From assembly GCF_003096835.1 (NCBI RefSeq), contig NZ_QENZ01000003.1, positions 744,001 through 808,000 on the forward strand: DNA of 64,000 nucleotides, in the 5' to 3' direction. The notes under the pieces were generated by a model. That model saw nothing but the letters and a program-made list of their open reading frames with translations. It searched no databases and was not told where the DNA came from. Numbering within the stretch: the first letter of the stretch is position 1; every line of letters begins with the position of its first letter. The position numbers and the translations under genes are program-made. This document shows, one piece after another, positions 1 through 64,000 of the stretch. Source of the stretch: Balneicella halophila (GTDB lineage Bacteria > Bacteroidota > Bacteroidia > Bacteroidales > Balneicellaceae).

Positions 1-8
1 GTTGTTAT

Positions 9-1028
9 TTAATCTTGTTCTGAGAATGTTTTCATAAACGTTTCGACAACTTTCATCATATTTTTAGAGCCACAAAAGAAAGGTACTCGTTGATGCAACT
101 CTTTGGGCTCTAAATCTAATATACGTGTAAATCCATCTGTCGCTTTACCTCCTGCCTGCTCTGCTATGAATGCCATTGGGTTACATTCATAGAGTAATCG
201 TAGTTTCCCATTAGGATGGTTCGTACCAGAAGGGTAAATATAAATACCTCCTTTTACCATATTTCTATGAAAATCAGCAACTAAAGAGCCTACATATCTA
301 GAGGTGTAAGGTCTGTTACCTTTCTTTTCTTGACAATATTTTAGATATTGTTTTACCCCCATTGGAAAGTGGATATAGTTTCCTTCATTGATAGAATAAA
401 TAGTTCCCGCCTCAGGAAATTTCATATTTGGGTGTGAAAGATAAAATGCTCCAATAGATGGATCAAGCGTAAATCCATTGACTCCATTTCCGGTAGTATA
501 GACTAAGATAGTGGATGAGCCATAGAGAACATAACCTGCAGCAACCTGCTTGTTCCCTGGTTGTAGTAAATCTTGCTCTTGCACTGGTGTGCCAGGCTCA
601 GTAATTCTCCTGTAAATGGAAAAAATCGTCCCTATTGAGATATTGACATCTATATTTGATGAGCCATCCAAAGGATCCATCAGCACCACATATTTATTGT
701 GCTTGCCATTGTCTTTGTCTGAAACAACAATATAGTCTTCTTCTTCCTCCGAAGCGATGGCACAGACCACTTCACGACTTGTTAAAGCATCGATAAATGT
801 ATTGTGTGCCAATACATCTAACTTCTGCTGTGTCTCTCCTTGGATATTTTCTTTTCCTGAGGCACCAAGGACATCAACGAGTCCTGCTTTGTTAACTTCT
901 CTATTTACAACACGAGCAGCTAAACGTATAGAGCTTAAAAGACTAGAAAGTTCACCCGTAGAATAGGGGAAATCTGCTTGTCTTTGAATAATAAATTCAC
1001 CTAAGGTAATTGGTGTGTTGGGTTGCAT
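9..1028 (-). CDS. fbp: Fructose-1,6-bisphosphatase class 1
   Basis: Hydrolyses fructose-1,6-bisphosphate to fructose-6-phosphate, the committed step of gluconeogenesis, in the cytoplasm. The 339-residue product has the usual class 1 length. It carries the metal- and phosphate-binding motif DPLDGSSN at residues 118-125, followed by the family's conserved SIGTIFSIY stretch. An acidic EEEEDY segment near residue 95 matches the metal-binding loop region. It is the last gene of a minus-strand group (pdxJ, hydrolase, thioredoxin-like lipoprotein, fbp), 51 bp after its neighbour. A TATCTTTA-like -7 element on the minus strand (1053-1060) could give it its own promoter. The class II aldolase of the same pathway lies at 14.9 kb. 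Identification is firm. Confidence 0.97.
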
Positions 1029-1079
1029 AGTTTTTAATTTCTAAGATTTTCTTAAAGATATATATTTTTAAAGAAATTG

Positions 1080-1592
1080 TTAATTATTTGCAATCTCTTT
1101 TTCCAATATTCTCTCAATTTTTGGATCATCAGCTTTTTTAGCATTATATAATTTGATGGAACCGTCCTTTCCTAAAATCATAAATCGCGGAATCCAGTTT
1201 AGTTCTATCGAAGTCAGAAAGTTGGTTTTCCACTCGGAGCCGAGATAATAATGCTCTCCCTTGATATCATATTTTTCTAAAGCTTTATGCCAAGCTTCTT
1301 TATCTTTATCCATAGACGAGTATAGGAAAGTGACCTGTGCCCCGTACTTTTCTTTCAGAAATTTAACCGTCGGTAAACTGTGCAAACAATCACCACACCA
1401 TGATGCCCAAATATCAATAAGTACAATCTCTCCTTTATAATTATTCAACATCTCTTTTACTGTAAGAGTTTCTCCCTGCGTTGTCTTCACTTTATCATCT
1501 AAGGCTTTTGTATCGAATGATGTTGGTTCGCTTTTCTTACATTGTATAAAAAATAAAGGAATTGTTAGCACTAATAGGATATATTTTTTCAT
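1080..1592 (-). CDS. TlpA-like thioredoxin-fold lipoprotein
   Basis: A 170-residue envelope thioredoxin-fold protein, likely a thiol-disulfide reductase acting in the periplasm. The N-terminus is a lipoprotein signal ending in FFIQC with the lipidated Cys at residue 18. The active site is WCGDC (residues 65-69), so both redox cysteines are present, and the preceding DIWAS matches the TlpA/AhpC-TSA fold. It lies 8 bp after the hydrolase gene and probably belongs to the pdxJ transcript. The natural partner is not shown by the sequence. The family is clear; the exact substrate is not. Confidence 0.85.
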   Translation of the reverse strand: MKKYILLVLTIPLFFIQCKKSEPTSFDTKALDDKVKTTQGETLTVKEMLNNYKGEIVLIDIWASWCGDCLHSLPTVKFLKEKYGAQVTFLYSSMDKDKEAWHKALEKYDIKGEHYYLGSEWKTNFLTSIELNWIPRFMILGKDGSIKLYNAKKADDPKIERILEKEIANN

Positions 1593-1600
1593 GGTTGTTG

Positions 1601-2377
1601 TTATTTTATAAAATACAAAATGGTTTTAATCACAAGTTCGGGTTGCTCGGCATGCAGCCAATGCCCCGCATTAGGTATGACAGTAAGCTCAGAATTTGAA
1701 AACGATTTTCTGATAATAAAATCATCCTCTAAAGTTAAGTAATGAGAATTTTCACCTTTAATAAATAATGCTGGTACTTTTGTTTGCAGTTTATCCCAAC
1801 CTTCAGTGCCACCAGTTATGTTTTCTAGTTTGTCGTAAAGAACAGGAAGGTTGATACGCCATTCAAAAGTTTTATCTTTCTTCCTATGAAGATTTTTCAT
1901 AACCAGCTTAACAACCTTTTCACTTTTAAGCAAAGAAGTTAGCTGTTCTTCTATTTCTTTTCTTCTATCTACCTCATCGAGATCTAAACTGCGCATCACA
2001 TCTAAAATCTTAATGTGTCCGTCATAATTTATCGTGTAATTTTTAGGTGCAATATCAGCAACAATCAATTTATCCACTCTATCAGGATAGGTAAGCGTAA
2101 AAAGCATGGCTACTTTTCCACCCATAGAATGTCCAAGAATAATCGCTTTTTTTAACTCATGGTCATTCATGTATTCTTTAATATCTTCTGCCATTACAGT
2201 ATAATTATGCTCATCACTGTGAGGGGAACGCCCATGGTTTCGTAAATCCAATCGATGAATACAGAAGTCTTCAGATAGTTCTTTAGCAATGGTTAGCCAA
2301 TTATCTGAACAACCATATAGTCCATGGAGTATTAGCAATGGTGCTCCTTCTCCGGATATTGTAGAATGTAGTTTCAT
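1601..2377 (-). CDS. Alpha/beta-hydrolase, YbfF-type esterase
   Basis: A 258-residue alpha/beta-hydrolase. The nucleophile elbow GHSMGG (residues 82-87) gives Ser84. Asp108 in VADIAP and His239 in NAGHW complete a triad arranged as in Escherichia coli YbfF, where the acid sits after strand 6. The oxyanion HG motif is at residues 18-19. There is no signal peptide, so it acts in the cytoplasm. The family hydrolyses short acyl esters or thioesters, but the physiological substrate cannot be read here. It sits 7 bp after pdxJ, so the two are almost certainly cotranscribed. Confidence 0.85.
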   Translation of the reverse strand: MKLHSTISGEGAPLLILHGLYGCSDNWLTIAKELSEDFCIHRLDLRNHGRSPHSDEHNYTVMAEDIKEYMNDHELKKAIILGHSMGGKVAMLFTLTYPDRVDKLIVADIAPKNYTINYDGHIKILDVMRSLDLDEVDRRKEIEEQLTSLLKSEKVVKLVMKNLHRKKDKTFEWRINLPVLYDKLENITGGTEGWDKLQTKVPALFIKGENSHYLTLEDDFIIRKSFSNSELTVIPNAGHWLHAEQPELVIKTILYFIK

Positions 2378-2384
2378 ACATAAA

Positions 2385-3098
2385 TTATTTCAAACAACGT
2401 TTATAGAGTTGAATTGCATTTTCTAACCCGAGATACAATGCGTCAGAGATTAGAGCATGCCCAATAGATACTTCTTTTAAATTAGGGATATTTTCATTGA
2501 AAAAAGCAAGGTTTTCTAAATTTAGATCATGTCCGGCATTGATTTCTAATCCCAATGAATTCGCCAACTCTGCAGCTTTTACAAATGGAGCAATTGCCTT
2601 ATCCCGATTCGTTGAATATTCATTTGCATAAGGTTCGGTATAGAGTTCAATACGATCTGTACCAGTATCTAATGCCCCTCGGATGTTTTCTAGTTGGGTA
2701 TCTACAAATATGGAAGTTCTGATTCCACTCTTCTTTAATTCTGAAATGATTTCTTTGAGTTTATCACGATCTGCAACAGTGTCCCATCCTGCATTAGAGG
2801 TAAGTACATCTGGAGGGTCTGGGACTAGCGTAACCTGCGCAGGTAACACTTCAAGCACCATGTTCAAAAATTCACGAGAAGGATAGCCTTCAATATTAAA
2901 TTCGGTAGATAAAATAGGCTTCAACCCATAAACGTCTTTACGAGTAATATGTCTTTCATCAGGTCTCGGATGAACTGTGATGCCCTGAGCACCAAATCGC
3001 TCACAATCTTTAGCTGCTTTTAAAACATCAGGTATATTTCCACCTCTGGCATTGCGTAGAGTAGCAATTTTATTAATATTAACGCTTAATCTTGACAT
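2385..3098 (-). CDS. pdxJ: Pyridoxine 5'-phosphate synthase
   Basis: Condenses 1-deoxyxylulose-5-phosphate with 3-amino-2-oxopropyl phosphate to form pyridoxine 5'-phosphate in the DXP-dependent vitamin B6 pathway. The 237-residue protein has normal length, the catalytic and phosphate-binding HPRPDERHI stretch (residues 43-51) and the later AGHDLN motif. It is the first gene of the minus-strand group running to fbp and is divergent from nadK. A minus-strand promoter with TTG (3191-3193 complement) and TAttTTTG (3162-3169 complement) lies upstream. Confidence 0.97.
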
Positions 3099-3161
3099 TA
3101 TTTAACAGTAACTTTTTGGCAGAATACTCAAAATAATAGAGATTTGCACAGTTTAATATCA

Positions 3162-3193
3162 CAAAAATAGTGTATTATTGCATATATACTCAA
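3162..3193 (-). promoter_or_regulatory. Promoter of pdxJ group
   Basis: Read on the minus strand, TTG at 3193-3191 is followed after 21 bp by TAttTTTG at 3169-3162. This fits the Bacteroidota housekeeping consensus TTG-N17..23-TAnnTTTG. A degenerate plus-strand element, TAttATTG at 3173-3180, for nadK lies only 3 bp away, so the two divergent promoters overlap. Confidence 0.6.
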
Positions 3194-3212
3194 TAAAACT
3201 ACTTTGAAAAAG

Positions 3213-4085
3213 ATGAAAATAGCCCTGTTCGGGAAACAGTTTAGTGAAAATTTTTTGAAAAAATTCCAATACATTTTATCTTTTCTTGATAATAATGAGG
3301 TGTATGTTCTTGTCCATCAGCGTTTAAAGAGCCATGTAGAAAATGATTTTAAAATATCATTAGAAAAATATGAGTCGTTTGAACTCTTATCTGATGATAT
3401 AGATATGCTGTTAAGCATAGGCGGAGATGGTACTTTTTTGGAAGCAGCTCTTTTAGTTGAAGATAAAAATATTCCCATTTTAGGAATTAATAGCGGACGC
3501 TTAGGCTTTTTAGCCGCGGTAGCACCTAACGAGATTGAAACTGCTCTTGATTATGTTCTAAAGAAAGATTATCAATTTGAAGAACGTTCGTTGGTTGAAA
3601 TTGTGAGTCCTAAAGAATTAATGGGAGAAACACCATTTGCACTGAATGAATTAGGTATTTTTAAAAACAATACTACTTCTATGCTTACGGTGAAAGCATA
3701 TGTAGGCGATGATTTTCTGACTTCATATTGGGCAGACGGATTGCTCATAGCAACCCCAACAGGTTCTACAGCTTATTCTTTGAGTGCAGGGGGTCCAATT
3801 GTAGCTCCTTCTTGTAAAAACTTTGTATTATCACCTGTTGCACCACATAATCTCACGGTACGTCCTATTGTTATTCCAGATAATTTGCAAGTGCGTTTCA
3901 GGGTTGAATGCCGAAGTCCACACTTCTTAATTTCTTTAGATTCCCGTTTTAAAAAAGTAAACTCAGGTACAGAAATTATAGTTCAAAAAGCTGGATTTAC
4001 TATAAAAGTCGTTAAATTTGGCGAAATGTGTTTTTATAAGACATTACGTAATAAATTGATGTGGGGAATCGACAAGCGAAATTAA
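3213..4085 (+). CDS. nadK: NAD kinase
   Basis: Phosphorylates NAD to NADP with ATP or polyphosphate. The 290-residue protein has the GGDGT motif (residues 70-74), GINSGRLGFL just after it, the NE dyad in FALNEL, and the glycine-rich TPTGSTAYSLSAGGP segment, all hallmarks of the family. The ATG at 3213 is preferred; an in-frame TTG at 3204 would add only three residues. It is the first gene of the plus-strand envelope cluster, 8 bp before the DUF6089 gene. Confidence 0.96.
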   Translation: MKIALFGKQFSENFLKKFQYILSFLDNNEVYVLVHQRLKSHVENDFKISLEKYESFELLSDDIDMLLSIGGDGTFLEAALLVEDKNIPILGINSGRLGFLAAVAPNEIETALDYVLKKDYQFEERSLVEIVSPKELMGETPFALNELGIFKNNTTSMLTVKAYVGDDFLTSYWADGLLIATPTGSTAYSLSAGGPIVAPSCKNFVLSPVAPHNLTVRPIVIPDNLQVRFRVECRSPHFLISLDSRFKKVNSGTEIIVQKAGFTIKVVKFGEMCFYKTLRNKLMWGIDKRN

Positions 4086-4093
4086 TAAGTAAC

Positions 4094-4777
4094 ATGAAAT
4101 ATTTATTTTATACAGTTTTTGCTCTATTCCCTTGCTTTGCATTTGGACAGCCTGCATCTTCTATTGATATTGGTGCTGGAGTAGGAATGAGTTCATACTA
4201 TGGCGATATCAATCAAAATAAACTATTTTACAATCCTAATATCTCATTTGATGGCATTATTCGCTATAACTTTAGTAATAGATATTCCCTAAGAGCTAAT
4301 GTGATGTCGACTAAGCTTAAAGCAGATGATATAGATTTTGAGAATCCATACCAACAAAGCAGGAAAGAATTTTTTGTACGTAATATTTTTGAAATCGGCG
4401 TTTTAGGTGAAGTGAACTTCTTCCCATATATAAACCCGCATGAATGGGGGCATAGTTTATCAACTATATATGCAACCTTAGGAGCAGGATATGCAGTTTC
4501 CTACGTTACAGGACAAGAAGACATTGGCAGTTCTAGTATTATTTTCGGTGTAGGCTACAAAAGAGTTCTAACCCGAAGATTTGCAGTAGAAGCAGAGTGG
4601 GCTTTTCGTAAGTTAGTAAATGATGAGTTTGACAATGTTGTGGATCCGATAAAAACAGGAGAAACCTCAAAATTGTTTAACAACGACTGGTACAATGTTA
4701 TAGGAGTGCGCCTGACTTATAACTTTTGGCAAAACGGTGGAAAATGTAGAACATTTGAGAAAGACACAGACTTGTAG
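4094..4777 (+). CDS. DUF6089 family outer-membrane-type protein
   Basis: A 227-residue exported protein with a cleavable signal peptide (about residues 1-18, ending AFGQ). It is rich in alternating polar/hydrophobic and aromatic strands and ends in a strand-like LTYNFW region, which suggests a small beta-barrel. In Bacteroidota this family sits between nadK and uppS/bamA, as here, and its function is unknown. I start it at 4094: an upstream ATG at 4061 overlaps nadK and would bury the signal peptide. The next gene starts 2 bp after its stop. Confidence 0.8.
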   Translation: MKYLFYTVFALFPCFAFGQPASSIDIGAGVGMSSYYGDINQNKLFYNPNISFDGIIRYNFSNRYSLRANVMSTKLKADDIDFENPYQQSRKEFFVRNIFEIGVLGEVNFFPYINPHEWGHSLSTIYATLGAGYAVSYVTGQEDIGSSSIIFGVGYKRVLTRRFAVEAEWAFRKLVNDEFDNVVDPIKTGETSKLFNNDWYNVIGVRLTYNFWQNGGKCRTFEKDTDL

Positions 4778-4778
4778 C

Positions 4779-5507
4779 ATGCAAATAGACGAAAAGAATA
4801 TACCAAAGCATATTGCCATTATTATGGATGGGAATGGACGTTGGGCAAAAAAACACCTTCTACCCCGTGCTTTAGGACACAGAGAGGGCGTGAAAGCTGT
4901 AGAGCGAACCCTAGAAGCAGCAGGAAAGTTAGGGGTTAGATATCTAACCTTATACGCATTTTCTACCGAAAACTGGGGGAGACCACAAGAAGAAGTAAAA
5001 GCGTTGATGGAGCTTTTAGCACGGGCATTAGAAAAGTATGAAGCCAAGCTTAAAAGAAATAATGTATCACTTCGCGTTATTGGTGACTATAGGCAGTTTC
5101 CTGAATCCTTGGTAAATAAAATTGATGATGTGATAGAGTCAACTTCAACCAACACTGGAATAACATTAATAATAGCTCTCAACTATAGTGGTAGATGGGA
5201 GATTACCCATGCAATGCAAAGAATTGGTCAGCAAATAATGGAAGAAAAAATTCAAGTGAATGACATTAATTCTGAGCTTATAGAAAAATCACTGACAACC
5301 AATTTTGCTCCTGATCCGGATTTAATTATCCGAACTAGCGGGGAGCATAGAGTTAGTAATTTTTTATTGTGGCAATGTGCTTATTCTGAATTTTATTTTA
5401 CCCCTAAATTATGGCCAGAATTTGATGAGAAGAGTTTAAAAATGGCAATAATTGACTATCAACAGCGAGAAAGAAGATTTGGCGGGTTAAAGACAAACAA
5501 TAAATGA
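4779..5507 (+). CDS. uppS: Isoprenyl transferase (undecaprenyl diphosphate synthase)
   Basis: Adds isopentenyl diphosphate units to farnesyl diphosphate in cis to make the C55 carrier lipid for peptidoglycan and O-antigen. The 242-residue product has the catalytic MDGNGRWA motif (Asp17), the GHREG motif, and the C-terminal TSGEHRVSNFLLWQ region (about residues 186-199) with the IPP-binding Arg and Glu. The ATG at 4779 is preferred; one at 4737 lies inside the upstream gene. bamA follows directly, so carrier synthesis and barrel assembly are linked in one transcript. Confidence 0.96.
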   Translation: MQIDEKNIPKHIAIIMDGNGRWAKKHLLPRALGHREGVKAVERTLEAAGKLGVRYLTLYAFSTENWGRPQEEVKALMELLARALEKYEAKLKRNNVSLRVIGDYRQFPESLVNKIDDVIESTSTNTGITLIIALNYSGRWEITHAMQRIGQQIMEEKIQVNDINSELIEKSLTTNFAPDPDLIIRTSGEHRVSNFLLWQCAYSEFYFTPKLWPEFDEKSLKMAIIDYQQRERRFGGLKTNNK

Positions 5508-5515
5508 AAATAAAT

Positions 5516-5523
5516 TATCTTTG
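5516..5523 (+). promoter_or_regulatory. -7 element before bamA
   Basis: TATCTTTG matches TAnnTTTG exactly and ends 5 nt before the bamA ATG at 5528. No good TTG lies 17-23 bp upstream. If used, transcription would start about at the ATG, giving a leaderless or nearly leaderless message in addition to readthrough from uppS. Confidence 0.45.
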
Positions 5524-5527
5524 CAAA

Positions 5528-8044
5528 ATGATAAAAAAAATAGGAATCATATTAGTGATGATTTTTGCTGGGGCGTTTGCCTGGGCACAAGACACTGATA
5601 CGATATATAATTTGGAGGTAGATTACAATGCTCCTGTTATTTACGAGGTGGCTGCGTTGAAGGTCGAAGGAGTAAAACATCTGGATAAGGAAGTGATAAA
5701 ACAATTACTCCGTATCTCTGTCGGGGACAAATTGCAAGTGCCGGGAGATGATATTTCTCTAGGCATAAAACGTCTGTATAGACAAGGGTTATTTTCAGAT
5801 ATTAAGTTAATTGCAGACAAAGTTGTAGGAAATCAAATTTATCTTACTCTTGAAGTAGAAGAGAGACCACAACTAACTACCATCAATTTTACAGGAATAA
5901 AATCATCCGAAGAAAAAAAATTAATTGAAAAAACAGCACTTTCCAAAGGAGGTTATTTTACTGCAAACCTAAAAAACAGAATCAAACTAATTGTCCAAAA
6001 TTATTATAAAGAAAAAGGGTTTAACAATGTAGGTGTTACTTTTGAACAAACTCCAGATCCTGATATTCCCAATGCTGTAGGTCTAAAGATAAACATTGAT
6101 AAAAATAAGGTTGTTAAAGTCAGGGATATCATTATTACAGGTAATGACAATCTTTCAGACCATAAGCTCATAAAGGCGATGAAGAAGACCAAAGAAAAAA
6201 ATTGGCGATACTTTTTCCGTTCAAAGAAATTTTCTGAAAAAGAATTTAAAAACGACCGCGTTTTATTGATAGAAAAATACAATGAATTTGGTTATAGAGA
6301 TGCTAAAATTGAATCTTATAAAATAGAGGAAGTTGAAAAGAATAGAATTAATATTCATTTAGATATCGACGAGGGAAATCGTTATTATTTTAACGACATA
6401 CAATGGGTAGGTAATACAGTATATTCTAGTGATTTCTTAACAAGAGTTCTCAAGATTAGCAAAGGTGATATATATAATAAGAAATTATTAGATGATAGAA
6501 TCAGCAACGATGATGATGCCGTAAGTAATCTTTATTTTGATAATGGTTACTTGTTTTCTAGAATGATACCGAAAGAAATTGTAAAAGGGAAAGATTCCAT
6601 TGACCTTGAAATTAGTGTGATTGAAGGACAGCAAGCTACCATAAATAAAGTGATAATCACAGGTAATGATCGTACTCACGAGCACGTTATTCGTAGAGAG
6701 TTGTGGGTTTACCCTGGAGATTTATTTAGCAAGACAAAGATCATTCGTAGTATTAGAGAACTTGCCAACCTTGGATTATTCGATCCCGAACAACTTCAGC
6801 CAGATATACAGCCTGATCCTGAGAACGGTACTGCTGATATTGTGATTCCCGTAGTTGAAAAACCAAGTGACCAAATAGAATTGTCTGGAGGTTATGGTGG
6901 AGGAACTGTGATTGCCTCCGTAGGATTAAAATTCTCGAACTTTTCAATACGAAATATTTTTAATAAAGAGGCTTGGCAACCCCTTCCTACCGGTGATGGA
7001 CAAACATTATCTTTGCGTATCCAATCCAATGGAAAATATTATAGTCAATATAGCTTTTCTTTTATAGAACCATGGTTTGGTGGCAAAAAACCTAATTCAT
7101 TTAGTGTGGGAGGGTATATGTCTAATCAAACAAGATTGAGTTCATCGTATGCTGTAAGTTCTGTAAATCCTGGAGAAGATCAGCAATTTAGAGTATGGGG
7201 CGCATCAATAGGTTTAGGACGAAGATTAAATTGGCCAGACAATTATTTTACGTTGTCTAATTCTTTAAGTTTCCAACGTTACGAATTGGAAAACTGGGGC
7301 GGTTTCTACCAGTTCACTAATGGTAGCTCTAATCTTTTAAGTCTTTCAACAACCCTAGCACGTAGATCTATTGATAACCCAATATATACACGCTCTGGTT
7401 CTGACTTTTCTATTGGGTTGCAATTCACCCCTCCTTATTCATTATTTAATGATACAGATTACAGTGCCCTAGACGACGGGCATCAAGATAAGTTCCGATG
7501 GGTAGAGTTTCATAAATGGACATTCAAAGGAAAAATTTATACCCCACTTAGTCGTGATAGAAAATTAGTATTGTACACAGGAACTGAATACGGATTTTTA
7601 GGCTACTATGATAAAGACAAGCGTTCCCCATTCGAAGGGTATTCCGTAGGGGGTGATGGTATGTCTGGTTATACAGCCTATGGTAGTGACGTGATTGGAG
7701 TGCGAGGATATGAAAATAACTCTTTGACACCTATTGGTGAAGATGGACGTAGAACTACGGGTAACCTTTATGGTAAAATGACGATGGAGTTGCGTTATCC
7801 TTTATCATTAGAACAGTCTGCTACTATTTATGTATTAGGTTTTGCTGAGGCTGGTAATTCTTGGTATGATTTTGAAGATTTTCAACCGTTCAATATGTAC
7901 CGTTCTGCTGGTGTAGGCGTTCGCATTTTCTTACCTATGTTTGGACTTCTAGGAATAGATTGGGGTTATGGTTTTGATGATGTCCCAAATCAACCTGGCG
8001 CTAGTGGTGCACAGTTTCACTTTATCTTAGGACAACAATTTTAA
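5528..8044 (+). CDS. bamA: Outer membrane protein assembly factor BamA
   Basis: Central subunit of the machine that folds beta-barrels into the outer membrane. The 838-residue protein has a signal peptide (about residues 1-20, ending AWAQ). A chain of POTRA-like repeats (about residues 30-430) contains VxxIxIxGN-type strands such as VIITGNDRTHEHVI. A C-terminal Omp85 barrel (about 440-838) includes GVRGYENNS, the conserved L6 VRGY-type motif, and a terminal Phe. The start at 5528 gives a clean signal peptide; an ATG at 5504 overlaps the uppS stop. The two Skp-like chaperone genes follow it. Confidence 0.95.
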   Translation: MIKKIGIILVMIFAGAFAWAQDTDTIYNLEVDYNAPVIYEVAALKVEGVKHLDKEVIKQLLRISVGDKLQVPGDDISLGIKRLYRQGLFSDIKLIADKVVGNQIYLTLEVEERPQLTTINFTGIKSSEEKKLIEKTALSKGGYFTANLKNRIKLIVQNYYKEKGFNNVGVTFEQTPDPDIPNAVGLKINIDKNKVVKVRDIIITGNDNLSDHKLIKAMKKTKEKNWRYFFRSKKFSEKEFKNDRVLLIEKYNEFGYRDAKIESYKIEEVEKNRINIHLDIDEGNRYYFNDIQWVGNTVYSSDFLTRVLKISKGDIYNKKLLDDRISNDDDAVSNLYFDNGYLFSRMIPKEIVKGKDSIDLEISVIEGQQATINKVIITGNDRTHEHVIRRELWVYPGDLFSKTKIIRSIRELANLGLFDPEQLQPDIQPDPENGTADIVIPVVEKPSDQIELSGGYGGGTVIASVGLKFSNFSIRNIFNKEAWQPLPTGDGQTLSLRIQSNGKYYSQYSFSFIEPWFGGKKPNSFSVGGYMSNQTRLSSSYAVSSVNPGEDQQFRVWGASIGLGRRLNWPDNYFTLSNSLSFQRYELENWGGFYQFTNGSSNLLSLSTTLARRSIDNPIYTRSGSDFSIGLQFTPPYSLFNDTDYSALDDGHQDKFRWVEFHKWTFKGKIYTPLSRDRKLVLYTGTEYGFLGYYDKDKRSPFEGYSVGGDGMSGYTAYGSDVIGVRGYENNSLTPIGEDGRRTTGNLYGKMTMELRYPLSLEQSATIYVLGFAEAGNSWYDFEDFQPFNMYRSAGVGVRIFLPMFGLLGIDWGYGFDDVPNQPGASGAQFHFILGQQF

Positions 8045-8110
8045 ATATTAAAAGATGTTAATCTGAAATTTTTGGTATAAGTATTGCATAATCTCTTAAA
8101 AATAAAAATA

Positions 8111-8641
8111 ATGAAAAAGCTTCTTGTCTTCTTAATAACATTTGTTAGCATTAGTTTCGTATATGCTCAACAACGATATGTTTTCGTAGATACTGAGTAT
8201 ATTTTGAGTAACACACCGGAATACCAGTTAGCACAAGATGCTTTAAACAATTTGGCTAAAGATTATCAGGAAGAAATAGATTTAAAATTTGCAGAAGTTA
8301 AGGAACTCAAAAGTCAGATGGAATCTGAAGAAGTTTTTCTTTCTCCTGAAATGAGGGAAAAACGCATCAAGAATATTAAAGAGAAAGAATATCAAGTTCA
8401 GAAATTACAACAATTGTATTTTGGTGCCAATGGCGAATTATATAAGAAGCGACAATCATTAATACAACCTGTACAAGAAAAAATCTACCAAGCTGTAGAA
8501 GAATTGGCAAGAACAGGTAATTATGGAATGGTTATTGACCAAGCAGCTGCTCCAGTGATACTCTGGTCACAGCCTAAATACGATAAAAGTGATAAAATAA
8601 TAGAAATGATGCTAGGTAAAGGCGTCAAGATTGAAGATTAA
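8111..8641 (+). CDS. OmpH/Skp-family periplasmic chaperone (first copy)
   Basis: A 176-residue periplasmic holdase expected to keep barrel precursors unfolded on the way to BamA. It has a signal peptide (residues 1-19, ending VYAQ), the family's YVFVDTEYILSN opening, a long charged coiled-coil middle (about residues 45-110), and a conserved C-terminal YGMVID segment. ATG 8111 is chosen because an earlier TTG would put a charged stretch before the signal. It lies 66 bp after bamA and 30 bp before a second paralogue. Confidence 0.9.
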   Translation: MKKLLVFLITFVSISFVYAQQRYVFVDTEYILSNTPEYQLAQDALNNLAKDYQEEIDLKFAEVKELKSQMESEEVFLSPEMREKRIKNIKEKEYQVQKLQQLYFGANGELYKKRQSLIQPVQEKIYQAVEELARTGNYGMVIDQAAAPVILWSQPKYDKSDKIIEMMLGKGVKIED

Positions 8642-8671
8642 TAGAATAGAAAACCACAAAAAGTAATAAAA

Positions 8672-9181
8672 ATGAAAAAAATTTTAGTAGTATTATTTGC
8701 AGCTATGTTGGCTTTGCCAGTAGTTTCAGTAGCACAAAAGTTAGGACATATCAATTCTCAAGAGTTATTGTCTTTAATGCCTGAAAGTAAAACTGCAGAA
8801 GAAAAATTAAAAGCTAAAGAACAAGAAGTTCAAAAACAAATGCAAGATTTGCAAACTCAGTATCAAGGTTTGTTTAAAGAATATGCTGAAGCTATGGAAG
8901 CAGGATCATTGTCTGCAGAAGCACAAAAAGCTAAAGAAGATAGTTTACAAGCTATGCAAACTAAGATTCGCTCTTACCAAGAGCAAGCTCAAAAAGATAT
9001 GGAGAAATTACAAAAAGATTTATTAGGACCTATCTTTGAAAAAGCAAATAAAGCGATTCAAACAGTTGGGACGAACAATGGATTCACTTATGTTTTCGAC
9101 ACCAGTGCACGTTCTATTGTTTTTGTATCGCCTAATAGCGAAGATATTCTTCCATTAGTAAAAACAGAATTGGGCATTTAA
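8672..9181 (+). CDS. OmpH/Skp-family periplasmic chaperone (second copy)
   Basis: A 169-residue paralogue of the preceding gene. It has a signal peptide (about residues 1-21, ending SVAQ), the LGHINSQELL opening, an Ala/Gln/Lys/Glu-rich coiled coil (about 40-115), and a C-terminal FTYVFDTS segment. Tandem Skp-like genes behind bamA are usual in Bacteroidota. The middle is far more Gln/Ala-rich than in copy one, so the copies diverged long ago. A strong terminator follows. Confidence 0.9.
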   Translation: MKKILVVLFAAMLALPVVSVAQKLGHINSQELLSLMPESKTAEEKLKAKEQEVQKQMQDLQTQYQGLFKEYAEAMEAGSLSAEAQKAKEDSLQAMQTKIRSYQEQAQKDMEKLQKDLLGPIFEKANKAIQTVGTNNGFTYVFDTSARSIVFVSPNSEDILPLVKTELGI

Positions 9182-9202
9182 TAATAAGCTCAAAAAAATT
9201 CT

Positions 9203-9240
9203 AAACCACTTCCTTCACTTTTAGGGAGTGGTTTTTTATT
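9203..9240 (+). terminator. Intrinsic terminator after the bamA-ompH cluster
   Basis: AAACCACTTCC (9203-9213) pairs with GGGAGTGGTTT (9224-9234) in an 11-bp stem with one G-T wobble, followed by TTTTTT-ATT. It closes the envelope cluster and separates it from gmhA. Confidence 0.9.
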
Positions 9241-9263
9241 TACTGTTCTCTATGATATTTTTC

Positions 9264-9271
9264 TATCTTTG
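9264..9271 (+). promoter_or_regulatory. -7 element of gmhA operon
   Basis: TATCTTTG, an exact TAnnTTTG match, lies 20 bp before the gmhA ATG and just after the terminator. A clear TTG at the -33 distance is not present. Confidence 0.55.
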
Positions 9272-9291
9272 AGAATTCTAATCTTTTAAAT

Positions 9292-9855
9292 ATGGATATA
9301 AAATATAATTTCGAAGAAGCGCAGAGCGTACTGCAAGCTTTTATGTCTGATGCTAAACAAATTGGAAATATTCAGAAAGCCGGGGATTTAATGGTAACTT
9401 CGATTGCCAACAAAGGTAAAATAATTTCATGCGGGAATGGCGGTTCTATGTGTGACGCTATGCACTTTGCAGAAGAGCTGACAGGTAGATTTAGAGACGA
9501 TAGGAAGGCACTACCCGCAATCGCTATTTCAGATCCTTCTCACATAAGCTGTGTGGGAAATGATTACGGTTTTGAAAGTGTTTTTTCAAGATATATCGAA
9601 GCCATAGGAAGAGAGGCAGATGTTTTATTAGCTATATCAACCTCAGGTAATTCAGCTAATGTGATAAAGGCAACGGAAGTCGCAAAAAACATAGGAATGA
9701 AGGTCGTTGGACTTACTGGTAAAGATGGAGGTAGGTTAGCACCACTTTGTGATGTAGAAATAAGAGTGCCGTGGAATGGCTATGCTGATAGAATCCAGGA
9801 GATACATATAAAAATTATCCATACTTTAATTCAATACATAGAAAAATACAATTAA
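9292..9855 (+). CDS. gmhA: Sedoheptulose 7-phosphate isomerase (phosphoheptose isomerase)
   Basis: Converts sedoheptulose-7-phosphate to glycero-manno-heptose-7-phosphate, the first step toward ADP-heptose for lipopolysaccharide core. The 187-residue SIS-domain protein has [17 protein letters not shown] (residues 47-63), with the acid of the active site in the EE pair (61-62), STSGNS at 116-121, and a C-terminal helix with His172/His177 where the catalytic His lies. Its stop codon overlaps the ATG of the ArsC-like gene by one base. No other heptose genes are in the window. Confidence 0.93.
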
Positions 9856-10199
9856 TGGATTATACAATTTATTTTAACCCAAGATGCTCAAAATGCCGAG
9901 TTGCTCTTCAAGAATTAGAAGAGAATAAGAATGGCATTAAGATTATAGAATATTTGAAAAACCCACCTACAGTTGAAGAGCTCAAAGCGTTGCTAAAAAA
10001 GTTAGGGATAAAAGCAGAAGATCTTATCCGTAAGACAGAAGCGATTTATAAAGAAGAGTTCAAAGGCAAAGAGCTTTCGGAAGATGAATGGATAGATGCT
10101 ATGGTTCAGCATCCTAAATTGATTCAACGCCCCATTATTGTTAAAGGAGATAAAGCTGTTATTGGTAGAACAACAGAGAGTATAAATAGTATCAAATAA
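9855..10199 (+). CDS. ArsC/Spx-family thioredoxin-fold protein (arsenate reductase-like)
   Basis: A 114-residue protein of the ArsC/YffB family. The N-terminal strand leads to NPRCSKCR, with the active-site Cys in CSKC, then an EEL helix and a late RPIIVKGDKAVIGR segment that is diagnostic of the family. Many members of this clade are not proven arsenate reductases and may act as glutathione- or thiol-dependent reductases. There is no ars gene nearby: it is translationally coupled to gmhA (1-nt overlap) and abuts ubiE with no spacer, which argues against a dedicated arsenic role. Confidence 0.85.
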   Translation: MDYTIYFNPRCSKCRVALQELEENKNGIKIIEYLKNPPTVEELKALLKKLGIKAEDLIRKTEAIYKEEFKGKELSEDEWIDAMVQHPKLIQRPIIVKGDKAVIGRTTESINSIK

Positions 10200-10919
10200 A
10201 TGGTAGTTCCTTATAAAGAAGCACAAAGTTCTAAGAAAGAACAAGTAAGAGAGATGTTTGATAACATAGCACCACGCTATGATTTTTTAAATCACTTTCT
10301 TTCTGTAGGTATTGATAAGCTGTGGCGCAAAAAAGTCTGTAAAATAGTTGCTAAAGGCAATCCTAAAGTTATTATGGATATGGCTTCAGGTACTGGAGAT
10401 CTTGCCATTGGGTTGAGTAAGTTAAAGCCTGAAAGGATAGTTGGTGTTGATATTTCAGAGAATATGCTCAAAATAGGTGAGAAAAAGGTTGAAAAGAAAG
10501 GTTTAGACAATCTCATTTCTTTCAGAGTTGGAGATGCTGAAAACTTAGAAGATCCCAACGATACATATGATGCAATAACCTGTGCCTTTGGGGTTCGTAA
10601 TTTTGAAAATATACACAAAGGACTTAGTGAATTTCATCGCGTATTAAAAAACGAAGGTCGCTTGGTTATTTTAGAACTTTCAATGCCAGAAAATAAGTTT
10701 TTTAAGCTAATTTATAAGGTCTATTTCAGTTATATTTTGCCACTTTGGGGAAAAGTAGTTTCAAAGAATGACGTTGCATATAACTACCTGCCTGAGTCAG
10801 TAGCGAATTTTCCCAAACGTTCCGTTTTTTTGGAAAATATGAAAGATGCCGGCTTTAAAGATTGTTATGCAAAATCGCTCACTTTTGGCATTGCAACAAT
10901 TTTCGTTGGTACAAAATAA
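10200..10919 (+). CDS. menG: Demethylmenaquinone methyltransferase
   Basis: SAM-dependent C-methyltransferase that makes menaquinone from demethylmenaquinone (UbiE/MenG family). In the 239-residue protein the SAM-binding motif I DMASGTGDLA is at about residues 60-69. The GVDISENML acidic loop follows, then the family-specific FGVRNF motif and the RVLKNEGRLVILE post-motif. Menaquinone is the expected quinone of Bacteroidota. It begins immediately after the ArsC-like gene stop; porT follows with its own promoter. Confidence 0.95.
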   Translation: MVVPYKEAQSSKKEQVREMFDNIAPRYDFLNHFLSVGIDKLWRKKVCKIVAKGNPKVIMDMASGTGDLAIGLSKLKPERIVGVDISENMLKIGEKKVEKKGLDNLISFRVGDAENLEDPNDTYDAITCAFGVRNFENIHKGLSEFHRVLKNEGRLVILELSMPENKFFKLIYKVYFSYILPLWGKVVSKNDVAYNYLPESVANFPKRSVFLENMKDAGFKDCYAKSLTFGIATIFVGTK

Positions 10920-10935
10920 ATAAACTTTATATTTG
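10906..10935 (+). promoter_or_regulatory. Promoter of porT
   Basis: TTG at 10906-10908, a 19-bp spacer, then TATATTTG at 10928-10935: an ideal Bacteroidota promoter. The -33 element lies inside the 3' end of menG. The start codon is 23 bp after the -7 element, with an AAGGA-like ribosome site in between. Confidence 0.8.
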
Positions 10936-10958
10936 TAATGGCTATATAAAGGAAAAGG

Positions 10959-11732
10959 ATGAATCGAGCTATCCAATACATTATAATAATAGGACTTATT
11001 GTTTGTTTTAGTACAAATGATATGCTTGCACAACGATATAAATCATCATCTGCAATAAACTACTCCCGAGTTGACAATACAGTATTACATTATGGATACT
11101 CTATAGGATTTGGAGTTTTTGATTATCGCATTACGAATGTTCAATATGGTAGAGAATATGGATTTCTAGCTGAGCCTGTCTCATTTTCACCAGCATTCCG
11201 TTTGGGTGTGATAGGCGAATGGAATATTACAAATTATGTTTCATTGCGCAGTATTCCTGGATTATATTTTGGAAAAAGAACAGTCACTTTTGTAAGAGAA
11301 GAAGGAGAAGCAGATAGCTGGAATCCTATGGATAATTTAGGATATCCATTAAGAAAAGAGGCAGAAGTAAAATCAGTCTATGCTGATATCCCATTATTAA
11401 TCAAGTATAGAGGAGTACGTATCAATAATTATAATTTCTACTTAGTTGCAGGGGCTTCTTACCATATGGATTTAACACCACATGATGAGTTGAAACCAGA
11501 AAAAAATAGAATTATTCGAACCAATAGACATGATGTCGCATTGGAGTTTGGTGGCGGAATGGACTTTTATATGCGATACTTTAAATTGGGAGCTGAATTG
11601 CGTATATCCATAGGGTTGATTGATGTAATGAATCATGACCTTGTGGAGGATATGCCGAACTTCCATGCTTATACTAGAACTATAGGGAGTATGAAATCTA
11701 CTTTAGTAACCCTTTCTTTCAACTTTGAATAG
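10959..11732 (+). CDS. porT: PorT-family outer membrane beta-barrel (type IX secretion)
   Basis: A 257-residue exported barrel-type protein: signal peptide (about residues 1-24, ending LAQ), then strand-like segments with GYSIGFGVFDYRI and a C-terminal TLVTLSFNF strand ending in an aromatic residue, typical of small outer-membrane barrels. Length, the opening RYKSSSAINYSRVDN, and its position between menG and an RNA methyltransferase match PorT/SprT, required for type IX secretion in Porphyromonas and Flavobacterium. Assignment rests on recognition, not on a motif with known chemistry. Its 3' end overlaps the convergent methyltransferase gene by 14 bp. Confidence 0.75.
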   Translation: MNRAIQYIIIIGLIVCFSTNDMLAQRYKSSSAINYSRVDNTVLHYGYSIGFGVFDYRITNVQYGREYGFLAEPVSFSPAFRLGVIGEWNITNYVSLRSIPGLYFGKRTVTFVREEGEADSWNPMDNLGYPLRKEAEVKSVYADIPLLIKYRGVRINNYNFYLVAGASYHMDLTPHDELKPEKNRIIRTNRHDVALEFGGGMDFYMRYFKLGAELRISIGLIDVMNHDLVEDMPNFHAYTRTIGSMKSTLVTLSFNFE

Positions 11733-12456
11733 TCCTCGCAATTTCTGAACAAACAATAGCTGTACTTACAGAAGCATTTAGGGATTCTGGAGGAGTACTG
11801 CTGAATGCCGGTATATGTATTGGGGTATCTATATACTGTTTTAGTTCAGGTGAAATACCTTGTCCTTCATTACCAATAACCACCACACATTCTTTGTTAA
11901 ATGCTGTCTTGTAAATAGATTTGCCTTCTAAATACGTACCGTATACTGTGATTTTTTCTGCTCTCAAATCTTTAAAAAAAATGGCTAATGGCAGATAGTG
12001 TACTTTTACTTTAGCTAATGCACCCATGCTTGCTTGTACCACTTTTGGATTGTAAATATCTACAGTTTCAGGCGAGCAAACAATATGTTGAAAACCAAAC
12101 CAGGATGCTGTCCTGATTATAGTCCCTAAGTTTCCTGGGTCTTGCAAAGTGTCGAGCACCAATGCAGGAAGCTCGTCTTTATTAAAAGGAGTCTCTTTAG
12201 GGATATCAAAAATTCCGATAACAGAGCTAGGTGTTTTTAAAGAACTTGCTTTTTTTAATAGCACATTGTCAATGACGGTAGTTGATAATAGAGGATGCTC
12301 CTGAGCCCATTTTTTTGTGCAGAGTATATATTTTACAGAGAATGATTCAAGCAGATCTAAAACGAGTTTTTCTCCCTCAGCTACAAACAATTGTTCTTTC
12401 GTTCGAAACTTTTTATGTTGCAGTGAGGATGCAAGTTTGGCTAATCGTTGGCTCAT
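11719..12456 (-). CDS. TrmH/SpoU-family RNA 2'-O-methyltransferase
   Basis: A 245-residue SPOUT enzyme that 2'-O-methylates ribose in rRNA or tRNA using SAM. The N-terminal substrate-binding domain (about residues 1-95) is followed by the three SpoU motifs: DTLQDPGNLGTIIRTA (motif 1), VIGNEGQGIS (motif 2) and IPAFSSTPPESLNASVSTAI (motif 3, SAM-binding knot). The RNA target cannot be read. It is divergent from tamL with overlapping promoters. Confidence 0.9.
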   Translation of the reverse strand: MSQRLAKLASSLQHKKFRTKEQLFVAEGEKLVLDLLESFSVKYILCTKKWAQEHPLLSTTVIDNVLLKKASSLKTPSSVIGIFDIPKETPFNKDELPALVLDTLQDPGNLGTIIRTASWFGFQHIVCSPETVDIYNPKVVQASMGALAKVKVHYLPLAIFFKDLRAEKITVYGTYLEGKSIYKTAFNKECVVVIGNEGQGISPELKQYIDTPIHIPAFSSTPPESLNASVSTAIVCSEIARTIQS

Positions 12457-12459
12457 CTA

Positions 12460-12489
12460 TTGTAGGCTTTACTAAAGTTCATATCTTTG
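12460..12489 (+). promoter_or_regulatory. Promoter of tamL
   Basis: TTG at 12460-12462, spacer 19 bp, TATCTTTG at 12482-12489. The TTG start codon of tamL is 17 nt after the last G, so the leader would be only about 11 nt. Confidence 0.75.
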
Positions 12490-12491
12490 AA

Positions 12492-12522
12492 CAAAAATAA
12501 GATTTTTGAAAAAGACCATCAA
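12492..12522 (-). promoter_or_regulatory. Promoter of the SpoU methyltransferase gene
   Basis: On the minus strand, TTG (complement of 12520-12522), a 20-bp spacer, and TAttTTTG (complement of 12492-12499). It faces the tamL promoter, and the two -7 elements are 2 bp apart. Confidence 0.65.
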
Positions 12523-14827
12523 ATATATACTTTTATTGTTATCTATTTCGTTCGTCTTCGCATGCTCAACAACCAAGTATGTGTCTGAAGATGAGTTTCT
12601 GCTCACCAAGGTAAAAATTGATATTGATGATAAGCGTGTGGCTGAAAGTAAGGCTGAGGCTTACGTAAAACAAAAGCCAAACAATAGAATATTGGGTGAG
12701 ATTCCGTTTAATGTTTGGATGTATAACCTCTCAGGAAGTGATAGTACTAAAAAAATAAATCGGTTCTTGCGTAAGCTTGGAGAAGCTCCTGTAATCTATG
12801 ATTCTATTCAAACACATCGTACCCTTATCCAGCTAGAGCGGTTTATGGCAAACAAAGGATTTTATGATGCAGAAATCGAAGTAAGAGAAAATTTCAGCAA
12901 GAAAAAAGTTAAAGTTAATTATATCATTAAAGCTAATGAGCCTAAAGTTATTGCTAACATCATCAGGCGTAAGGATAGCTTACTATACAAAGTTATAGGA
13001 AAAGAGAATATGAGAATCGAGTTGCCGGATAGCTCAAGTTTACGTCAAACTTTGATACAGCAAAAGAAAAAGGCATTCATTCGAAAAAATGATTTGTTAG
13101 ATGTCGATAAGCTCAAGGAAGAGCGTGAGCGTTTGGAAGCATTGTATGAATTGCAAGGGTATTTTAATTTCGATGAGGATAACATTCATTTCTACCTAGA
13201 TACTACTAAGCTAAATAATAAAGTAGATATTTATTATGGTTTACGAACCGTGGATTCTCTTGAGCTTCGCAAGTACAAAATTAGAAAAATAACTGTATAT
13301 CTTGATATTGAAGCCCAGGACAAGGGAATGGAGAATAAGTTTGATAGTATTAAGTTTGATGATATAACTTTCTTCTACAAAGATAAGATGTCATACAAAC
13401 CATTCACCTTAGCACGGGCAATCCTTATCAAAGAAGGACAATTATACAGTCCTGAAAACGTGGATGAAACAAAAAGAAGATTAGGCATATTGAAGCAGTT
13501 CAAATATTCTAATGTTGGGTTTAGAGAATTTGCTACGAACGACAGTATTGGTCTTTTGGACTGTTACATTCAGTTAGTATCTCAAAAACGACAGTCTTAT
13601 AGTGTGGAAGCTACTGCAACGGTGAATGCTGGTGATTTTGGATTTGCCACAAATCTACGCTATCAACATAAAAATCTGTTTCGTGGAGCTGAGCTCTTTA
13701 CAGTACAACTATCAGCAGGTATAGAGCGTTTACGACGAGAGCATTTAACATCTAAATTTGATGCCTCGGAGTTTGGAGCGACTGTAAATCTTATTTCGCC
13801 AAAGTTCTATTTGCCATTCTTTAAAGTTAAGAATTGGAGAGCTAGAGTACCCCGGACAAGTACCTCAATTGTGTACAATTATGCAGAACGCCCTGAGTAT
13901 CTACGGACTATTACAGATCTCACCTTTAGTTATCAATGGAGGAGCAATGATCATTTTTCACATATTTTTACTCCAATAGATTTAGGTCTGCTAAAAGTCA
14001 ATGCTGATCCTGATTTTTTAGAAAATTTGAATAACTATTACCGACAAACCAGTTATGTAGATCATATTATTCCTTCTATGCGGTATAGTTTAAGATTTGA
14101 CAATCAAGGAAAGACGAGAAAGACAACTTATCAAAGAGCTCGGTTTAATGTTGAGAGTTCAGGAAACTTACTAAATGCGATTGACCATCTAATGGCACGG
14201 AATGACAGGGAAGACCTAACCGAAAATGATTACTTTTCCTATTTTGGAATTCGTTATGCGCAATACATCCGATCTGATATAGAGTTCACTTACAATCAAT
14301 TCATTAACCCTAAGCATGCACTTATTTATCACATTTTTTTAGGTGCAGGTTTTCCTTATGGTAATTCAGAAGTAATGCCATTTGAAAAAATGTATTTTGC
14401 TGGCGGACCTAATAGTATGCGTGCTTGGCATCCTAGAAGCTTGGGACCCGGTGGCTCTCGAGCCAATCCTCCCAATTTGAGGCTCTCTTACGGAGAATTT
14501 AAATTAGAAGGAAATCTAGAATATCGATTCAGCCTAGCTAAGAGTCTAGAAGGTGCCTTATTTGTTGATGCGGGTAATGTATGGAATCTTTCAGATCTCG
14601 GAGAAAAAGATCCTGATAGTAAATTTGAATTTGATAGTTTTTATAAACAAATTGCCGTAGGAACAGGATTGGGCTTAAGATATGATATTAGCAATATTAT
14701 TTTACGATTAGATGCAGGAATTAAATTAGTAGATCCTTACTTGCAAGGAGATAGATTTGTGCCAAAAAATAGCAGTTATGACCTGAAAGATATTACGTTT
14801 AATTTTGGTATTGGTTATCCATTTTAG
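12506..14827 (+). CDS. tamL: TamL-type BamA-family outer membrane lipoprotein
   Basis: A 773-residue Omp85 protein anchored as a lipoprotein. The signal peptide ends in FVFAC with lipidation at Cys20. POTRA-like repeats (about residues 30-370) follow, then a barrel domain with the MRAWHPRSLGPGG segment, which matches the Omp85 L6 (V/M)RG(W/Y)-type loop, and a final GIGYPF strand. In Bacteroidota TamL is the outer-membrane partner of a TamB-like protein. The start must be TTG at 12506: the next in-frame Met is over 100 residues inside and would lose the signal. It is followed by fba. Confidence 0.88.
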   Translation: MKKTIKYILLLLSISFVFACSTTKYVSEDEFLLTKVKIDIDDKRVAESKAEAYVKQKPNNRILGEIPFNVWMYNLSGSDSTKKINRFLRKLGEAPVIYDSIQTHRTLIQLERFMANKGFYDAEIEVRENFSKKKVKVNYIIKANEPKVIANIIRRKDSLLYKVIGKENMRIELPDSSSLRQTLIQQKKKAFIRKNDLLDVDKLKEERERLEALYELQGYFNFDEDNIHFYLDTTKLNNKVDIYYGLRTVDSLELRKYKIRKITVYLDIEAQDKGMENKFDSIKFDDITFFYKDKMSYKPFTLARAILIKEGQLYSPENVDETKRRLGILKQFKYSNVGFREFATNDSIGLLDCYIQLVSQKRQSYSVEATATVNAGDFGFATNLRYQHKNLFRGAELFTVQLSAGIERLRREHLTSKFDASEFGATVNLISPKFYLPFFKVKNWRARVPRTSTSIVYNYAERPEYLRTITDLTFSYQWRSNDHFSHIFTPIDLGLLKVNADPDFLENLNNYYRQTSYVDHIIPSMRYSLRFDNQGKTRKTTYQRARFNVESSGNLLNAIDHLMARNDREDLTENDYFSYFGIRYAQYIRSDIEFTYNQFINPKHALIYHIFLGAGFPYGNSEVMPFEKMYFAGGPNSMRAWHPRSLGPGGSRANPPNLRLSYGEFKLEGNLEYRFSLAKSLEGALFVDAGNVWNLSDLGEKDPDSKFEFDSFYKQIAVGTGLGLRYDISNIILRLDAGIKLVDPYLQGDRFVPKNSSYDLKDITFNFGIGYPF

Positions 14828-14880
14828 TAAATTCGCAAGTGAAATATCACACTCAATTACAATTAAATAAGAATAAAAAT

Positions 14881-15954
14881 ATGAAAGTTCTAGACGTAGT
14901 AAAACCAGGTGTACTGACAGGTTCAGATGTGCAAAAAGTTTTTAAAGTTGCTAAAGAAAACAAGTTTGCATTACCTGCGGTAAATGTTATTGGTACACAT
15001 TCTATGAATGCTGTATTACAAGCAGCACGTGATATTAATTCTCCTGTTATTATTCAATTTTCAAATGGAGGAGCTCACTTTGTTGCAGGTAAAGGAGTAA
15101 GTAATGATGATCAGAAAGCTTCTGTAATGGGGGCAGTTGCCGGTGCAAAACATATTCACACGATGGCAGAGATTTATGGAGTCCCAGTGATTTTACATAC
15201 AGACCATGCAGCAAAGAAATTACTTCCATGGATTGATGGACTATTAGATGAGAATGAAAAATGGTTTGAGCTTACTGGTAAGCCTTTATTCAGCTCTCAT
15301 ATGATTGACTTATCAGAAGAGCCTATTGAAGAAAATGTTGAAACGTGTAAGAAATACCTTGCCCGTATGGACAAGATGGGAATGACTTTGGAAATAGAGC
15401 TTGGCGTTACAGGTGGTGAAGAAGATGGAGTTGATAACACAGATGTGGACAACGCTTCTTTGTATACACAAAAGGAGGAAGTTGCCTATGCTTATGAAGA
15501 GTTGTTAAAAGTTTCACCTAATTTTACCATTGCTGCAGCTTTTGGTAACGTACATGGTGTGTATAAACCAGGAAATGTTCTTCTGCGTCCAAAAATATTA
15601 GCTGAGTCTCAAAAGTACATTTCTGAAAAATATGGTGTAGATAAAAACACAGTGAACTTTGTGTTCCACGGTGGTTCTGGTTCTGGTCTGGAAGATATAA
15701 GAGAAGCTATAGACTATGGAGTCGTAAAAATGAATATTGATACCGATACACAATGGGCGTTCTGGGATGGAGTAAGAGTATTTGAACAAAAAAACAAATC
15801 TTACCTTCAAGGACAGATTGGTAACCCAGAAGGAGATGATAAGCCTAATAAAAAGTTTTATGATCCTAGAAAGTGGTTACGCGAAGCAGAATTGTCTATG
15901 ATTGAAAGACTAAAACAAGCGTTTAGTGATTTGAATTGTGTTGATAGATTGTAG
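14881..15954 (+). CDS. fba: Fructose-bisphosphate aldolase class II
   Basis: Zn-dependent aldolase that interconverts fructose-1,6-bisphosphate with DHAP and glyceraldehyde-3-phosphate. The 357-residue protein belongs to the longer class IIA form. It has the zinc-ligand segment HTDHAAKK, the EIELGVTGGEEDGVDN loop, a second metal His in FGNVHGVY, and VFHGGSGS near the phosphate site. The ATG at 14881 (MKVLDVVKPG) matches the family start; an upstream ATG at 14839 lacks family-like residues. A terminator follows. Confidence 0.96.
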   Translation: MKVLDVVKPGVLTGSDVQKVFKVAKENKFALPAVNVIGTHSMNAVLQAARDINSPVIIQFSNGGAHFVAGKGVSNDDQKASVMGAVAGAKHIHTMAEIYGVPVILHTDHAAKKLLPWIDGLLDENEKWFELTGKPLFSSHMIDLSEEPIEENVETCKKYLARMDKMGMTLEIELGVTGGEEDGVDNTDVDNASLYTQKEEVAYAYEELLKVSPNFTIAAAFGNVHGVYKPGNVLLRPKILAESQKYISEKYGVDKNTVNFVFHGGSGSGLEDIREAIDYGVVKMNIDTDTQWAFWDGVRVFEQKNKSYLQGQIGNPEGDDKPNKKFYDPRKWLREAELSMIERLKQAFSDLNCVDRL

Positions 15955-15975
15955 TTTATGAAAATAATTTTAAAG

Positions 15976-16008
15976 AAGCTGTCTATTATTAGGCAGCTTT
16001 TTTTATTT
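15976..16008 (+). terminator. Intrinsic terminator after fba
   Basis: AAGCTGTC (15976-15983) pairs with GGCAGCTT (15992-15999) around an 8-nt loop and is followed by a T-rich tract. It ends the tamL-fba transcript. Confidence 0.85.
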
Positions 16009-16032
16009 TAGCAAAAATCTTAAAAGACTACT

Positions 16033-17394
16033 ATGAAAAATGAAAGAGAACATTTCTCATCCCGCTTTGCTGTTATTGCAGCTGTTGCAGGATCAGCTGT
16101 TGGTTTAGGCAATATTTGGAAATTCCCTTATGTACTGGGTGATAATGGTGGGAGTGCTTTTATTCTCATTTATGTTCTTTTTGTTGTCGCTCTTGGAATT
16201 CCGCTGATGATGTCAGAGTTTGTCATTGGGCGTAGAGCACAAACCAACTCCTTTCGTGCTTTTAGTAAATTGTCCCCGACATTTCGATGGGCATTCTTAG
16301 GGATAATACCTTCTTTGGCAGCCTTCTTTATTTTATCGTATTATACGACTATTGCCGGGTGGACCTTGGAATACCTGTACCAGTCTATTACAGGGGCATA
16401 CAGGAGTCATTCTGCCAATGAGATTGCTACTAATTTTGAATCTTTTCATACTTCGATTATTGATCCTTTGCTGTGGCAGTTCTGTTTGTTAGGAGTGACA
16501 GCCTACATAGTCTATGCAGGAGTGAAAAAAGGGATTGAGAAATATTCTAAGATAATGATGCCACTTATGGTTATATTGATGATAGGTATGTGTATTAAAG
16601 CACTTACACTAGAGGGAGCATCGGAAGGTTTAAAATTTTTATTTTCTCCTGATTTTTCAAAGATTAATCCTCAAGTGATATTGGAAGCGTTAGGTCAAGC
16701 TTTCTTTTCATTAAGTTTAGGTATGGGGATTTTAATCACATACTCCTCGTATATGAGCAAGAAGGAAAAGATACACAAGACAGTCGGTGTTGTAGTTTTG
16801 GCAGATACTTTGCTTGCAATATTAGCAGGAGTAATGATATTCCCAGCTGTTTTTTCATTTAATATTGATCCTAGTAGTGGTCCAGGATTGGTGTTTGTTA
16901 CACTTCCTAATATTTTTAATCAAATGAGCGGAGGATTTATTTTCGCTATTATTTTCTTTTTACTTCTAACAATGGCAGCACTTACTTCTACAGTCTCTAT
17001 ATTGGAAGTGAATGTGAGTCTCGTTCAAGAGGAATTAAAATGGACACGCAAAAAAGCAACCATAGCTGTAACAACAGCCATTGCTATTTTAGGTGTTTTC
17101 TGTACATTATCTTTTGGTGTAGGAGAGAAGTTTCACATTTTTGGGTTAACATTTTTCGATGCACTCGATTATTTAACCTCTAATTGGTTATTACCTATAG
17201 GAGGAGCTTTTGCAATAATCTTTGTAGGATTTATTTTGAAAAAGGAAGATGTTAAAGCAGAATTGTCTAATGACCACTCCTTCCAAATAAAGTGGTTTGG
17301 TATGTATTATTTTGTGGTTCGTTTTATAGCGCCATTGGCTATCGTTTTGATTTTACTCAATCAAGTCGGTGCTTTTGATTTACTTACAACATAA
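16033..17394 (+). CDS. Sodium-dependent transporter, NSS/SNF family
   Basis: A 453-residue inner-membrane symporter of the LeuT fold with about 11-12 membrane helices. The first helix carries the unwound family signature AVGLGNIWKFPY, followed by NGGSAF and the IPLMMSEFVIGRR loop, as in bacterial amino-acid:Na+ symporters. Helix 6 has the SFFSLSLGMG-like break (here AFFSLSLGMGIL). The substrate, an amino acid or related compound, cannot be read. The next gene starts immediately after its stop, so they are probably cotranscribed. Confidence 0.92.
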   Translation: MKNEREHFSSRFAVIAAVAGSAVGLGNIWKFPYVLGDNGGSAFILIYVLFVVALGIPLMMSEFVIGRRAQTNSFRAFSKLSPTFRWAFLGIIPSLAAFFILSYYTTIAGWTLEYLYQSITGAYRSHSANEIATNFESFHTSIIDPLLWQFCLLGVTAYIVYAGVKKGIEKYSKIMMPLMVILMIGMCIKALTLEGASEGLKFLFSPDFSKINPQVILEALGQAFFSLSLGMGILITYSSYMSKKEKIHKTVGVVVLADTLLAILAGVMIFPAVFSFNIDPSSGPGLVFVTLPNIFNQMSGGFIFAIIFFLLLTMAALTSTVSILEVNVSLVQEELKWTRKKATIAVTTAIAILGVFCTLSFGVGEKFHIFGLTFFDALDYLTSNWLLPIGGAFAIIFVGFILKKEDVKAELSNDHSFQIKWFGMYYFVVRFIAPLAIVLILLNQVGAFDLLTT

Positions 17395-18519
17395 ATGTTT
17401 GCAAAATTATTTTCAAGACTAAGAACGTATTTTTATTACAATAGAAAGGAACTAAATGGAGTAGGAGTTCTTATGCTGTTGCTGGTATTATTATTTGCTG
17501 GTCTGTACTTTTATAAAAAATATTTTTTTCAGGAAATTGATACTTCCTATTTTCAGTACCAAATTGATAGTCTTGAAAGAGTTGGTAAGAGGGATAAAAC
17601 CACATATCAATATTTTGCTTTTAATCCGAATACTGTTAAAATCATAGAGTTAGAGAAATTAGGATTTTCAAAGAAACAAATTCGAAATTTGGTGAATTAC
17701 CGCAATGCAGGAGGATATTTTTATAAAAAAGAGGACTTCCGTAAGCTATATTTCGTTACAGATAGTATTTATAAAGTTTACGAGCCTTTCCTAAGGTTGA
17801 ATGATAATGAAAACTGGCAAAAGACTAAAAATAAGATTGTAAAAAATAAGACTGGCGAAGCAACATCAGAGAAAGAAATTGACAGTTTGTTTTATTTTGA
17901 TCCGAACCTAATCTCTACAGAAGAATGGTTAGCACTTGGAGTAACTAAAAAAGTTGCACAGATTATTGCAAACTATAAGAAAAAAGGTGGGCATTTTTAT
18001 GTGAGTGAAGATTTAAAAAAGATTTATGGCTTATCAGAGGAGAAATACAATCAGTTGCTACCTTACATTCGAATTGAAGAAAAAGAGGATGTTAATTATA
18101 CCAATCAACAAGATACTATTTCTACCATCTATGATCTGAATACTATAAGCGAAGAAGAATTGTTGAAACTGCATGTGAGCTTATCGATGAGTCGTAAACT
18201 AATCAATTTCCGAAACAAATTAGGAGGTTATGCAAGTATGGCTCAATTGCTGGAACTATATAATATAAGAGAGAGGGATTTGAATATAATCAAAAAGTAC
18301 TGTGAAATAAGAAGTCCTGTAATGCAAATAAATATAAATACAGCAACGGAGGAAGAAATTTATAAACATCCTTATCTTGATTTTCACGATGCACAAGCTA
18401 TTATTCGTTATAGGAAACGCAAGGGTGATTACGAAAGAGTAACTCTATTAAAAAACCGAAAGATACTTACAAACAAGACGTTTGATAAAGTAAAACCATA
18501 TTTAAAAGTAAAAGAATAG
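17395..18519 (+). CDS. Membrane-anchored ComEA-like helix-hairpin-helix protein with four repeats
   Basis: A 374-residue protein with one N-terminal membrane helix (about residues 20-40), then four HhH units of about 60-80 residues. They start near residue 80 (ELEKLGFSKKQIRNLVNYR), 180 (LALGVTKKVAQIIANY), 255 (LKLHVSLSMSRKLINFR) and 310 (INTATEEEIYKHPYL). Each has a GG(Y/H)F-type turn or its equivalent. Single ComEA-type units bind DNA nonspecifically during uptake; four in one membrane protein suggest DNA binding at the envelope, but a role in competence is only inferred. It starts right at the transporter stop. Confidence 0.75.
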   Translation: MFAKLFSRLRTYFYYNRKELNGVGVLMLLLVLLFAGLYFYKKYFFQEIDTSYFQYQIDSLERVGKRDKTTYQYFAFNPNTVKIIELEKLGFSKKQIRNLVNYRNAGGYFYKKEDFRKLYFVTDSIYKVYEPFLRLNDNENWQKTKNKIVKNKTGEATSEKEIDSLFYFDPNLISTEEWLALGVTKKVAQIIANYKKKGGHFYVSEDLKKIYGLSEEKYNQLLPYIRIEEKEDVNYTNQQDTISTIYDLNTISEEELLKLHVSLSMSRKLINFRNKLGGYASMAQLLELYNIRERDLNIIKKYCEIRSPVMQININTATEEEIYKHPYLDFHDAQAIIRYRKRKGDYERVTLLKNRKILTNKTFDKVKPYLKVKE

Positions 18520-18529
18520 AAATAAAAAA

Positions 18530-18560
18530 TTGGTAATTCAAAAACTATATATTATCTTTG
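18530..18560 (+). promoter_or_regulatory. Promoter of rpsU
   Basis: TTG at 18530-18532, a 20-bp spacer, TATCTTTG at 18553-18560. The start codon is 36 nt downstream, preceded by an AGGA ribosome site. Confidence 0.8.
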
Positions 18561-18596
18561 CCACTCAAAATTACAAACAGATAATAGGAAAAAGAT

Positions 18597-18791
18597 ATGA
18601 TTATCGTACCCGTAAAAGATGGCGAAAATATAGATAGAGCTTTAAAACGTTTCAAAAGAAAGTTTGAAAAAACTGGTGTTGTAAAAGAATTGCGTAAGCG
18701 TCAAGCTTATATTAAGCCTTCTGAGCAACACAGAGAGAAGATTAAGAAAGCCGCCTATATTCAGAAGCTTAGAGAAGCAGAAGAATTATAG
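18597..18791 (+). CDS. rpsU: 30S ribosomal protein bS21
   Basis: A 64-residue Lys/Arg-rich protein with the family opening MIIVPVKDGENIDRALKRF. It binds near the 3' end of 16S rRNA. In Bacteroidota, bS21 helps hide the anti-Shine-Dalgarno sequence, so its level can matter for translation control. It is monocistronic here, with its own promoter and terminator. Confidence 0.97.
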   Translation: MIIVPVKDGENIDRALKRFKRKFEKTGVVKELRKRQAYIKPSEQHREKIKKAAYIQKLREAEEL

Positions 18792-18826
18792 ATTTATAAC
18801 TGTTTTTTTAGCGGTTTAAGATTGAG

Positions 18827-18862
18827 TATATCTCTTATGCTAATGCATAAGGGATATTTTTG
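18827..18862 (+). terminator. Intrinsic terminator after rpsU
   Basis: A 13-bp stem, ATATCTCTTATGC (18827-18839) with GCATAAGGGATAT (18844-18856), has one wobble, a TAAT loop and a T-rich tail. It can also act against transcripts from the other side. Confidence 0.9.
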
Positions 18863-18867
18863 TTTTT

Positions 18868-18875
18868 GTATATTT
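18868..18875 (+). promoter_or_regulatory. -7 element of der
   Basis: TATATTTG lies directly behind the rpsU terminator and 43 bp before the der ATG. No convincing TTG occurs at the -33 distance, because that stretch is inside the terminator hairpin. Confidence 0.5.
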
Positions 18876-18918
18876 GTACAATTATTGGCATTGTTCATCA
18901 GTGCGTAGAAAGGAAAAG

Positions 18919-20232
18919 ATGAGTAAAATAGTAGCCATAGTGGGTCGACCAAATGTTGGGAAATCGACCTTATTTAATCGCTTGACAGGAACACGCCAAG
19001 CTATTGTAAATGAAGAAAGTGGAGTTACCAGAGACCGTAATTACGGGAAAGTAACTTGGAATGGAGTGGAGTTTTCTATTATAGACACAGGTGGATATAT
19101 GGACAACTCAGCTGATATTTTTGAAGAAGAGATAAAGCGTCAAGTACAATTGGCTATTGATGAGGCAGATGTATTACTGCTTACGGTGGATGTAGAGTCA
19201 GGCGTGACAGACTTAGATTTAAATATGGCTAATATGTTGCGTAAAATAGATAAGCCTGTCTTAGTCGTTGTGAATAAGGTGGATAATACAGAGCGTACTT
19301 TTGAAACAGCCGAATTTTATAGTTTGGGCTTATCAGATGAACTTTATTCAGTTTCCTCTATAAACGGTTCAGGTACGGGTGACTTATTAGATAAAATAGT
19401 TGAGGTATTGCCGGATTTAGAACCTGCATCAGCAGAGGAAGAAGAACTGCCACGTCTTGCTTTTGTGGGACGTCCTAATGTTGGTAAATCATCTACGATA
19501 AATACTCTAATTGGTGAAGATAAAACCATTGTTACCCCAGTGGCTGGAACAACTCGTGATGCTGTTGATATTCATTTCAATAAATTTGGGCATAATTTCA
19601 TATTAGTTGATACGGCAGGAGTGAGGAAAAAGGGAAAAATCAACGAAGATGTTGAATTTTACTCTGTGATGCGGTCAGTACGTACTATTGAAAATAGTGA
19701 TGTCTGTGTGTTGATACTTGATGCTGAGCGTGGAATTGAATCTCAAGATTTAAATATCATTCAATTGGTCGTCAATAATCGCAAAGGATTGGTTATCATG
19801 GTCAATAAATGGGACTTGATAGAGAAAGATAATAAAACCATGGAGCAATATAGAAAACGTATTTTGGAACGTACAGCACCATTTACTGATATTCCTATCA
19901 TCTTTGCGTCAGCTTTGACTAAACAGCGAGTTTTAGATGTGTTAAAGTCAGCAGTAGAAGTTTATGAGAATAGAAAGAGAAAAGTACCAACCTCCAAGCT
20001 AAATGAGGTAATGCAGGAAGCTATAGAACAACATCAGCCTCCAATGAATAAGGATAAATTCATTAGAATAAAATATGTAACACAATTGCCAACTCTGGCT
20101 CCAAGTTTTGCATTCTATTGTAACTTGCCTCAATACGTGAAAGAACCTTATAAACGTTATTTGGAAAATCAAATTCGTCAACATTGGGATTTTAAAGGAG
20201 TGCCAATACAAATATTTATGAGAAAAAAATGA
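18919..20232 (+). CDS. der: Ribosome biogenesis GTPase Der (EngA)
   Basis: Essential double GTPase needed for 50S subunit maturation. The 437-residue protein has two G domains. The first has GRPNVGKST (residues 9-17), DTGG and NKVD; the second has [13 protein letters not shown] and NKWD. A C-terminal KH-like domain completes it. The ATG at 18919 is preceded by AGAAAGGA (18907-18914), an eight-base match to the anti-Shine-Dalgarno, and an ATG at 18874 would add unrelated residues. The gene is followed 4 bp later by the hemerythrin-like gene. Confidence 0.97.
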
Positions 20233-20236
20233 TTCT

Positions 20237-20974
20237 ATGGAAACTCGTCCTATTCACTTAAATACGAAAATGTCTGATGTAGTGCATCGTAACTATATGG
20301 TTATTCCTATATTAGATCGTTTTGGAATCCGTTTGGGGTTTGGAGACAAAACAGTAAAGGAGGTTTGTGAAAAGGTGGGTGTAGATCCATGTTCATTGGT
20401 TGAATTACTCAATGCATATACGAATGCTGATTATATTCCTTCTGATTATGTGAAAAAGATGGATGTTTTAGCCTTGATTGACTATCTGAAACAAACACAC
20501 AGTAACTACTTAGAGGAATGGGTCGTAAACATAGAATCGATGATTGAAGATTTGAAAAGATTAGGAGAAGATGAGCGCTACACGGATTTAATTCTTAATT
20601 TTTTCAAAGGATACAGAAGTGAACTTACGACTCATATAGAGAGAGAAGAGCGTATTGTTTTTCCTTACATTAAAACGCTACATGAGGTGATAGAGTCAGG
20701 AGCTGTTTCAGCTGAAAAACGGGAAGTTATTGACTCTTATTCGATGAAGGAGTTTGAGGAAGACCATGATGATATTGCTATGAAATTAAAGGATTTAAAA
20801 AATATCATGATAAAGTATATTATAAGTCCAGAGAATACGATGCAATATTACGCTATTATTCAAGAACTTTTCAAATTAGAGGAAGATGTAGAATACCATA
20901 CTAGGGTTGAAGATAAAATATTGATACCACGAGTTATTTTTATGGAAGATAAAATCAAGAAGATAATTCAATAG
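20237..20974 (+). CDS. YtfE/RIC-like di-iron hemerythrin protein
   Basis: A 245-residue cytoplasmic protein with an N-terminal helical DUF542-like part (residues 1-75) and a C-terminal hemerythrin-type four-helix bundle. Di-iron ligands are visible as His88, His133, Glu137, His177, His221 and Glu225. The spacings (45, 4, and 44, 4) equal those of Escherichia coli YtfE. That family repairs iron-sulfur clusters after nitric-oxide or oxidative damage. The N-terminal part lacks the Cys-Cys pair of ScdA/YtfE, so chemistry there may differ. The stop overlaps the start of a LuxR-type regulator by 1 nt. Confidence 0.82.
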   Translation: METRPIHLNTKMSDVVHRNYMVIPILDRFGIRLGFGDKTVKEVCEKVGVDPCSLVELLNAYTNADYIPSDYVKKMDVLALIDYLKQTHSNYLEEWVVNIESMIEDLKRLGEDERYTDLILNFFKGYRSELTTHIEREERIVFPYIKTLHEVIESGAVSAEKREVIDSYSMKEFEEDHDDIAMKLKDLKNIMIKYIISPENTMQYYAIIQELFKLEEDVEYHTRVEDKILIPRVIFMEDKIKKIIQ

Positions 20975-21534
20975 TGTATTCAAAAATCGTTGTCATAGAA
21001 CCCTCATTTATCTTAAGGAAAGGTATCATCCATCTCCTTAATGAAAACTTTCCAGAGATAAAAATTGATGAGAAGACAAATCATAGTGTCGTGTCTCTAA
21101 TTTCCTCCGAAGATAACAATGACGTATTATATCTTATCTCCATACGCATTTACGTTAGAAATAAGCAATTATTAGAGAGGTGGAAAGACCGAATGGTTTT
21201 CTTAACCTATAAGAATATGGATATCCCTTATATCAACTATTTAAAAACATCGGAAGAAGAGTTTGTTTCTACGATCAATCTGGCACTTGGGATACAGTCA
21301 AACGAATCGAAGGATGACGATGAAATTCTCACCGAAAGTGAACGCAATGTATTGAGACAAATTGCTCTAGGCAGGTCTAACAAAGAAATTGCGAAACAAC
21401 TGTTTGTTAGTATTCACACAGTGACTACTCACCGGAAAAATATCACTAGAAAGTTAGATATAAAGTCTGTATCTGGCTTAACTGTTTATGCTATTTTACA
21501 TAAATTAGTTGCTATGGATGAGATTCAATCGTAG
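20974..21534 (+). CDS. LuxR-type regulator with degenerate receiver domain
   Basis: A 186-residue DNA-binding protein. Residues about 120-180 form a LuxR/FixJ helix-turn-helix (LTESERNVLRQIALGRSNKEIA..., then SIHTVTTHRKNI). Residues 1-105 have the layout of a receiver domain, but the acidic pair at strand 1 is reduced to one Glu and no Asp stands at the end of strand 3, so phosphorylation is unlikely. The GTG start at 20974 shares its G with the TAG stop of the hemerythrin gene, so they are translationally coupled. The tail overlaps the convergent kinase gene by 23 bp. A partner or regulator role with the di-iron protein is inferred from coupling. Confidence 0.8.
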   Translation: MYSKIVVIEPSFILRKGIIHLLNENFPEIKIDEKTNHSVVSLISSEDNNDVLYLISIRIYVRNKQLLERWKDRMVFLTYKNMDIPYINYLKTSEEEFVSTINLALGIQSNESKDDDEILTESERNVLRQIALGRSNKEIAKQLFVSIHTVTTHRKNITRKLDIKSVSGLTVYAILHKLVAMDEIQS

Positions 21535-24500
21535 GTAAAGTTACTCTAAACGTCGTTCCCTTCTCAACCTCTGATTCAAAACTGATAATTCCATTAGCTT
21601 GATTAATAATATCTTTAGTGAGAGCTAACCCTAATCCCATACCACTGGATTTTGTTGTAAAACTTGGGGAAAAGATCTTTGCTCTTGCTTCTTCTGGGAT
21701 ACCAGATCCGTTATCAACTATTGCAACCTCAATAAAATCGCTTTGTTTCTGAGTTACCACTATTTCTACCTGTCCCTTTTCTGGATTCTTAATAGATTGT
21801 ATGGCATTTGTTATCAGGTTTATAAATGCCCTACGAATTCTATTATGATCTGCATAAATTAAAATATCTTTTAGGCTTGTGGAAAGTCTCATATCAATTT
21901 CCCCCTTATTATACAAGATAGTCAATTCTTCTAAGAGTGCTAGCAGATCCAGTTCCTCATTCTTTAGAGTTGGCAATTTTGCAAAATCTGAAAAGGCTGA
22001 GGCAATTGCTGCCAGCTCGTCTATTTGTTTTAATAATACATCTGATAGTTGCTTGAATTGCTCTTCCCAGTTATCAGAATCTTTACTTATTCGGTGTTGT
22101 AAAAATTGGATGTTTAGCTTCATTGGCGTGAGTGGATTTTTAATCTCATGTGCCACTTGTCGTGCCATTTCACGCCAAGCACTCTCTCGTTCAGATTGTG
22201 CTAAGAGTTCTGTACTTTCTTCCAATTCATCCACCATTTTATTATAAGTATTCACCAATACTTTTATTTCATCATCTTTCTCGTAAAATATTTTTTCATT
22301 CTTCTTTCCTAAGCGTATTTTGGAAAATTTTTCTTGTAACATCACAAGTGGAGATGTAATACGCTGGGAGATGATATAAGCAACTATCAAAGCTAAAATA
22401 ATGAGTAATAGGTTAATATTCAGCACTCCTATAATTACGTCTTGCATCTCAGCCTTGAATCGTTTATACTTCATAAAATAAGGAACATTCAAGTAGGCTA
22501 CGGGTTCGTTTATATTATTCCAGAGAGTTACATATACTGACGTATATTCAAGATTACCGATACGTTCTTGGATAGTGATTTCAGTGGTGTTGTGACTATT
22601 CATACCATTAAAAGCACTGAAATTCATCCTGTTACTGATAATTTCTTTAGAAAACATTTCAGGCTGTGAAGTTGACAGAAGAACACCATATACATCATAG
22701 ATGTTAATATCAGCATCCAAAATTCGAGAATAATCTTGCAATCGTTGTTCTATGTTAATGTTGAAATTAGGATCCAAGTCTTTCGCACTTTCGATGTTGT
22801 TGAATATCTCTCTTCTCAGCATCTGTATCTTCTCCTTATGCTCTTGCTGATATTGTTTTTGATTGGATTTATAACTAAAATATAAACTTGCACCACCAAC
22901 AACTATAAAAACAATAGTAATCATGGTAATTAAAGCAATCTTTATCTGTTGCCTAACCGAGTGATAGTAAAAGTAATAAGAAGGGTATGTTTCTAAAATC
23001 CAAATAGATAAAATAATGAAGAAAAGAAGGAAAAATAAATAAGGAAAAGCAATATATCTTTTATAAAATGACAATTTCTCTTGGCTGATAACAATCTTGT
23101 AAGAATCAGTAACACGATACACAAAGTGTTTGTAATCATCTACATCTATAAAATAATTTGTTTTTTTATCACTTTTAAAATTATTAAACAAACTGTAATA
23201 GTCAAAATCTCCATTGGAATATCTAAGTCTTCCATTGATATATTTTGCAATAGAATAGCGATTTTGGTAGTTTACTTCATATTCTTCGCTTGTTAATAAT
23301 CCGGGATAACCTTGCTGATCTTCGTAAGGTTTTAAATCAAGATGGACAAAGAGTCGTATTTCCCCATAAAATTCAGTCATAAACGTTAGCATACCTATGT
23401 ATGGGGTTACGCCTTTGTAGGTGTTAAGCTCGTAAAAATAAGAATTCCCTATTCTTGATGCAGATTCTATTAAACTATTAAAAGTGAAGAAACAGTCACT
23501 ATAAGTATTCTCACCTTCAGAGTCTATCATTTCTATTTCGTCTCCATCAGCACAAATAAGGATTTGGACATTGTAATTCGACCAGTCTCTATTAAAATAT
23601 TGGTTTCTTAAATATTCTTTTATTTGAATTTCATTTTCAAGAGGATCTTGAAATAAACTTAGCAACAAGTTATCCTTAATCCAATCATTACTCATGGTTT
23701 CGAGCCTCGCTTTGGTTACAGGATCATTAGAATCCATAATACTGACTGCCTTTGCAGTACGTATCTGTTTTTCCTTTACTTCAGAATAGATATTGATTAA
23801 AAAAGTCAAGTAAAAAGCAGATAGAAATATCGCTAAAACCTGTAGCGTATAGTTGTATTCCTTAGTTGTTTTGTATCTAATGGTGCTCTGGATAAAACCG
23901 AGGACACCTAAGAATACAAGATGGAATATCAGAAAACGATTTATAAAGAAGATAACGACTCCAAAAACAATTAGGAGTGAAAACCACAAAATGTAGAATT
24001 CTCTTAATTTGATTAGCTGATAGAATCTAAGTGTTAGAGTCCTTATACTAATGAGCAAAGCAGACACCAACAAAGCTACACCTGCATATGCCCATATTGT
24101 GTAGATCTCCATTCCTGACCCTGTATGGACTTGAAGCGAAAAAGAGGAATTTAGAACTAAACTCTCAACCTGGGTAAATACAAATAAACCTAAGAAAATG
24201 GTGAATGTCATATAACCGCCTAAGAGAATGAATTTATTTTTCTGCACTAAAGAAGTGCGATTTACACGAAAACAACTTATGAAATAAACCCATAAAAAAA
24301 TAAGTAATGAATTTATCCAATAGTCCCCTAATGATCTAAAAATATCTGATGAGGCATGCAGTTCAGCAGAAAATAACCGCAATGAATATAATGAGGCAGG
24401 CAACTGATAATGGAGCATTATCACCCGTAAACCTATGAATACAATTGTGAGAAGCAATGTAAATACCATTTGGTTCCAAGGTTGCATATTGCGAAACCTC

Positions 24501-25156
24501 ACTATAAAAAAAGACATAAGCAAAATAAATCCCAGTACATAGAGTATCGAAATCATGATACATAATGGAGAATCAGTAATGAGCTTATTGGTTTGAATTA
24601 GGGAAAATAGATATTTACCTTCTTTATTACTTATAAAATGCCCTTGCTCTGCATCTCTGGATAAATTAGTATCATAAAGTAACTGTAAATCAGGGTGAAA
24701 AGTACTTTCTAAATAACTGCTTTTCACGTTATATTCATAATAGATGGGAATAAGAGCAACCATTTTTTTGTTATGGAAGCTGTGTATACGGGTGGCATAA
24801 TATCCATTGTTTAATTTAATAAGAGCTTGATCATAAAAGCTTTCCTCATAGACCTCAGGAATATTAATCAGATTATTTGACCAGTAAACGAGCTCTTTAT
24901 CCTCATAGACTAAGTAAGCAATATCATCTTTTACGGTTGCAGGTTCTTGATTTTCAATAAAAGCAGTAAGAGAAGCTCTGTCTTCAAAAAGAATGAGAGT
25001 TTTGTCTGCAAGATTTTCTTTTTGTCTTAATGAGCTTTTGAATCGTTTTATGTCTGTGTTTTCATTTAAATAATGACTGTTTAAAATAAAAGCCAGACCT
25101 AGGAGGATAAGACCAGAAATCCAAAGGAAATTATATGGTTTTAAGATTCTTCTCAT
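21512..25156 (-). CDS. Large NtrY-like membrane sensor histidine kinase
   Basis: A 1214-residue multi-pass kinase. An N-terminal helix (about residues 12-30), an external segment, a cluster of about seven helices (about 195-440), a second large extracytoplasmic region, two more helices (near 700-760) and a further sensor segment precede a HAMP-like linker. HisKA follows with phospho-acceptor His1003 in VAHEIKNPLTPMKL, then HATPase boxes NLITNAIQS, VDNGSGIP and SSGMGLGLAL. The NPLTPMKL H-box is NtrY-like. It follows rlmH by 8 bp. No cognate NtrX-type regulator is adjacent, and the neighbouring LuxR protein lacks a phosphorylation site. Signal unknown. Confidence 0.88.
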   Translation of the reverse strand: MRRILKPYNFLWISGLILLGLAFILNSHYLNENTDIKRFKSSLRQKENLADKTLILFEDRASLTAFIENQEPATVKDDIAYLVYEDKELVYWSNNLINIPEVYEESFYDQALIKLNNGYYATRIHSFHNKKMVALIPIYYEYNVKSSYLESTFHPDLQLLYDTNLSRDAEQGHFISNKEGKYLFSLIQTNKLITDSPLCIMISILYVLGFILLMSFFIVRFRNMQPWNQMVFTLLLTIVFIGLRVIMLHYQLPASLYSLRLFSAELHASSDIFRSLGDYWINSLLIFLWVYFISCFRVNRTSLVQKNKFILLGGYMTFTIFLGLFVFTQVESLVLNSSFSLQVHTGSGMEIYTIWAYAGVALLVSALLISIRTLTLRFYQLIKLREFYILWFSLLIVFGVVIFFINRFLIFHLVFLGVLGFIQSTIRYKTTKEYNYTLQVLAIFLSAFYLTFLINIYSEVKEKQIRTAKAVSIMDSNDPVTKARLETMSNDWIKDNLLLSLFQDPLENEIQIKEYLRNQYFNRDWSNYNVQILICADGDEIEMIDSEGENTYSDCFFTFNSLIESASRIGNSYFYELNTYKGVTPYIGMLTFMTEFYGEIRLFVHLDLKPYEDQQGYPGLLTSEEYEVNYQNRYSIAKYINGRLRYSNGDFDYYSLFNNFKSDKKTNYFIDVDDYKHFVYRVTDSYKIVISQEKLSFYKRYIAFPYLFFLLFFIILSIWILETYPSYYFYYHSVRQQIKIALITMITIVFIVVGGASLYFSYKSNQKQYQQEHKEKIQMLRREIFNNIESAKDLDPNFNINIEQRLQDYSRILDADINIYDVYGVLLSTSQPEMFSKEIISNRMNFSAFNGMNSHNTTEITIQERIGNLEYTSVYVTLWNNINEPVAYLNVPYFMKYKRFKAEMQDVIIGVLNINLLLIILALIVAYIISQRITSPLVMLQEKFSKIRLGKKNEKIFYEKDDEIKVLVNTYNKMVDELEESTELLAQSERESAWREMARQVAHEIKNPLTPMKLNIQFLQHRISKDSDNWEEQFKQLSDVLLKQIDELAAIASAFSDFAKLPTLKNEELDLLALLEELTILYNKGEIDMRLSTSLKDILIYADHNRIRRAFINLITNAIQSIKNPEKGQVEIVVTQKQSDFIEVAIVDNGSGIPEEARAKIFSPSFTTKSSGMGLGLALTKDIINQANGIISFESEVEKGTTFRVTLPTIESHP

Positions 25157-25164
25157 AGTATTTT

Positions 25165-25635
25165 TTAATGATGATAGGGTTCACTTCTTAAGATGGTCAT
25201 GGCTCTATACAGTTGTTCGGAAAAGACTACACGTACTAGCTGATGCGAAAAAGTCATTTTAGATAATGAGATTTTAAATTGTGCTTTTGCATATATTTCT
25301 GGTGAAAATCCATAGGCTCCACCTATAATAAATGAGAGTGTTTTAACTCCTGATATCATTCTTGTATTCAAAAAGCTGGCAAATTCTTCTGAAGTAAATG
25401 TCTTTCCCTTGACATCAAGTAAAGTGATCACTGAATCTGAAGGAATAATTTTCACTAAAGCCTGCCCCTCAGCTTGTTTTATTTGATCAGCCGACCAGTT
25501 TTTTGCTTTTTTTATCTCTGGAACAATAATCCATTCGAAAGGCAAATAATGTTTTAGTCGCTTCTCATACAAATCTATTCCTTCATCCAGATAACTAAAG
25601 GCTGTTTTTCCGATACATATTATTTGTACTTTCAT
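25165..25635 (-). CDS. rlmH: 23S rRNA pseudouridine-1915 N3-methyltransferase
   Basis: SPOUT methyltransferase acting on pseudouridine 1915 in helix 69 of 23S rRNA on assembled ribosomes. The 156-residue protein has the expected length. It shows LLDVKGKTFTSEEFA, the SAM-pocket SFIIGGAYGF, and the signature tail starting SHQLVRVVFSEQLYRA and ending RSEPYHH. It is the first gene of a two-gene minus-strand unit with the large histidine kinase. Confidence 0.96.
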   Translation of the reverse strand: MKVQIICIGKTAFSYLDEGIDLYEKRLKHYLPFEWIIVPEIKKAKNWSADQIKQAEGQALVKIIPSDSVITLLDVKGKTFTSEEFASFLNTRMISGVKTLSFIIGGAYGFSPEIYAKAQFKISLSKMTFSHQLVRVVFSEQLYRAMTILRSEPYHH

Positions 25636-25676
25636 AAAAAATAAAAAAGCTTTTGTAAGTTAGGTAATCTATTCTA

Positions 25677-25703
25677 AAACCCTTGATTTACAAAGGTTTT
25701 TTG
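25677..25703. other. Hairpin in the rlmH-DUF4783 divergent gap
   Basis: AAAACC (25677-25682) pairs with GGTTTT (25696-25701), continued after one mismatch by TTG (25684-25686) with CAA (25692-25694) over an ATTTA loop. T-rich flanks on both strands make it look like a terminator, yet it lies between two divergent starts where there is no known transcript to end. Confidence 0.5.
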
Positions 25704-25778
25704 TAAAGCGTTAAAAAATTAGTTATAATTGTATGGTTTTTGCAATTCTAATTGTAAAGATATAAAAAGGAAATTGTT

Positions 25779-26171
25779 ATGCGAAAAATTATAATAATAA
25801 CAACCATAGTTCTGTTAGCTGTCGTTGTGCCTGCTAAAGGAAATTTGCCAGCAGGTATTGCCACTGCCTTTAAATCAGGCAATGCTGATAAAGTTGCAAC
25901 ATACTTCGAGGCAACAGTTGAAATGGCGATTGATGGCAAACGTACGATGTATAGTAAGGCACAAGCAACACAGGTACTTAGTGATTTTTTTAAAGCAAAT
26001 AAACCTAGTAATTTAGTAGAAAAACATAATGGAGGAAGCGGAAATTCACAGTTCTCAGTCTTTACTTTCTCAAGTAATTCCTCAAAATTTCGTGCAACTA
26101 TTTTCTACAAGGGGAAGGATAATGACTTGCGTATAAGTAAGGTGAACATAGAAAAGGACACTGGGTTTTAG
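25779..26171 (+). CDS. DUF4783 family exported protein
   Basis: A 130-residue protein with a signal peptide (about residues 1-20, ending PAKG). A compact alpha+beta domain of the SnoaL/NTF2-like kind follows, with GIATAFKSGNADKVATYF at the front and FRATIFYKG near the end. The family is common in Bacteroidota and its function is unknown. The neighbours (rlmH, YihY) do not suggest a role. Confidence 0.75.
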   Translation: MRKIIIITTIVLLAVVVPAKGNLPAGIATAFKSGNADKVATYFEATVEMAIDGKRTMYSKAQATQVLSDFFKANKPSNLVEKHNGGSGNSQFSVFTFSSNSSKFRATIFYKGKDNDLRISKVNIEKDTGF

Positions 26172-26179
26172 TATATTTG
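26172..26179 (+). promoter_or_regulatory. -7 element of the YihY/BrkB gene
   Basis: TATATTTG begins 1 bp after the DUF4783 stop, and its last G lies 17 nt before the TTG start of the next gene. No strong -33 TTG is seen. Confidence 0.5.
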
Positions 26180-26195
26180 TCTTAAAATCGACATT

Positions 26196-27131
26196 TTGCT
26201 AAAAATACTTACAAACAATAGAATAGTAAACTATCTAAAGAGAATTTCTTTACCTGGATTTGAAGATATTCCTGTTTGGAATATTATTTTATTTTTTTGG
26301 AATGGTTTGATAAATGGAGCAATAACTACAAGAGCATCTGCAATCGCCTTTAGTTTTTTTATTGCTCTTTTTCCGTTGTTACTTTTCTTATTCAGTTTAA
26401 TACCCTATGTACCTATTGATAATTTTCAAGAAGAATTATTAGGTTTACTGATAGATGTAATGCCACGAAATGCTTTTCTTGCAACTCGAGATACTATTTC
26501 AGACATTGTATTGCGTGAGCGATTTGATTTACTCTCAATAGGTTTTATTTCCATGTTGGCATTTGCAACTAATGGTGTTAATTCTTTAATGACGGCTTTT
26601 GCAGCAACTTACCATTCATTTAAGGGCAGGAACTGGATCAATCAATATCTCGTGTCAATGTTGTTGGTTTGTATACTATCGGTTTTGATTATCACGGCAG
26701 TAGTCTTGACTGTTTCAGGTCGTTCACTTATAAAAATATTCAACCAAAGAGATGTTTTAACAAATGACATCAACTACTTCGTGCTAGTGGTCGGGCAATG
26801 GTTGATAATTATATTGTTATTCTTTACAGCAGTAGCTATTATTTATTACTTTGCTCCTTCAAAAAGAGGGAAATTCAGACTGTTTTCTGCAGGTACAACC
26901 TTAGCAACCTTACTTATGCTAATTTCCTCCTGGGGATTTTCATATTATATTAATAATTTCGGTCAGTATAATAAATTATATGGCTCTATCGGAACCGTTA
27001 TTGTGATATTGCTCTGGCTGTACTTCAATGCATTATCGCTACTGATTGGTTTTGAATTGAATATTAGTATTTCTAATGCTCGTAAACAAGAATTGGATTT
27101 AAATAAAGAAGGTGTTTTAATTGAGAGTTGA
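26196..27131 (+). CDS. YihY/BrkB family inner-membrane protein
   Basis: A 311-residue integral membrane protein with about six helices. The family signature TRASAIAFSFFIALFPLLL lies at about residues 46-64, and the last helices read GSIGTVIVILLWLYF. The family was once labelled ribonuclease BN but is now regarded as membrane proteins of unclear role. The start is TTG at 26196, since no ATG precedes the first helix. The stop abuts the stop of the convergent gene with no spacer. Confidence 0.88.
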   Translation: MLKILTNNRIVNYLKRISLPGFEDIPVWNIILFFWNGLINGAITTRASAIAFSFFIALFPLLLFLFSLIPYVPIDNFQEELLGLLIDVMPRNAFLATRDTISDIVLRERFDLLSIGFISMLAFATNGVNSLMTAFAATYHSFKGRNWINQYLVSMLLVCILSVLIITAVVLTVSGRSLIKIFNQRDVLTNDINYFVLVVGQWLIIILLFFTAVAIIYYFAPSKRGKFRLFSAGTTLATLLMLISSWGFSYYINNFGQYNKLYGSIGTVIVILLWLYFNALSLLIGFELNISISNARKQELDLNKEGVLIES

Positions 27132-29888
27132 TTACTGCACCGCATAATTATACAATAAATCGTTACTCCCTGCTACGAAGAGGTTAAACTCTCTGTCTTT
27201 TTCATTGATAAATCCAATGCTGAAATCAGAATATCCTTCTAAAGGGAATCCATCGTAGATAGAACCATCACTATTAAATAAATAGATGTTGTTGCCTGCT
27301 CTTAATCCTATTTTTTTATCCTTTGATGAGAAAGTGTAGAAATTAGGTCTACTCACATCTTCAGTCTTAAAATCATAATTGAAAATCTCTTTGCCAGAAT
27401 GATTAAAGACTGTAAGAATACCTTTATCAATAAATATAAAGTCGTTGGCTCCATCTACATTTATATCATAACTCGTAAAGATATGTTTATCAGTAAATTT
27501 GCCAACTTCTTTGGTGGTCACAGTTCCATCTAAATGAGTAAAATAAACTAGTCCTGTTTCATCGGTTGCAACTAAACTGCATTTTTGCTTACTGTTACTC
27601 TCTAAGATACACAATTTACTATTTTCTGCTTTAGAAAAACTCTTTTGTGGTTTAGAACGAACTTCACCACGGCGACTTAGAATATAATTTCGATAACCAT
27701 CATTATATACGATATAGTCCTTTGAGGCATTGACGAAGTATTGGACTGCTTGCAACACTTCATGTTCATTTTTCTCGGCTTTCCAGCCTTCCACTAATTT
27801 TCCTTTGATATCATACAGATAAGTAAGTTTATCCTCTGTCGATAGAAAAATGCGATAGTTTCTATTGTTATCATAGTCAAACAAAGCTATAGGGTTGGTT
27901 GCCGAAGAACGAAATGCAATAGGGAAGTTGCCTACTTGATTCCCATTTCTATCAATTAGATAAAGCTTGCTTTTTGTATTGAACAAATACTGCAGTTTCT
28001 TATTTTTATAGGCATCTACTTGGTGTATGCTACCCATGATGGGTTCTTCTAAAGGTAATTTCCAAAGAATTCTTCCTGAGTTGGAAACAAGATAAAGGAT
28101 GTTTTCAGTATCTTGAAAAATCAACTCACGTTCTTTACTTTTATGGTTAGTAACCATTACAGGTTTCATTCGCAGAGGATTATCCAGCCTTGATTGCCAT
28201 ACAGTTTCTGGCGCTCTTTGAAGTGATGACGTGTAGGAAATGTAACCGTTTACGTAAAGCAAATTATTGATGTTTTTTACTTGGATGCTCATAGAAGGAA
28301 ACTTCTCTAAATTTTTCGCTTTATCAGAGATGTCATTTTTCAGTTTTTCTCCTGCGTACTTTTTAAAGAATGTTCCATCACCATTCTTCGAATAGGCAGT
28401 AAATGAACTTTCATTATCAATCCAATATTTTTTCTGGCTTTGATAAAAAGAGTCGTGTTTGAGAGTTTTTCGTCTAACGATAAAATCAATATACCGTTCT
28501 AAACTTTCTTTGCTACTACCAAATACCATATAATTATCTATCAAAGTGCAAAAATTTGTCTTGGTCTCGAAAAAGAGCCCTCCCCACATCAAATGAGCAA
28601 AATCCGAGAAAGGAAATTCATACATTTTATAAGATAAGGTTTCATCAATTTTATGAAGATAGGTTTTCAGCTTTCTTTTCTGTTTTGTGGCATACACTTG
28701 TTGTAATGAATCTAGTGCATGTGTTGATTCACTTTTACTTTTGGTACGTAATACACAATACCTGTTCGCAGCCTCATTGAGTATGCGATCTTCAGATATT
28801 ATCAGTCCAATTTCACTTTCCAGTAGCGGATATATGAAGTCTTCAGGAAAAACACCTGTTTTATTTTTAAAATTCTCACTAAAAGTCCTGTAAGCTTTGA
28901 TATCTCCAGTTTGTTCCAAATAGCGCTTATAATTATCCAAGTAAGCTTCTTCATTACTCAGAGAAAGTGCAGACCAAAACCGAGTATTTGCGGGTATTAT
29001 TTCTTCAATATTCAGCTTTACAGGCTCTTGATTTAAGAGAAGATTGGTGTAGAAAAAGTCATTGGTGTTACTATATAAAAAACCATTGAGTAAAATTTTA
29101 TCCTCGCTAATGTTTACATCTAAACCCGCTTGTGTGGTAAAATCAGTCAGTTCTTTAATAAATCGAGAATATTTTTTATCTAAGCCTAGCGATAGCAATT
29201 TTGGAAACGTAACTCCGTTAATAAAGATATTCAAATCATCATTAGAAGACGCTACTTTTTTCAGTTGTTGGAATGACTCTTTATCAAGCAAACTGTTATT
29301 ATTTCTTATTTGTAAGAGTGCATCCTCTAATGAAATTTGAGAAGTGCTGAGAACAAATAAACCTTTTGCAAAGGCATAAAAATAGTCTGTATCAGCGTCA
29401 ATGTTGTTATTCATATGAACCAATGTAAATCCGCTATATTCCCTTGAAGATATTGTATAATCTTTAGAGAAATATTGAACCAATTTCTCAATATGATTTT
29501 TTTTATTACTTGACTCTAACGGGAATATATAACTAACTTCAATGCTATTTCTCCCCGTTATTTTTGTTGCAATAGTTAGTTGTGCATCGTCTAATAGTTC
29601 CGAAAGTTCCGGTTTGCTAAGTGCTTGCGAAAAATCTTGCTGTAGGTTTTGAATTCCTTTTATACTTTCCCATTTATTCAGCTCTTGCCAAACACCCTTT
29701 TCTGAACTTTTTTCTAGAAGTTCTTCAAGATCAGGAATATGAATGATAAGTTCAGAGTTTATAGGAACGCCTATTATAGTATCAATATCTTCATAATGCT
29801 CTCCTTCAGGACGTGAAACGATGAGATATATTAATCCTGCAAGAAGTAATATTGCAATTCCGATGAGTATATAATGTTTTTTTTGCAT
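27132..29888 (-). CDS. Large membrane-anchored DUF3352-like protein
   Basis: A 918-residue protein with an N-terminal membrane helix (about residues 6-25), so most of it is periplasmic. Residues about 30-560 resemble DUF3352-type domains (VPINSELIIHIPDLEELL and similar phrases repeated). The last 330 residues contain repeated short strands with Gly-Asn/Asp turns, such as YLIDRNGNQVGNFPI and YLFNSDGSIYDGFPLEG, which look like blades of a beta-propeller. I do not recognise a catalytic motif. It has its own -7 element upstream and no close functional partner. Confidence 0.65.
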   Translation of the reverse strand: MQKKHYILIGIAILLLAGLIYLIVSRPEGEHYEDIDTIIGVPINSELIIHIPDLEELLEKSSEKGVWQELNKWESIKGIQNLQQDFSQALSKPELSELLDDAQLTIATKITGRNSIEVSYIFPLESSNKKNHIEKLVQYFSKDYTISSREYSGFTLVHMNNNIDADTDYFYAFAKGLFVLSTSQISLEDALLQIRNNNSLLDKESFQQLKKVASSNDDLNIFINGVTFPKLLSLGLDKKYSRFIKELTDFTTQAGLDVNISEDKILLNGFLYSNTNDFFYTNLLLNQEPVKLNIEEIIPANTRFWSALSLSNEEAYLDNYKRYLEQTGDIKAYRTFSENFKNKTGVFPEDFIYPLLESEIGLIISEDRILNEAANRYCVLRTKSKSESTHALDSLQQVYATKQKRKLKTYLHKIDETLSYKMYEFPFSDFAHLMWGGLFFETKTNFCTLIDNYMVFGSSKESLERYIDFIVRRKTLKHDSFYQSQKKYWIDNESSFTAYSKNGDGTFFKKYAGEKLKNDISDKAKNLEKFPSMSIQVKNINNLLYVNGYISYTSSLQRAPETVWQSRLDNPLRMKPVMVTNHKSKERELIFQDTENILYLVSNSGRILWKLPLEEPIMGSIHQVDAYKNKKLQYLFNTKSKLYLIDRNGNQVGNFPIAFRSSATNPIALFDYDNNRNYRIFLSTEDKLTYLYDIKGKLVEGWKAEKNEHEVLQAVQYFVNASKDYIVYNDGYRNYILSRRGEVRSKPQKSFSKAENSKLCILESNSKQKCSLVATDETGLVYFTHLDGTVTTKEVGKFTDKHIFTSYDINVDGANDFIFIDKGILTVFNHSGKEIFNYDFKTEDVSRPNFYTFSSKDKKIGLRAGNNIYLFNSDGSIYDGFPLEGYSDFSIGFINEKDREFNLFVAGSNDLLYNYAVQ

Positions 29889-29946
29889 AGAAATATCAGT
29901 CTTAGCTTATTTAGGATATAACTTTGAAGATTCTTTTCCCTTAATG

Positions 29947-29954
29947 CAAAGATA
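29947..29954 (-). promoter_or_regulatory. -7 element of the 918-residue gene
   Basis: The complement reads TATCTTTG, an exact consensus, 58 bp upstream of the ATG at 29888. A -33 TTG at proper distance is not evident. Confidence 0.5.
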
Positions 29955-30023
29955 TTATTTTGTTCTCTCTTATGCTAAAATAATATTTGAAACGAAAGAG
30001 TAGTAACCTCTTTCTGGTTATAA

Positions 30024-30791
30024 TTAATGATTCCTTGTAAAAACAGGTTTTTTATCAGTTGAAAGTTCGGAGTTATAAAAATAGCCCTCACTATCAAATG
30101 CCTGCAAGTCTTCAGGATTTTTGATGTTATTTTGAATGATAAACCGTGTCATTAGTCCTCTAGCTTTTTTTGCATAGACAGCTATGGTCTGATATCCTTT
30201 CCCTCTATCATCCTTAAAAACAGGAGTGATTACTGGAGCATCGAGTTGTTTTGTTTTTACAGATTTGAAATATTCTTGAGAGGCTAAATTTACAATGTAT
30301 TTATGATTGTACTTTTCAACTGTTTTATTAATTTGTTTCGTAATTTCATCAGCCCAGAATTTATAGAGATTATCAAAATCTTTAGTTTTCCATGGAGTAC
30401 CCATTTCCAAGCGATAAGCTTGAATACCATCGAGCGGACGTAGTAAGCCATACAATCCTGAAAGAATACGGAGTTGTTTCTGTGCATTTTCGAGATCTTT
30501 TGATGATAAAGTATCTGCATCTATTCCTATAAAAACCATTCCCTGAAAGTACAACAATGCTTGTTTCACCTCATCATCCTTGGGCTTGTCTGCCCAATTC
30601 AAATAACGCTCATAGTTTAATTTTGCCAGATCATCACTTATGTCCATCAATTCTTGAAGCTTTTTTTTAGAAATTTTTTGAAGTTTTTTTACCAGTTGAT
30701 TTGCCTCTTTTTGAAATATTGGAGTCGTAAGCGTCTTATGAGTGTGCTTAGACATTTCCATATTTTTTGCAGGTGATATTAGTATTAACAT
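30024..30791 (-). CDS. yaaA: Peroxide stress protein YaaA
   Basis: A 255-residue DUF328/YaaA protein, which in Escherichia coli limits free iron during hydrogen-peroxide stress. It has the family opening MLILISPAKNM, the YERYLNW and VFIGIDADTLS segments, LSGLYGLLRPLDGIQAYRLE at about residues 120-139, and the KKARGLMTRFI tail. Its ATG is 2 bp after the PDZ protease stop, so both are in one transcript. No peroxide-responsive operator is recognised. Confidence 0.95.
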   Translation of the reverse strand: MLILISPAKNMEMSKHTHKTLTTPIFQKEANQLVKKLQKISKKKLQELMDISDDLAKLNYERYLNWADKPKDDEVKQALLYFQGMVFIGIDADTLSSKDLENAQKQLRILSGLYGLLRPLDGIQAYRLEMGTPWKTKDFDNLYKFWADEITKQINKTVEKYNHKYIVNLASQEYFKSVKTKQLDAPVITPVFKDDRGKGYQTIAVYAKKARGLMTRFIIQNNIKNPEDLQAFDSEGYFYNSELSTDKKPVFTRNH

Positions 30792-30793
30792 AA

Positions 30794-32041
30794 TTATAAT
30801 GATTTTTGAGGTAATTGGTATTCAATATTTATCATAGAATCTTTTCTATTTATAAAAAGATTTACTTTCTTATTTTTGCTTATTTCTATCTTTTCAAAGG
30901 TACGAATAACTTCTTGCAAAGACATTTTTAAAGCATTTTTCTTGTTGATTTTTATAATAACATCATTTACTTTTAAACCTGCTTTTTCTGCAGGAGAATT
31001 GGATCTAATATTATATACGGAGTATAATGGAATAGTAAGATCGGGCTGGTAAAAATCGACACCACTTTGGTTAAAATAAAACGGATCTTTAAAACTTTTG
31101 TTCGGTTTTAAAGAAAGCTTCTTTTTTGGATAATTGAGTATCACATAAAATCTTCTAAGAACTTCACTGCCTATGGTTCCATTTCGTCCTTCAGAATTGG
31201 CACCTCTTACATCATCGGCGTTAGGAAATGCAGTCATAACATTATGCAGTGCTATATTATTTAATAGCAGTTTTGGAATTCGGCCATACTCTCCATAGAT
31301 TTGACCGCTTAGTCCTTGTCCAATGTAAGAATAAACTGTTGTATCAGGTTTAGAGATTTGGATATTGTTATTGTCCATTAGCCATAGAGGAAGCCCAGCT
31401 CCAGTGTCGATGAGTAATTTTAACTTTTCTTTTTTATTGTTCGGAGTTATAATATCAGTATGAATATATGGCTTTCCTGCCATTATTTCCATAGGAAAAT
31501 GTGAGTAACTGCGCAGTCTTTTGTTATAATATTTCGGATTATAAAACGTTAATTTTCTCTTAGAATAATCTATTTTTAAAATAAAATGTTTCAGTAAATC
31601 ATAACCAATAATTCCGTTAATCTTATGTCCGGAAAGTTGTGAAAGTTGGAAGATATCTTCTTCAATAAAATTCATACGTTGATTGTATCCCTCAATACCT
31701 TTCAGTTTTACAGTATTGTCGAATGAAGTATAAACAGATAAACGCCCCGCCCCGCCCAAACCTACGATGGTCTCTTTTGTAGTATGATTTAGTTCTATAC
31801 TATCTTCAGAATGCAATTCCGTAATTAACGTATTCTTTAACCCTGTATCTAACATGAAGTATAATGTGTCAGATTCATTGATCGTTAAGGGTATGATAAT
31901 ACTTTTATTAATGAATTTAAAAGGGATAACAACAGCTTTCCGACGATTCGATAATTTAAAATAGTCATCTTGAGCAAAAATTATTTGCGATGAAATGAAA
32001 AAACTGATTACATAAATTGAAATCTTTAGGAATGGTCTCAT
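30794..32041 (-). CDS. Retropepsin-like aspartyl protease with PDZ domain
   Basis: A 415-residue exported protein: signal peptide (about 1-23, ending FAQ), two aspartyl-protease-like lobes each with a DTG motif (FMLDTG, Asp65; LLIDTG, Asp212), and a C-terminal PDZ domain (about residues 335-400) with SPAEKAGLKVNDVI. Two DTG lobes in one chain recall pepsin-like pairing. Whether it is an active protease is not shown. It has its own promoter behind purD and precedes yaaA. Confidence 0.85.
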   Translation of the reverse strand: MRPFLKISIYVISFFISSQIIFAQDDYFKLSNRRKAVVIPFKFINKSIIIPLTINESDTLYFMLDTGLKNTLITELHSEDSIELNHTTKETIVGLGGAGRLSVYTSFDNTVKLKGIEGYNQRMNFIEEDIFQLSQLSGHKINGIIGYDLLKHFILKIDYSKRKLTFYNPKYYNKRLRSYSHFPMEIMAGKPYIHTDIITPNNKKEKLKLLIDTGAGLPLWLMDNNNIQISKPDTTVYSYIGQGLSGQIYGEYGRIPKLLLNNIALHNVMTAFPNADDVRGANSEGRNGTIGSEVLRRFYVILNYPKKKLSLKPNKSFKDPFYFNQSGVDFYQPDLTIPLYSVYNIRSNSPAEKAGLKVNDVIIKINKKNALKMSLQEVIRTFEKIEISKNKKVNLFINRKDSMINIEYQLPQKSL

Positions 32042-32057
32042 ATAAAAGGCCTTTTAC

Positions 32058-32065
32058 CAAAGATA
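32058..32065 (-). promoter_or_regulatory. -7 element of the PDZ protease-yaaA unit
   Basis: The complement reads TATCTTTG, and its last G lies 17 nt before the ATG at 32041. It separates this unit from purD, whose stop is at 32097. Confidence 0.5.
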
Positions 32066-32096
32066 AAAAAATAAATTGAATTTTGGAGGAAGTATG

Positions 32097-33335
32097 TTAT
32101 GTAATATCTCCTATATCCTTGCGATAGAAAGAATCGACAAAATGCACTTTCTCGACTTGTTCATAAGCTTTTTTACGAGCTTCTTCCGCTGTAGTTGCTG
32201 TCGCGACAATATTCAAAACTCTACCTCCTGATGTTCTTAATTCATTGTTTTCCTCTTGAGCACCTGCAATAAAGTAGGTTGTGTCTAAATATTCAAGACC
32301 TTGAATTAAGTGTCCTTTTTTGTAACCTTGGGGATAACCTCCGGAAACCATTACTACACAGCAAGAGTGTTGATTTTTCCATTTAGCATCCATCTCTTTT
32401 CCATCAATAGCATTTTCCGTAAGTGTGAGTAAATCACTCTCTAGCAAGGGTAAAACTGCCTGCGTTTCAGGGTCACCCATGCGAAGGTTGTATTCAAGCA
32501 AATAAACTCCCTTTTTTGTTATCATTAGACCAAAAAAGATAACTCCTGAAAATTGCAGATTCTCTACTACTAGTCCTTTTAAAGTAGGTTTTAAGATATT
32601 TTTTTGAAATTTTTCGATAACATCTCCAGTCACATAAGGATTTGGAGCAACCACTCCCATGCCGCCAGTATTTAATCCTGTTTCTCCTTCGCCAATTTTC
32701 TTATGGTCTTTCGCTGAAATAAACGGAACAATCTCTTTACCATTGTAGTAGGAAAGGATGGAGGCTTCTACACCTTCAAGAAACTCTTCTATAAGCACTT
32801 CACTACCCGAGTCTCCAAAGACTTTATCCTGCATTATTTCATGAAGGGCTTTTTCTGCTTCTTGTTTATTTTGTGCAATAATCACACCTTTACCAGCGGC
32901 TAATCCGCTTGCTTTTACGACTGTAGGGTAGTGGATTTCACTCAAATGATTTAGAGCTTCTTTATAGTCGGTGAATGTTTTGTACGAAGCAGTTTTCACC
33001 CCATACTTTTGCATAAATGTCTTCGCAAAAGCTTTATTTCCTTCTAATTGCGCGGCTTCTTTATGTGGTCCGAATATTTTCAATCCATTCTCATGAAAAA
33101 TATCAACAATACCCGCTACGAGCAAATCCTCAGAGCCTACTATAGTTAAGTCTATGGAGTTTGATTTCGCAAAATCGCAAAGTTCATCAATTGTAGATGC
33201 AACAATATTAGTTCCTATTTGGGCAGTTCCGCCGTTGCCCGTAGCAAAGAAAAGCTCTGTGACTTTGGCATTTTCTTTTAACTTTACTCCTAAGGCGTGC
33301 TCTCTACCGCCACTTCCGATGATAAGTATTTTCAT
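32097..33335 (-). CDS. purD: Phosphoribosylamine-glycine ligase
   Basis: ATP-grasp enzyme joining glycine to phosphoribosylamine, step 2 of purine synthesis. The product of about 412 residues starts KILIIGSGGREHALG. It has the ATP-grasp lid phrase VVKASGLAAGKGV, the LIEEFLEGVEAS strand, and the metal-binding EYNLRMGDPETQ motif. I start it at ATG 33335; a TTG six bases upstream is less likely. It lies right behind purN. Confidence 0.96.
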   Translation of the reverse strand: MKILIIGSGGREHALGVKLKENAKVTELFFATGNGGTAQIGTNIVASTIDELCDFAKSNSIDLTIVGSEDLLVAGIVDIFHENGLKIFGPHKEAAQLEGNKAFAKTFMQKYGVKTASYKTFTDYKEALNHLSEIHYPTVVKASGLAAGKGVIIAQNKQEAEKALHEIMQDKVFGDSGSEVLIEEFLEGVEASILSYYNGKEIVPFISAKDHKKIGEGETGLNTGGMGVVAPNPYVTGDVIEKFQKNILKPTLKGLVVENLQFSGVIFFGLMITKKGVYLLEYNLRMGDPETQAVLPLLESDLLTLTENAIDGKEMDAKWKNQHSCCVVMVSGGYPQGYKKGHLIQGLEYLDTTYFIAGAQEENNELRTSGGRVLNIVATATTAEEARKKAYEQVEKVHFVDSFYRKDIGDIT

Positions 33336-33341
33336 GGTCAA

Positions 33342-33911
33342 CTATTCTGATGTTTTTTCGGTCAGCTTTCGTATCGCTTCTACTAATATTCGATGCTCTA
33401 TTTCGTGTACCTTCTTCGCTAAGCTCTCTACTGTGTCATTGGGTGAAACAGTACAAGAATCTTGCGTAATGATATCTCCTCGGTCTATTTCCTCAGTAAC
33501 CCAATGCACGGTGGCTCCTGATTCTTTTTCGTTGTTATTGAGTACTGCTTGGTGAACAAAATCTCCGTACATGCCTTTGCCTCCATATTTGGGAAGTAGT
33601 GCAGGGTGGAGGTTGATAATTTTACGACTCCACTTTTTGCAAAAATCAGCTGAAAGGATAGATAAGAAACCTGCCAAAACAATATAATCAGCTTCTTCAA
33701 CTAAAGGAAGAATGGCTTTTGACAATCCTTTCCCTCTCTTGACAACATGTGTTGGAATATTCACAAATGCAGCACGCTTAAGGCCAAAAGCTTTAGGATT
33801 ATCTGAAATAACGCAACATATTTCTGCATTTAAGCCATCATTTTTTATGGCGTTAATTAAAGCTTGAAGATTCGTTCCACTTCCAGAAATTAATACAGCA
33901 AGTTTTACCAT
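33342..33911 (-). CDS. purN: Phosphoribosylglycinamide formyltransferase
   Basis: Transfers a formyl group from 10-formyl-tetrahydrofolate to GAR, step 3. The 189-residue protein has SGSGTNLQAL at the phosphate loop, the catalytic Asn-His in IINLHPALLPKY, and SGATVHWVTEEIDRGDII with the catalytic Asp. It overlaps the end of purM by 7 bp, which suggests translational coupling. Confidence 0.96.
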   Translation of the reverse strand: MVKLAVLISGSGTNLQALINAIKNDGLNAEICCVISDNPKAFGLKRAAFVNIPTHVVKRGKGLSKAILPLVEEADYIVLAGFLSILSADFCKKWSRKIINLHPALLPKYGGKGMYGDFVHQAVLNNNEKESGATVHWVTEEIDRGDIITQDSCTVSPNDTVESLAKKVHEIEHRILVEAIRKLTEKTSE

Positions 33912-34897
33912 TTTAATATTATTGGGTTATTATCTTTTTTAATAGTACCTAATTCCATCAAACTTTCATTAATTGCGTCTTTAGCTTTAGCTACATTTTC
34001 CGGGGCAACTACGATTACCATTCCTACACCCATATTAAATGTCCCATAAAGCTCTTCCATTGCAATACCGCTTCTCTTTTGCAATTCTTGAATGATCGTA
34101 GGAACGTTTATTTTTGTAGTGTCAATATGCGCTGAAAGACCATCAGGCAAAATGCGCGGTACATTTTCTATTAAACCACCACCAGTAATGTGTGCAATGC
34201 CGTTAATAGGCGTTTTTTCTAATATTGAATCAATAATATTTTGATACAAACGAGTAGGCTTTAATAAAGCTTCATAGATAGGTTTGCCCTCAAACTCTTC
34301 ATTGTAGTCTGTGAAAACTTTACGAATGAGTGAGTAACCATTGCTATGAAATCCGCTAGATTCCAATCCAAGTATTACATCACCTTCCTTGATTTTACTG
34401 CCGTCTATAATGTCATCTTCTTCGACAGCTCCTACGCAAAATCCCGCAACATCATAATCGCCGATAGTGTACATGCCAGGCATTTCAGCAGTTTCCCCAC
34501 CGATAAGGGCAGTGCCAGTTTCCTTACAAGCATCTACTATTCCCGAAACAATCTCGGCTGCAATTTCAGAATCTAATTTACCACAAGCCAGATAATCTAA
34601 AAAGAAAAGAGGTTTAGCACCATGACAAAGAATATCATTGGCACACATAGCAAAGCAATCAATACCTACGGTGTCATACTTTTTTACATCTAAGGCGATG
34701 CGCAATTTAGTTCCTACACCATCAGTTCCACTTACCAATACCGGTTTTTTATAATCTTGCAAACGGTAAAAAGCCCCGAAACTGCCAATTCCATTCATTA
34801 CGTTTACATTATGAGTCGATGCCACAGCATCTTTTATTTTCTGGACAGTTTGGTAACCCTCTTCTTTATCTACACCAGCTTGTTTGTAAGTTGTCAT
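33905..34897 (-). CDS. purM: Phosphoribosylformylglycinamidine cyclo-ligase (AIR synthetase)
   Basis: Closes FGAM to AIR with ATP, step 5. The 330-residue protein shows SGTDGVGTKLRIA, ALIGGETAEMPGMY, GLESSGFHSNGYSLIR and HITGGGLIENVPRIL, all family landmarks. It is the first gene of purM-purN-purD. A TAccTTTG -7 element lies upstream. Residues agree with the usual bacterial form. Confidence 0.97.
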   Translation of the reverse strand: MTTYKQAGVDKEEGYQTVQKIKDAVASTHNVNVMNGIGSFGAFYRLQDYKKPVLVSGTDGVGTKLRIALDVKKYDTVGIDCFAMCANDILCHGAKPLFFLDYLACGKLDSEIAAEIVSGIVDACKETGTALIGGETAEMPGMYTIGDYDVAGFCVGAVEEDDIIDGSKIKEGDVILGLESSGFHSNGYSLIRKVFTDYNEEFEGKPIYEALLKPTRLYQNIIDSILEKTPINGIAHITGGGLIENVPRILPDGLSAHIDTTKINVPTIIQELQKRSGIAMEELYGTFNMGVGMVIVVAPENVAKAKDAINESLMELGTIKKDNNPIILKW

Positions 34898-34922
34898 ATT
34901 ATCGTGAAATTTTGATTGCTCA

Positions 34923-34930
34923 CAAAGGTA
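34923..34930 (-). promoter_or_regulatory. -7 element of purM-purN-purD
   Basis: The complement reads TACCTTTG, 25 bp before the purM ATG at 34897. No good TTG is present at the -33 distance. Confidence 0.55.
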
Positions 34931-34981
34931 CGTGTTTTTTTGAGTATTTTTAAAGACAGAATACAGAAATTACAAAGAATT

Positions 34982-35167
34982 ATGCTTAAACTATCTCACA
35001 CAATTGATAAACCGATATTGGATAGATACGGAAGTATTTTGGGTGGACTAGTTCTTTTGAGCCTTATCTTTTCTCCTATTACGAGTTTCTTCGAAAAATA
35101 TTCGAATTTATTTTTTGTTGTTTACACGCTTATAGCAATTACCTCATTAGCTTTCCAGACAATATAG
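34982..35167 (+). CDS. Possible 61-residue membrane protein
   Basis: An open frame from ATG 34982 encodes a small protein with two hydrophobic segments (about residues 17-37 and 43-60) separated by FEKYSN. It has the look of a small membrane protein, but no promoter or ribosome site is clear and it overlaps no known family that I recognise. It lies between purM and the repeat-rich segment, so it may be chance or the remains of a longer gene. Confidence 0.35.
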   Translation: MLKLSHTIDKPILDRYGSILGGLVLLSLIFSPITSFFEKYSNLFFVVYTLIAITSLAFQTI

Positions 35168-35217
35168 CAAAGTTACTTTCCTTTTAGTAGTGGTAGGTTT
35201 TACATTATTTTGTTTAC

Positions 35218-35305
35218 GAAGTCCCGCTTTCCGTTCCTATCTTTTTCTTGCTTTCGCACCGAGTTCTCCACCCACAAAAAAGGATAACCACTGCAATTGG
35301 GGCTA
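35218..35305. repeat. Flavobacterial-type interspersed intergenic repeat
   Basis: The stretch begins GAAGTCCCGCTTTCCG and ends AATTGGGGCTAA. On the complement this is AGCCCCAATT, then CCTTTTTT in the middle, then GGAAAGCGGGACTT. I recognise this layout (AGCCCC...CCTTTT...GATA...GCGGAAAGCGGGA) from intergenic repeats of Flavobacterium-like genomes. Assignment is from memory; only one copy is in this window. Confidence 0.5.
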
Positions 35306-35341
35306 ATTATTAGTGTTTTATCACTGTTTGTTTTACAAATC

Positions 35342-35368
35342 TCATACTGAGCGTAGCGAAGTATCTCA
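35342..35368 (+). repeat. Interspersed repeat, copy A
   Basis: Contains TACTGAGCG, then TAG, then CGAAGTATCTCA. It matches, with few changes, the complement of the copy at 36468-36496, so the two copies bracket the DUF6994 gene in inverted orientation. Confidence 0.55.
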
Positions 35369-35375
35369 AATCTTT

Positions 35376-36143
35376 TCAAGAGGGGAAAAGAGTTTTTTTT
35401 CTAATGTTTTTAGAGGTAGTCGAGAATTGACAATCTTTATAGATACTGTTGTCCATTAGTTTTTTTAATATTCTTTTATTTCGTTTGTTAATCAAATTAA
35501 TCGTATGGTTCTTATATTGTCTATATTCATCTATTGTCTGTGGTAATGCTGGTCTACTAAAGTTGTCAAATGGTAATGAAAATTCAATTTGTTCATTTTG
35601 ATTTATAAAGTCTTTTAAATGAAAGAATTCAATGTAACCTTTGAAATCAACAAACAGTTCAAAAAAGTCTTTGTAGTTCAATAATGTTTTAGAAAGGGGA
35701 CTTTCTTCGTCTCTATATAAACGTCTTATACATTCCAATGTCAGATCAAATCTATCACAAATTATTCTGTTTACACCGCGGGCTTGGTTTATTGTAAAAC
35801 CATTTTTTTTATGAGCAGGAAATACTATGTGACCACCGATAGTACGCACCTTAAATTTGAGTTCTTCTCGTTCCATTTCTGAAAGCCACCCTTTGAACTT
35901 ATTTTGATATTTCCCGTCAAAATGCGGACACATTCTATCGCTTGACAGATTCATGCATAGATTGTTTTTTATTATTAACCTTCCATAACTATTACTTTTG
36001 ATTTCTAATAAAAACGTTTTCCCGTTTGGTAACTCTTTACTCCACAAAAACTTATGTGCATTATATAATTTTTGACTGTCAGTATCTGGATCGCCACATT
36101 TACTGTCTTGTCGAAAGTCGAATTTAACATCAATTTCATTCAT
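35376..36143 (-). CDS. DUF6994 family protein
   Basis: A 255-residue soluble protein of unknown function. Its N-terminal half has the family look: VKFDFRQDS, a DPDTDSQ segment, then HKFLWSKELPNGK (about residues 30-42), and later a HIVFPAHKKNG phrase and an INQARG-like segment. No catalytic motif is evident to me. It is a lone gene in a repeat-bearing gap between two purine transcripts, with no clear promoter. A perfect palindrome (TTGGTTAACCAA) lies at 36225-36236, about 80 bp upstream. This looks like an accessory, possibly acquired, gene. Confidence 0.6.
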   Translation of the reverse strand: MNEIDVKFDFRQDSKCGDPDTDSQKLYNAHKFLWSKELPNGKTFLLEIKSNSYGRLIIKNNLCMNLSSDRMCPHFDGKYQNKFKGWLSEMEREELKFKVRTIGGHIVFPAHKKNGFTINQARGVNRIICDRFDLTLECIRRLYRDEESPLSKTLLNYKDFFELFVDFKGYIEFFHLKDFINQNEQIEFSLPFDNFSRPALPQTIDEYRQYKNHTINLINKRNKRILKKLMDNSIYKDCQFSTTSKNIRKKTLFPS

Positions 36144-36322
36144 TCTTATATTCTATTTTCTCGATAGTAGGTAACTTACTTACATAAGACAATGTTAATA
36201 AAACCCATTCTATTTTGAGTGTTCTTGGTTAACCAAACAATAATACTTTAAGCTATTTACATGTAATTTAAGAGAGACCTTGAAAGCCTTGCGTAAATAA
36301 ACAAAGTTTAGTTGTCGTGAAA

Positions 36323-36379
36323 AAAAGCATCACGAGTCTGTTCGGAAAGAAATTTCGGCAGACTCTTTTTGATGCTTTT
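36323..36379 (-). terminator. Large hairpin, terminator-like on the minus strand
   Basis: AAAAGCATCA (36323-36332) pairs perfectly with TGATGCTTTT (36370-36379), and inside it GAGTCTG (36334-36340) with CAGACTC (36359-36365). On the minus strand the stem runs into seven T residues, so it would end leftward transcription, although no leftward gene is known to its right. Confidence 0.6.
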
Positions 36380-36467
36380 AGACATCATAACATTTGTTTT
36401 AGCAACGCTTTCACAGTCTTGAGTTTTTGGTTCGTTTTGGGTCAAGCGAAAACGAACGTATAAAAAA

Positions 36468-36496
36468 GAGATGCTTCACTATCGTTCAGCTTGACA
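36468..36496 (-). repeat. Interspersed repeat, copy B
   Basis: Reads GAGATGCTTCAC, TATCG, TTCAGCTTGACA on the plus strand. Its complement aligns with copy A at 35342-35368 (CTGA-CG, TAG, GAAG-ATCTC shared). Confidence 0.55.
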
Positions 36497-36610
36497 GTAA
36501 TTTTTTTGTCTCCCTTTACGGGGGGGGGGAGTTAAAGAGGTTGATAAATCTGTAAAATTACCCAGTATTAAAACAACATAAAAACATTTTTCTAATGTTT
36601 TTGAAAAGCG

Positions 36611-36618
36611 TATCTTTG
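36611..36618 (+). promoter_or_regulatory. -7 element of purL
   Basis: TATCTTTG, an exact consensus, 159 bp before the purL ATG. No TTG at the -33 distance. It implies a long leader. Confidence 0.55.
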
Positions 36619-36650
36619 TGCGTGAAATACATTTTAAAGTTTTGGTTGTG

Positions 36651-36745
36651 TTTCGCTTGTATATTTCCATAATAAGGTTGGAAGTTTCTACGATTAACCG
36701 AATATTAATCACTACAAGCGAAATGTTTTTTCGACAGAGGTCGAA
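36651..36745 (+). promoter_or_regulatory. Structured leader of purL
   Basis: TTTCGCTTGTA (36651-36661) is a perfect inverted repeat of TACAAGCGAAA (36713-36723). It is followed by a hairpin, TTCGAC-AGAG-GTCGAA (36730-36745). Together they could fold the 5' leader. It lacks recognisable purine or other known riboswitch cores, and no T-tract follows. Confidence 0.45.
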
Positions 36746-36777
36746 TTTGATGTTTCGTTTGTGGTAAAAGAAAAATA

Positions 36778-39700
36778 ATGAACGTCAGAGTATTTATTGA
36801 AAAACGTCCTGACTTTGCGATTGAAAGTCAAAAGCTATATGAGGAACTGTCTGCTTTCTCATCCATAAAAGAGCTAAAAGTATATACCATTTACGATTTG
36901 TTTGAAACAACGAAGCAAGAAGCGGAAGGCATTGTTCAAAGAGTTTTAGCTGATAACGTTACAGATATCATACATTGGGAGCAACCACAAGCCGAACACG
37001 CATTTGCTATAGAAAGTCTACCAGGACAATACGACCAGCGCGCAGATTCAGCATTGCAATGTGCCCGATTAATATACCCTCAAACTCAAGTTCAGATTAC
37101 AAGCGGGCAATTGCTGACATTTGCAGGAGTAGCAGAAAATGAACTCTCCAAGATTAAAGATTTTTGCATCAATACAGTAGAATCAAGAGAGAAAGACCTT
37201 AATGAATTGTCCTTACAAAAAGCAAAACAACCCGATGCCGTAAAGGACTTAGATGATTTTATTGAACTTTCTGAGGATGAAATAAAAAGCTATACCAAGG
37301 AAAATGGCTTAGCAATGGGAGCTGATGATTTGCTCTTTATTCAAGATTTTTTCAAAAAAGAACAAAGAAATCCAACGGAAACAGAATTAGCCGTATTAGA
37401 TACCTATTGGTCAGACCATTGTAGACACACGACTTTTGAAACAGAACTTTCTGAAATTCAGATTTCGGGGCAATTCGAAAAAACGATTCAAAGTATATTG
37501 GAGCGTTATTTAGAAATGAGAAAGTTTTTAGGCAGAGAGCAACGACCAGTTACTTTGATGGATTTAGCAGTTATTGTTGCTAAATATTTACATAAAGAAG
37601 GCAAATTAGACGACTTAGTAATATCTGATGAAATCAATGCTTGTACGATTGAAGTGCCAGTAAAGGTTGACGGAAAAGACGAAGAATGGTTGTTGTTATT
37701 TAAAAATGAAACACACAATCATCCTACAGAAATAGAGCCTTTTGGTGGAGCATCAACTTGCATTGGTGGAGCAATTCGCGACCCATTATCTGGTCGTGCA
37801 TTTGTTTACCAAGCAATGCGAGTCACAGGTGCAGCAAACGTAAAAGAACCCATCAGTGAAACTTTGGAAGGAAAACTCCCGCAAAAGAAAATAACAAAAG
37901 AAGCGGCACATGGGTACAGTTCTTACGGAAATCAAATAGGATTAGCCACTACGCACATTTCAGAAGTTTATGACGAAGGTTATAAAGCAAAACGTATGGA
38001 AGTTGGAATGGTTGTGGGGGCCGTGCCTAAAGATTGGGTACGCAGAGAAAAGCCGGAAGCCGGAGATAAAATCATTTTATTAGGAGGTAAAACCGGACGC
38101 GATGGTTGCGGTGGTGCTACAGGGTCATCCAAAGAACACAATGCTGATGCTATCAAGGAGATGAGTACGGAAGTACAAAAAGGAAATGCCGTAGAAGAAC
38201 GAAAAATTCAGCGTTTTTTTAGAAATAAAACAGTAACTCAACTGATAAAAAAATGTAATGATTTTGGTGCAGGAGGTGTTTCAGTAGCTATTGGTGAGTT
38301 GGCTGATGGTTTAGACATTGATTTGGATAAAGTTCCTGTAAAATATAAAGGACTTAATGGAACAGAATTGGCAATCTCTGAGTCACAAGAACGTATGGCT
38401 GTCGTTGTCGAAGATGCTAATGTAAAGTCATTCATAGAATTAGCGACGAAAGAAAATCTACAAGCAACGGTAGTTGCTGAGGTCACAGATACCAATCATC
38501 TTAGAATGTATTGGAAAGGAGATAAGATTGTAGATTTAAATAGAGACTTTTTAGATACCAATGGTATTCATAAAAAAGCTCAAGCAAGGATTGACTCTCC
38601 AGAGTATCCGAATCCACTCGAAAAGGTTCCTGAATTTAATGAAGAAAATATCAAGAAGCATTTTGAATCCTTAAACGGAGGTTCACAAAAAGGACTTTCG
38701 CTGTTATTTGATAGTTCTATTGGAACCAGCACTGTTTTGATGCCTTATGGAGGACGTTATCAAGAAACGCCGGCTGAAGGAAGTGTGCAGAAGTTACCAA
38801 TGACAGGAAAAAGCAAGACGAATACAGTAAGTATTGCATCTTGGGGATTTCATCCAGAGATTTCAAAATGGAGTACAGTTCACGGAGGAGCTTATGCCGT
38901 TGTTGAGTCCATTGCAAAAGTTGTAGCAATGGGTGGCGATTACAAAAAGATACGCTTTAGTTTTCAAGAATATTTTAGAAAGTTAGGGAACGACCCTAAG
39001 AATTGGGGATTACCATTGGGGTCTTTATTGGGAGCATTTGCTATGCAAGATGGCTTTGAGTTGGCTGCCATTGGGGGTAAAGATAGTATGTCAGGAACAT
39101 TTCATGATTTACATGTGCCACCTACACTCATTTCGTTCGCCGTGGCAACAGAAGATGTTAAGAATGTTGTTTCTTCTGAATTTAAAGCACCGGATGAATA
39201 CATTTATCTGCTTTCGCACGAAGCTAAAGAAGATTTTATGCCAGATGTTGAACAATTGGAGCAAAATTTTGAACTGATTACCGATTTGGCACATCAAGGC
39301 AAAATAACGGCAGCAATGACCGTGAAGGATGGTGGAGTGGCAAGCACATTAGCTAAGATGAGTTTCGGTAACAGAATTGGCTTTGAGGTAAATGAGAATG
39401 GTGCTTCTTTACAATTAGCCATAGGAAGTGTTGTTATTTCATCAAAAGAAAAATTAGATGATAAGTCTTTAATTTATTTAGGAAAAACTACTGACAGTTC
39501 TAAACTTATTTTCAATAATGAAGAAATGTCACGTTGTCCGTTGATGCATAGTTACCAGCGAACATTTGATGATGTATTTCCACGTAAAACGAACGAAAAA
39601 GGTTTGGTCAATTTCCCTGTTTCAGATAAAAAATTGAATTTTCATCCATCAAAAGTAGCTACACCAAAAGTGTGTATCCCAGTTTTTCCAGGAACAAATT

Positions 39701-40455
39701 GCGAATATGATACTCAACGTGCTTTTGAGAGAGAAGGAGCAACAACAGAATTTGTTGTTTTCAATAATCAAAGCCCACAAGCTATAGAGGAATCCTTGGT
39801 AGCTTTAGAAAATAGTTTAGAATCATCACAGATATTGATGTTGAGTGGTGGCTTCAGTGCCGGCGATGAGCCTGACGGTTCTGCAAAATACATTGTTTCC
39901 ATATTGCGTAGTCAGCGAATAGCTACAGCAATTCAACGCTTCTTAGAAAAAGATGGACTGATTTTAGGAATCTGTAACGGTTTTCAAGCACTGATGAAAA
40001 GCGGACTGCTACCTTATGGAGATATGCGTACACTAACTCAAGATTCTCCAACATTAACTTTCAATAGTATGGGGCAACACCTCTCCATGATGAGTGATGT
40101 TGAGATTGCAAGCGTTGCTTCACCTTGGTTGTATAATGACAAAGTGGGGGATATTTACACGATTCCAATTTCACACGGAGAAGGTCGTTTCTATGCGAAT
40201 GATAAGGTTTTAAACGATTTGTATGATGAAGGGCAAGTAGGAACTCGCTACGTCGATGAAAATGGCAAAGCAACAATGAAGTCGCCGTACAATCCGAATG
40301 GTTCAGTAGGAGCTATTGAGGGAATTATTTCTCCTTGTGGTAAAATATATGGACGTATGGGGCATCCAGAAAGGTATGAAGAAGGATTATTTAAAAATAT
40401 ACCGACAGCAAAATATCACAATATTTTCAAGAGTGGTGTAGATGCTTTGAAATAA
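36778..40455 (+). CDS. purL: Phosphoribosylformylglycinamidine synthase, large fused form
   Basis: Makes FGAM from FGAR, glutamine and ATP, step 4. The 1225-residue chain fuses PurS-like, synthetase and glutaminase parts. The middle shows TYWSDHCRHTTF, ETHNHPTEIEPFGGAST and GGKDSMSGTF. The C-terminal class I glutaminase has LSGGFSAGDEPDG, nucleophile Cys1066 in GICNGFQAL, and the acid/base residues in HGEGRFY and GHPERYEEG. It is transcribed away from purM, next to the accessory segment. Confidence 0.97.
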   Translation: MNVRVFIEKRPDFAIESQKLYEELSAFSSIKELKVYTIYDLFETTKQEAEGIVQRVLADNVTDIIHWEQPQAEHAFAIESLPGQYDQRADSALQCARLIYPQTQVQITSGQLLTFAGVAENELSKIKDFCINTVESREKDLNELSLQKAKQPDAVKDLDDFIELSEDEIKSYTKENGLAMGADDLLFIQDFFKKEQRNPTETELAVLDTYWSDHCRHTTFETELSEIQISGQFEKTIQSILERYLEMRKFLGREQRPVTLMDLAVIVAKYLHKEGKLDDLVISDEINACTIEVPVKVDGKDEEWLLLFKNETHNHPTEIEPFGGASTCIGGAIRDPLSGRAFVYQAMRVTGAANVKEPISETLEGKLPQKKITKEAAHGYSSYGNQIGLATTHISEVYDEGYKAKRMEVGMVVGAVPKDWVRREKPEAGDKIILLGGKTGRDGCGGATGSSKEHNADAIKEMSTEVQKGNAVEERKIQRFFRNKTVTQLIKKCNDFGAGGVSVAIGELADGLDIDLDKVPVKYKGLNGTELAISESQERMAVVVEDANVKSFIELATKENLQATVVAEVTDTNHLRMYWKGDKIVDLNRDFLDTNGIHKKAQARIDSPEYPNPLEKVPEFNEENIKKHFESLNGGSQKGLSLLFDSSIGTSTVLMPYGGRYQETPAEGSVQKLPMTGKSKTNTVSIASWGFHPEISKWSTVHGGAYAVVESIAKVVAMGGDYKKIRFSFQEYFRKLGNDPKNWGLPLGSLLGAFAMQDGFELAAIGGKDSMSGTFHDLHVPPTLISFAVATEDVKNVVSSEFKAPDEYIYLLSHEAKEDFMPDVEQLEQNFELITDLAHQGKITAAMTVKDGGVASTLAKMSFGNRIGFEVNENGASLQLAIGSVVISSKEKLDDKSLIYLGKTTDSSKLIFNNEEMSRCPLMHSYQRTFDDVFPRKTNEKGLVNFPVSDKKLNFHPSKVATPKVCIPVFPGTNCEYDTQRAFEREGATTEFVVFNNQSPQAIEESLVALENSLESSQILMLSGGFSAGDEPDGSAKYIVSILRSQRIATAIQRFLEKDGLILGICNGFQALMKSGLLPYGDMRTLTQDSPTLTFNSMGQHLSMMSDVEIASVASPWLYNDKVGDIYTIPISHGEGRFYANDKVLNDLYDEGQVGTRYVDENGKATMKSPYNPNGSVGAIEGIISPCGKIYGRMGHPERYEEGLFKNIPTAKYHNIFKSGVDALK

Positions 40456-40472
40456 ACTTGGATTATACAAAG

Positions 40473-40493
40473 ATAGAGTTAGATTTACTCTAT
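40473..40493. repeat. Palindrome after purL
   Basis: ATAGAGT-N7-ACTCTAT, a perfect 7-bp inverted repeat, 17 bp after the purL stop and 29 bp before the next ATG. It resembles the element at 41710-41734. Confidence 0.55.
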
Positions 40494-40521
40494 AATCTAT
40501 CTAAAATTAAATATTAAAATT

Positions 40522-41700
40522 ATGAAATTGATAATTAAAATTGCAGGAATCCTAATTATAAGTTTTCTTATAACACAATGCAAGAAGGAGCAGAATGCTC
40601 AAAATCAAAATACGGTAAATGCAGAGATTAAAGGACTAAAAAATGGTGATTTAGTAGTTTTCGCATTAGGTTCATATAATGATCGTCAAGAAAAAATTGA
40701 CAGTGTTTTATACGATGGATCTTCAGATGATTTTACATTTCAGACACAAGGGAAAGATGTAGCAGCAACGATATACGTAGTTCCTGAAGGAGAAGTCTAT
40801 AATATCAAAGACAAAAACAAATTATATTTTTTCTTAGAAGGATATTCGACAATAGATATTGAAGCGGATGCGAATAGTCTCATGTATGCTGAAATATCTG
40901 GTGGTATTTATGACAAACCAGAGCTGAAAGAAATTAAAAAGTACCAAGAAAAGACTTGGGAATTAGAGAAACAAGCTAAGAGTATGTTGAATGAAACGCA
41001 ACAAGAGGGTTGGGATAACACTAAGAATGCTGACGTGTTGAGGCGAGCTGATAACATCATGAAAAAAGCTGATACAATTCAGAGTTCAGAAGTTAGCAGG
41101 CTAGAAAGAGAATTTGTAAATAATAATCCTGATATAGCTTACTCAGCAGAATTATTGTATGGAGATACATATTTCAAAGAAAACGCAACTGCTGATGAGT
41201 TTGAGCGTGTTTTTATGAATTTATCTGAGAGAGTAAGACGCACCAGAGTGGGGAAAACTGTTTATGAACTGATGTTGGCAAAGAAACTTACTCAACTTGG
41301 CGAGCAAGCACCATCTTTTAATGTGAAAACAGTTAAAAATACTAAAGTAAGTTTAGACGATTTGAGAGGTAAGTATGCTCTTATCTGTTTCTGGGAAACT
41401 TGGGAGGACTGTATGTTATTTGGCTTGAATTTAAAAGGGAAGAAACTTAGAAGTAAAGTAGATAATAACAAACTAGCGGTGCTTAACATTATAGCGTCGG
41501 ATCAAGGCTACTATGACTACAGAGCTCCTAAAATTGGTCCAAATTGGATGTTTTCAATAGACTTAGATAGAAGTGTTTTTAGAACTTATGGTGTACTGCA
41601 TTCACGCACGTATTTTTTGTTAGATAGCAATGGGATGATATTCATGAAAGGTGAGCTTAATAATGAGTCGATTGAAGCGATTAATAAGGAAGTGTATTAA
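40522..41700 (+). CDS. TlpA-like lipoprotein lacking the CxxC pair
   Basis: A 392-residue lipoprotein (signal ending LITQC) with a DUF4369-like N-terminal domain (about 25-120), a helical linker, and a thioredoxin fold (about 255-390). At the active-site position it reads WETWEDCM instead of WxxWCxxC, so only Cys297 remains and dithiol redox activity is not expected. It sits between purL and purE, an unusual place, with palindromes on both sides. The function may be binding or scaffolding, but that is inference. Confidence 0.75.
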   Translation: MKLIIKIAGILIISFLITQCKKEQNAQNQNTVNAEIKGLKNGDLVVFALGSYNDRQEKIDSVLYDGSSDDFTFQTQGKDVAATIYVVPEGEVYNIKDKNKLYFFLEGYSTIDIEADANSLMYAEISGGIYDKPELKEIKKYQEKTWELEKQAKSMLNETQQEGWDNTKNADVLRRADNIMKKADTIQSSEVSRLEREFVNNNPDIAYSAELLYGDTYFKENATADEFERVFMNLSERVRRTRVGKTVYELMLAKKLTQLGEQAPSFNVKTVKNTKVSLDDLRGKYALICFWETWEDCMLFGLNLKGKKLRSKVDNNKLAVLNIIASDQGYYDYRAPKIGPNWMFSIDLDRSVFRTYGVLHSRTYFLLDSNGMIFMKGELNNESIEAINKEVY

Positions 41701-41709
41701 AGTAGTTGA

Positions 41710-41734
41710 TATAGAGTTAAGAACGTTCTCTATA
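41710..41734. repeat. Palindrome before purE
   Basis: TATAGAG-N11-CTCTATA is a perfect 7-bp inverted repeat with AGAACGTTCT in its centre, 40 bp before the purE ATG. It shares ATAGAGTTA and CTCTATA with the element at 40473-40493. Confidence 0.55.
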
Positions 41735-41774
41735 GTAATATAGTAACTAATTTGAAATAAATAATAAAGATAAA

Positions 41775-42248
41775 ATGAAAGTAGCAATTATATTTGGGAG
41801 TATATCCGATAAAGAAGTAATGGCAAAGGCAGCACGTTGTCTTGAGGAATTTGGCGTTTTTTATGAAGCGTATGCTATCTCTGCACATCGTCTTCCAGAG
41901 GTATTAGGTGAGAAGTTGAAAGAATTTGAGCACAATGGAGTAGAGGTAATTATTGCCGGAGCTGGATTGGCTGCTCACTTACCTGGAGTCGTAGCTTCAA
42001 AAACAACAATACCAGTGGTTGGTGTGCCACTAAAAGGAGCTTTAGAAGGAGTCGATGCTCTTTATTCTATAGTACAGATGCCTAAAGATATTCCTGTGGC
42101 TACTGTTGGTATTAATAATGCTCGTAACGGTGCATTTTTAGCTTTGCAGATATTGGGTGTTAAATATCCCGAGATTAAAGAAAAAGTAGCAAAATATCGT
42201 AAAGAGATGGTTGCTAAATTAACTGAAGAAATTAATCAAACTCTATAA
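41775..42248 (+). CDS. purE: N5-carboxyaminoimidazole ribonucleotide mutase
   Basis: Rearranges N5-CAIR to CAIR (class I), or carboxylates AIR directly (class II); purK is not in the window, so class is not proven. The 157-residue protein has GSISDKEVM, the ISAHRLPE motif with the catalytic His, [14 protein letters not shown] and [15 protein letters not shown]. It lies 11 bp before purC. Confidence 0.95.
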
Positions 42249-42259
42249 AAAAACGAACC

Positions 42260-42976
42260 ATGGCAACAGCAACTAAAGGCGAATTCTTATATGAAGGTAA
42301 AGCCAAACAAATTTATGCAACTAATAACCCTAATCAGGTAATTATTCACTATAAAGATGATGCTACGGCATTTAATGCTGAGAAGAAAGGCAGTGTTCAA
42401 GATAAAGGGGTGTTAAATAATGAAATAACAACTTTAATCTTTAACTATCTAGAATCTCAAGGAATCAAAACACACTTCATTGAAAAATTGAATGAAAGAG
42501 AGCAACTATGTGAAAAGGTAACAATCTTACCTTTGGAAGTTATTGTTCGTAATGTGATTGCAGGCAGTATGGCAAAGCGTCTTGATATTGAAGAAGGAAC
42601 AAAACCTTCCAATACGATCTTTGAAATTTGCTATAAAAGAGATGATTTAGGTGATCCTTTAATCAATGATGACCATGCTGTAGCCCTCGGAGCTGCTACC
42701 TATGAGGAATTGGAGCATATGTATAAAGTGACCGCAAAAATCAATGATTTACTAAAAGAACATTTCTTGAAAGAAGATATTATTTTGGTTGATTTTAAAA
42801 TTGAGTTCGGTAAAAACAGTGAAGGAGAAATCGTCTTAGCAGATGAAATTAGTCCTGATACATGCCGTTTTTGGGATAAAAATACCATGAAAAAGTTAGA
42901 TAAAGATCGTTTCAGAAGAGATTTGGGTGATGTAAGAGAGGCTTATGTTGAAATTCTGTCACGTTTAACAAAGTAA
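42260..42976 (+). CDS. purC: Phosphoribosylaminoimidazole-succinocarboxamide synthase
   Basis: SAICAR synthetase, joins aspartate to CAIR with ATP. The 238-residue protein starts with [14 protein letters not shown], and carries [36 protein letters not shown], and [12 protein letters not shown] near the end, all family landmarks. It forms a purE-purC pair, and purF follows 70 bp on. Confidence 0.97.
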
Positions 42977-43046
42977 AGATTTAAATAATGAACGCTGTTT
43001 ATCAGAGTTCTTTAATTATAGAAAATAAGTTTCGAGAGGGAAATCA

Positions 43047-44945
43047 ATGAGTGATGAACTTAAACACGAATGTGGAATTGCTTTAGTAAGACTGCTAAAG
43101 CCTTTAGAATATTATAAAGAAAAATACGGAACCGCTTTTTATGGTATCAATAAAATGTATTTATTGATGGAAAAACAGCATAATCGAGGTCAAGATGGAG
43201 CCGGCTTAGCGTCTATTAAATTTGATATGCCACCAGGCAGTCGCTATATTAGTCGTGTGCGCTCGAATGATGCTACGCCCATTCAGCACATTTTTACACA
43301 AATCAATGATCGAATCAATCAAGGATTGTCAGAACACCCAGATTTAGCAAATGATGTTGCATGGCAAAAAGAAAATCTTCCTTATATCGGTGAATTGATC
43401 TTAGGTCATGTTCGGTATGGTACTTATGGAAAAAACAGCATAGAAAGCGTTCATCCCTTTTTGCGTCAAAATAATTGGATAACTCGAAATTTGATATTGG
43501 CAGGGAACTTTAACATGACCAATGTTTCCGAGCTGTTTGAGCAATTGGTGGATTTAGGGCAACACCCTAAAGAAAAAGCTGATACGGTGACGATTTTGGA
43601 GAAAATTGGACACTTTTTAGATACTGAGGTAGAGGAGCTCTATGAAGAAGCAAAGTCTAAAAATATCTTTAAAAAGGAAGCAACACCATACATTGCAGAA
43701 CATATTAATGTTGAACGCATATTGAAGAAAGCATCAAAACATTGGGATGGTGGCTACGCTATTGCTGGTTTAATGGGACATGGTGATTGTTTTGTATTGC
43801 GTGACCCTGCTGGTATCCGCCCTGCCTATTACTACCATGATGATGAGGTCATGGTGGTAGCATCAGAGCGTCCTGTTATTCAAACAGCATTTGATGTGCC
43901 TTATGAGACAGTGCATGAGATTCCTCCAGGAAATGCTTTGATAACAAAGAAAAATGGAGAAATACAGCTAAGAGAAATCTTAAAACTTTTGGAACGTAAA
44001 AGCTGTTCTTTTGAACGCATTTATTTCTCAAGAGGTAGCGATGCTGAAATATATAAAGAGCGTAAAATGTTAGGACGCCTGTTGGTGGAGCAAGTGATGG
44101 ATAAAGTCTCTTATGATACCGTAAATACCGTTTTTTCTTATATTCCTAATACCGCTGAAACGGCTTTTTCGGGGTTAGTAGCAGCTGCTATCGATGTGCT
44201 AAACGTTCAAAAAAATGATACCATTCTCAGAGAAAAGGAAGGTCTTACCGATGAGCGCCTTTCAGAAATTTTGTCACAACGATTAAGAGTAGAGAAAATT
44301 GCAGTAAAAGATGTCAAACTACGTACTTTTATTACTGAAGATAGCAGTCGTGACGATTTAGTGGCTCATGTATATGATGTGACGTATGGAATTGTGAATA
44401 AAACAGACTCTTTAGTAGTAGTCGATGACAGCATTGTTCGAGGAACTACTTTAAAAAAGAGTATTCTCAAAATGTTAGATAGATTGAGTCCAAAAAAGAT
44501 TGTAGTCGTTTCTTCGGCTCCACAAATTCGTTATCCAGACTGTTATGGAATTGATATGGCTCGGCTAGAAGATTTTGTGGCATTTCAAGCCATGTTAGCA
44601 TTGTTAAAGGATTCAAATCAGTATCACAAGGTTAGTGAAGTTTATGAGAAGTGTAAGAAACAAGAATTACTGCCAGATGCTGAAGTTAGAAATTTTGTGA
44701 AAGAACTGTATGATTTATTCTCAGAGGAAGAAGTGTCAGATAAAATAGGAGAATTGTTGAGTAATGGAGAAATTAAATCAAAAGTGGAAGTGGTTTATCA
44801 AACGGTAGCTAATTTACATAAGGCCTGTCCTAAGAATTTAGGAGATTGGTATTTTACGGGTGATTATCCTACGCCAGGTGGCAATCGGGTGGTAAATAAA
44901 GCCTTCATTAACTTTGTAGAAGGGCGTAAAGATAGAGCATATTAA
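43047..44945 (+). CDS. purF: Amidophosphoribosyltransferase, long form
   Basis: First committed step of purine synthesis: transfers glutamine ammonia to PRPP. The 632-residue protein is longer than the usual 470-510. The Ntn glutaminase nucleophile is Cys9 (HE|CGIAL), so an eight-residue propeptide must be removed. It has GHVRYGTYG, NRGQDGAG and RDPAGIRPAYY in the first half. The PRPP-binding VVDDSIVRGTT is at about residues 458-468 in the second. Extra residues lie mostly in the N-terminal half and tail. A strong terminator follows. Confidence 0.93.
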   Translation: MSDELKHECGIALVRLLKPLEYYKEKYGTAFYGINKMYLLMEKQHNRGQDGAGLASIKFDMPPGSRYISRVRSNDATPIQHIFTQINDRINQGLSEHPDLANDVAWQKENLPYIGELILGHVRYGTYGKNSIESVHPFLRQNNWITRNLILAGNFNMTNVSELFEQLVDLGQHPKEKADTVTILEKIGHFLDTEVEELYEEAKSKNIFKKEATPYIAEHINVERILKKASKHWDGGYAIAGLMGHGDCFVLRDPAGIRPAYYYHDDEVMVVASERPVIQTAFDVPYETVHEIPPGNALITKKNGEIQLREILKLLERKSCSFERIYFSRGSDAEIYKERKMLGRLLVEQVMDKVSYDTVNTVFSYIPNTAETAFSGLVAAAIDVLNVQKNDTILREKEGLTDERLSEILSQRLRVEKIAVKDVKLRTFITEDSSRDDLVAHVYDVTYGIVNKTDSLVVVDDSIVRGTTLKKSILKMLDRLSPKKIVVVSSAPQIRYPDCYGIDMARLEDFVAFQAMLALLKDSNQYHKVSEVYEKCKKQELLPDAEVRNFVKELYDLFSEEEVSDKIGELLSNGEIKSKVEVVYQTVANLHKACPKNLGDWYFTGDYPTPGGNRVVNKAFINFVEGRKDRAY

Positions 44946-44969
44946 AAAAATGAGTCATCTATAATGATG

Positions 44970-45008
44970 AAAGGGAGCTGTTATGATTTTTTAACAGTTC
45001 CTTTTTTA
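44970..45008 (+). terminator. Intrinsic terminator after purF
   Basis: GGAGCTGTTA (44974-44983) pairs with TAACAGTTCC (44992-45001) with one wobble, extended by A/T pairs, then TTTTTTATTTTT. Confidence 0.9.
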
Positions 45009-45035
45009 TTTTTGATATGTTATGCGATATATCTG

Positions 45036-45066
45036 TTGAATGTTTTTCTAAAATTGTATATCTTTA
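45036..45066 (+). promoter_or_regulatory. Promoter of pruA
   Basis: TTG at 45036-45038, a 20-bp spacer, TATCTTTA at 45059-45066 (one mismatch in the -7). The ATG is 41 bp downstream. Confidence 0.6.
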
Positions 45067-45106
45067 AACCACAAAAAAATCAAATAAACAAATAAAACAT
45101 TACATT

Positions 45107-46744
45107 ATGCCAAAAGGAATTTACAAAGTACCGACACCTAAGAATGAACCGGTAAAATCATATGCACCTGGTTCGCCTGAAAGAGCAGAATTACAAGCAA
45201 AGGTTAAGGAACTGCGCTCTAAAGAAATAGAGGTGCCAAATTATATTGGAGGTAAAGAAGTATATACCGAGAAGAAAGTGGCAATGCATCCGCCCTATGA
45301 TATCAAGCATACTTTGGGACATTATCATCAAGGGGGTAAAGAGGAGCTGAATTTAGCAATTGATGCAGCTTTAGAAGCCAAGCCAGCTTGGGAAGCTTTG
45401 TCATGGGAGCATAGAGCTTCTATTTTCTTAAAGGCAGCAGATCTTATTGCAGGACCATATCGTCAAAAAATGAATGCAGCTACAATGTTGGCGCAGTCTA
45501 AAAATGCATTTCAAGCAGAGATTGATTCAGCTTGTGAGATTATAGACTTTTTGAGATTTAATGTAAAATATATGACTGAGATTTATGCTCAGCAACCAGA
45601 GTCATCAGACGGAGTATGGAATCGCGTAGAACAACGTCCTTTAGAAGGTTTTGTTTTTGCATTAACGCCGTTTAACTTTACAGCTATTGCAGGAAACTTG
45701 CCAACTTCAGTTGCGATGATGGGGAATACCGTTGTGTGGAAAGCATCACGTTCAGCGATTTACTCTGCAAATGTACTGATGGAAGTATTCAGAGAAGCTG
45801 GATTACCTGATGGAGTTATCAATCTCGTACATGTATCAGGAAGTGTCGCTTCCGATGTTATCTTCTCACATCCTGACTTTGCCGGAATCCATTTTACAGG
45901 ATCTACTGAAGTATTCCAAACAATATGGAAAACAATTGGAAACAATATCCATAATTATAAAACCTATCCAAGAATCGTTGGAGAGACAGGTGGTAAGGAT
46001 TATATTTTTGCACATCCTTCAGCAGATGCAAAAGCCGTTGCTGTAGCGATGACCCGCGGTGCTTTTGAGTTCCAGGGTCAAAAATGTTCTGCAGCTTCTC
46101 GTGCCTATATACCGTCAAGTATGTGGTCTGATGTTAAAGAATACGTACTTGAAGATTTGAAGAATATAAAAGTAGGTTCACCAGAAGATTTTACCAATTT
46201 TGTGAATGCTGTCATTGATGAACCAGCTTTTGATAAGTTAGCAAAGGCAATAGATGATATAAAGGCATCTGAAGATGCTGAAATTATTGCAGGTGGTAGT
46301 TACGATAAGTCAGAAGGATATTTCATTGATCCAACAATTGTTTTAGCACATGATCCTCATTTCTTCAGTATGGAAGAAGAATTGTTTGGACCTATTTTGA
46401 CAGTCTATGTATATGAAGATAAAGAGCTTGACAAAACATTAGATATATTGGATAATACCTCAATGTACGCATTAACTGGAGCTATCTTTTCACAATGTCG
46501 TTATGGAATTGAGAAATTGACTAAGCGTTTAAGAAATACAGCAGGTAACTTTTATATCAATGACAAACCAACTGGAGCAGTTGTAGGTCAACAGCCATTT
46601 GGTGGAGCAAGAGGTTCTGGTACCAATGACAAAGCAGGTTCTATGATTAACCTATTGCGCTGGGTGTCACCAAGAACAATCAAAGAGACTTTCGTTCCAG
46701 CTAAGGATTATATGTATCCAAACTTTCAGCCTGATAGCGAGTAG
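45107..46744 (+). CDS. pruA: L-glutamate gamma-semialdehyde dehydrogenase
   Basis: Oxidises glutamate semialdehyde (P5C) to glutamate with NAD, in proline breakdown. The 545-residue aldehyde dehydrogenase has the general base Glu293 in VGETGGKD, the nucleophile Cys327 in FQGQKCSAASR, the TPFNFTAIAGN cofactor segment (about 187-197), and the PFGGARGSGTNDKAG tail typical of P5C dehydrogenase. No PRODH gene is next to it. A perfect terminator follows. Confidence 0.95.
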   Translation: MPKGIYKVPTPKNEPVKSYAPGSPERAELQAKVKELRSKEIEVPNYIGGKEVYTEKKVAMHPPYDIKHTLGHYHQGGKEELNLAIDAALEAKPAWEALSWEHRASIFLKAADLIAGPYRQKMNAATMLAQSKNAFQAEIDSACEIIDFLRFNVKYMTEIYAQQPESSDGVWNRVEQRPLEGFVFALTPFNFTAIAGNLPTSVAMMGNTVVWKASRSAIYSANVLMEVFREAGLPDGVINLVHVSGSVASDVIFSHPDFAGIHFTGSTEVFQTIWKTIGNNIHNYKTYPRIVGETGGKDYIFAHPSADAKAVAVAMTRGAFEFQGQKCSAASRAYIPSSMWSDVKEYVLEDLKNIKVGSPEDFTNFVNAVIDEPAFDKLAKAIDDIKASEDAEIIAGGSYDKSEGYFIDPTIVLAHDPHFFSMEEELFGPILTVYVYEDKELDKTLDILDNTSMYALTGAIFSQCRYGIEKLTKRLRNTAGNFYINDKPTGAVVGQQPFGGARGSGTNDKAGSMINLLRWVSPRTIKETFVPAKDYMYPNFQPDSE

Positions 46745-46767
46745 TTTCATTTTGTAGCTTAACAATT

Positions 46768-46804
46768 AAAAGCAGTATCTTTTTTCAAGATACTGCTTTT
46801 GCTT
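46768..46804 (+). terminator. Intrinsic terminator after pruA
   Basis: A perfect 14-bp stem, AAAAGCAGTATCTT (46768-46781) with AAGATACTGCTTTT (46787-46800), and a TTTTC loop. Both sides end in A/T runs. The TTG of the next promoter overlaps its end. Confidence 0.9.
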
Positions 46805-46826
46805 TTAGGCTAAATATGTATCTTTG
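46799..46826 (+). promoter_or_regulatory. Promoter of ftsB
   Basis: TTG at 46799-46801, a 17-bp spacer, TATCTTTG at 46819-46826. The ATG at 46831 is 5 nt after the last G, so the message would be nearly leaderless. Confidence 0.65.
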
Positions 46827-46830
46827 TGAT

Positions 46831-47142
46831 ATGAACGTGAAGAAGATATTCAGAAAAAAACATATTAATATAGCTAAGTATGCTATTGTGGCTTTAGTTT
46901 TTATTATATGGGTTGGCTTCTTTGATAATCATAATTTTAAGGAACAGTTCAAATACCAGATGAAAATTAATGATTTAGAAGAGGAGAAAGAGTATTATTT
47001 AAAGAAAATAAGGGAAGATAGCACAAGGTTATCAGAGTTAAATACGAACGACGAGAACCTAGAGAAGTATGCTCGTGAAAAATACTATATGAAGAAGAAA
47101 GGGGAAGAAATATTTCTTGTGAAAGAGAAAAATGAAGACTAA
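46831..47142 (+). CDS. FtsB/DivIC-type septum formation initiator
   Basis: A 103-residue bitopic division protein: a short basic cytoplasmic head, one membrane helix (about residues 15-32), then a coiled coil (about 40-75, LEEEKEYYLKKIREDSTRL) and the family phrase LEKYAREKYYMKKKGEEIFLV. It is expected to bridge FtsL-like and other divisome proteins. An ATG at 46816 lies inside the promoter and is unlikely. Confidence 0.88.
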   Translation: MNVKKIFRKKHINIAKYAIVALVFIIWVGFFDNHNFKEQFKYQMKINDLEEEKEYYLKKIREDSTRLSELNTNDENLEKYAREKYYMKKKGEEIFLVKEKNED

Positions 47143-47166
47143 AGATATTCTTTGCCAATTTAAGTA

Positions 47167-47196
47167 TTGTGTATTACTTAACTTTTTTTACATTTG
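47167..47196 (+). promoter_or_regulatory. Promoter of the DUF3276 gene
   Basis: TTG at 47167-47169, a 19-bp spacer, TACATTTG at 47189-47196: a full consensus match, 40 bp before the ATG. Confidence 0.75.
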
Positions 47197-47236
47197 TACT
47201 GTGTAATAGACCTAAAAACAATTAATTGATTAGAGA

Positions 47237-47623
47237 ATGGAAGCAACAAAATCGGAAGGAAGAGGAAGAGACGATATTTTTTCAAAGGTAGTGAGAGCGG
47301 GTAGAAGAACGTATTTCTTTGATGTAAAGGCTACACGTAATGATGATTACTATCTTACACTTACAGAGAGTAAAAAAAACACTCAAGAAGATGGAACAGT
47401 GCACTATGAAAAGCACAAAGTTTTTCTTTATAAAGAGGATTTTGACAAGTTTGTAGATGGTTTGACTGAAGCAATCAGTTATATCAAAGAACATAAGGGA
47501 GATGATGAGTCAGCAGTCCAAGCAGTCCAGTCTGATGAAGCAAGCACAGAAAATAAACCTGAATCTGAAACAGAAAACGATACTTATTCAGCAGGAATAA
47601 GCTTCGACGATTTATCAAAATAA
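47237..47623 (+). CDS. DUF3276 (PUR-domain) nucleic-acid-binding protein
   Basis: A 128-residue protein. Residues about 10-85 form the PUR-alpha-like domain of DUF3276: DIFSKVVRAGRRTYFFDVKATRNDDYYLTLTESKK is the diagnostic run, here noted by its parts RAGRRTYFFDVK and DDYYLTLTESK. The acidic tail (about 90-120) is disordered. Members bind single-stranded nucleic acid. It lies alone, with its own promoter and terminator. Confidence 0.85.
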   Translation: MEATKSEGRGRDDIFSKVVRAGRRTYFFDVKATRNDDYYLTLTESKKNTQEDGTVHYEKHKVFLYKEDFDKFVDGLTEAISYIKEHKGDDESAVQAVQSDEASTENKPESETENDTYSAGISFDDLSK

Positions 47624-47652
47624 CAGATATGTTAAATACTTAAAATAAGTTT

Positions 47653-47690
47653 AGCATTCTTTCAAAACATAAGAATGCTTTTCTTTTTTA
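47653..47690 (+). terminator. Intrinsic terminator after the DUF3276 gene
   Basis: A perfect 9-bp stem AGCATTCTT (47653-47661) with AAGAATGCT (47671-47679), followed by TTTTCTTTTTT. Confidence 0.85.
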
Positions 47691-47790
47691 TAAATACACT
47701 TCCTGCTTTCATAATATAATTGTTACAATGATCTCAAAGTAGCCTCTTATTTCTCTAACTGCTTAAATTGTAATTATTTTCATAATAAAT

Positions 47791-47821
47791 TTGCGAGGTT
47801 AGTAAATGATTACTACCTTTG
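47791..47821 (+). promoter_or_regulatory. Promoter of the rpsL-to-rpoA ribosomal operon
   Basis: TTG at 47791-47793, a 20-bp spacer, TACCTTTG at 47814-47821. The ATG of rpsL is 127 bp downstream, so a leader of about 120 nt is expected. Confidence 0.8.
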
Positions 47822-47825
47822 CACG

Positions 47826-47947
47826 GCAAAATAGACAGGATTTTCCAATGTGATTTGGGTACAAAAACCTTGTCCTATAAGGGGATAAGAAGTCATTTGT
47901 ATCCTGTTTTTTGTACTTAAATTAGAGGATTTTTTTAAATTATTTAT
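47826..47947 (+). promoter_or_regulatory. Structured rpsL leader
   Basis: Two inverted repeats cross: ACAGGAT (47835-47841) with ATCCTGT (47901-47907), and GTACAAAAA (47859-47867) with TTTTTGTAC (47908-47916). A small hairpin, CCTT-N7-AAGG (47868-47882), sits between. The two long pairings can form only as a pseudoknot or as alternatives, which suits an autoregulated ribosomal leader. With 47624-47825 this makes up the 324-bp gene-free gap. Confidence 0.5.
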
Positions 47948-48331
47948 ATGCCTACAATACAACAATTAGTAAGAAAAGGAAGAAAAAAGCTAGAGACTAA
48001 AAGTAAGTCTGCTGCTTTAGACGCCTGTCCTCAGAGACGAGGCGTATGTGTGCGTGTTTATACTACCACACCTAAGAAACCAAACTCTGCCATGCGAAAA
48101 GTGGCAAGGGTAAGACTCACGAATGGAAAAGAAGTGAATGCTTATATTCCAGGAGAAGGACATAACCTGCAAGAGCACTCTATAGTTCTCATCAGAGGAG
48201 GTAGGGTAAAAGATTTGCCAGGTGTACGTTATCATTTAGTGAGAGGTACATTGGATGCTGCAGGGGTTGCAGGAAGAACGCAACGTCGTTCTAAATATGG
48301 TGCAAAACGTCCTAAAGATGCGAAAAAATAA
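47948..48331 (+). CDS. rpsL: 30S ribosomal protein uS12
   Basis: A 127-residue decoding-centre protein. It has [12 protein letters not shown] at 40-51 and [12 protein letters not shown] at 85-96. The lysines that change in streptomycin-resistant strains (Lys43/44 and Lys88 here) are intact. It is the first gene of the long ribosomal operon, behind a structured leader. Confidence 0.98.
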
Positions 48332-48424
48332 AGGTTGTTCCCCAATAAAGGTTGAGTAAATGCATTGCGCGTTGAAGACTAGCATAAGGGCAGCTTTAGT
48401 AGTGAATAACTTTATAATTATACA

Positions 48425-48901
48425 ATGAGAAAATCAAAACCAAAAAAGAGAATTATTCTACCAGATCCTCGTTACAGTGATACGCTAGTAACGCAATTTG
48501 TCAATAATCTAATGTACAGTGGCAAGAAAAACCTTGCTTATGACATTTTTTACGGAGCATTGGATATTGTAGGCAATAAGATGCAAGACAAAGAAGAATC
48601 AGAATTAGAAATCTGGAAAAAAGCGTTGGAAAACGTAACACCACAAGTAGAGGTGAAAAGTAGAAGAATCGGTGGAGCAACATTTCAGGTACCAACTGAG
48701 ATAAACCCTTCAAGAAAAGTTTCTGTAGGGATGAAGAACCTAATACTTTTCGCACGTAAGCGTTCAGGTCGTTCGATGAGTGAAAAATTAGCTGCAGAAA
48801 TTTTAGCTGCATATAATGAAGAAGGTGCTGCTTACAAAAGAAAAGAAGATACCCATAAAATGGCTGAGGCCAATAGAGCATTTGCCCATTTTAGATTTTA
48901 A
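48425..48901 (+). CDS. rpsG: 30S ribosomal protein uS7
   Basis: A 158-residue head-assembly protein binding the 3' major domain of 16S rRNA. It opens MRKSKPKKR and has [16 protein letters not shown] (about residues 76-91), a family landmark, and the [18 protein letters not shown]-like tail. It lies 93 bp after rpsL, with no visible hairpin between, and 30 bp before fusA. Confidence 0.98.
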
Positions 48902-48931
48902 TCAATAAAAAAAGGAAAGAAATAAAGCTTT

Positions 48932-51046
48932 ATGGCTAAAAAAGATTTAAAATACAATAGAAATATCGGGATTATGGCCCATATTGACGCCGGTAAAACT
49001 ACTACTACCGAGCGTATTCTGTATTACACGGGTATTAACCATAGATTGGGGGAGGTGCATGATGGTGCTGCAACTATGGACTGGATGGAACAAGAGCAAG
49101 AGCGTGGAATTACCATTACTTCCGCAGCAACTACTTGTTTTTGGAATTATAATGATGAAAAATATAAAATTAACATAATTGATACCCCAGGACACGTTGA
49201 CTTTACCGTAGAGGTAGAGCGCTCATTGCGTGTGTTAGACGGTGCAATAGCTACTTTCTGTGCAGTAAGTGGTGTTGAGGCTCAGTCAGAGACTGTTTGG
49301 CGTCAGGCTAATAAGTATAAGGTGCCACGTGTCGGTTATGTGAATAAAATGGACCGTTCAGGAGCTAACTTTTTAAAAGTGGTTGCTGATATAAACGAAA
49401 AGTTAAAAGCTAATCCTATCCCATTGCAATTACCTATTGGGTCGGAAGATACATTTAAAGGTATTGTAGATTTGATAGAAATGAATGCTATCATTTGGCA
49501 TGGTGAAGATGCTGGATTAACCTTTGAAACTGTTGATATCCCTGCCGACATGGTAGAGGAAGCTAATGAGTGGAGAGCTAAACTTGTGGAAGCTGTTGCT
49601 GAGCAGGATGATGAATTGCTAGAGCAATTCTTCGAGGATCCAGATTCTATCACATCAGATAGAATGTATGAGGTGATCCGTAAGGCTACAATTAGTATGG
49701 ATATTGTTCCAATGTTATGTGGTTCTTCATTCAAGAATAAAGGAGTACAACGTTTGTTAGATGCTGTTACAGCATTTTTGCCTTCTCCATTAGATGTAGA
49801 AGCAATTGTTGGAACTGAGCCAGGAACTGAAAATGAAATCCAACGTCAACCATCTGAAGATGAGCCGTTGACTGCATTGGCATTTAAAATTGCAACTGAC
49901 CCATTCGTAGGTCGTTTATCTTTTATTCGTGTGTATGCAGGTAAGATTGAGTCTGGTTCTTATGTATATAACACTCGTACTGATAAGAAAGAGCGTATTT
50001 CACGTTTGTACCAAATGCACTCCAATAAACAAAATGCTATTGATGAATTAGCAGCTGGTGATATAGGTGCTGCAGTAGGTATTAAAGATGTGCGTACAGG
50101 TGATACTTTGTGTGACCAAAAAAATCCAATTGAATTGGAGTCAATGACTTTCCCAGAGCCAGTGATTGGTGTGGCAGTTGAGCCTCTTACTCAAAAAGAT
50201 ATGGACAAAATGTCTATGGCTTTAGGTAAGTTGTCTGAAGAGGATCCTACATTTAGAGTGAAAACTGATGAGGATTCTGGACAAACCGTTATTAGCGGTA
50301 TGGGTGAGTTGCACTTAGAGATTATTATTGACCGTATGAAGCGTGAGTTCAAGGTTGAGTGTAATCAAGGAGCACCTCAGGTGGCTTATAAAGAAGCATT
50401 ATCTACATCATACCGTCATAGAGAAGTTTTCAAAAAGCAATCTGGTGGACGTGGTAAGTTTGCTGATATTATCTTTACAATAAGCCCTGCAGATGAAGAC
50501 TTTGAAGGAGATGGATTGCAATTTATTGATGAAGTAAAAGGAGGTAATATCCCTAAAGAATTTATTCCATCTGTAGAAAAGGGATTTAAGGAAGCGATGC
50601 AGAACGGTGTATTAGCAGGATATGAGATTGAAAGAATGAAAGTTGTTTTACATGATGGTTCATTCCACCCTGTCGATTCAGACCAGTTGTCTTTCGAGAT
50701 GGCTGCAAAAATGGGTTTCAAAGCCGCTGCTGCACAAGCAAAACCTATTTTGTTAGAGCCTGTGATGAAGATGGAAGTTGTTACCCCAGAAGAATATATG
50801 GGTGATATTATAGGTGACCTAAACAAGCGTCGCGGACAAGTTGAAGGAATGGAAGGACGTGCTGGAGCACAAGTTGTAACAGCTAAAGTGCCTCTTTCTG
50901 AGCAGTTCGGTTATGTAACTGTTTTAAGAACACTTTCTTCAGGACGTGCCAGCTCATCAATGGAATTTGATAGCTATGTGGAAGTGCCTAAAGGAATCGC
51001 GAAAGAAGTAGTTGAAAATGCAAAAGGAAGAGCAGATTTGCTTTAA
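48932..51046 (+). CDS. fusA: Elongation factor G
   Basis: Translocation GTPase, 704 residues, five domains. G1 AHIDAGKT is at 16-23; then [11 protein letters not shown] (switch I), DTPGHVDF (G3) and NKMDRSG (G4) follow. Domain IV has the SGGRGKFAD loop. In many bacteria tuf follows fusA; here rpsJ follows after 18 bp, as is common in Bacteroidota. Confidence 0.98.
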
Positions 51047-51064
51047 AAGTAAACAGATAGTATT

Positions 51065-51370
51065 ATGAGCCAAAAAATTAGAATAAAATTAAAGTCATAC
51101 GATCATAATTTGGTGGACAAATCTGCTGAAAAGATCGTGAAAACTGTAAAAACAACAGGTGCTGTAGTAAGTGGTCCAATTCCATTACCTACTCACAAAA
51201 GAATTTTCACAGTATTACGTTCAACATTTGTGAACAAGAAATCAAGAGAGCAATTTGAGCTTTCTTCATATAAAAGATTAATTGATATCTACAGCTCGAC
51301 AGCCAATACAATAGATGCGTTGATGAAATTGGAATTGCCGAGTGGTGTAGAAGTTGAAATTAAAGTTTAA
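51065..51370 (+). CDS. rpsJ: 30S ribosomal protein uS10
   Basis: A 101-residue head protein, also the NusE partner in antitermination. It shows [31 protein letters not shown] and the RRLIDI-type phrase [10 protein letters not shown]. It links the str part to the S10 part of the operon with an 18-bp gap upstream and 21 bp downstream. Confidence 0.97.
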
Positions 51371-51391
51371 TTAATAAACAAGAGTTAAAAA

Positions 51392-52009
51392 ATGCCAGGA
51401 TTATTAGGTAAAAAAATTGGAATGACTTCTGTCTTCGATGAAGAAGGTAGAAATATTCCATGTACGGTGATTGAGGCTGGACCTTGTGTAGTTACTCAAG
51501 TGAAAACTGAGGAGACTGACGGGTACAAAGCTTATCAATTGGCATATGGCGAGAAGCGAGAGAAGGTAACTTCTAAGCCTATGCAAGGACACTTCAAGAA
51601 AGCAAACACAACACCTAAACATTTTGTTGGTGAGTTTGCAGGATTCTTGAAAGATTATCAGCTTGGAGATCAAGTTGGTATCGAAATTTTTGAAAACGTT
51701 CCATTTGTTGATGTCGTAGGTACATCAAAAGGTAAGGGATTTCAAGGTGTTGTAAAACGTCACGGTTTCCGTGGTGTTGGTGATAAAACTCACGGACAGC
51801 ATAACAGATTGAGAGCACCCGGTTCTATTGGAGCATCCTCATGGCCATCTAGAGTATTCAAAGGAATGCGTATGGCTGGTCAAACAGGAAATGAGCGAGT
51901 AAAAGTACAAAACTTACGGGTTTTAAAATTAATTCCTGAAAGTAACTTATTAGTAGTGAAAGGTTCTGTACCCGGAAGTAAAGGTTCATACATAATTATA
52001 GAGAAGTAA
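51392..52009 (+). CDS. rplC: 50S ribosomal protein uL3
   Basis: A 205-residue early-assembly protein near the peptidyl-transferase centre. It has [15 protein letters not shown] at the start and [28 protein letters not shown] and [13 protein letters not shown] in the second half. Its stop overlaps the start of rplD by one base (TAATG), so the two are coupled. Confidence 0.97.
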
Positions 52010-52638
52010 TGGAGTTAGTAGTATTTGATGTAAAAGGGAAAGAGACTTCAAAGAAAGTTAATCTCAATGATGAAATCTTTGCAATCACACCGAACACTCA
52101 CGCTATTTATTTAGATGTGAAACAATACTTGGCAAATCAACGTCAAGGTACACATAAATCAAAAGAGCGTGCAGAAATTTCAGGAAGTACCGTAAAGATT
52201 AAGAGACAAAAAGGTACAGGTACTGCTCGTGCGGGTAGTATTAAAAGTCCTATTTTTAGAGGAGGAGGTCGTGTTTTCGGTCCTCGCCCAAGAAATTATG
52301 GTTTCAAACTGAACACCAAGTTAAAGCAATTGGCAAGAAAGTCAGCTTTAGCTATCAAAGCAGGAAAAGAAGCTATTAATGTAGTAGAAGATCTTCAGTT
52401 AGATGCACCAAAGACAAAATCAATGGTACAAATGACTAAGAGTTTTGGAGTAGAAGGTAAGAGAGTGCTTTACGTGACAGCTGATATCGACAAGAATGTT
52501 TATTTATCATCACGTAATTTGCAAAATGTACAAGTAGTAAATGTCAATGATTTAGCTACTTATGACATTATGAAAGCATCGGCTGTATTCTTTTCAGAGA
52601 GCTCTGTAGAGGGATTGGATAAACTTTTCAAACTTTAA
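52009..52638 (+). CDS. rplD: 50S ribosomal protein uL4
   Basis: A 209-residue protein whose loop lines the exit tunnel. The loop carries KQKGTGTARAGSIKSP and GGGRVFGPRPRNY (about residues 64-97). In Escherichia coli L4 represses the S10 operon; no such leader is recognised here. Coupled to rplC, and 14 bp before rplW. Confidence 0.97.
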   Translation: MELVVFDVKGKETSKKVNLNDEIFAITPNTHAIYLDVKQYLANQRQGTHKSKERAEISGSTVKIKRQKGTGTARAGSIKSPIFRGGGRVFGPRPRNYGFKLNTKLKQLARKSALAIKAGKEAINVVEDLQLDAPKTKSMVQMTKSFGVEGKRVLYVTADIDKNVYLSSRNLQNVQVVNVNDLATYDIMKASAVFFSESSVEGLDKLFKL

Positions 52639-52652
52639 ACTAAGGAGAAGTC

Positions 52653-52943
52653 ATGGAGATAATTATTAAGCCGATAATAACAGAACAATTGTCTGAACAA
52701 GCTGAAACACTAAACCGTTACGGTTTTGTTGTAGCTAAAGAGGCAGACAAAGGACAGATAAAGAGAGCGGTAGAGAAAAAGTATGGTGTGAAAGTTACAG
52801 CTGTAAATACGATGATCGTAGGAGGTAAGAGAAAATCACGCTTTACTAAAGCCGGTATGATAACAGGAAGTACAAACTCCTATAAGAAAGCACTGGTTAC
52901 AGTAGCAGCAGGAGATATTATTGATTTTTATAGCAATATTTAA
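52653..52943 (+). CDS. rplW: 50S ribosomal protein uL23
   Basis: A 96-residue tunnel-exit protein, docking site for trigger factor and SRP. It has [10 protein letters not shown] at the start and [19 protein letters not shown] in the middle. AAGGAG (52642-52647), a good Shine-Dalgarno match, precedes the ATG by 5 nt, which is unusual in this phylum. Confidence 0.97.
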
Positions 52944-52951
52944 AAGTAGAG

Positions 52952-53779
52952 ATGGCTATTAGAAAACTAAAACCAACAACACCCGGGCAAAGAGGAAAAG
53001 TGATCAGTGACTTTGCTCAGCTTACACAAGGTAATGCTCCGGAAAAGTCATTGTTGTCGAAAAAGAGTAAAACCGGTGGACGGAATAGCTCTGGTCGTAT
53101 GACAATGAGATATATCGGGGGAGGTCACAAGAAACGTTATAGAGTAATTGACTTTAAAAGAGACAAAGACAACGTTCCAGCAAAAGTTGCTTCTATTGAG
53201 TATGACCCAAATAGAACAGCACGTATTGCATTGTTGAACTACGCAGATGGAGAAAAAAGATATATTTTAGCTCCGCTTAATTTGGCAGTAGGTGCAACAG
53301 TACTCTCAGGAGAAAAAGTAACTCCTGATGTAGGAAATGCAATGGAATTAGGATCTATACCTTTAGGTACAATTGTTCATAACATCGAACTCAGACCTGG
53401 ACAAGGTGCTGTAATGGCACGTAGTGCAGGGACATATGCGCAACTAGTTTCAAGAGAAGGGAAGTATGCACTTCTGAAATTGCCTTCAGGTGAGACTCGT
53501 TTAGTATTAAAAACATGTAGAGCTACAATTGGAACCGTATCCAATGCAGAGCATTTCTCAACTCGTTCTGGTAAAGCAGGACGTTCACGTTGGTTAGGTC
53601 GCAGACCTCGCGTACGTGGTGTAGCAATGAACCCTGTGGATCACCCAATGGGTGGAGGTGAAGGACGTGCATCTGGAGGACATCCAAGATCACGTAAGGG
53701 AGTATTAGCGAAAGGGTATAAAACTCGTGCTAAGAAAAAAGCTTCAAGTAAGTACATTGTAGAAAAACGCAAAAAATAA
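52952..53779 (+). CDS. rplB: 50S ribosomal protein uL2
   Basis: A 275-residue protein required for subunit joining and peptidyl transfer. It has [22 protein letters not shown] and, near the C-terminus, [15 protein letters not shown], which carries the conserved His implicated in the catalytic centre. Gaps of 8 bp on both sides. Confidence 0.98.
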
Positions 53780-53787
53780 GCTAAACT

Positions 53788-54057
53788 ATGAGTCGTTCAT
53801 TAAAAAAAGGACCGTTTATTGATTTTAAGCTCGAAAGAAAAGTGCTTAAAATGAATGATGAAGGCAAAAAAACAGTAGTAAAGACTTGGGCTCGTCGCTC
53901 AATGATTTCTCCTGATTTTGTAGGTCATACAATAGCAGTACATAATGGAAATAAATTTATTCCAGTTTATATTACCGAAAATATGGTCGGTCATAAACTT
54001 GGAGAATTTGCTCCAACACGTACTTTTAGAGGTCACGCAGATAAGAAAAAGAAATAA
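53788..54057 (+). CDS. rpsS: 30S ribosomal protein uS19
   Basis: An 89-residue head protein that touches the A-site tRNA. It opens [11 protein letters not shown] and has [22 protein letters not shown] and [10 protein letters not shown] near the end. It is followed after 37 bp by rplV. Confidence 0.97.
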
Positions 54058-54094
54058 AGCGTGAGTGACTTTTAATACGTAATATTTACAAATT

Positions 54095-54508
54095 ATGGGA
54101 AAGAGAAAGAAAGAAAGTGCAAAAAAACTAAAAGAGGCAAGGAAGAAAGTTTCCTTTGCAGTCTTGAGAAATAATCCCACCTCACCACGCAAAATGCGAT
54201 TGGTAGCAGATATGGTAAGAGGAATGGAAGTGATGCGTGCATTAGATGTGTTGAAATACAACTCACGTGAAGCTTCTGGTAAAGTTGAAAAACTTTTACG
54301 TTCAGCCATTGCTAATTGGGAGCAAAAAAATGAAGGAGAAACTCCAGAAGAGAGTGGACTTTACATTAAAGAGATAAAAGTGGATGAAGGACGTATGTTA
54401 AAAAGACTACGCCCAGCACCACAAGGAAGAGCACACAGAATTCGTAAAAGATCGAATCACGTGACGCTTGTATTAGGAAGTACAACTGATAATAATATAA
54501 ACGGATAA
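54095..54508 (+). CDS. rplV: 50S ribosomal protein uL22
   Basis: A 137-residue tunnel protein. A Lys-rich N-terminal extension (residues 1-22) precedes the family core [19 protein letters not shown], and the beta-hairpin end reads [19 protein letters not shown]. rpsC starts 2 bp after its stop. Confidence 0.96.
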
Positions 54509-54509
54509 T

Positions 54510-55247
54510 ATGGGACAGAAAGTAAATCCTATTGCCCACAGACTAGGTATCATAAAAGGATGGGACTCTAATTGGTACGGAGGTGATGACTATGGTGATA
54601 AGTTGGTAGAAGACCAAAAGATTAGAAAATATCTTGATGTTCGTCTAGCAAAAGCAAGTGTTTCTAAAATTATTATAGAACGCACACTAAAACTTGTTAC
54701 TGTAACTATTCACACGGCTCGTCCCGGTATTATTATCGGTAAAGGAGGTTCTGAAGTAGACAAGTTGAAAGAAGAGTTGAAGAAGCTAACTAAAAAGGAA
54801 GTTCAAATCAACATCTTCGAGATAAAAAGACCAGAATTGGATGCACGATTAGTAGCTACTAATATTGCACGTCAAATCACCGGACGCGTATCATACCGTA
54901 GAGCAGTTAAGATGGCTATTGCCTCTGCAATGCGTATGGGAGCTGAAGGTATTAAAATCCAAATTTCAGGTCGTTTGAATGGAGCAGAAATGGCGCGTTC
55001 TGAAATGTACAAAGAAGGACGTACTCCATTACATACTTTTAGAGCAGACATCGACTATGCTTTAGCTGAAGCCCTTACGACTTATGGTCTTTTGGGAGTG
55101 AAAGTATGGATATGCAAAGGAGAAGTATATGGTAAACGTGATCTTTCGCCTAACCTCAATAGCGGTGACAAAGGTGGTAGAAAAGGTGGCAGACGTGGTG
55201 GAAGACCAGGTGCCCGTGGTGGTGAGCGTAGAGGTAGAAGAAAATAA
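54510..55247 (+). CDS. rpsC: 30S ribosomal protein uS3 with RG-rich tail
   Basis: A 245-residue mRNA-entry protein with a KH domain ([13 protein letters not shown], about residues 71-83) and a C-terminal domain (RISGRL-type phrase [14 protein letters not shown]). After about residue 212 it carries a tail of alternating Gly-Gly-Arg/Lys groups (about 33 residues), beyond the compact bacterial core. rplV is 1 bp upstream. Confidence 0.97.
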
Positions 55248-55272
55248 GAATCACAGCTAAAACAGAAAGACA

Positions 55273-55704
55273 ATGTTACAGCCAAAAAGAACCAAATATA
55301 GAAGAATGCAGAAAGGCCGAATGAAGGGGAATGCCCAAAGGGGTAATCAACTTGCATTTGGAACTTTCGGAATCAAATCATTGGAGTCCAAATGGATCAC
55401 TGGACGCCAAATAGAAGCAGCCCGTGTTGCTGTTACGCGTTATATGCAGCGTCAAGGACAAATCTGGATACGTATCTTCCCTGACAAACCTATTACTAAA
55501 AAACCTGCAGAGGTTCGTATGGGTAAAGGTAAGGGATCACCAGAAGGATTTGTAGCCCCAGTTACGCCCGGCAGAATTTTATTCGAAGCCGATGGGGTAC
55601 CTTATGAAGTAGCTAAAGAAGCTTTACGTCTCGCTGCACAAAAATTACCAGTAACTACAAAGTTTGTAGTAAGACGTGATTATGTTGAAAACTCAAAAGA
55701 ATAG
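55273..55704 (+). CDS. rplP: 50S ribosomal protein uL16
   Basis: A 143-residue protein at the A-site side of the 50S. It opens [19 protein letters not shown] and has [19 protein letters not shown] and the [16 protein letters not shown] phrase. It forms a tight group with rpmC, rpsQ and rplN, with 2-7 bp between most of them. Confidence 0.97.
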
Positions 55705-55710
55705 AAAATT

Positions 55711-55908
55711 ATGAAAAATTCAGAAATTAGAGAGTTATCGACTGCCGACTTGCAAGATAGATTGTTGAACGAACAAGAGCAATTATCTAACTTGAAATTT
55801 GATCACGCTGTATCACCTCTTGAAAATCCTACGCTTATAAAGGCTACACGCAGAAATGTTGCCCGGATTAAGACAGAGTTGAACGCAAGAAAATTAGCTG
55901 AAAAATAA
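55711..55908 (+). CDS. rpmC: 50S ribosomal protein uL29
   Basis: A 65-residue tunnel-exit protein made of a helix pair: [17 protein letters not shown] and [19 protein letters not shown]. Charged and short, as expected, and 6 bp after rplP. Confidence 0.95.
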
Positions 55909-55915
55909 GCAGGAG

Positions 55916-56173
55916 ATGGAAAAGAGAAATTTGAGAAAAGAACGTATAGGTGTGGTAGTAAGCAACAAAATGGATAAAACCATAGTTGTTGAAGTTCGCT
56001 GGAAAGAGAAGCACCCTATCTATGGTAAGTTTATGAGTAAAACACGAAAATTCACCGCACACGACGAAGCTGAAACATGTGGAGAAGGAGATACCGTTAA
56101 AATAATGGAAACTCGTCCACTCAGTAAGACAAAGCGTTGGAGATTCGTTGAAATAATTGAAAGAGCTAAATAA
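55916..56173 (+). CDS. rpsQ: 30S ribosomal protein uS17
   Basis: An 85-residue primary 16S-binding OB-fold protein. It has [18 protein letters not shown] and [27 protein letters not shown] (55911-55915) abuts the ATG with no spacer, too close for normal Shine-Dalgarno use. rplN follows 2 bp on. Confidence 0.97.
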
Positions 56174-56175
56174 TC

Positions 56176-56541
56176 ATGATACAGTCAGAAAGTAGATTAG
56201 CGGTAGCAGATAACACAGGAGCAAGAGAAGTACTTTGTATTAGAGTATTAGGCGGTACTAGAAAGCGTTATGCTTCAGTAGGTGATAAAATTGTTGTAAC
56301 AGTTAAATCAGCTATTCCTAAAAGTACAGCCAAAAAAGGTACTGTAACTAAAGCAGTTGTTGTGAGAACGAAAAAAGAAATCAGACGTAAGGATGGTTCT
56401 TATATCCGTTTTGATGATAATGCGGTAGTACTTTTAAATGCTGCTGATGAAATGAGAGGAACCCGTATTTTTGGGCCTGTACCTCGTGAACTCAGAGAAG
56501 GTTATATGAAGATTGTGTCATTAGCACCTGAAGTATTATAA
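56176..56541 (+). CDS. rplN: 50S ribosomal protein uL14
   Basis: A 121-residue bridge protein. Opens [17 protein letters not shown] and has [19 protein letters not shown] and [14 protein letters not shown], all textbook for the family. It follows rpsQ by 2 bp. Confidence 0.98.
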
Positions 56542-56565
56542 ACAATAATAAAGAAAGGAAGAACA

Positions 56566-56895
56566 ATGACTAAATTACATATAAAGAAAGGTGACCAAGT
56601 GGTAGTTATCGCTGGTAACCATAAAGGAGAAAAAGGGGAAGTGTTAAAAGTAATCGTTGACCAACAACGTGCTATCGTTGATGGTGTTAACATTATTTCA
56701 AAACACACTAAACCCAATGCAGAAAACCCTCAAGGAGGAATAGTTAAGCAAGAAGCACCTATTCACATATCGAACTTAATGTTGATAGATCCTAAGTCTG
56801 GTGAAGGAACACGTGTAGGACGTAAAGAAGTAGAGACTGATGGAAAGAAACATTTAGTAAGATTTGCTAAAAAATCAGGGGAGGAAATTAAGTAA
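56566..56895 (+). CDS. rplX: 50S ribosomal protein uL24
   Basis: A 109-residue early assembly protein with the KOW motif ([20 protein letters not shown]). AGAAAGGA (56552-56559), complementary to the 16S tail, lies 6 nt before the ATG. The stop overlaps rplE by one base (TAATG). Confidence 0.97.
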
Positions 56896-57443
56896 TGGAG
56901 AAATATATACCAACACTAAGAACTAAATATAACGAGGAGGTAATTCCTGCTTTGCAAAAGGAATTCGGTTACAAAAACGTAATGGAAGTACCTCGTTTAG
57001 AGAAAATAGTAGTGAACCAAGGTATTGGTCAAGCCATTGCAGACAAGAAAGTAATGGAGTATTCTCTTAAAGAGATTACAGCTATTACCGGACAGAAAGC
57101 ACAGACGGCCTACTCTACAAAAGACGTTTCTAACTTTAAGTTGCGTAAAGGTATGCCAATTGGTACATATGTAACCTTACGTAAGAACAATATGTATGAG
57201 TTTACTGAAAAGTTAATTCATATCGTATTACCACGTATTAGAGACTTTAGAGGTATCAATAATAAACTTGATGGTAGAGGAAACTATACTTTAGGTATCA
57301 AAGAGCAAGTAATCTTCCCTGAAATTTCACTTGATGAAGTTCACAAGATTATGGGTATGAATATTACCTTCGTAACAACTGCAAAGACAGATGAAGAAGG
57401 AATAGCATTATTGAGAGAATTAGGATTACCATTTAAAAAGTAA
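56895..57443 (+). CDS. rplE: 50S ribosomal protein uL5
   Basis: A 182-residue 5S rRNA-binding protein: [15 protein letters not shown], the [13 protein letters not shown] phrase, and [22 protein letters not shown] near the end. GGAGG (56880-56884) lies 10 nt upstream of its start, inside rplX. Confidence 0.98.
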
Positions 57444-57452
57444 GAGAAAAAG

Positions 57453-57722
57453 ATGGCAAAAGAATCAATGAAAGCACGTGAGAAGAAGCGTGAAAAATTA
57501 GTAGCAAAGTATGCAGCAAAGCGTGCTAAGCTAAAAGCGGAAGGAGACTACGTTGGTCTTAGTCTTTTACCTAAAAACTCTTCAAGAGTACGTTTACACA
57601 ACCGTTGTAAAATTACAGGTAGACCTAAGGGATATATGAGACAATTTGGTATCAGCCGTATTCAGTTTAGAGAAATGGCTTCTCAGGGATTAATTCCTGG
57701 AGTAAAGAAAGCAAGTTGGTAA
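57453..57722 (+). CDS. rpsN: 30S ribosomal protein uS14, zinc-free long form
   Basis: An 89-residue protein of the longer C-minus type. The family phrase [24 protein letters not shown] keeps only one Cys, so the zinc-binding CxxC...CxxC of the short form is absent. Normal for many bacteria. 9 bp after rplE. Confidence 0.96.
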
Positions 57723-57746
57723 ACTATTAATTAAGAACAAAGACTA

Positions 57747-58142
57747 ATGACAGATCCAATTGCAGATTATTTGACCAGATTACGTAATGCTATTATGGCA
57801 GGACACAGGGTATTAGATGTCCCAGCGTCAAATATGAAAAAAGAGATGACCAAAATCTTAAAAGATAAAGGTTATATATTGAATTATAAATTTGAAGATG
57901 ACGGAGTACAAGGAAATATTAAAATAGCTTTGAAATATCATCCAAAATCAAAAGCACCTGCTATTAAGGGGCTGAAGAGAATCAGTAAACCAGGATTGAG
58001 AAAATACGTGGGTTCTGAAGATCTTCCAAGGGTTTTGAATGGTTTAGGTATTGCAATACTTTCCACTTCCCAAGGTGTTATCACAGACAAAGAGGCTCGT
58101 GATAAGAAAATCGGAGGAGAAGTGCTTTGTTATGTATATTAA
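57747..58142 (+). CDS. rpsH: 30S ribosomal protein uS8
   Basis: A 131-residue central-domain binder: [18 protein letters not shown] at the start, [15 protein letters not shown] in the middle, [18 protein letters not shown] and GGEVLCYVY at the end. In Escherichia coli S8 represses the spc operon; no operator is visible here. Confidence 0.97.
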
Positions 58143-58162
58143 TCAATAGAAAGTAAAAAACA

Positions 58163-58720
58163 ATGTCAAGAATAGGAAATGCACCCATAGAGGTTCCACA
58201 AGGGGTCGATATTACTATAGATGAAACAGGAAATGAAATCATAGTAAAAGGTCCCAAAGGTGAACTGAAACAAGAATTGGGCGATGGAATTACCGTCTCT
58301 TTAGAAGATGGTATACTTACTATAAAAAGATCAACTGATCAGAAAGATCATAAATCTAAGCATGGTTTATATAGATCATTGATTAATAATATGGTAGAGG
58401 GCGTATCTAAAGGTTTTGTGTTAAAGCAAGAACTTGTAGGTGTCGGTTTTCGTGCTGTAGCCAAAGGACAGATATTAGAGATGTCTTTAGGATATTCACA
58501 CCCTATCCATATAGAGTTGGCGAAAGAAATCAAAGTGACTGCTGAAACAGAGAAGCGTGGTAACCCTATTATTACTTTAGAGAGTTGCGACAAACAACTG
58601 TTAGGACAAGTAGCTGCTAAGATTCGTTCTTTCCGTGTACCTGAACCTTACAAAGGAAAAGGTATTAAGTTTCTGGGCGAAGAACTTCGCAAAAAAGCAG
58701 GTAAGTCTGCAAGTGTTTAA
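58163..58720 (+). CDS. rplF: 50S ribosomal protein uL6
   Basis: A 185-residue protein near the GTPase centre: SRIGNAPIEVPQGV, GLYRSLINNMVEGVSKGF, and the tail VPEPYKGKGIKFLGEELR. It lies 20 bp after rpsH and 21 bp before rplR. Confidence 0.97.
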   Translation: MSRIGNAPIEVPQGVDITIDETGNEIIVKGPKGELKQELGDGITVSLEDGILTIKRSTDQKDHKSKHGLYRSLINNMVEGVSKGFVLKQELVGVGFRAVAKGQILEMSLGYSHPIHIELAKEIKVTAETEKRGNPIITLESCDKQLLGQVAAKIRSFRVPEPYKGKGIKFLGEELRKKAGKSASV

Positions 58721-58741
58721 TTTGAGAGTAACAGATATATC

Positions 58742-59098
58742 ATGGCTTTATCAAAAGAGGAAAGAAGACAAAGAATTAAATATAGAATTAGAAAAAAAGT
58801 TTCAGGGACTGCTGAGCGTCCACGATTATCCGTTTTTCGTTCTAACAAGCAGATTACTGCTCAACTAATAGATGATAGTGAAGCTAAAACTTTAGCATAT
58901 GTTTCATCATTAGATAAAGGAATTGTAGAAAAAAAAGGGACTAAAATCGAGATTGCTGAGAAAGTTGGTGCCGCTATTTCTAAGAAAGCACAAGATGCCG
59001 GTATTACCGAAGCGGTTTTCGATAGAAATGGATATTTATATCACGGACGCGTGAAAGCATTAGCAGAAGCAGTACGTAAAGCAGGACTAAAACTATAA
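58742..59098 (+). CDS. rplR: 50S ribosomal protein uL18
   Basis: A 118-residue 5S rRNA-binding protein: [19 protein letters not shown] at the start and [23 protein letters not shown] at the end (noted by [13 protein letters not shown]). 4 bp before rpsE. Confidence 0.97.
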
Positions 59099-59102
59099 AA
59101 CT

Positions 59103-59621
59103 ATGGCTAGAGAGACAAAAAGAGAAATAAGACCTACTGATGCGGAATTGAAAGACCGTTTAGTAGCTATTAATAGAGTAACGAAAGTAACTAAAGGTGG
59201 TAGAACTTTCAGTTTTTCAGCTATCGTTGTTGTAGGTGATGAGAACGGTTTAGTAGGCTGGGGCCTTGGAAAAGCCGGTGAGGTAGCTACTGCTATCGCT
59301 AAAGGTGTAGAGTCTGCAAAGAAAAACTTGATAAAAGTACCTGTACACAAAGGTACTGTACCTCATGAGCAATATGCCCGTTACGGAGGAGCAAGTGTAT
59401 TTTTGAAGCCTGCTTCACACGGTACAGGAGTGGTAGCCGGTGGTGCGATGCGTGCTGTGTTAGAGAGTGTTGGTGTAACTGATGTTTTGGCGAAGTCTAA
59501 AGGATCATCTAACCCTCACAACTTAGTAAAAGCTACAATTCAAGCATTGAGTGAAATGCGTGATGCACGTATGGTTGCTGAGCACAGAGGAGTGTCTTTA
59601 GACAAAGTGTTTAACGGATAA
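59103..59621 (+). CDS. rpsE: 30S ribosomal protein uS5
   Basis: A 172-residue decoding-fidelity protein: [19 protein letters not shown], the glycine-rich GNGxG-like [14 protein letters not shown], and the C-terminal half with [21 protein letters not shown]. 14 bp before rpmD. Confidence 0.98.
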
Positions 59622-59635
59622 TTTTTTAGAAAATA

Positions 59636-59818
59636 ATGGGAAAAATCAGAATAACACAAGTAAAAAGTCGAATAGGAGCTGAAAAAAGTCAAAAAGCAAC
59701 TTTAGATGCTCTAGGACTTAAGAAGATGCACTCTACAGTAGAGCACGATGCTTCGCAGCAAATATTAGGTATGGTTGTAAAAGTACAACACTTAGTAAGA
59801 GTTGAGGAAGTAAAGTAA
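59636..59818 (+). CDS. rpmD: 50S ribosomal protein uL30
   Basis: A 60-residue protein: KIRITQVKSRIGAEKSQKA and LGLKKMHSTVEH, then the MVVKVQHLVRVEE end. It has the normal bacterial length. Confidence 0.96.
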   Translation: MGKIRITQVKSRIGAEKSQKATLDALGLKKMHSTVEHDASQQILGMVVKVQHLVRVEEVK

Positions 59819-59861
59819 CACGAGAGTACTTATAGATCGAATAGAAAAAAAGACAATAACA

Positions 59862-60305
59862 ATGGAGTTACATAACTTAAAACCTGCAGAAGGCTCTGTA
59901 AAAAACAAAAAACGTATCGGACGTGGACAAGGTTCAGGTAGAGGTGGTACTTCTACACGTGGACACAAAGGAGCAAAATCTCGCTCAGGCTATTCTAAAA
60001 AGATTGGTTTCGAAGGGGGACAAATGCCGATTCAGCGTCGTTTACCAAAATTTGGTTTTAACAACCCAAGCAGAGTAGAATATAAAGTAATCAATGTTGA
60101 TGTACTGCAAGACCTTGCAGAGAAAAAGAACATCACTATGATTGACAAAGCAGTACTTCATGAAGTAGGCTTGGTGGCTAAGAAAGATTTAGTGAAAATT
60201 TTAGGAAATGGAGCCATTTCTAAAAAATTAGAAGTGAGAGCTGATAAGTTTTCAAAATCTGCAAAAGAAGCTATTGAGGCTGCAGGAGGAACTGTAGTAG
60301 AATAA
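59862..60305 (+). CDS. rplO: 50S ribosomal protein uL15
   Basis: A 147-residue assembly protein with the Gly/Arg/Lys-rich N-terminal extension KRIGRGQGSGRGGTSTRGHK and PIQRRLPKFGFNN, then an alpha/beta C-terminal domain. secY starts 17 bp after it, as in the classic spc operon. Confidence 0.97.
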   Translation: MELHNLKPAEGSVKNKKRIGRGQGSGRGGTSTRGHKGAKSRSGYSKKIGFEGGQMPIQRRLPKFGFNNPSRVEYKVINVDVLQDLAEKKNITMIDKAVLHEVGLVAKKDLVKILGNGAISKKLEVRADKFSKSAKEAIEAAGGTVVE

Positions 60306-60322
60306 AAAAGACCTAAGAAACG

Positions 60323-61654
60323 ATGAGAAAATTTATAGATACCATTAAAAATATCTGGAGTATCCCTGAACTAAGAGACCGTATTTTGATTGCATTAGCA
60401 CTCGTTATGGTTTATCGTTTGGGAGCTCATGTTGTACTCCCTGGGGTAGATGTAGATGCAATTAGTGGAGCATTACAAAAACAGTCTGATGACAATGGTT
60501 TGTTAGACCTTATTAATATGTTCTCCGGAGGTGCATTTGCCAATGCATCTATTTTTGCATTAGGAATCATGCCCTATATCACAGCTTCTATTGTGATACA
60601 ATTGATGACTATAGCTGTACCTTACTTTCAACGTTTACAGAAAGAAGGAGAGAGCGGAAGGCGTAAGATCACGCAAATTACGCGTTATTTGACCGTTTTA
60701 ATATTATTAGTTCAAGGTTCTGCCTATATCTATAATATTAATGCACAAGCGCCGAATGCTATAGCTATAGACCCAACTATGTTTAAAATATTATCAGCCA
60801 TCTGTCTTACAGCAGGCTCTATGTTTGTGATGTGGTTAGGAGAGAAAATTACAGACAGAGGTATTGGTAATGGTATATCTATAATAATTATGATTGGTAT
60901 TATTGCACGATTGCCTCAGGCAATCGTGCAAGAAATCTCTACAAAATTTGCAGGGGGCACAGGTGGTCCTATTGTATTTATCCTAGAGATGGTAGTTCTA
61001 TTCTTAATTTTCATCTTTTCTATTATGCTAATACAAGCCATTAGAAAAGTGCCTTTACAGTATGCCAAAAGACTTACTGGAAATGCTCAATTTGGTGGAG
61101 CAAGACAATACATCCCATTGAAATTGAATGCTGCAGGTGTGATGCCAATCATCTTTGCACAGGCAATTATCATGTTACCGATGTATCTATTACGTTTTAC
61201 ACAAGGAACTGAAATGCAAGAATCATGGTTGAATAGCTTCTTGCTGTCATTTACTGATATCAAAGGCTTTACCTACAACTTTGTGTTTTTCCTATTGATT
61301 GTAGCATTTACTTATTTTTATACAGCTATAACTGTAAATCCTACACAAATAGCAGAGGATTTAAAGAAGAATGGCGGTTTTGTGCCTGGAGTAAAACCAG
61401 GGAAGAATACTGCAAACCATTTAGATATGATTATGTCTAAGATCATTCTTCCAGGTGCTATTTTCTTAGGTATTATTGCAATACTTCCAGCTTTCGCTAT
61501 GATTGCCGGAGTTGATCAAGGATTTGCAATGTTCTTTGGAGGGACATCACTGCTTATCTTAGTTGGTGTAGTATTAGATACATTACAGCAAATTGAAAGC
61601 TATTTGTTAATGAGGCACTACGATGGTCTGCTGAAATCAGGTAAAACCCGATAG
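60323..61654 (+). CDS. secY: Protein translocase subunit SecY
   Basis: The 443-residue channel of the Sec translocon, with ten membrane helices. Signature phrases: FSGGAFANASIFALGIMPYITASI, read in parts as SGGAFANAS and LGIMPYITASI; GNGISIIIMIGI; and NPTQIAEDLKKNGGFVPG near the end. The cytoplasmic C5 loop and final short tail are normal. A 99-bp gap follows before infA; map is not there. Confidence 0.98.
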   Translation: MRKFIDTIKNIWSIPELRDRILIALALVMVYRLGAHVVLPGVDVDAISGALQKQSDDNGLLDLINMFSGGAFANASIFALGIMPYITASIVIQLMTIAVPYFQRLQKEGESGRRKITQITRYLTVLILLVQGSAYIYNINAQAPNAIAIDPTMFKILSAICLTAGSMFVMWLGEKITDRGIGNGISIIIMIGIIARLPQAIVQEISTKFAGGTGGPIVFILEMVVLFLIFIFSIMLIQAIRKVPLQYAKRLTGNAQFGGARQYIPLKLNAAGVMPIIFAQAIIMLPMYLLRFTQGTEMQESWLNSFLLSFTDIKGFTYNFVFFLLIVAFTYFYTAITVNPTQIAEDLKKNGGFVPGVKPGKNTANHLDMIMSKIILPGAIFLGIIAILPAFAMIAGVDQGFAMFFGGTSLLILVGVVLDTLQQIESYLLMRHYDGLLKSGKTR

Positions 61655-61753
61655 CACACTATTGTAAATGAGGAAGTTTGGATAATTTTTTGTTTCTTTG
61701 CAAAATATTTTATTAAAATAATAAGAATTTAAAAACAAGAAGTAAATAAAAGT

Positions 61754-61978
61754 ATGGCAAAACAAGCATCTATAGAACAAGATGGAACAATCATTGAAGC
61801 ACTTTCTAACGCTATGTTTCGTGTAGAGTTAGAGAATGGTCATGAAATTACTGCACACATTTCGGGTAAAATGAGAATGCACTACATTAAGATATTACCA
61901 GGAGATCGTGTAAAGGTAGAAATGTCGCCTTACGATTTATCCAAAGGAAGAATTACATTTAGATATAAAACAAAATAA
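61754..61978 (+). CDS. infA: Translation initiation factor IF-1
   Basis: A 74-residue OB-fold factor that blocks the A site in initiation. It has [29 protein letters not shown], noted here as FRVELENGH and AHISGKMRM, and [21 protein letters not shown]. It lies 3 bp before rpmJ. Confidence 0.97.
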
Positions 61979-61981
61979 GAT

Positions 61982-62098
61982 ATGAAAGTAAGAGCCTCTG
62001 TGAAAAAACGCAGTGAAGAGTGTAAGATCGTAAGACGCAAAGGACGTCTTTACGTAATTAACAAAAAGAATCCACGTTTTAAGCAACGTCAAGGATAA
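61982..62098 (+). CDS. rpmJ: 50S ribosomal protein bL36, zinc-free form
   Basis: A 38-residue protein beginning [17 protein letters not shown] and ending RFKQRQG. The zinc ribbon of the C-plus form (CxxC...C...H) is reduced to a single Cys, so it is the C-minus form, expected to work without zinc. It is often missed because of its size; it sits between infA and rpsM in the standard order. Confidence 0.95.
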
Positions 62099-62142
62099 TT
62101 TAGAGACAAATAAAAGTTAAATTTATAAAATAACCAGATTTT

Positions 62143-62520
62143 ATGGCTAGAATTGCCGGTGTAGATATACCGAATGATAAGCGTGGTGAAGTAGCGCTTA
62201 CTTACATCTACGGAATAGGACGTAGTCGTGCTGCTAAGATTTTAACAGCTGCAGGAGTAGAAGTAAGTAAAAAAGTCAAAGATTGGACAGACGAGGAATC
62301 TGCAGAGATTCGTCGTGAAATCGCTGATAATTATACGATTGAAGGACAATTACGTTCTGAAGTACAATCAAATATCAAGCGATTGATGGATATAGGGTGT
62401 TATAGAGGAATACGACACCGTATAGGACTACCTGTGAGAGGACAAAAAACAAAAAACAACTCCCGTACTCGAAAAGGTAAGAAGAAAACTGTAGCAAATA
62501 AGAAAAAAGCAACCAAATAA
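62143..62520 (+). CDS. rpsM: 30S ribosomal protein uS13
   Basis: A 125-residue head protein contacting tRNA and the 50S. Opens [15 protein letters not shown] and has [31 protein letters not shown], and a Lys-rich tail. rpsK follows after 10 bp. Confidence 0.98.
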
Positions 62521-62530
62521 ACAGTAGGGT

Positions 62531-62920
62531 ATGGCAAAGAAAACAGTATCAGCGAAGAAAAGAAAAGTTATTGTGGAGGCTATTGGGCAAGCTCATATAC
62601 ATTCTTCATTCAATAACATTATCATATCTCTTACCAATAATAATGGACAGGTTATTTCCTGGTCATCTGCTGGTAAGATGGGCTTTAGAGGCTCAAAGAA
62701 AAATACACCTTATGCAGCACAAGTAGCAGCAGAAGATTGCTCTAAAGTGGCAAGTGACTTAGGTCTTAGAAAAGTGAAGGTATTTGTAAAAGGTCCTGGT
62801 AATGGACGTGAATCTGCAATACGTGCTATTTCCAATTCTGGAATAGACGTTACAGAAATTGTAGATGTAACACCACTACCACACAATGGTTGTCGTCCAC
62901 CTAAGAGACGTAGAGTATAA
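62531..62920 (+). CDS. rpsK: 30S ribosomal protein uS11
   Basis: A 129-residue platform protein: [36 protein letters not shown], and the [14 protein letters not shown] and PPKRRRV end. A 116-bp gap follows before rpsD. Confidence 0.98.
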
Positions 62921-62932
62921 TTTTAAGCAGAG

Positions 62933-62950
62933 AATAATACCTGGATTATT
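62933..62950 (+). other. Small hairpin in the rpsK-rpsD gap
   Basis: AATAAT (62933-62938) and ATTATT (62945-62950) with a 6-nt loop, followed by a pyrimidine-rich TTTTTTCTATCCTCTT stretch. Weak as a terminator. It could be part of a control site before rpsD, but nothing proves it. Confidence 0.3.
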
Positions 62951-63036
62951 ATTTCATTTTTTCTATCCTCTTACCGCGGCAAAAAGTAATTCAGAAAGAA
63001 GAAAGAAATAATAACATTATAAATATAAATTAAAAA

Positions 63037-63645
63037 ATGGCTAGATATACAGGTCCAAGAACAAAGATTGCAAGAAAGTTTGGCGAGCCTATTTTCGGTC
63101 CCGATAAAGCGTTGGAGCGTAAGAATTACCCTCCAGGACAGCACGGTGCTGATGCTCGTAGAAAGAAAGTTTCTGAATACGGATTGCAATTAAAAGAAAA
63201 GCAAAAAGCAAAATATACGTATGGTGTATTAGAAAAGCAATTTGCTATCACATTTAAAAAAGCTGAACGCAGTAAGGGGATTACTGGTGAGGTCTTATTA
63301 CAATTATTAGAAAGTCGCCTAGACAACGTTGTCTATCGTTTAGGTATTGCGCCAACACGTGCAGCAGCACGTCAGTTTGTAAACCACAGACACATTGTAG
63401 TGGATGGCCAAATTTGTAATATCCCTTCACGCATTATCACACCTGGACAAATAGTAGGAGTGAGAGAGAAGTCTAAATCTCTTGAAGCAATTACGAACTC
63501 ATTAGAAACAGGACGTCACAGCCTGTATAATTGGTTCGAGTGGGATAAAGAGTCATTAAGCGGAAAAATGCTTAATGTTCCAGAAAGAGAAGATATTCCT
63601 GAGAATATCAAAGAGCAGCTCATCGTAGAACTCTACTCTAAATAA
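63037..63645 (+). CDS. rpsD: 30S ribosomal protein uS4
   Basis: A 202-residue 16S-nucleating protein: [17 protein letters not shown], then YPPGQHG, the S4 RNA-binding motif [24 protein letters not shown], read in parts as [13 protein letters not shown] and [12 protein letters not shown], and the C-terminal NWFEWD. It lies 26 bp before rpoA. Confidence 0.98.
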
Positions 63646-63671
63646 TAACCTGATAATAGAAAAAGAATAAT

Positions 63672-64000
63672 ATGGCAATTTTGGCATTCCAAAAACCGGA
63701 CAAAGTATTGATGCTTGATTCTGACGAAAAGGTTGGAAAATTTGAATTCAAACCTTTGGAACCGGGATATGGCATTACCGTGGGTAATGCTATCCGAAGA
63801 ATATTACTATCCTCATTAGAAGGTTTTGCCATCACTTGCGTCAAAATAGAAGGAGTAGAGCATGAATTTGCCACTATAGACGGAGTGATTGAAGATGTTA
63901 CAGAAATTATTTTGAATTTAAAGAAGATTCGCTTTAAAAGAAAAGTTGAAGATTTTGATTCTGAAAAAATAACTGTAAACATCAAAGGGCAAGAAACCTT
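63672..64000 (+). CDS. rpoA: RNA polymerase alpha subunit (5' part, cut by the window end)
   Basis: The first 109 codons of the alpha subunit: [12 protein letters not shown] at the start, then [21 protein letters not shown], noted as [16 protein letters not shown], and [22 protein letters not shown]. These match the amino-terminal dimerisation domain. The C-terminal domain lies outside the window. ATG at 63672 is 26 bp after rpsD. Confidence 0.97.

Follow-up and report, generated by a model that had tools for sequence, protein, structure and literature searches.

An RNA element in the rpsL-rpsG gap and the structured rpsL leader of Balneicella halophila

The gap between rpsL and rpsG in the ribosomal operon of Balneicella halophila harbors an RNA element that is conserved, covarying and apparently uncatalogued, and that is better supported than the folds of the 5' leader with which the operon begins. 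Both lie in a stretch of 64,000 nucleotides, referred to here as the window; of the two, the gap element is the firmer and more useful finding. The leader itself is plausibly a structured rpsL leader, and such leaders have been termed multiform in other phyla. With about even confidence we read the whole as a diverged leader of a promoter-proximal hairpin class that heads the rpsL-rpsG-fusA-... operon, with S7-type feedback at positions 48350-48395.

The Bacteroidota-type promoter of rpsL (47790..47821, + strand) was read directly as TTTG at 47790-47793, a 20-nt spacer and TACCTTTG at 47814-47821, in line with the consensus TTTG/TAnnTTTG (PMC7366714). Downstream on the same strand follow a 5' leader of about 120 nt (47826..47947; from sequence and folding, with an inferred start site), rpsL for ribosomal protein S12 (47948..48331; an open reading frame with its ATG at 47948 and relatives 81-93% identical) and rpsG for ribosomal protein S7 (48425..48901; recognized by its open reading frame, its place after rpsL and a sequence motif). 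Promoter and leader are thus where the initial annotation had placed them. An automatic scan called a promoter like that of the window upstream of rpsL in 226 of 231 distinct regions, some of these calls being wrong, for example that at L146. The upstream regions were taken from the best-scoring rpsL matches listed and are a non-random sample.

The gap element (48350..48395, + strand) reads GGTTGAGTAAA-hairpin-TTGAAGA-CAGCT, its consensus being GGUUGAGUAAA-hairpin-UUGAAGA-CARCC. The arrangement TTGAGTAAA - hairpin - TTGAAGA is present in 48 of the 124 rpsL-rpsG gaps compared, a count that includes duplicate or near-identical loci. The search pattern fixed some flanking letters, so that invariance there is partly built in; the apical stem was unselected. 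In an alignment of 40 gap sequences including that of the window, 95.7% of the cells are paired, and 84 cells carry a change on both sides, whereas shuffles average 26.6. The covariation score amounts to 0.469 against 0.164 in shuffled alignments and at most 0.126 when the structure was slid. The weakest of the five measures is the number of pairs with both-sided change, which is 6 versus 5.0 in shuffles, 22 of 500 of which were as high. The apical helix is paired in 93% of its cells and shows both-sided changes in six of its eight pairs. The outer GGUUG/CARC helix is 100% paired and nearly invariant, its 3' arm being partly fixed by the cutting of the rows. Outside this helix, TTGG and CCAA may form an additional stem in many of the gap sequences, as judged by eye. 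L115 had been left out of the 41 gap sequences before alignment A4, and alignment A6 left out the window as well as L071, L085, L088, L097, L118 and L122.

Model R3, which was built without the window, matches positions 48351-48394 with 27.9 bits (E 5.9e-5), and its next match in the window reaches 12 bits. The plain pattern of the element, expected 0.01 times per window, was found once, in the rpsL-rpsG gap. No Rfam family matched the gap at its gathering score, weaker matches having E-values of 1.7 or more, and no published description of the element was found in the limited set of papers searched. Two other RNAs in the window do match Rfam families: a purine riboswitch aptamer (RF00167, 62 bits) at 36637-36734 on the + strand and a Flavo-1 RNA (RF01705, 53.8 bits) at 35216-35308 on the - strand.

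At E 0.01, model R2 of the gap element matches 52 of the 247 genomes searched in the order, with filters that may miss weak matches; 20 of these 52, judged by locus ids, gave a model sequence or a duplicate of such a row. Of the 53 matches, 48 are located in the rpsL-rpsG gap. Of the matches, 47 have E-values of 2.1e-5 or lower; 42 of them follow rpsL at a distance of 45-179 nt, on its contig and strand, and four more sit 528-605 nt upstream of fusA, as a location in the gap predicts; the one further match, in G107, was counted without a gap placement. Six matches are weaker. Those of the window and of G071 are in the gap (G071 as judged from fusA), and the other four, at 24.3 to 31.0 bits, are outside it. 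A phylum-wide draw of 198 genomes returned only the window's own gap element and one weak match of 26.1 bits.

The putative ligand of the gap element is ribosomal protein S7. The motifs AGUAA and UGAAG occur in a stretch of 16S rRNA that we take to be the S7 site, and the gap-element model found nothing above 4.4 bits inside the genome's own 16S gene. By its position the element would be the natural counterpart of the E. coli S7 site, although sequence support for this equivalence is weak. In E. coli, S7 binds the gap between the S12 and S7 genes and represses coupled translation (PMC10931766). The site of the E. coli str operon described there resembles the gap element in its position, in the extended rpsL-rpsG gap and in S7 as the expected regulator; it differs in that the E. 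coli S12-S7 stretch is unmatched by the Bacteroidales model, with nothing above 3.4 bits. Ribosomal-protein feedback on the operon most probably operates at this element: by analogy with E. coli, S7 would bind 48350-48395 and block translation of rpsG and, through coupling, that of the surrounding genes. If this is right, the head leader is free for another role, such as sealing the 5' end or binding another ligand. The gap element also suggests that feedback on the operon need not reside in the head leader; a feedback site has better support in the rpsL-rpsG gap.

The leader contains two exact and mutually crossing inverted repeats on the + strand, as had been reported initially: S1, formed by ACAGGAT (47835..47841) and ATCCTGT (47901..47907), and S2, formed by GTACAAAAA (47859..47867) and TTTTTGTAC (47908..47916). 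With G-U pairs allowed, S2 extends to 17 pairs (47851-47867/47908-47924) and S1 to nine (47833-47841/47901-47909), at which length S1 overlaps the 3' arm of S2. Folding also gives an inner hairpin at 47869..47889 (+ strand), in which CTTGTCCT and GGGATAAG (47869-47876/47882-47889) form eight pairs including G-U. It is a longer alternative to the small CCTT/AAGG hairpin that had been placed between the repeats; the latter is used in the minimum free energy (MFE) structure of the whole leader, whereas the centroid takes the longer one instead.

The computed energy is -26.6 kcal/mol with S1 forced and -27.8 kcal/mol with S2 forced, a difference of about 1.2 kcal/mol, and pair probabilities reach 0.44 for S1 and 0.56 for S2. 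In the S1 fold, here called fold I, GCAAAA (47826-47831) additionally pairs with TTTTGT (47909-47914) and so closes the 5' end. Since these outer-stem bases belong to the 3' arm of S2, S1 and S2 as nested folds are alternatives. The crossing had been interpreted as a pseudoknot or a switch between two folds. Alternative, nearly isoenergetic folds are indeed predicted, but a conserved pseudoknot is not supported, as the crossing pair was found in only one of 49 comparable long rpsL leaders, that of the window itself.

Among 1000 dinucleotide shuffles of the leader, 9 contained a crossing pair of 7 and 9 perfect base pairs; among 1000 random stretches of 122 nt from the window the share was 0.7%. 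As 64 kb comprise about 525 such stretches, about three to four such pairs are expected per window. The crossing pair is therefore unusual for one leader and expected in a window this long, and there is no evidence of selection on it. The repeats could accordingly be chance matches in an A+T-rich leader that is long merely because its promoter is distant, without any regulatory structure. This explanation is doubtful, if a serious contender: several such pairs are expected by chance in the window, the leader fails the model built from related leaders, and the nearest family lacks such a leader. It sits poorly with the folding of the leader as a whole, whose MFE has a z-score of -2.32 (4 of 200 shuffles were equally low), or -2.9 over the 105 nt that follow the -7 box, and with the finding that long rpsL leaders are structured as a group. 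In addition, G-U stems of at least 15 pairs occur in only 1-1.5% of the controls, and the stem in the window has 17.

Conservation of either stem in relatives, on which the initial annotation had made its proposal depend, was not seen among the relatives searched. The genome is the only member of its family among the genomes searched. The four best FusA matches listed all belong to one family and are 74% identical; the rpsL leaders of this nearest family measure 51-57 nt between the -7 box and the ATG and have neither S1 nor S2. In one of its members, L112, the 56 nt directly preceding rpsL match the corresponding stretch of L037, a Candidatus Odoribacter, without a difference. A DNA search across 393 genomes of the order turned up no homologous leader. 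Some match appeared in 365 of these genomes at E 1 and in ten, the genome itself included, at E 0.001; the best non-self match had an E-value of 8e-5 over 34 nt, and several of the matches listed at rpsL cover no more than the 3' end of the leader and the ATG. Local alignment of the leader to 230 rpsL leaders likewise scored no higher than shuffled controls. A short match, GGGGATAA..GTCATTT, lies in L004 at nearly the same distance from the promoter as in the window; it was rejected, its score of 24 being below the shuffled median maximum of 26. Against the 4227 families of Rfam the leader had no match at gathering score and weaker ones only at E 0.26 or more, in agreement with the earlier failure to assign it to a known leader.

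A long promoter-proximal hairpin stands at the start of many Bacteroidales rpsL mRNAs. Measured from TAnnTTTG to the ATG by the automatic promoter calls, 137 rpsL leaders are 40-79 nt long, and other groups span 115-180 nt and about 200-230 nt. The median MFE z-score is -2.61 for leaders of at least 100 nt (n=67) compared with -0.40 for shorter ones (n=153). In 32 of 49 leaders of 115-180 nt, a set from which L066 and L214 had been left out by eye because of another leader type or a doubtful promoter call, the 5' end pairs so as to close one domain whose end lies at +78 to +98. Such a domain appeared in 12% of shuffles, and when 5' ends were swapped between leaders its mean frequency was 47% and its highest 61%. 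An apical YUGR at +42 to +54 is found in 37 of the 49. A subset of 13 alignable leaders shares a P1-P2-P3 fold in which 16 of 24 pairs are changed on both sides, and none of 500 shuffles was as high on any of the five measures, a result to be read with the caveat that kinship alone can beat such shuffles and that the structure was partly derived from these sequences. A MAFFT alignment of 35 diverse long leaders yielded no consensus structure; hence the class-wide claim rests on folding statistics, and covariation applies to the 13-leader subset only. None of 20 loci with long rpsL leaders matched Rfam at E 0.1.

The conserved sequences of these hairpins might instead be a second, partly decayed promoter rather than RNA, since the apical TTGA and a downstream TTTTG stand at -33/-7 spacing, and complete tandem promoters of the form TTG-N(19-20)-TAnnTTTG, with the spacing judged by eye, overlap the hairpin in L030, L169, L194, L221 and L114. 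We regard this as very improbable. The both-sided changes and frequent G-U pairs of the 13-leader subset fit RNA better than a DNA operator, and RNA and promoter may coexist, with transcripts from promoter 1 carrying the hairpin and those from promoter 2 lacking it. In the five tandem cases the second promoter lies across the 3' half of the first transcript's hairpin, and its -33 TTG coincides with the apical TTGA; L146 also has a second -7 box, but without this TTG/TTGA coincidence.

A second long type of rpsL leader, present in 22 of 234 upstream regions (L040 having been left out of 23), has a highly conserved core, GAAACCTGAYAA...GRCA..TATAGGTTTC, and includes L203, L236, L198, L187, L020, L192, L098, L105, L181, L213 and L226. 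Its loop GAGAC looks complementary to a downstream GTCTC in several cases, so that a pseudoknot is possible, and all seven of the leaders of this type that were scanned lacked an Rfam match at E 0.1. Conservation is also strong where transcription begins: 145 short leaders start with CAnnCC followed by A/T-rich bases (C1 99%, C5 94%, C6 89%), as read over the first 16 nt after TAnnTTTG; their nucleotides 4-9 are paired at 0.50 compared with 0.36 in shuffles.

Several features place the window leader near the hairpin class. It is of a suitable length, folding of its first 105 nt yields a single domain from +5 to +93, and S1, at +14..+20/+80..+86, lies close to P1, the closing stem of the class hairpin at about +11..+16/+75..+80; S2 does not. 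Other features do not agree with this assignment. The covariance model R1, built from the 13-leader subset, scored the window at 6.8 bits (E 0.43 in 801 bases) in the wrong register, and the apical YUGR at +42..+54 is absent. The 115-nt MFE structure is an S2-type fold, which puts the window among the 17 of 49 leaders that lack the 5'-closed domain. The pairing mass at its 5' end was reached by 7.3% of 300 shuffles, and the maximum row probability of its closed state is 0.61 against a median of 0.98, with 41 of 48 other leaders higher. Averaged pair-probability maps were uninformative (S1 at the 68th percentile, S2 at the 24th), and an energy-gap measure of the closed state was discarded, as its value for the window indicated that the constraint did more than forbid pairs. 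Membership of the hairpin class is thus unproven, and so is the status of the window leader as a divergent structured leader.

We nevertheless consider it most likely that the leader is a strongly diverged local version of the Bacteroidales promoter-proximal hairpin, a homology that we infer. S1 and the outer stem GCAAAA/TTTTGT would close this hairpin in fold I, pairing the 5' end of the transcript with about +90, and S2 would be a competing fold peculiar to the Balneicella halophila genome instead of a conserved pseudoknot. Such a leader would most probably tune the stability or translation of the operon mRNA, either through a bound protein or simply through its sealed 5' end. The results suggest that rpsL leaders are rebuilt family by family.

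Alternatively, the leader could be a genuine two-state switch or a pseudoknot, sensing a ligand such as S12 or another ribosomal protein and controlling the whole operon by flipping between S1 and S2, but this is unlikely. The two folds lie within about 1.2 kcal/mol of each other and both have appreciable pair probabilities, the 3' arm of S2 serves as partner in S2 and in the outer stem of fold I alike, and rpsL leaders with alternative antiterminator folds are described from other phyla (PMC2965389). However, the crossing pair is confined to one of 49 long leaders, with a homologous leader in none of the 393 genomes. A simple scan detected no terminator-like site in 47600-48500, and the S2 fold leaves the start codon uncovered, 23 nt downstream of its 17-pair stem. 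The proposal of an autoregulatory or antitermination leader therefore holds as far as a long structured leader is concerned; it is weakened by the absence of a terminator-like site for antitermination in that scan and by the better support for feedback at the rpsL-rpsG gap. More improbable still is a combination of two RNA controls, in which the S7 gap site, matched in roughly one in five of the order's genomes that were searched, would act alongside a bistable, genome-specific leader that swaps S1 and S2 for another ligand, for example S12.

The occurrence of the gap element across many Bacteroidales families would make the question raised in a 2024 review (PMC10931766) directly testable in gut relatives of Bacteroides. 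As for the head leader, comparable elements are described in other lineages. The rpsL-leader of Naville and Gautheret (2010, PMC2965389), described in Listeria, Xanthomonas, Pseudomonas and Rickettsia, is multiform and without a globally conserved sequence or structure. The window leader shares with it a structured region upstream of rpsL and alternative folds, but those leaders are terminator/antiterminator attenuators, whereas the simple scan found no terminator for the window leader; the term Bacteroid is absent from that paper. The rpsL motif of Candidatus Pelagibacter (PMC2704228) is likewise a 5' UTR structure that heads a merged ribosomal operon, and its ligand is given as unknown. It consists of a bulged stem and a three-stem junction and its reported occurrence is limited to Pelagibacter and marine metagenomes; no Rfam family matched the window leader at gathering score. 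Within the same phylum, the L13, S4, S15 and S16 leaders of Bacteroidia and Flavobacteria (PMC7247131) are similarly lineage-specific leaders of ribosomal protein genes, but they belong to other genes, the table in the excerpt of that paper containing no S12 or S7 leader.
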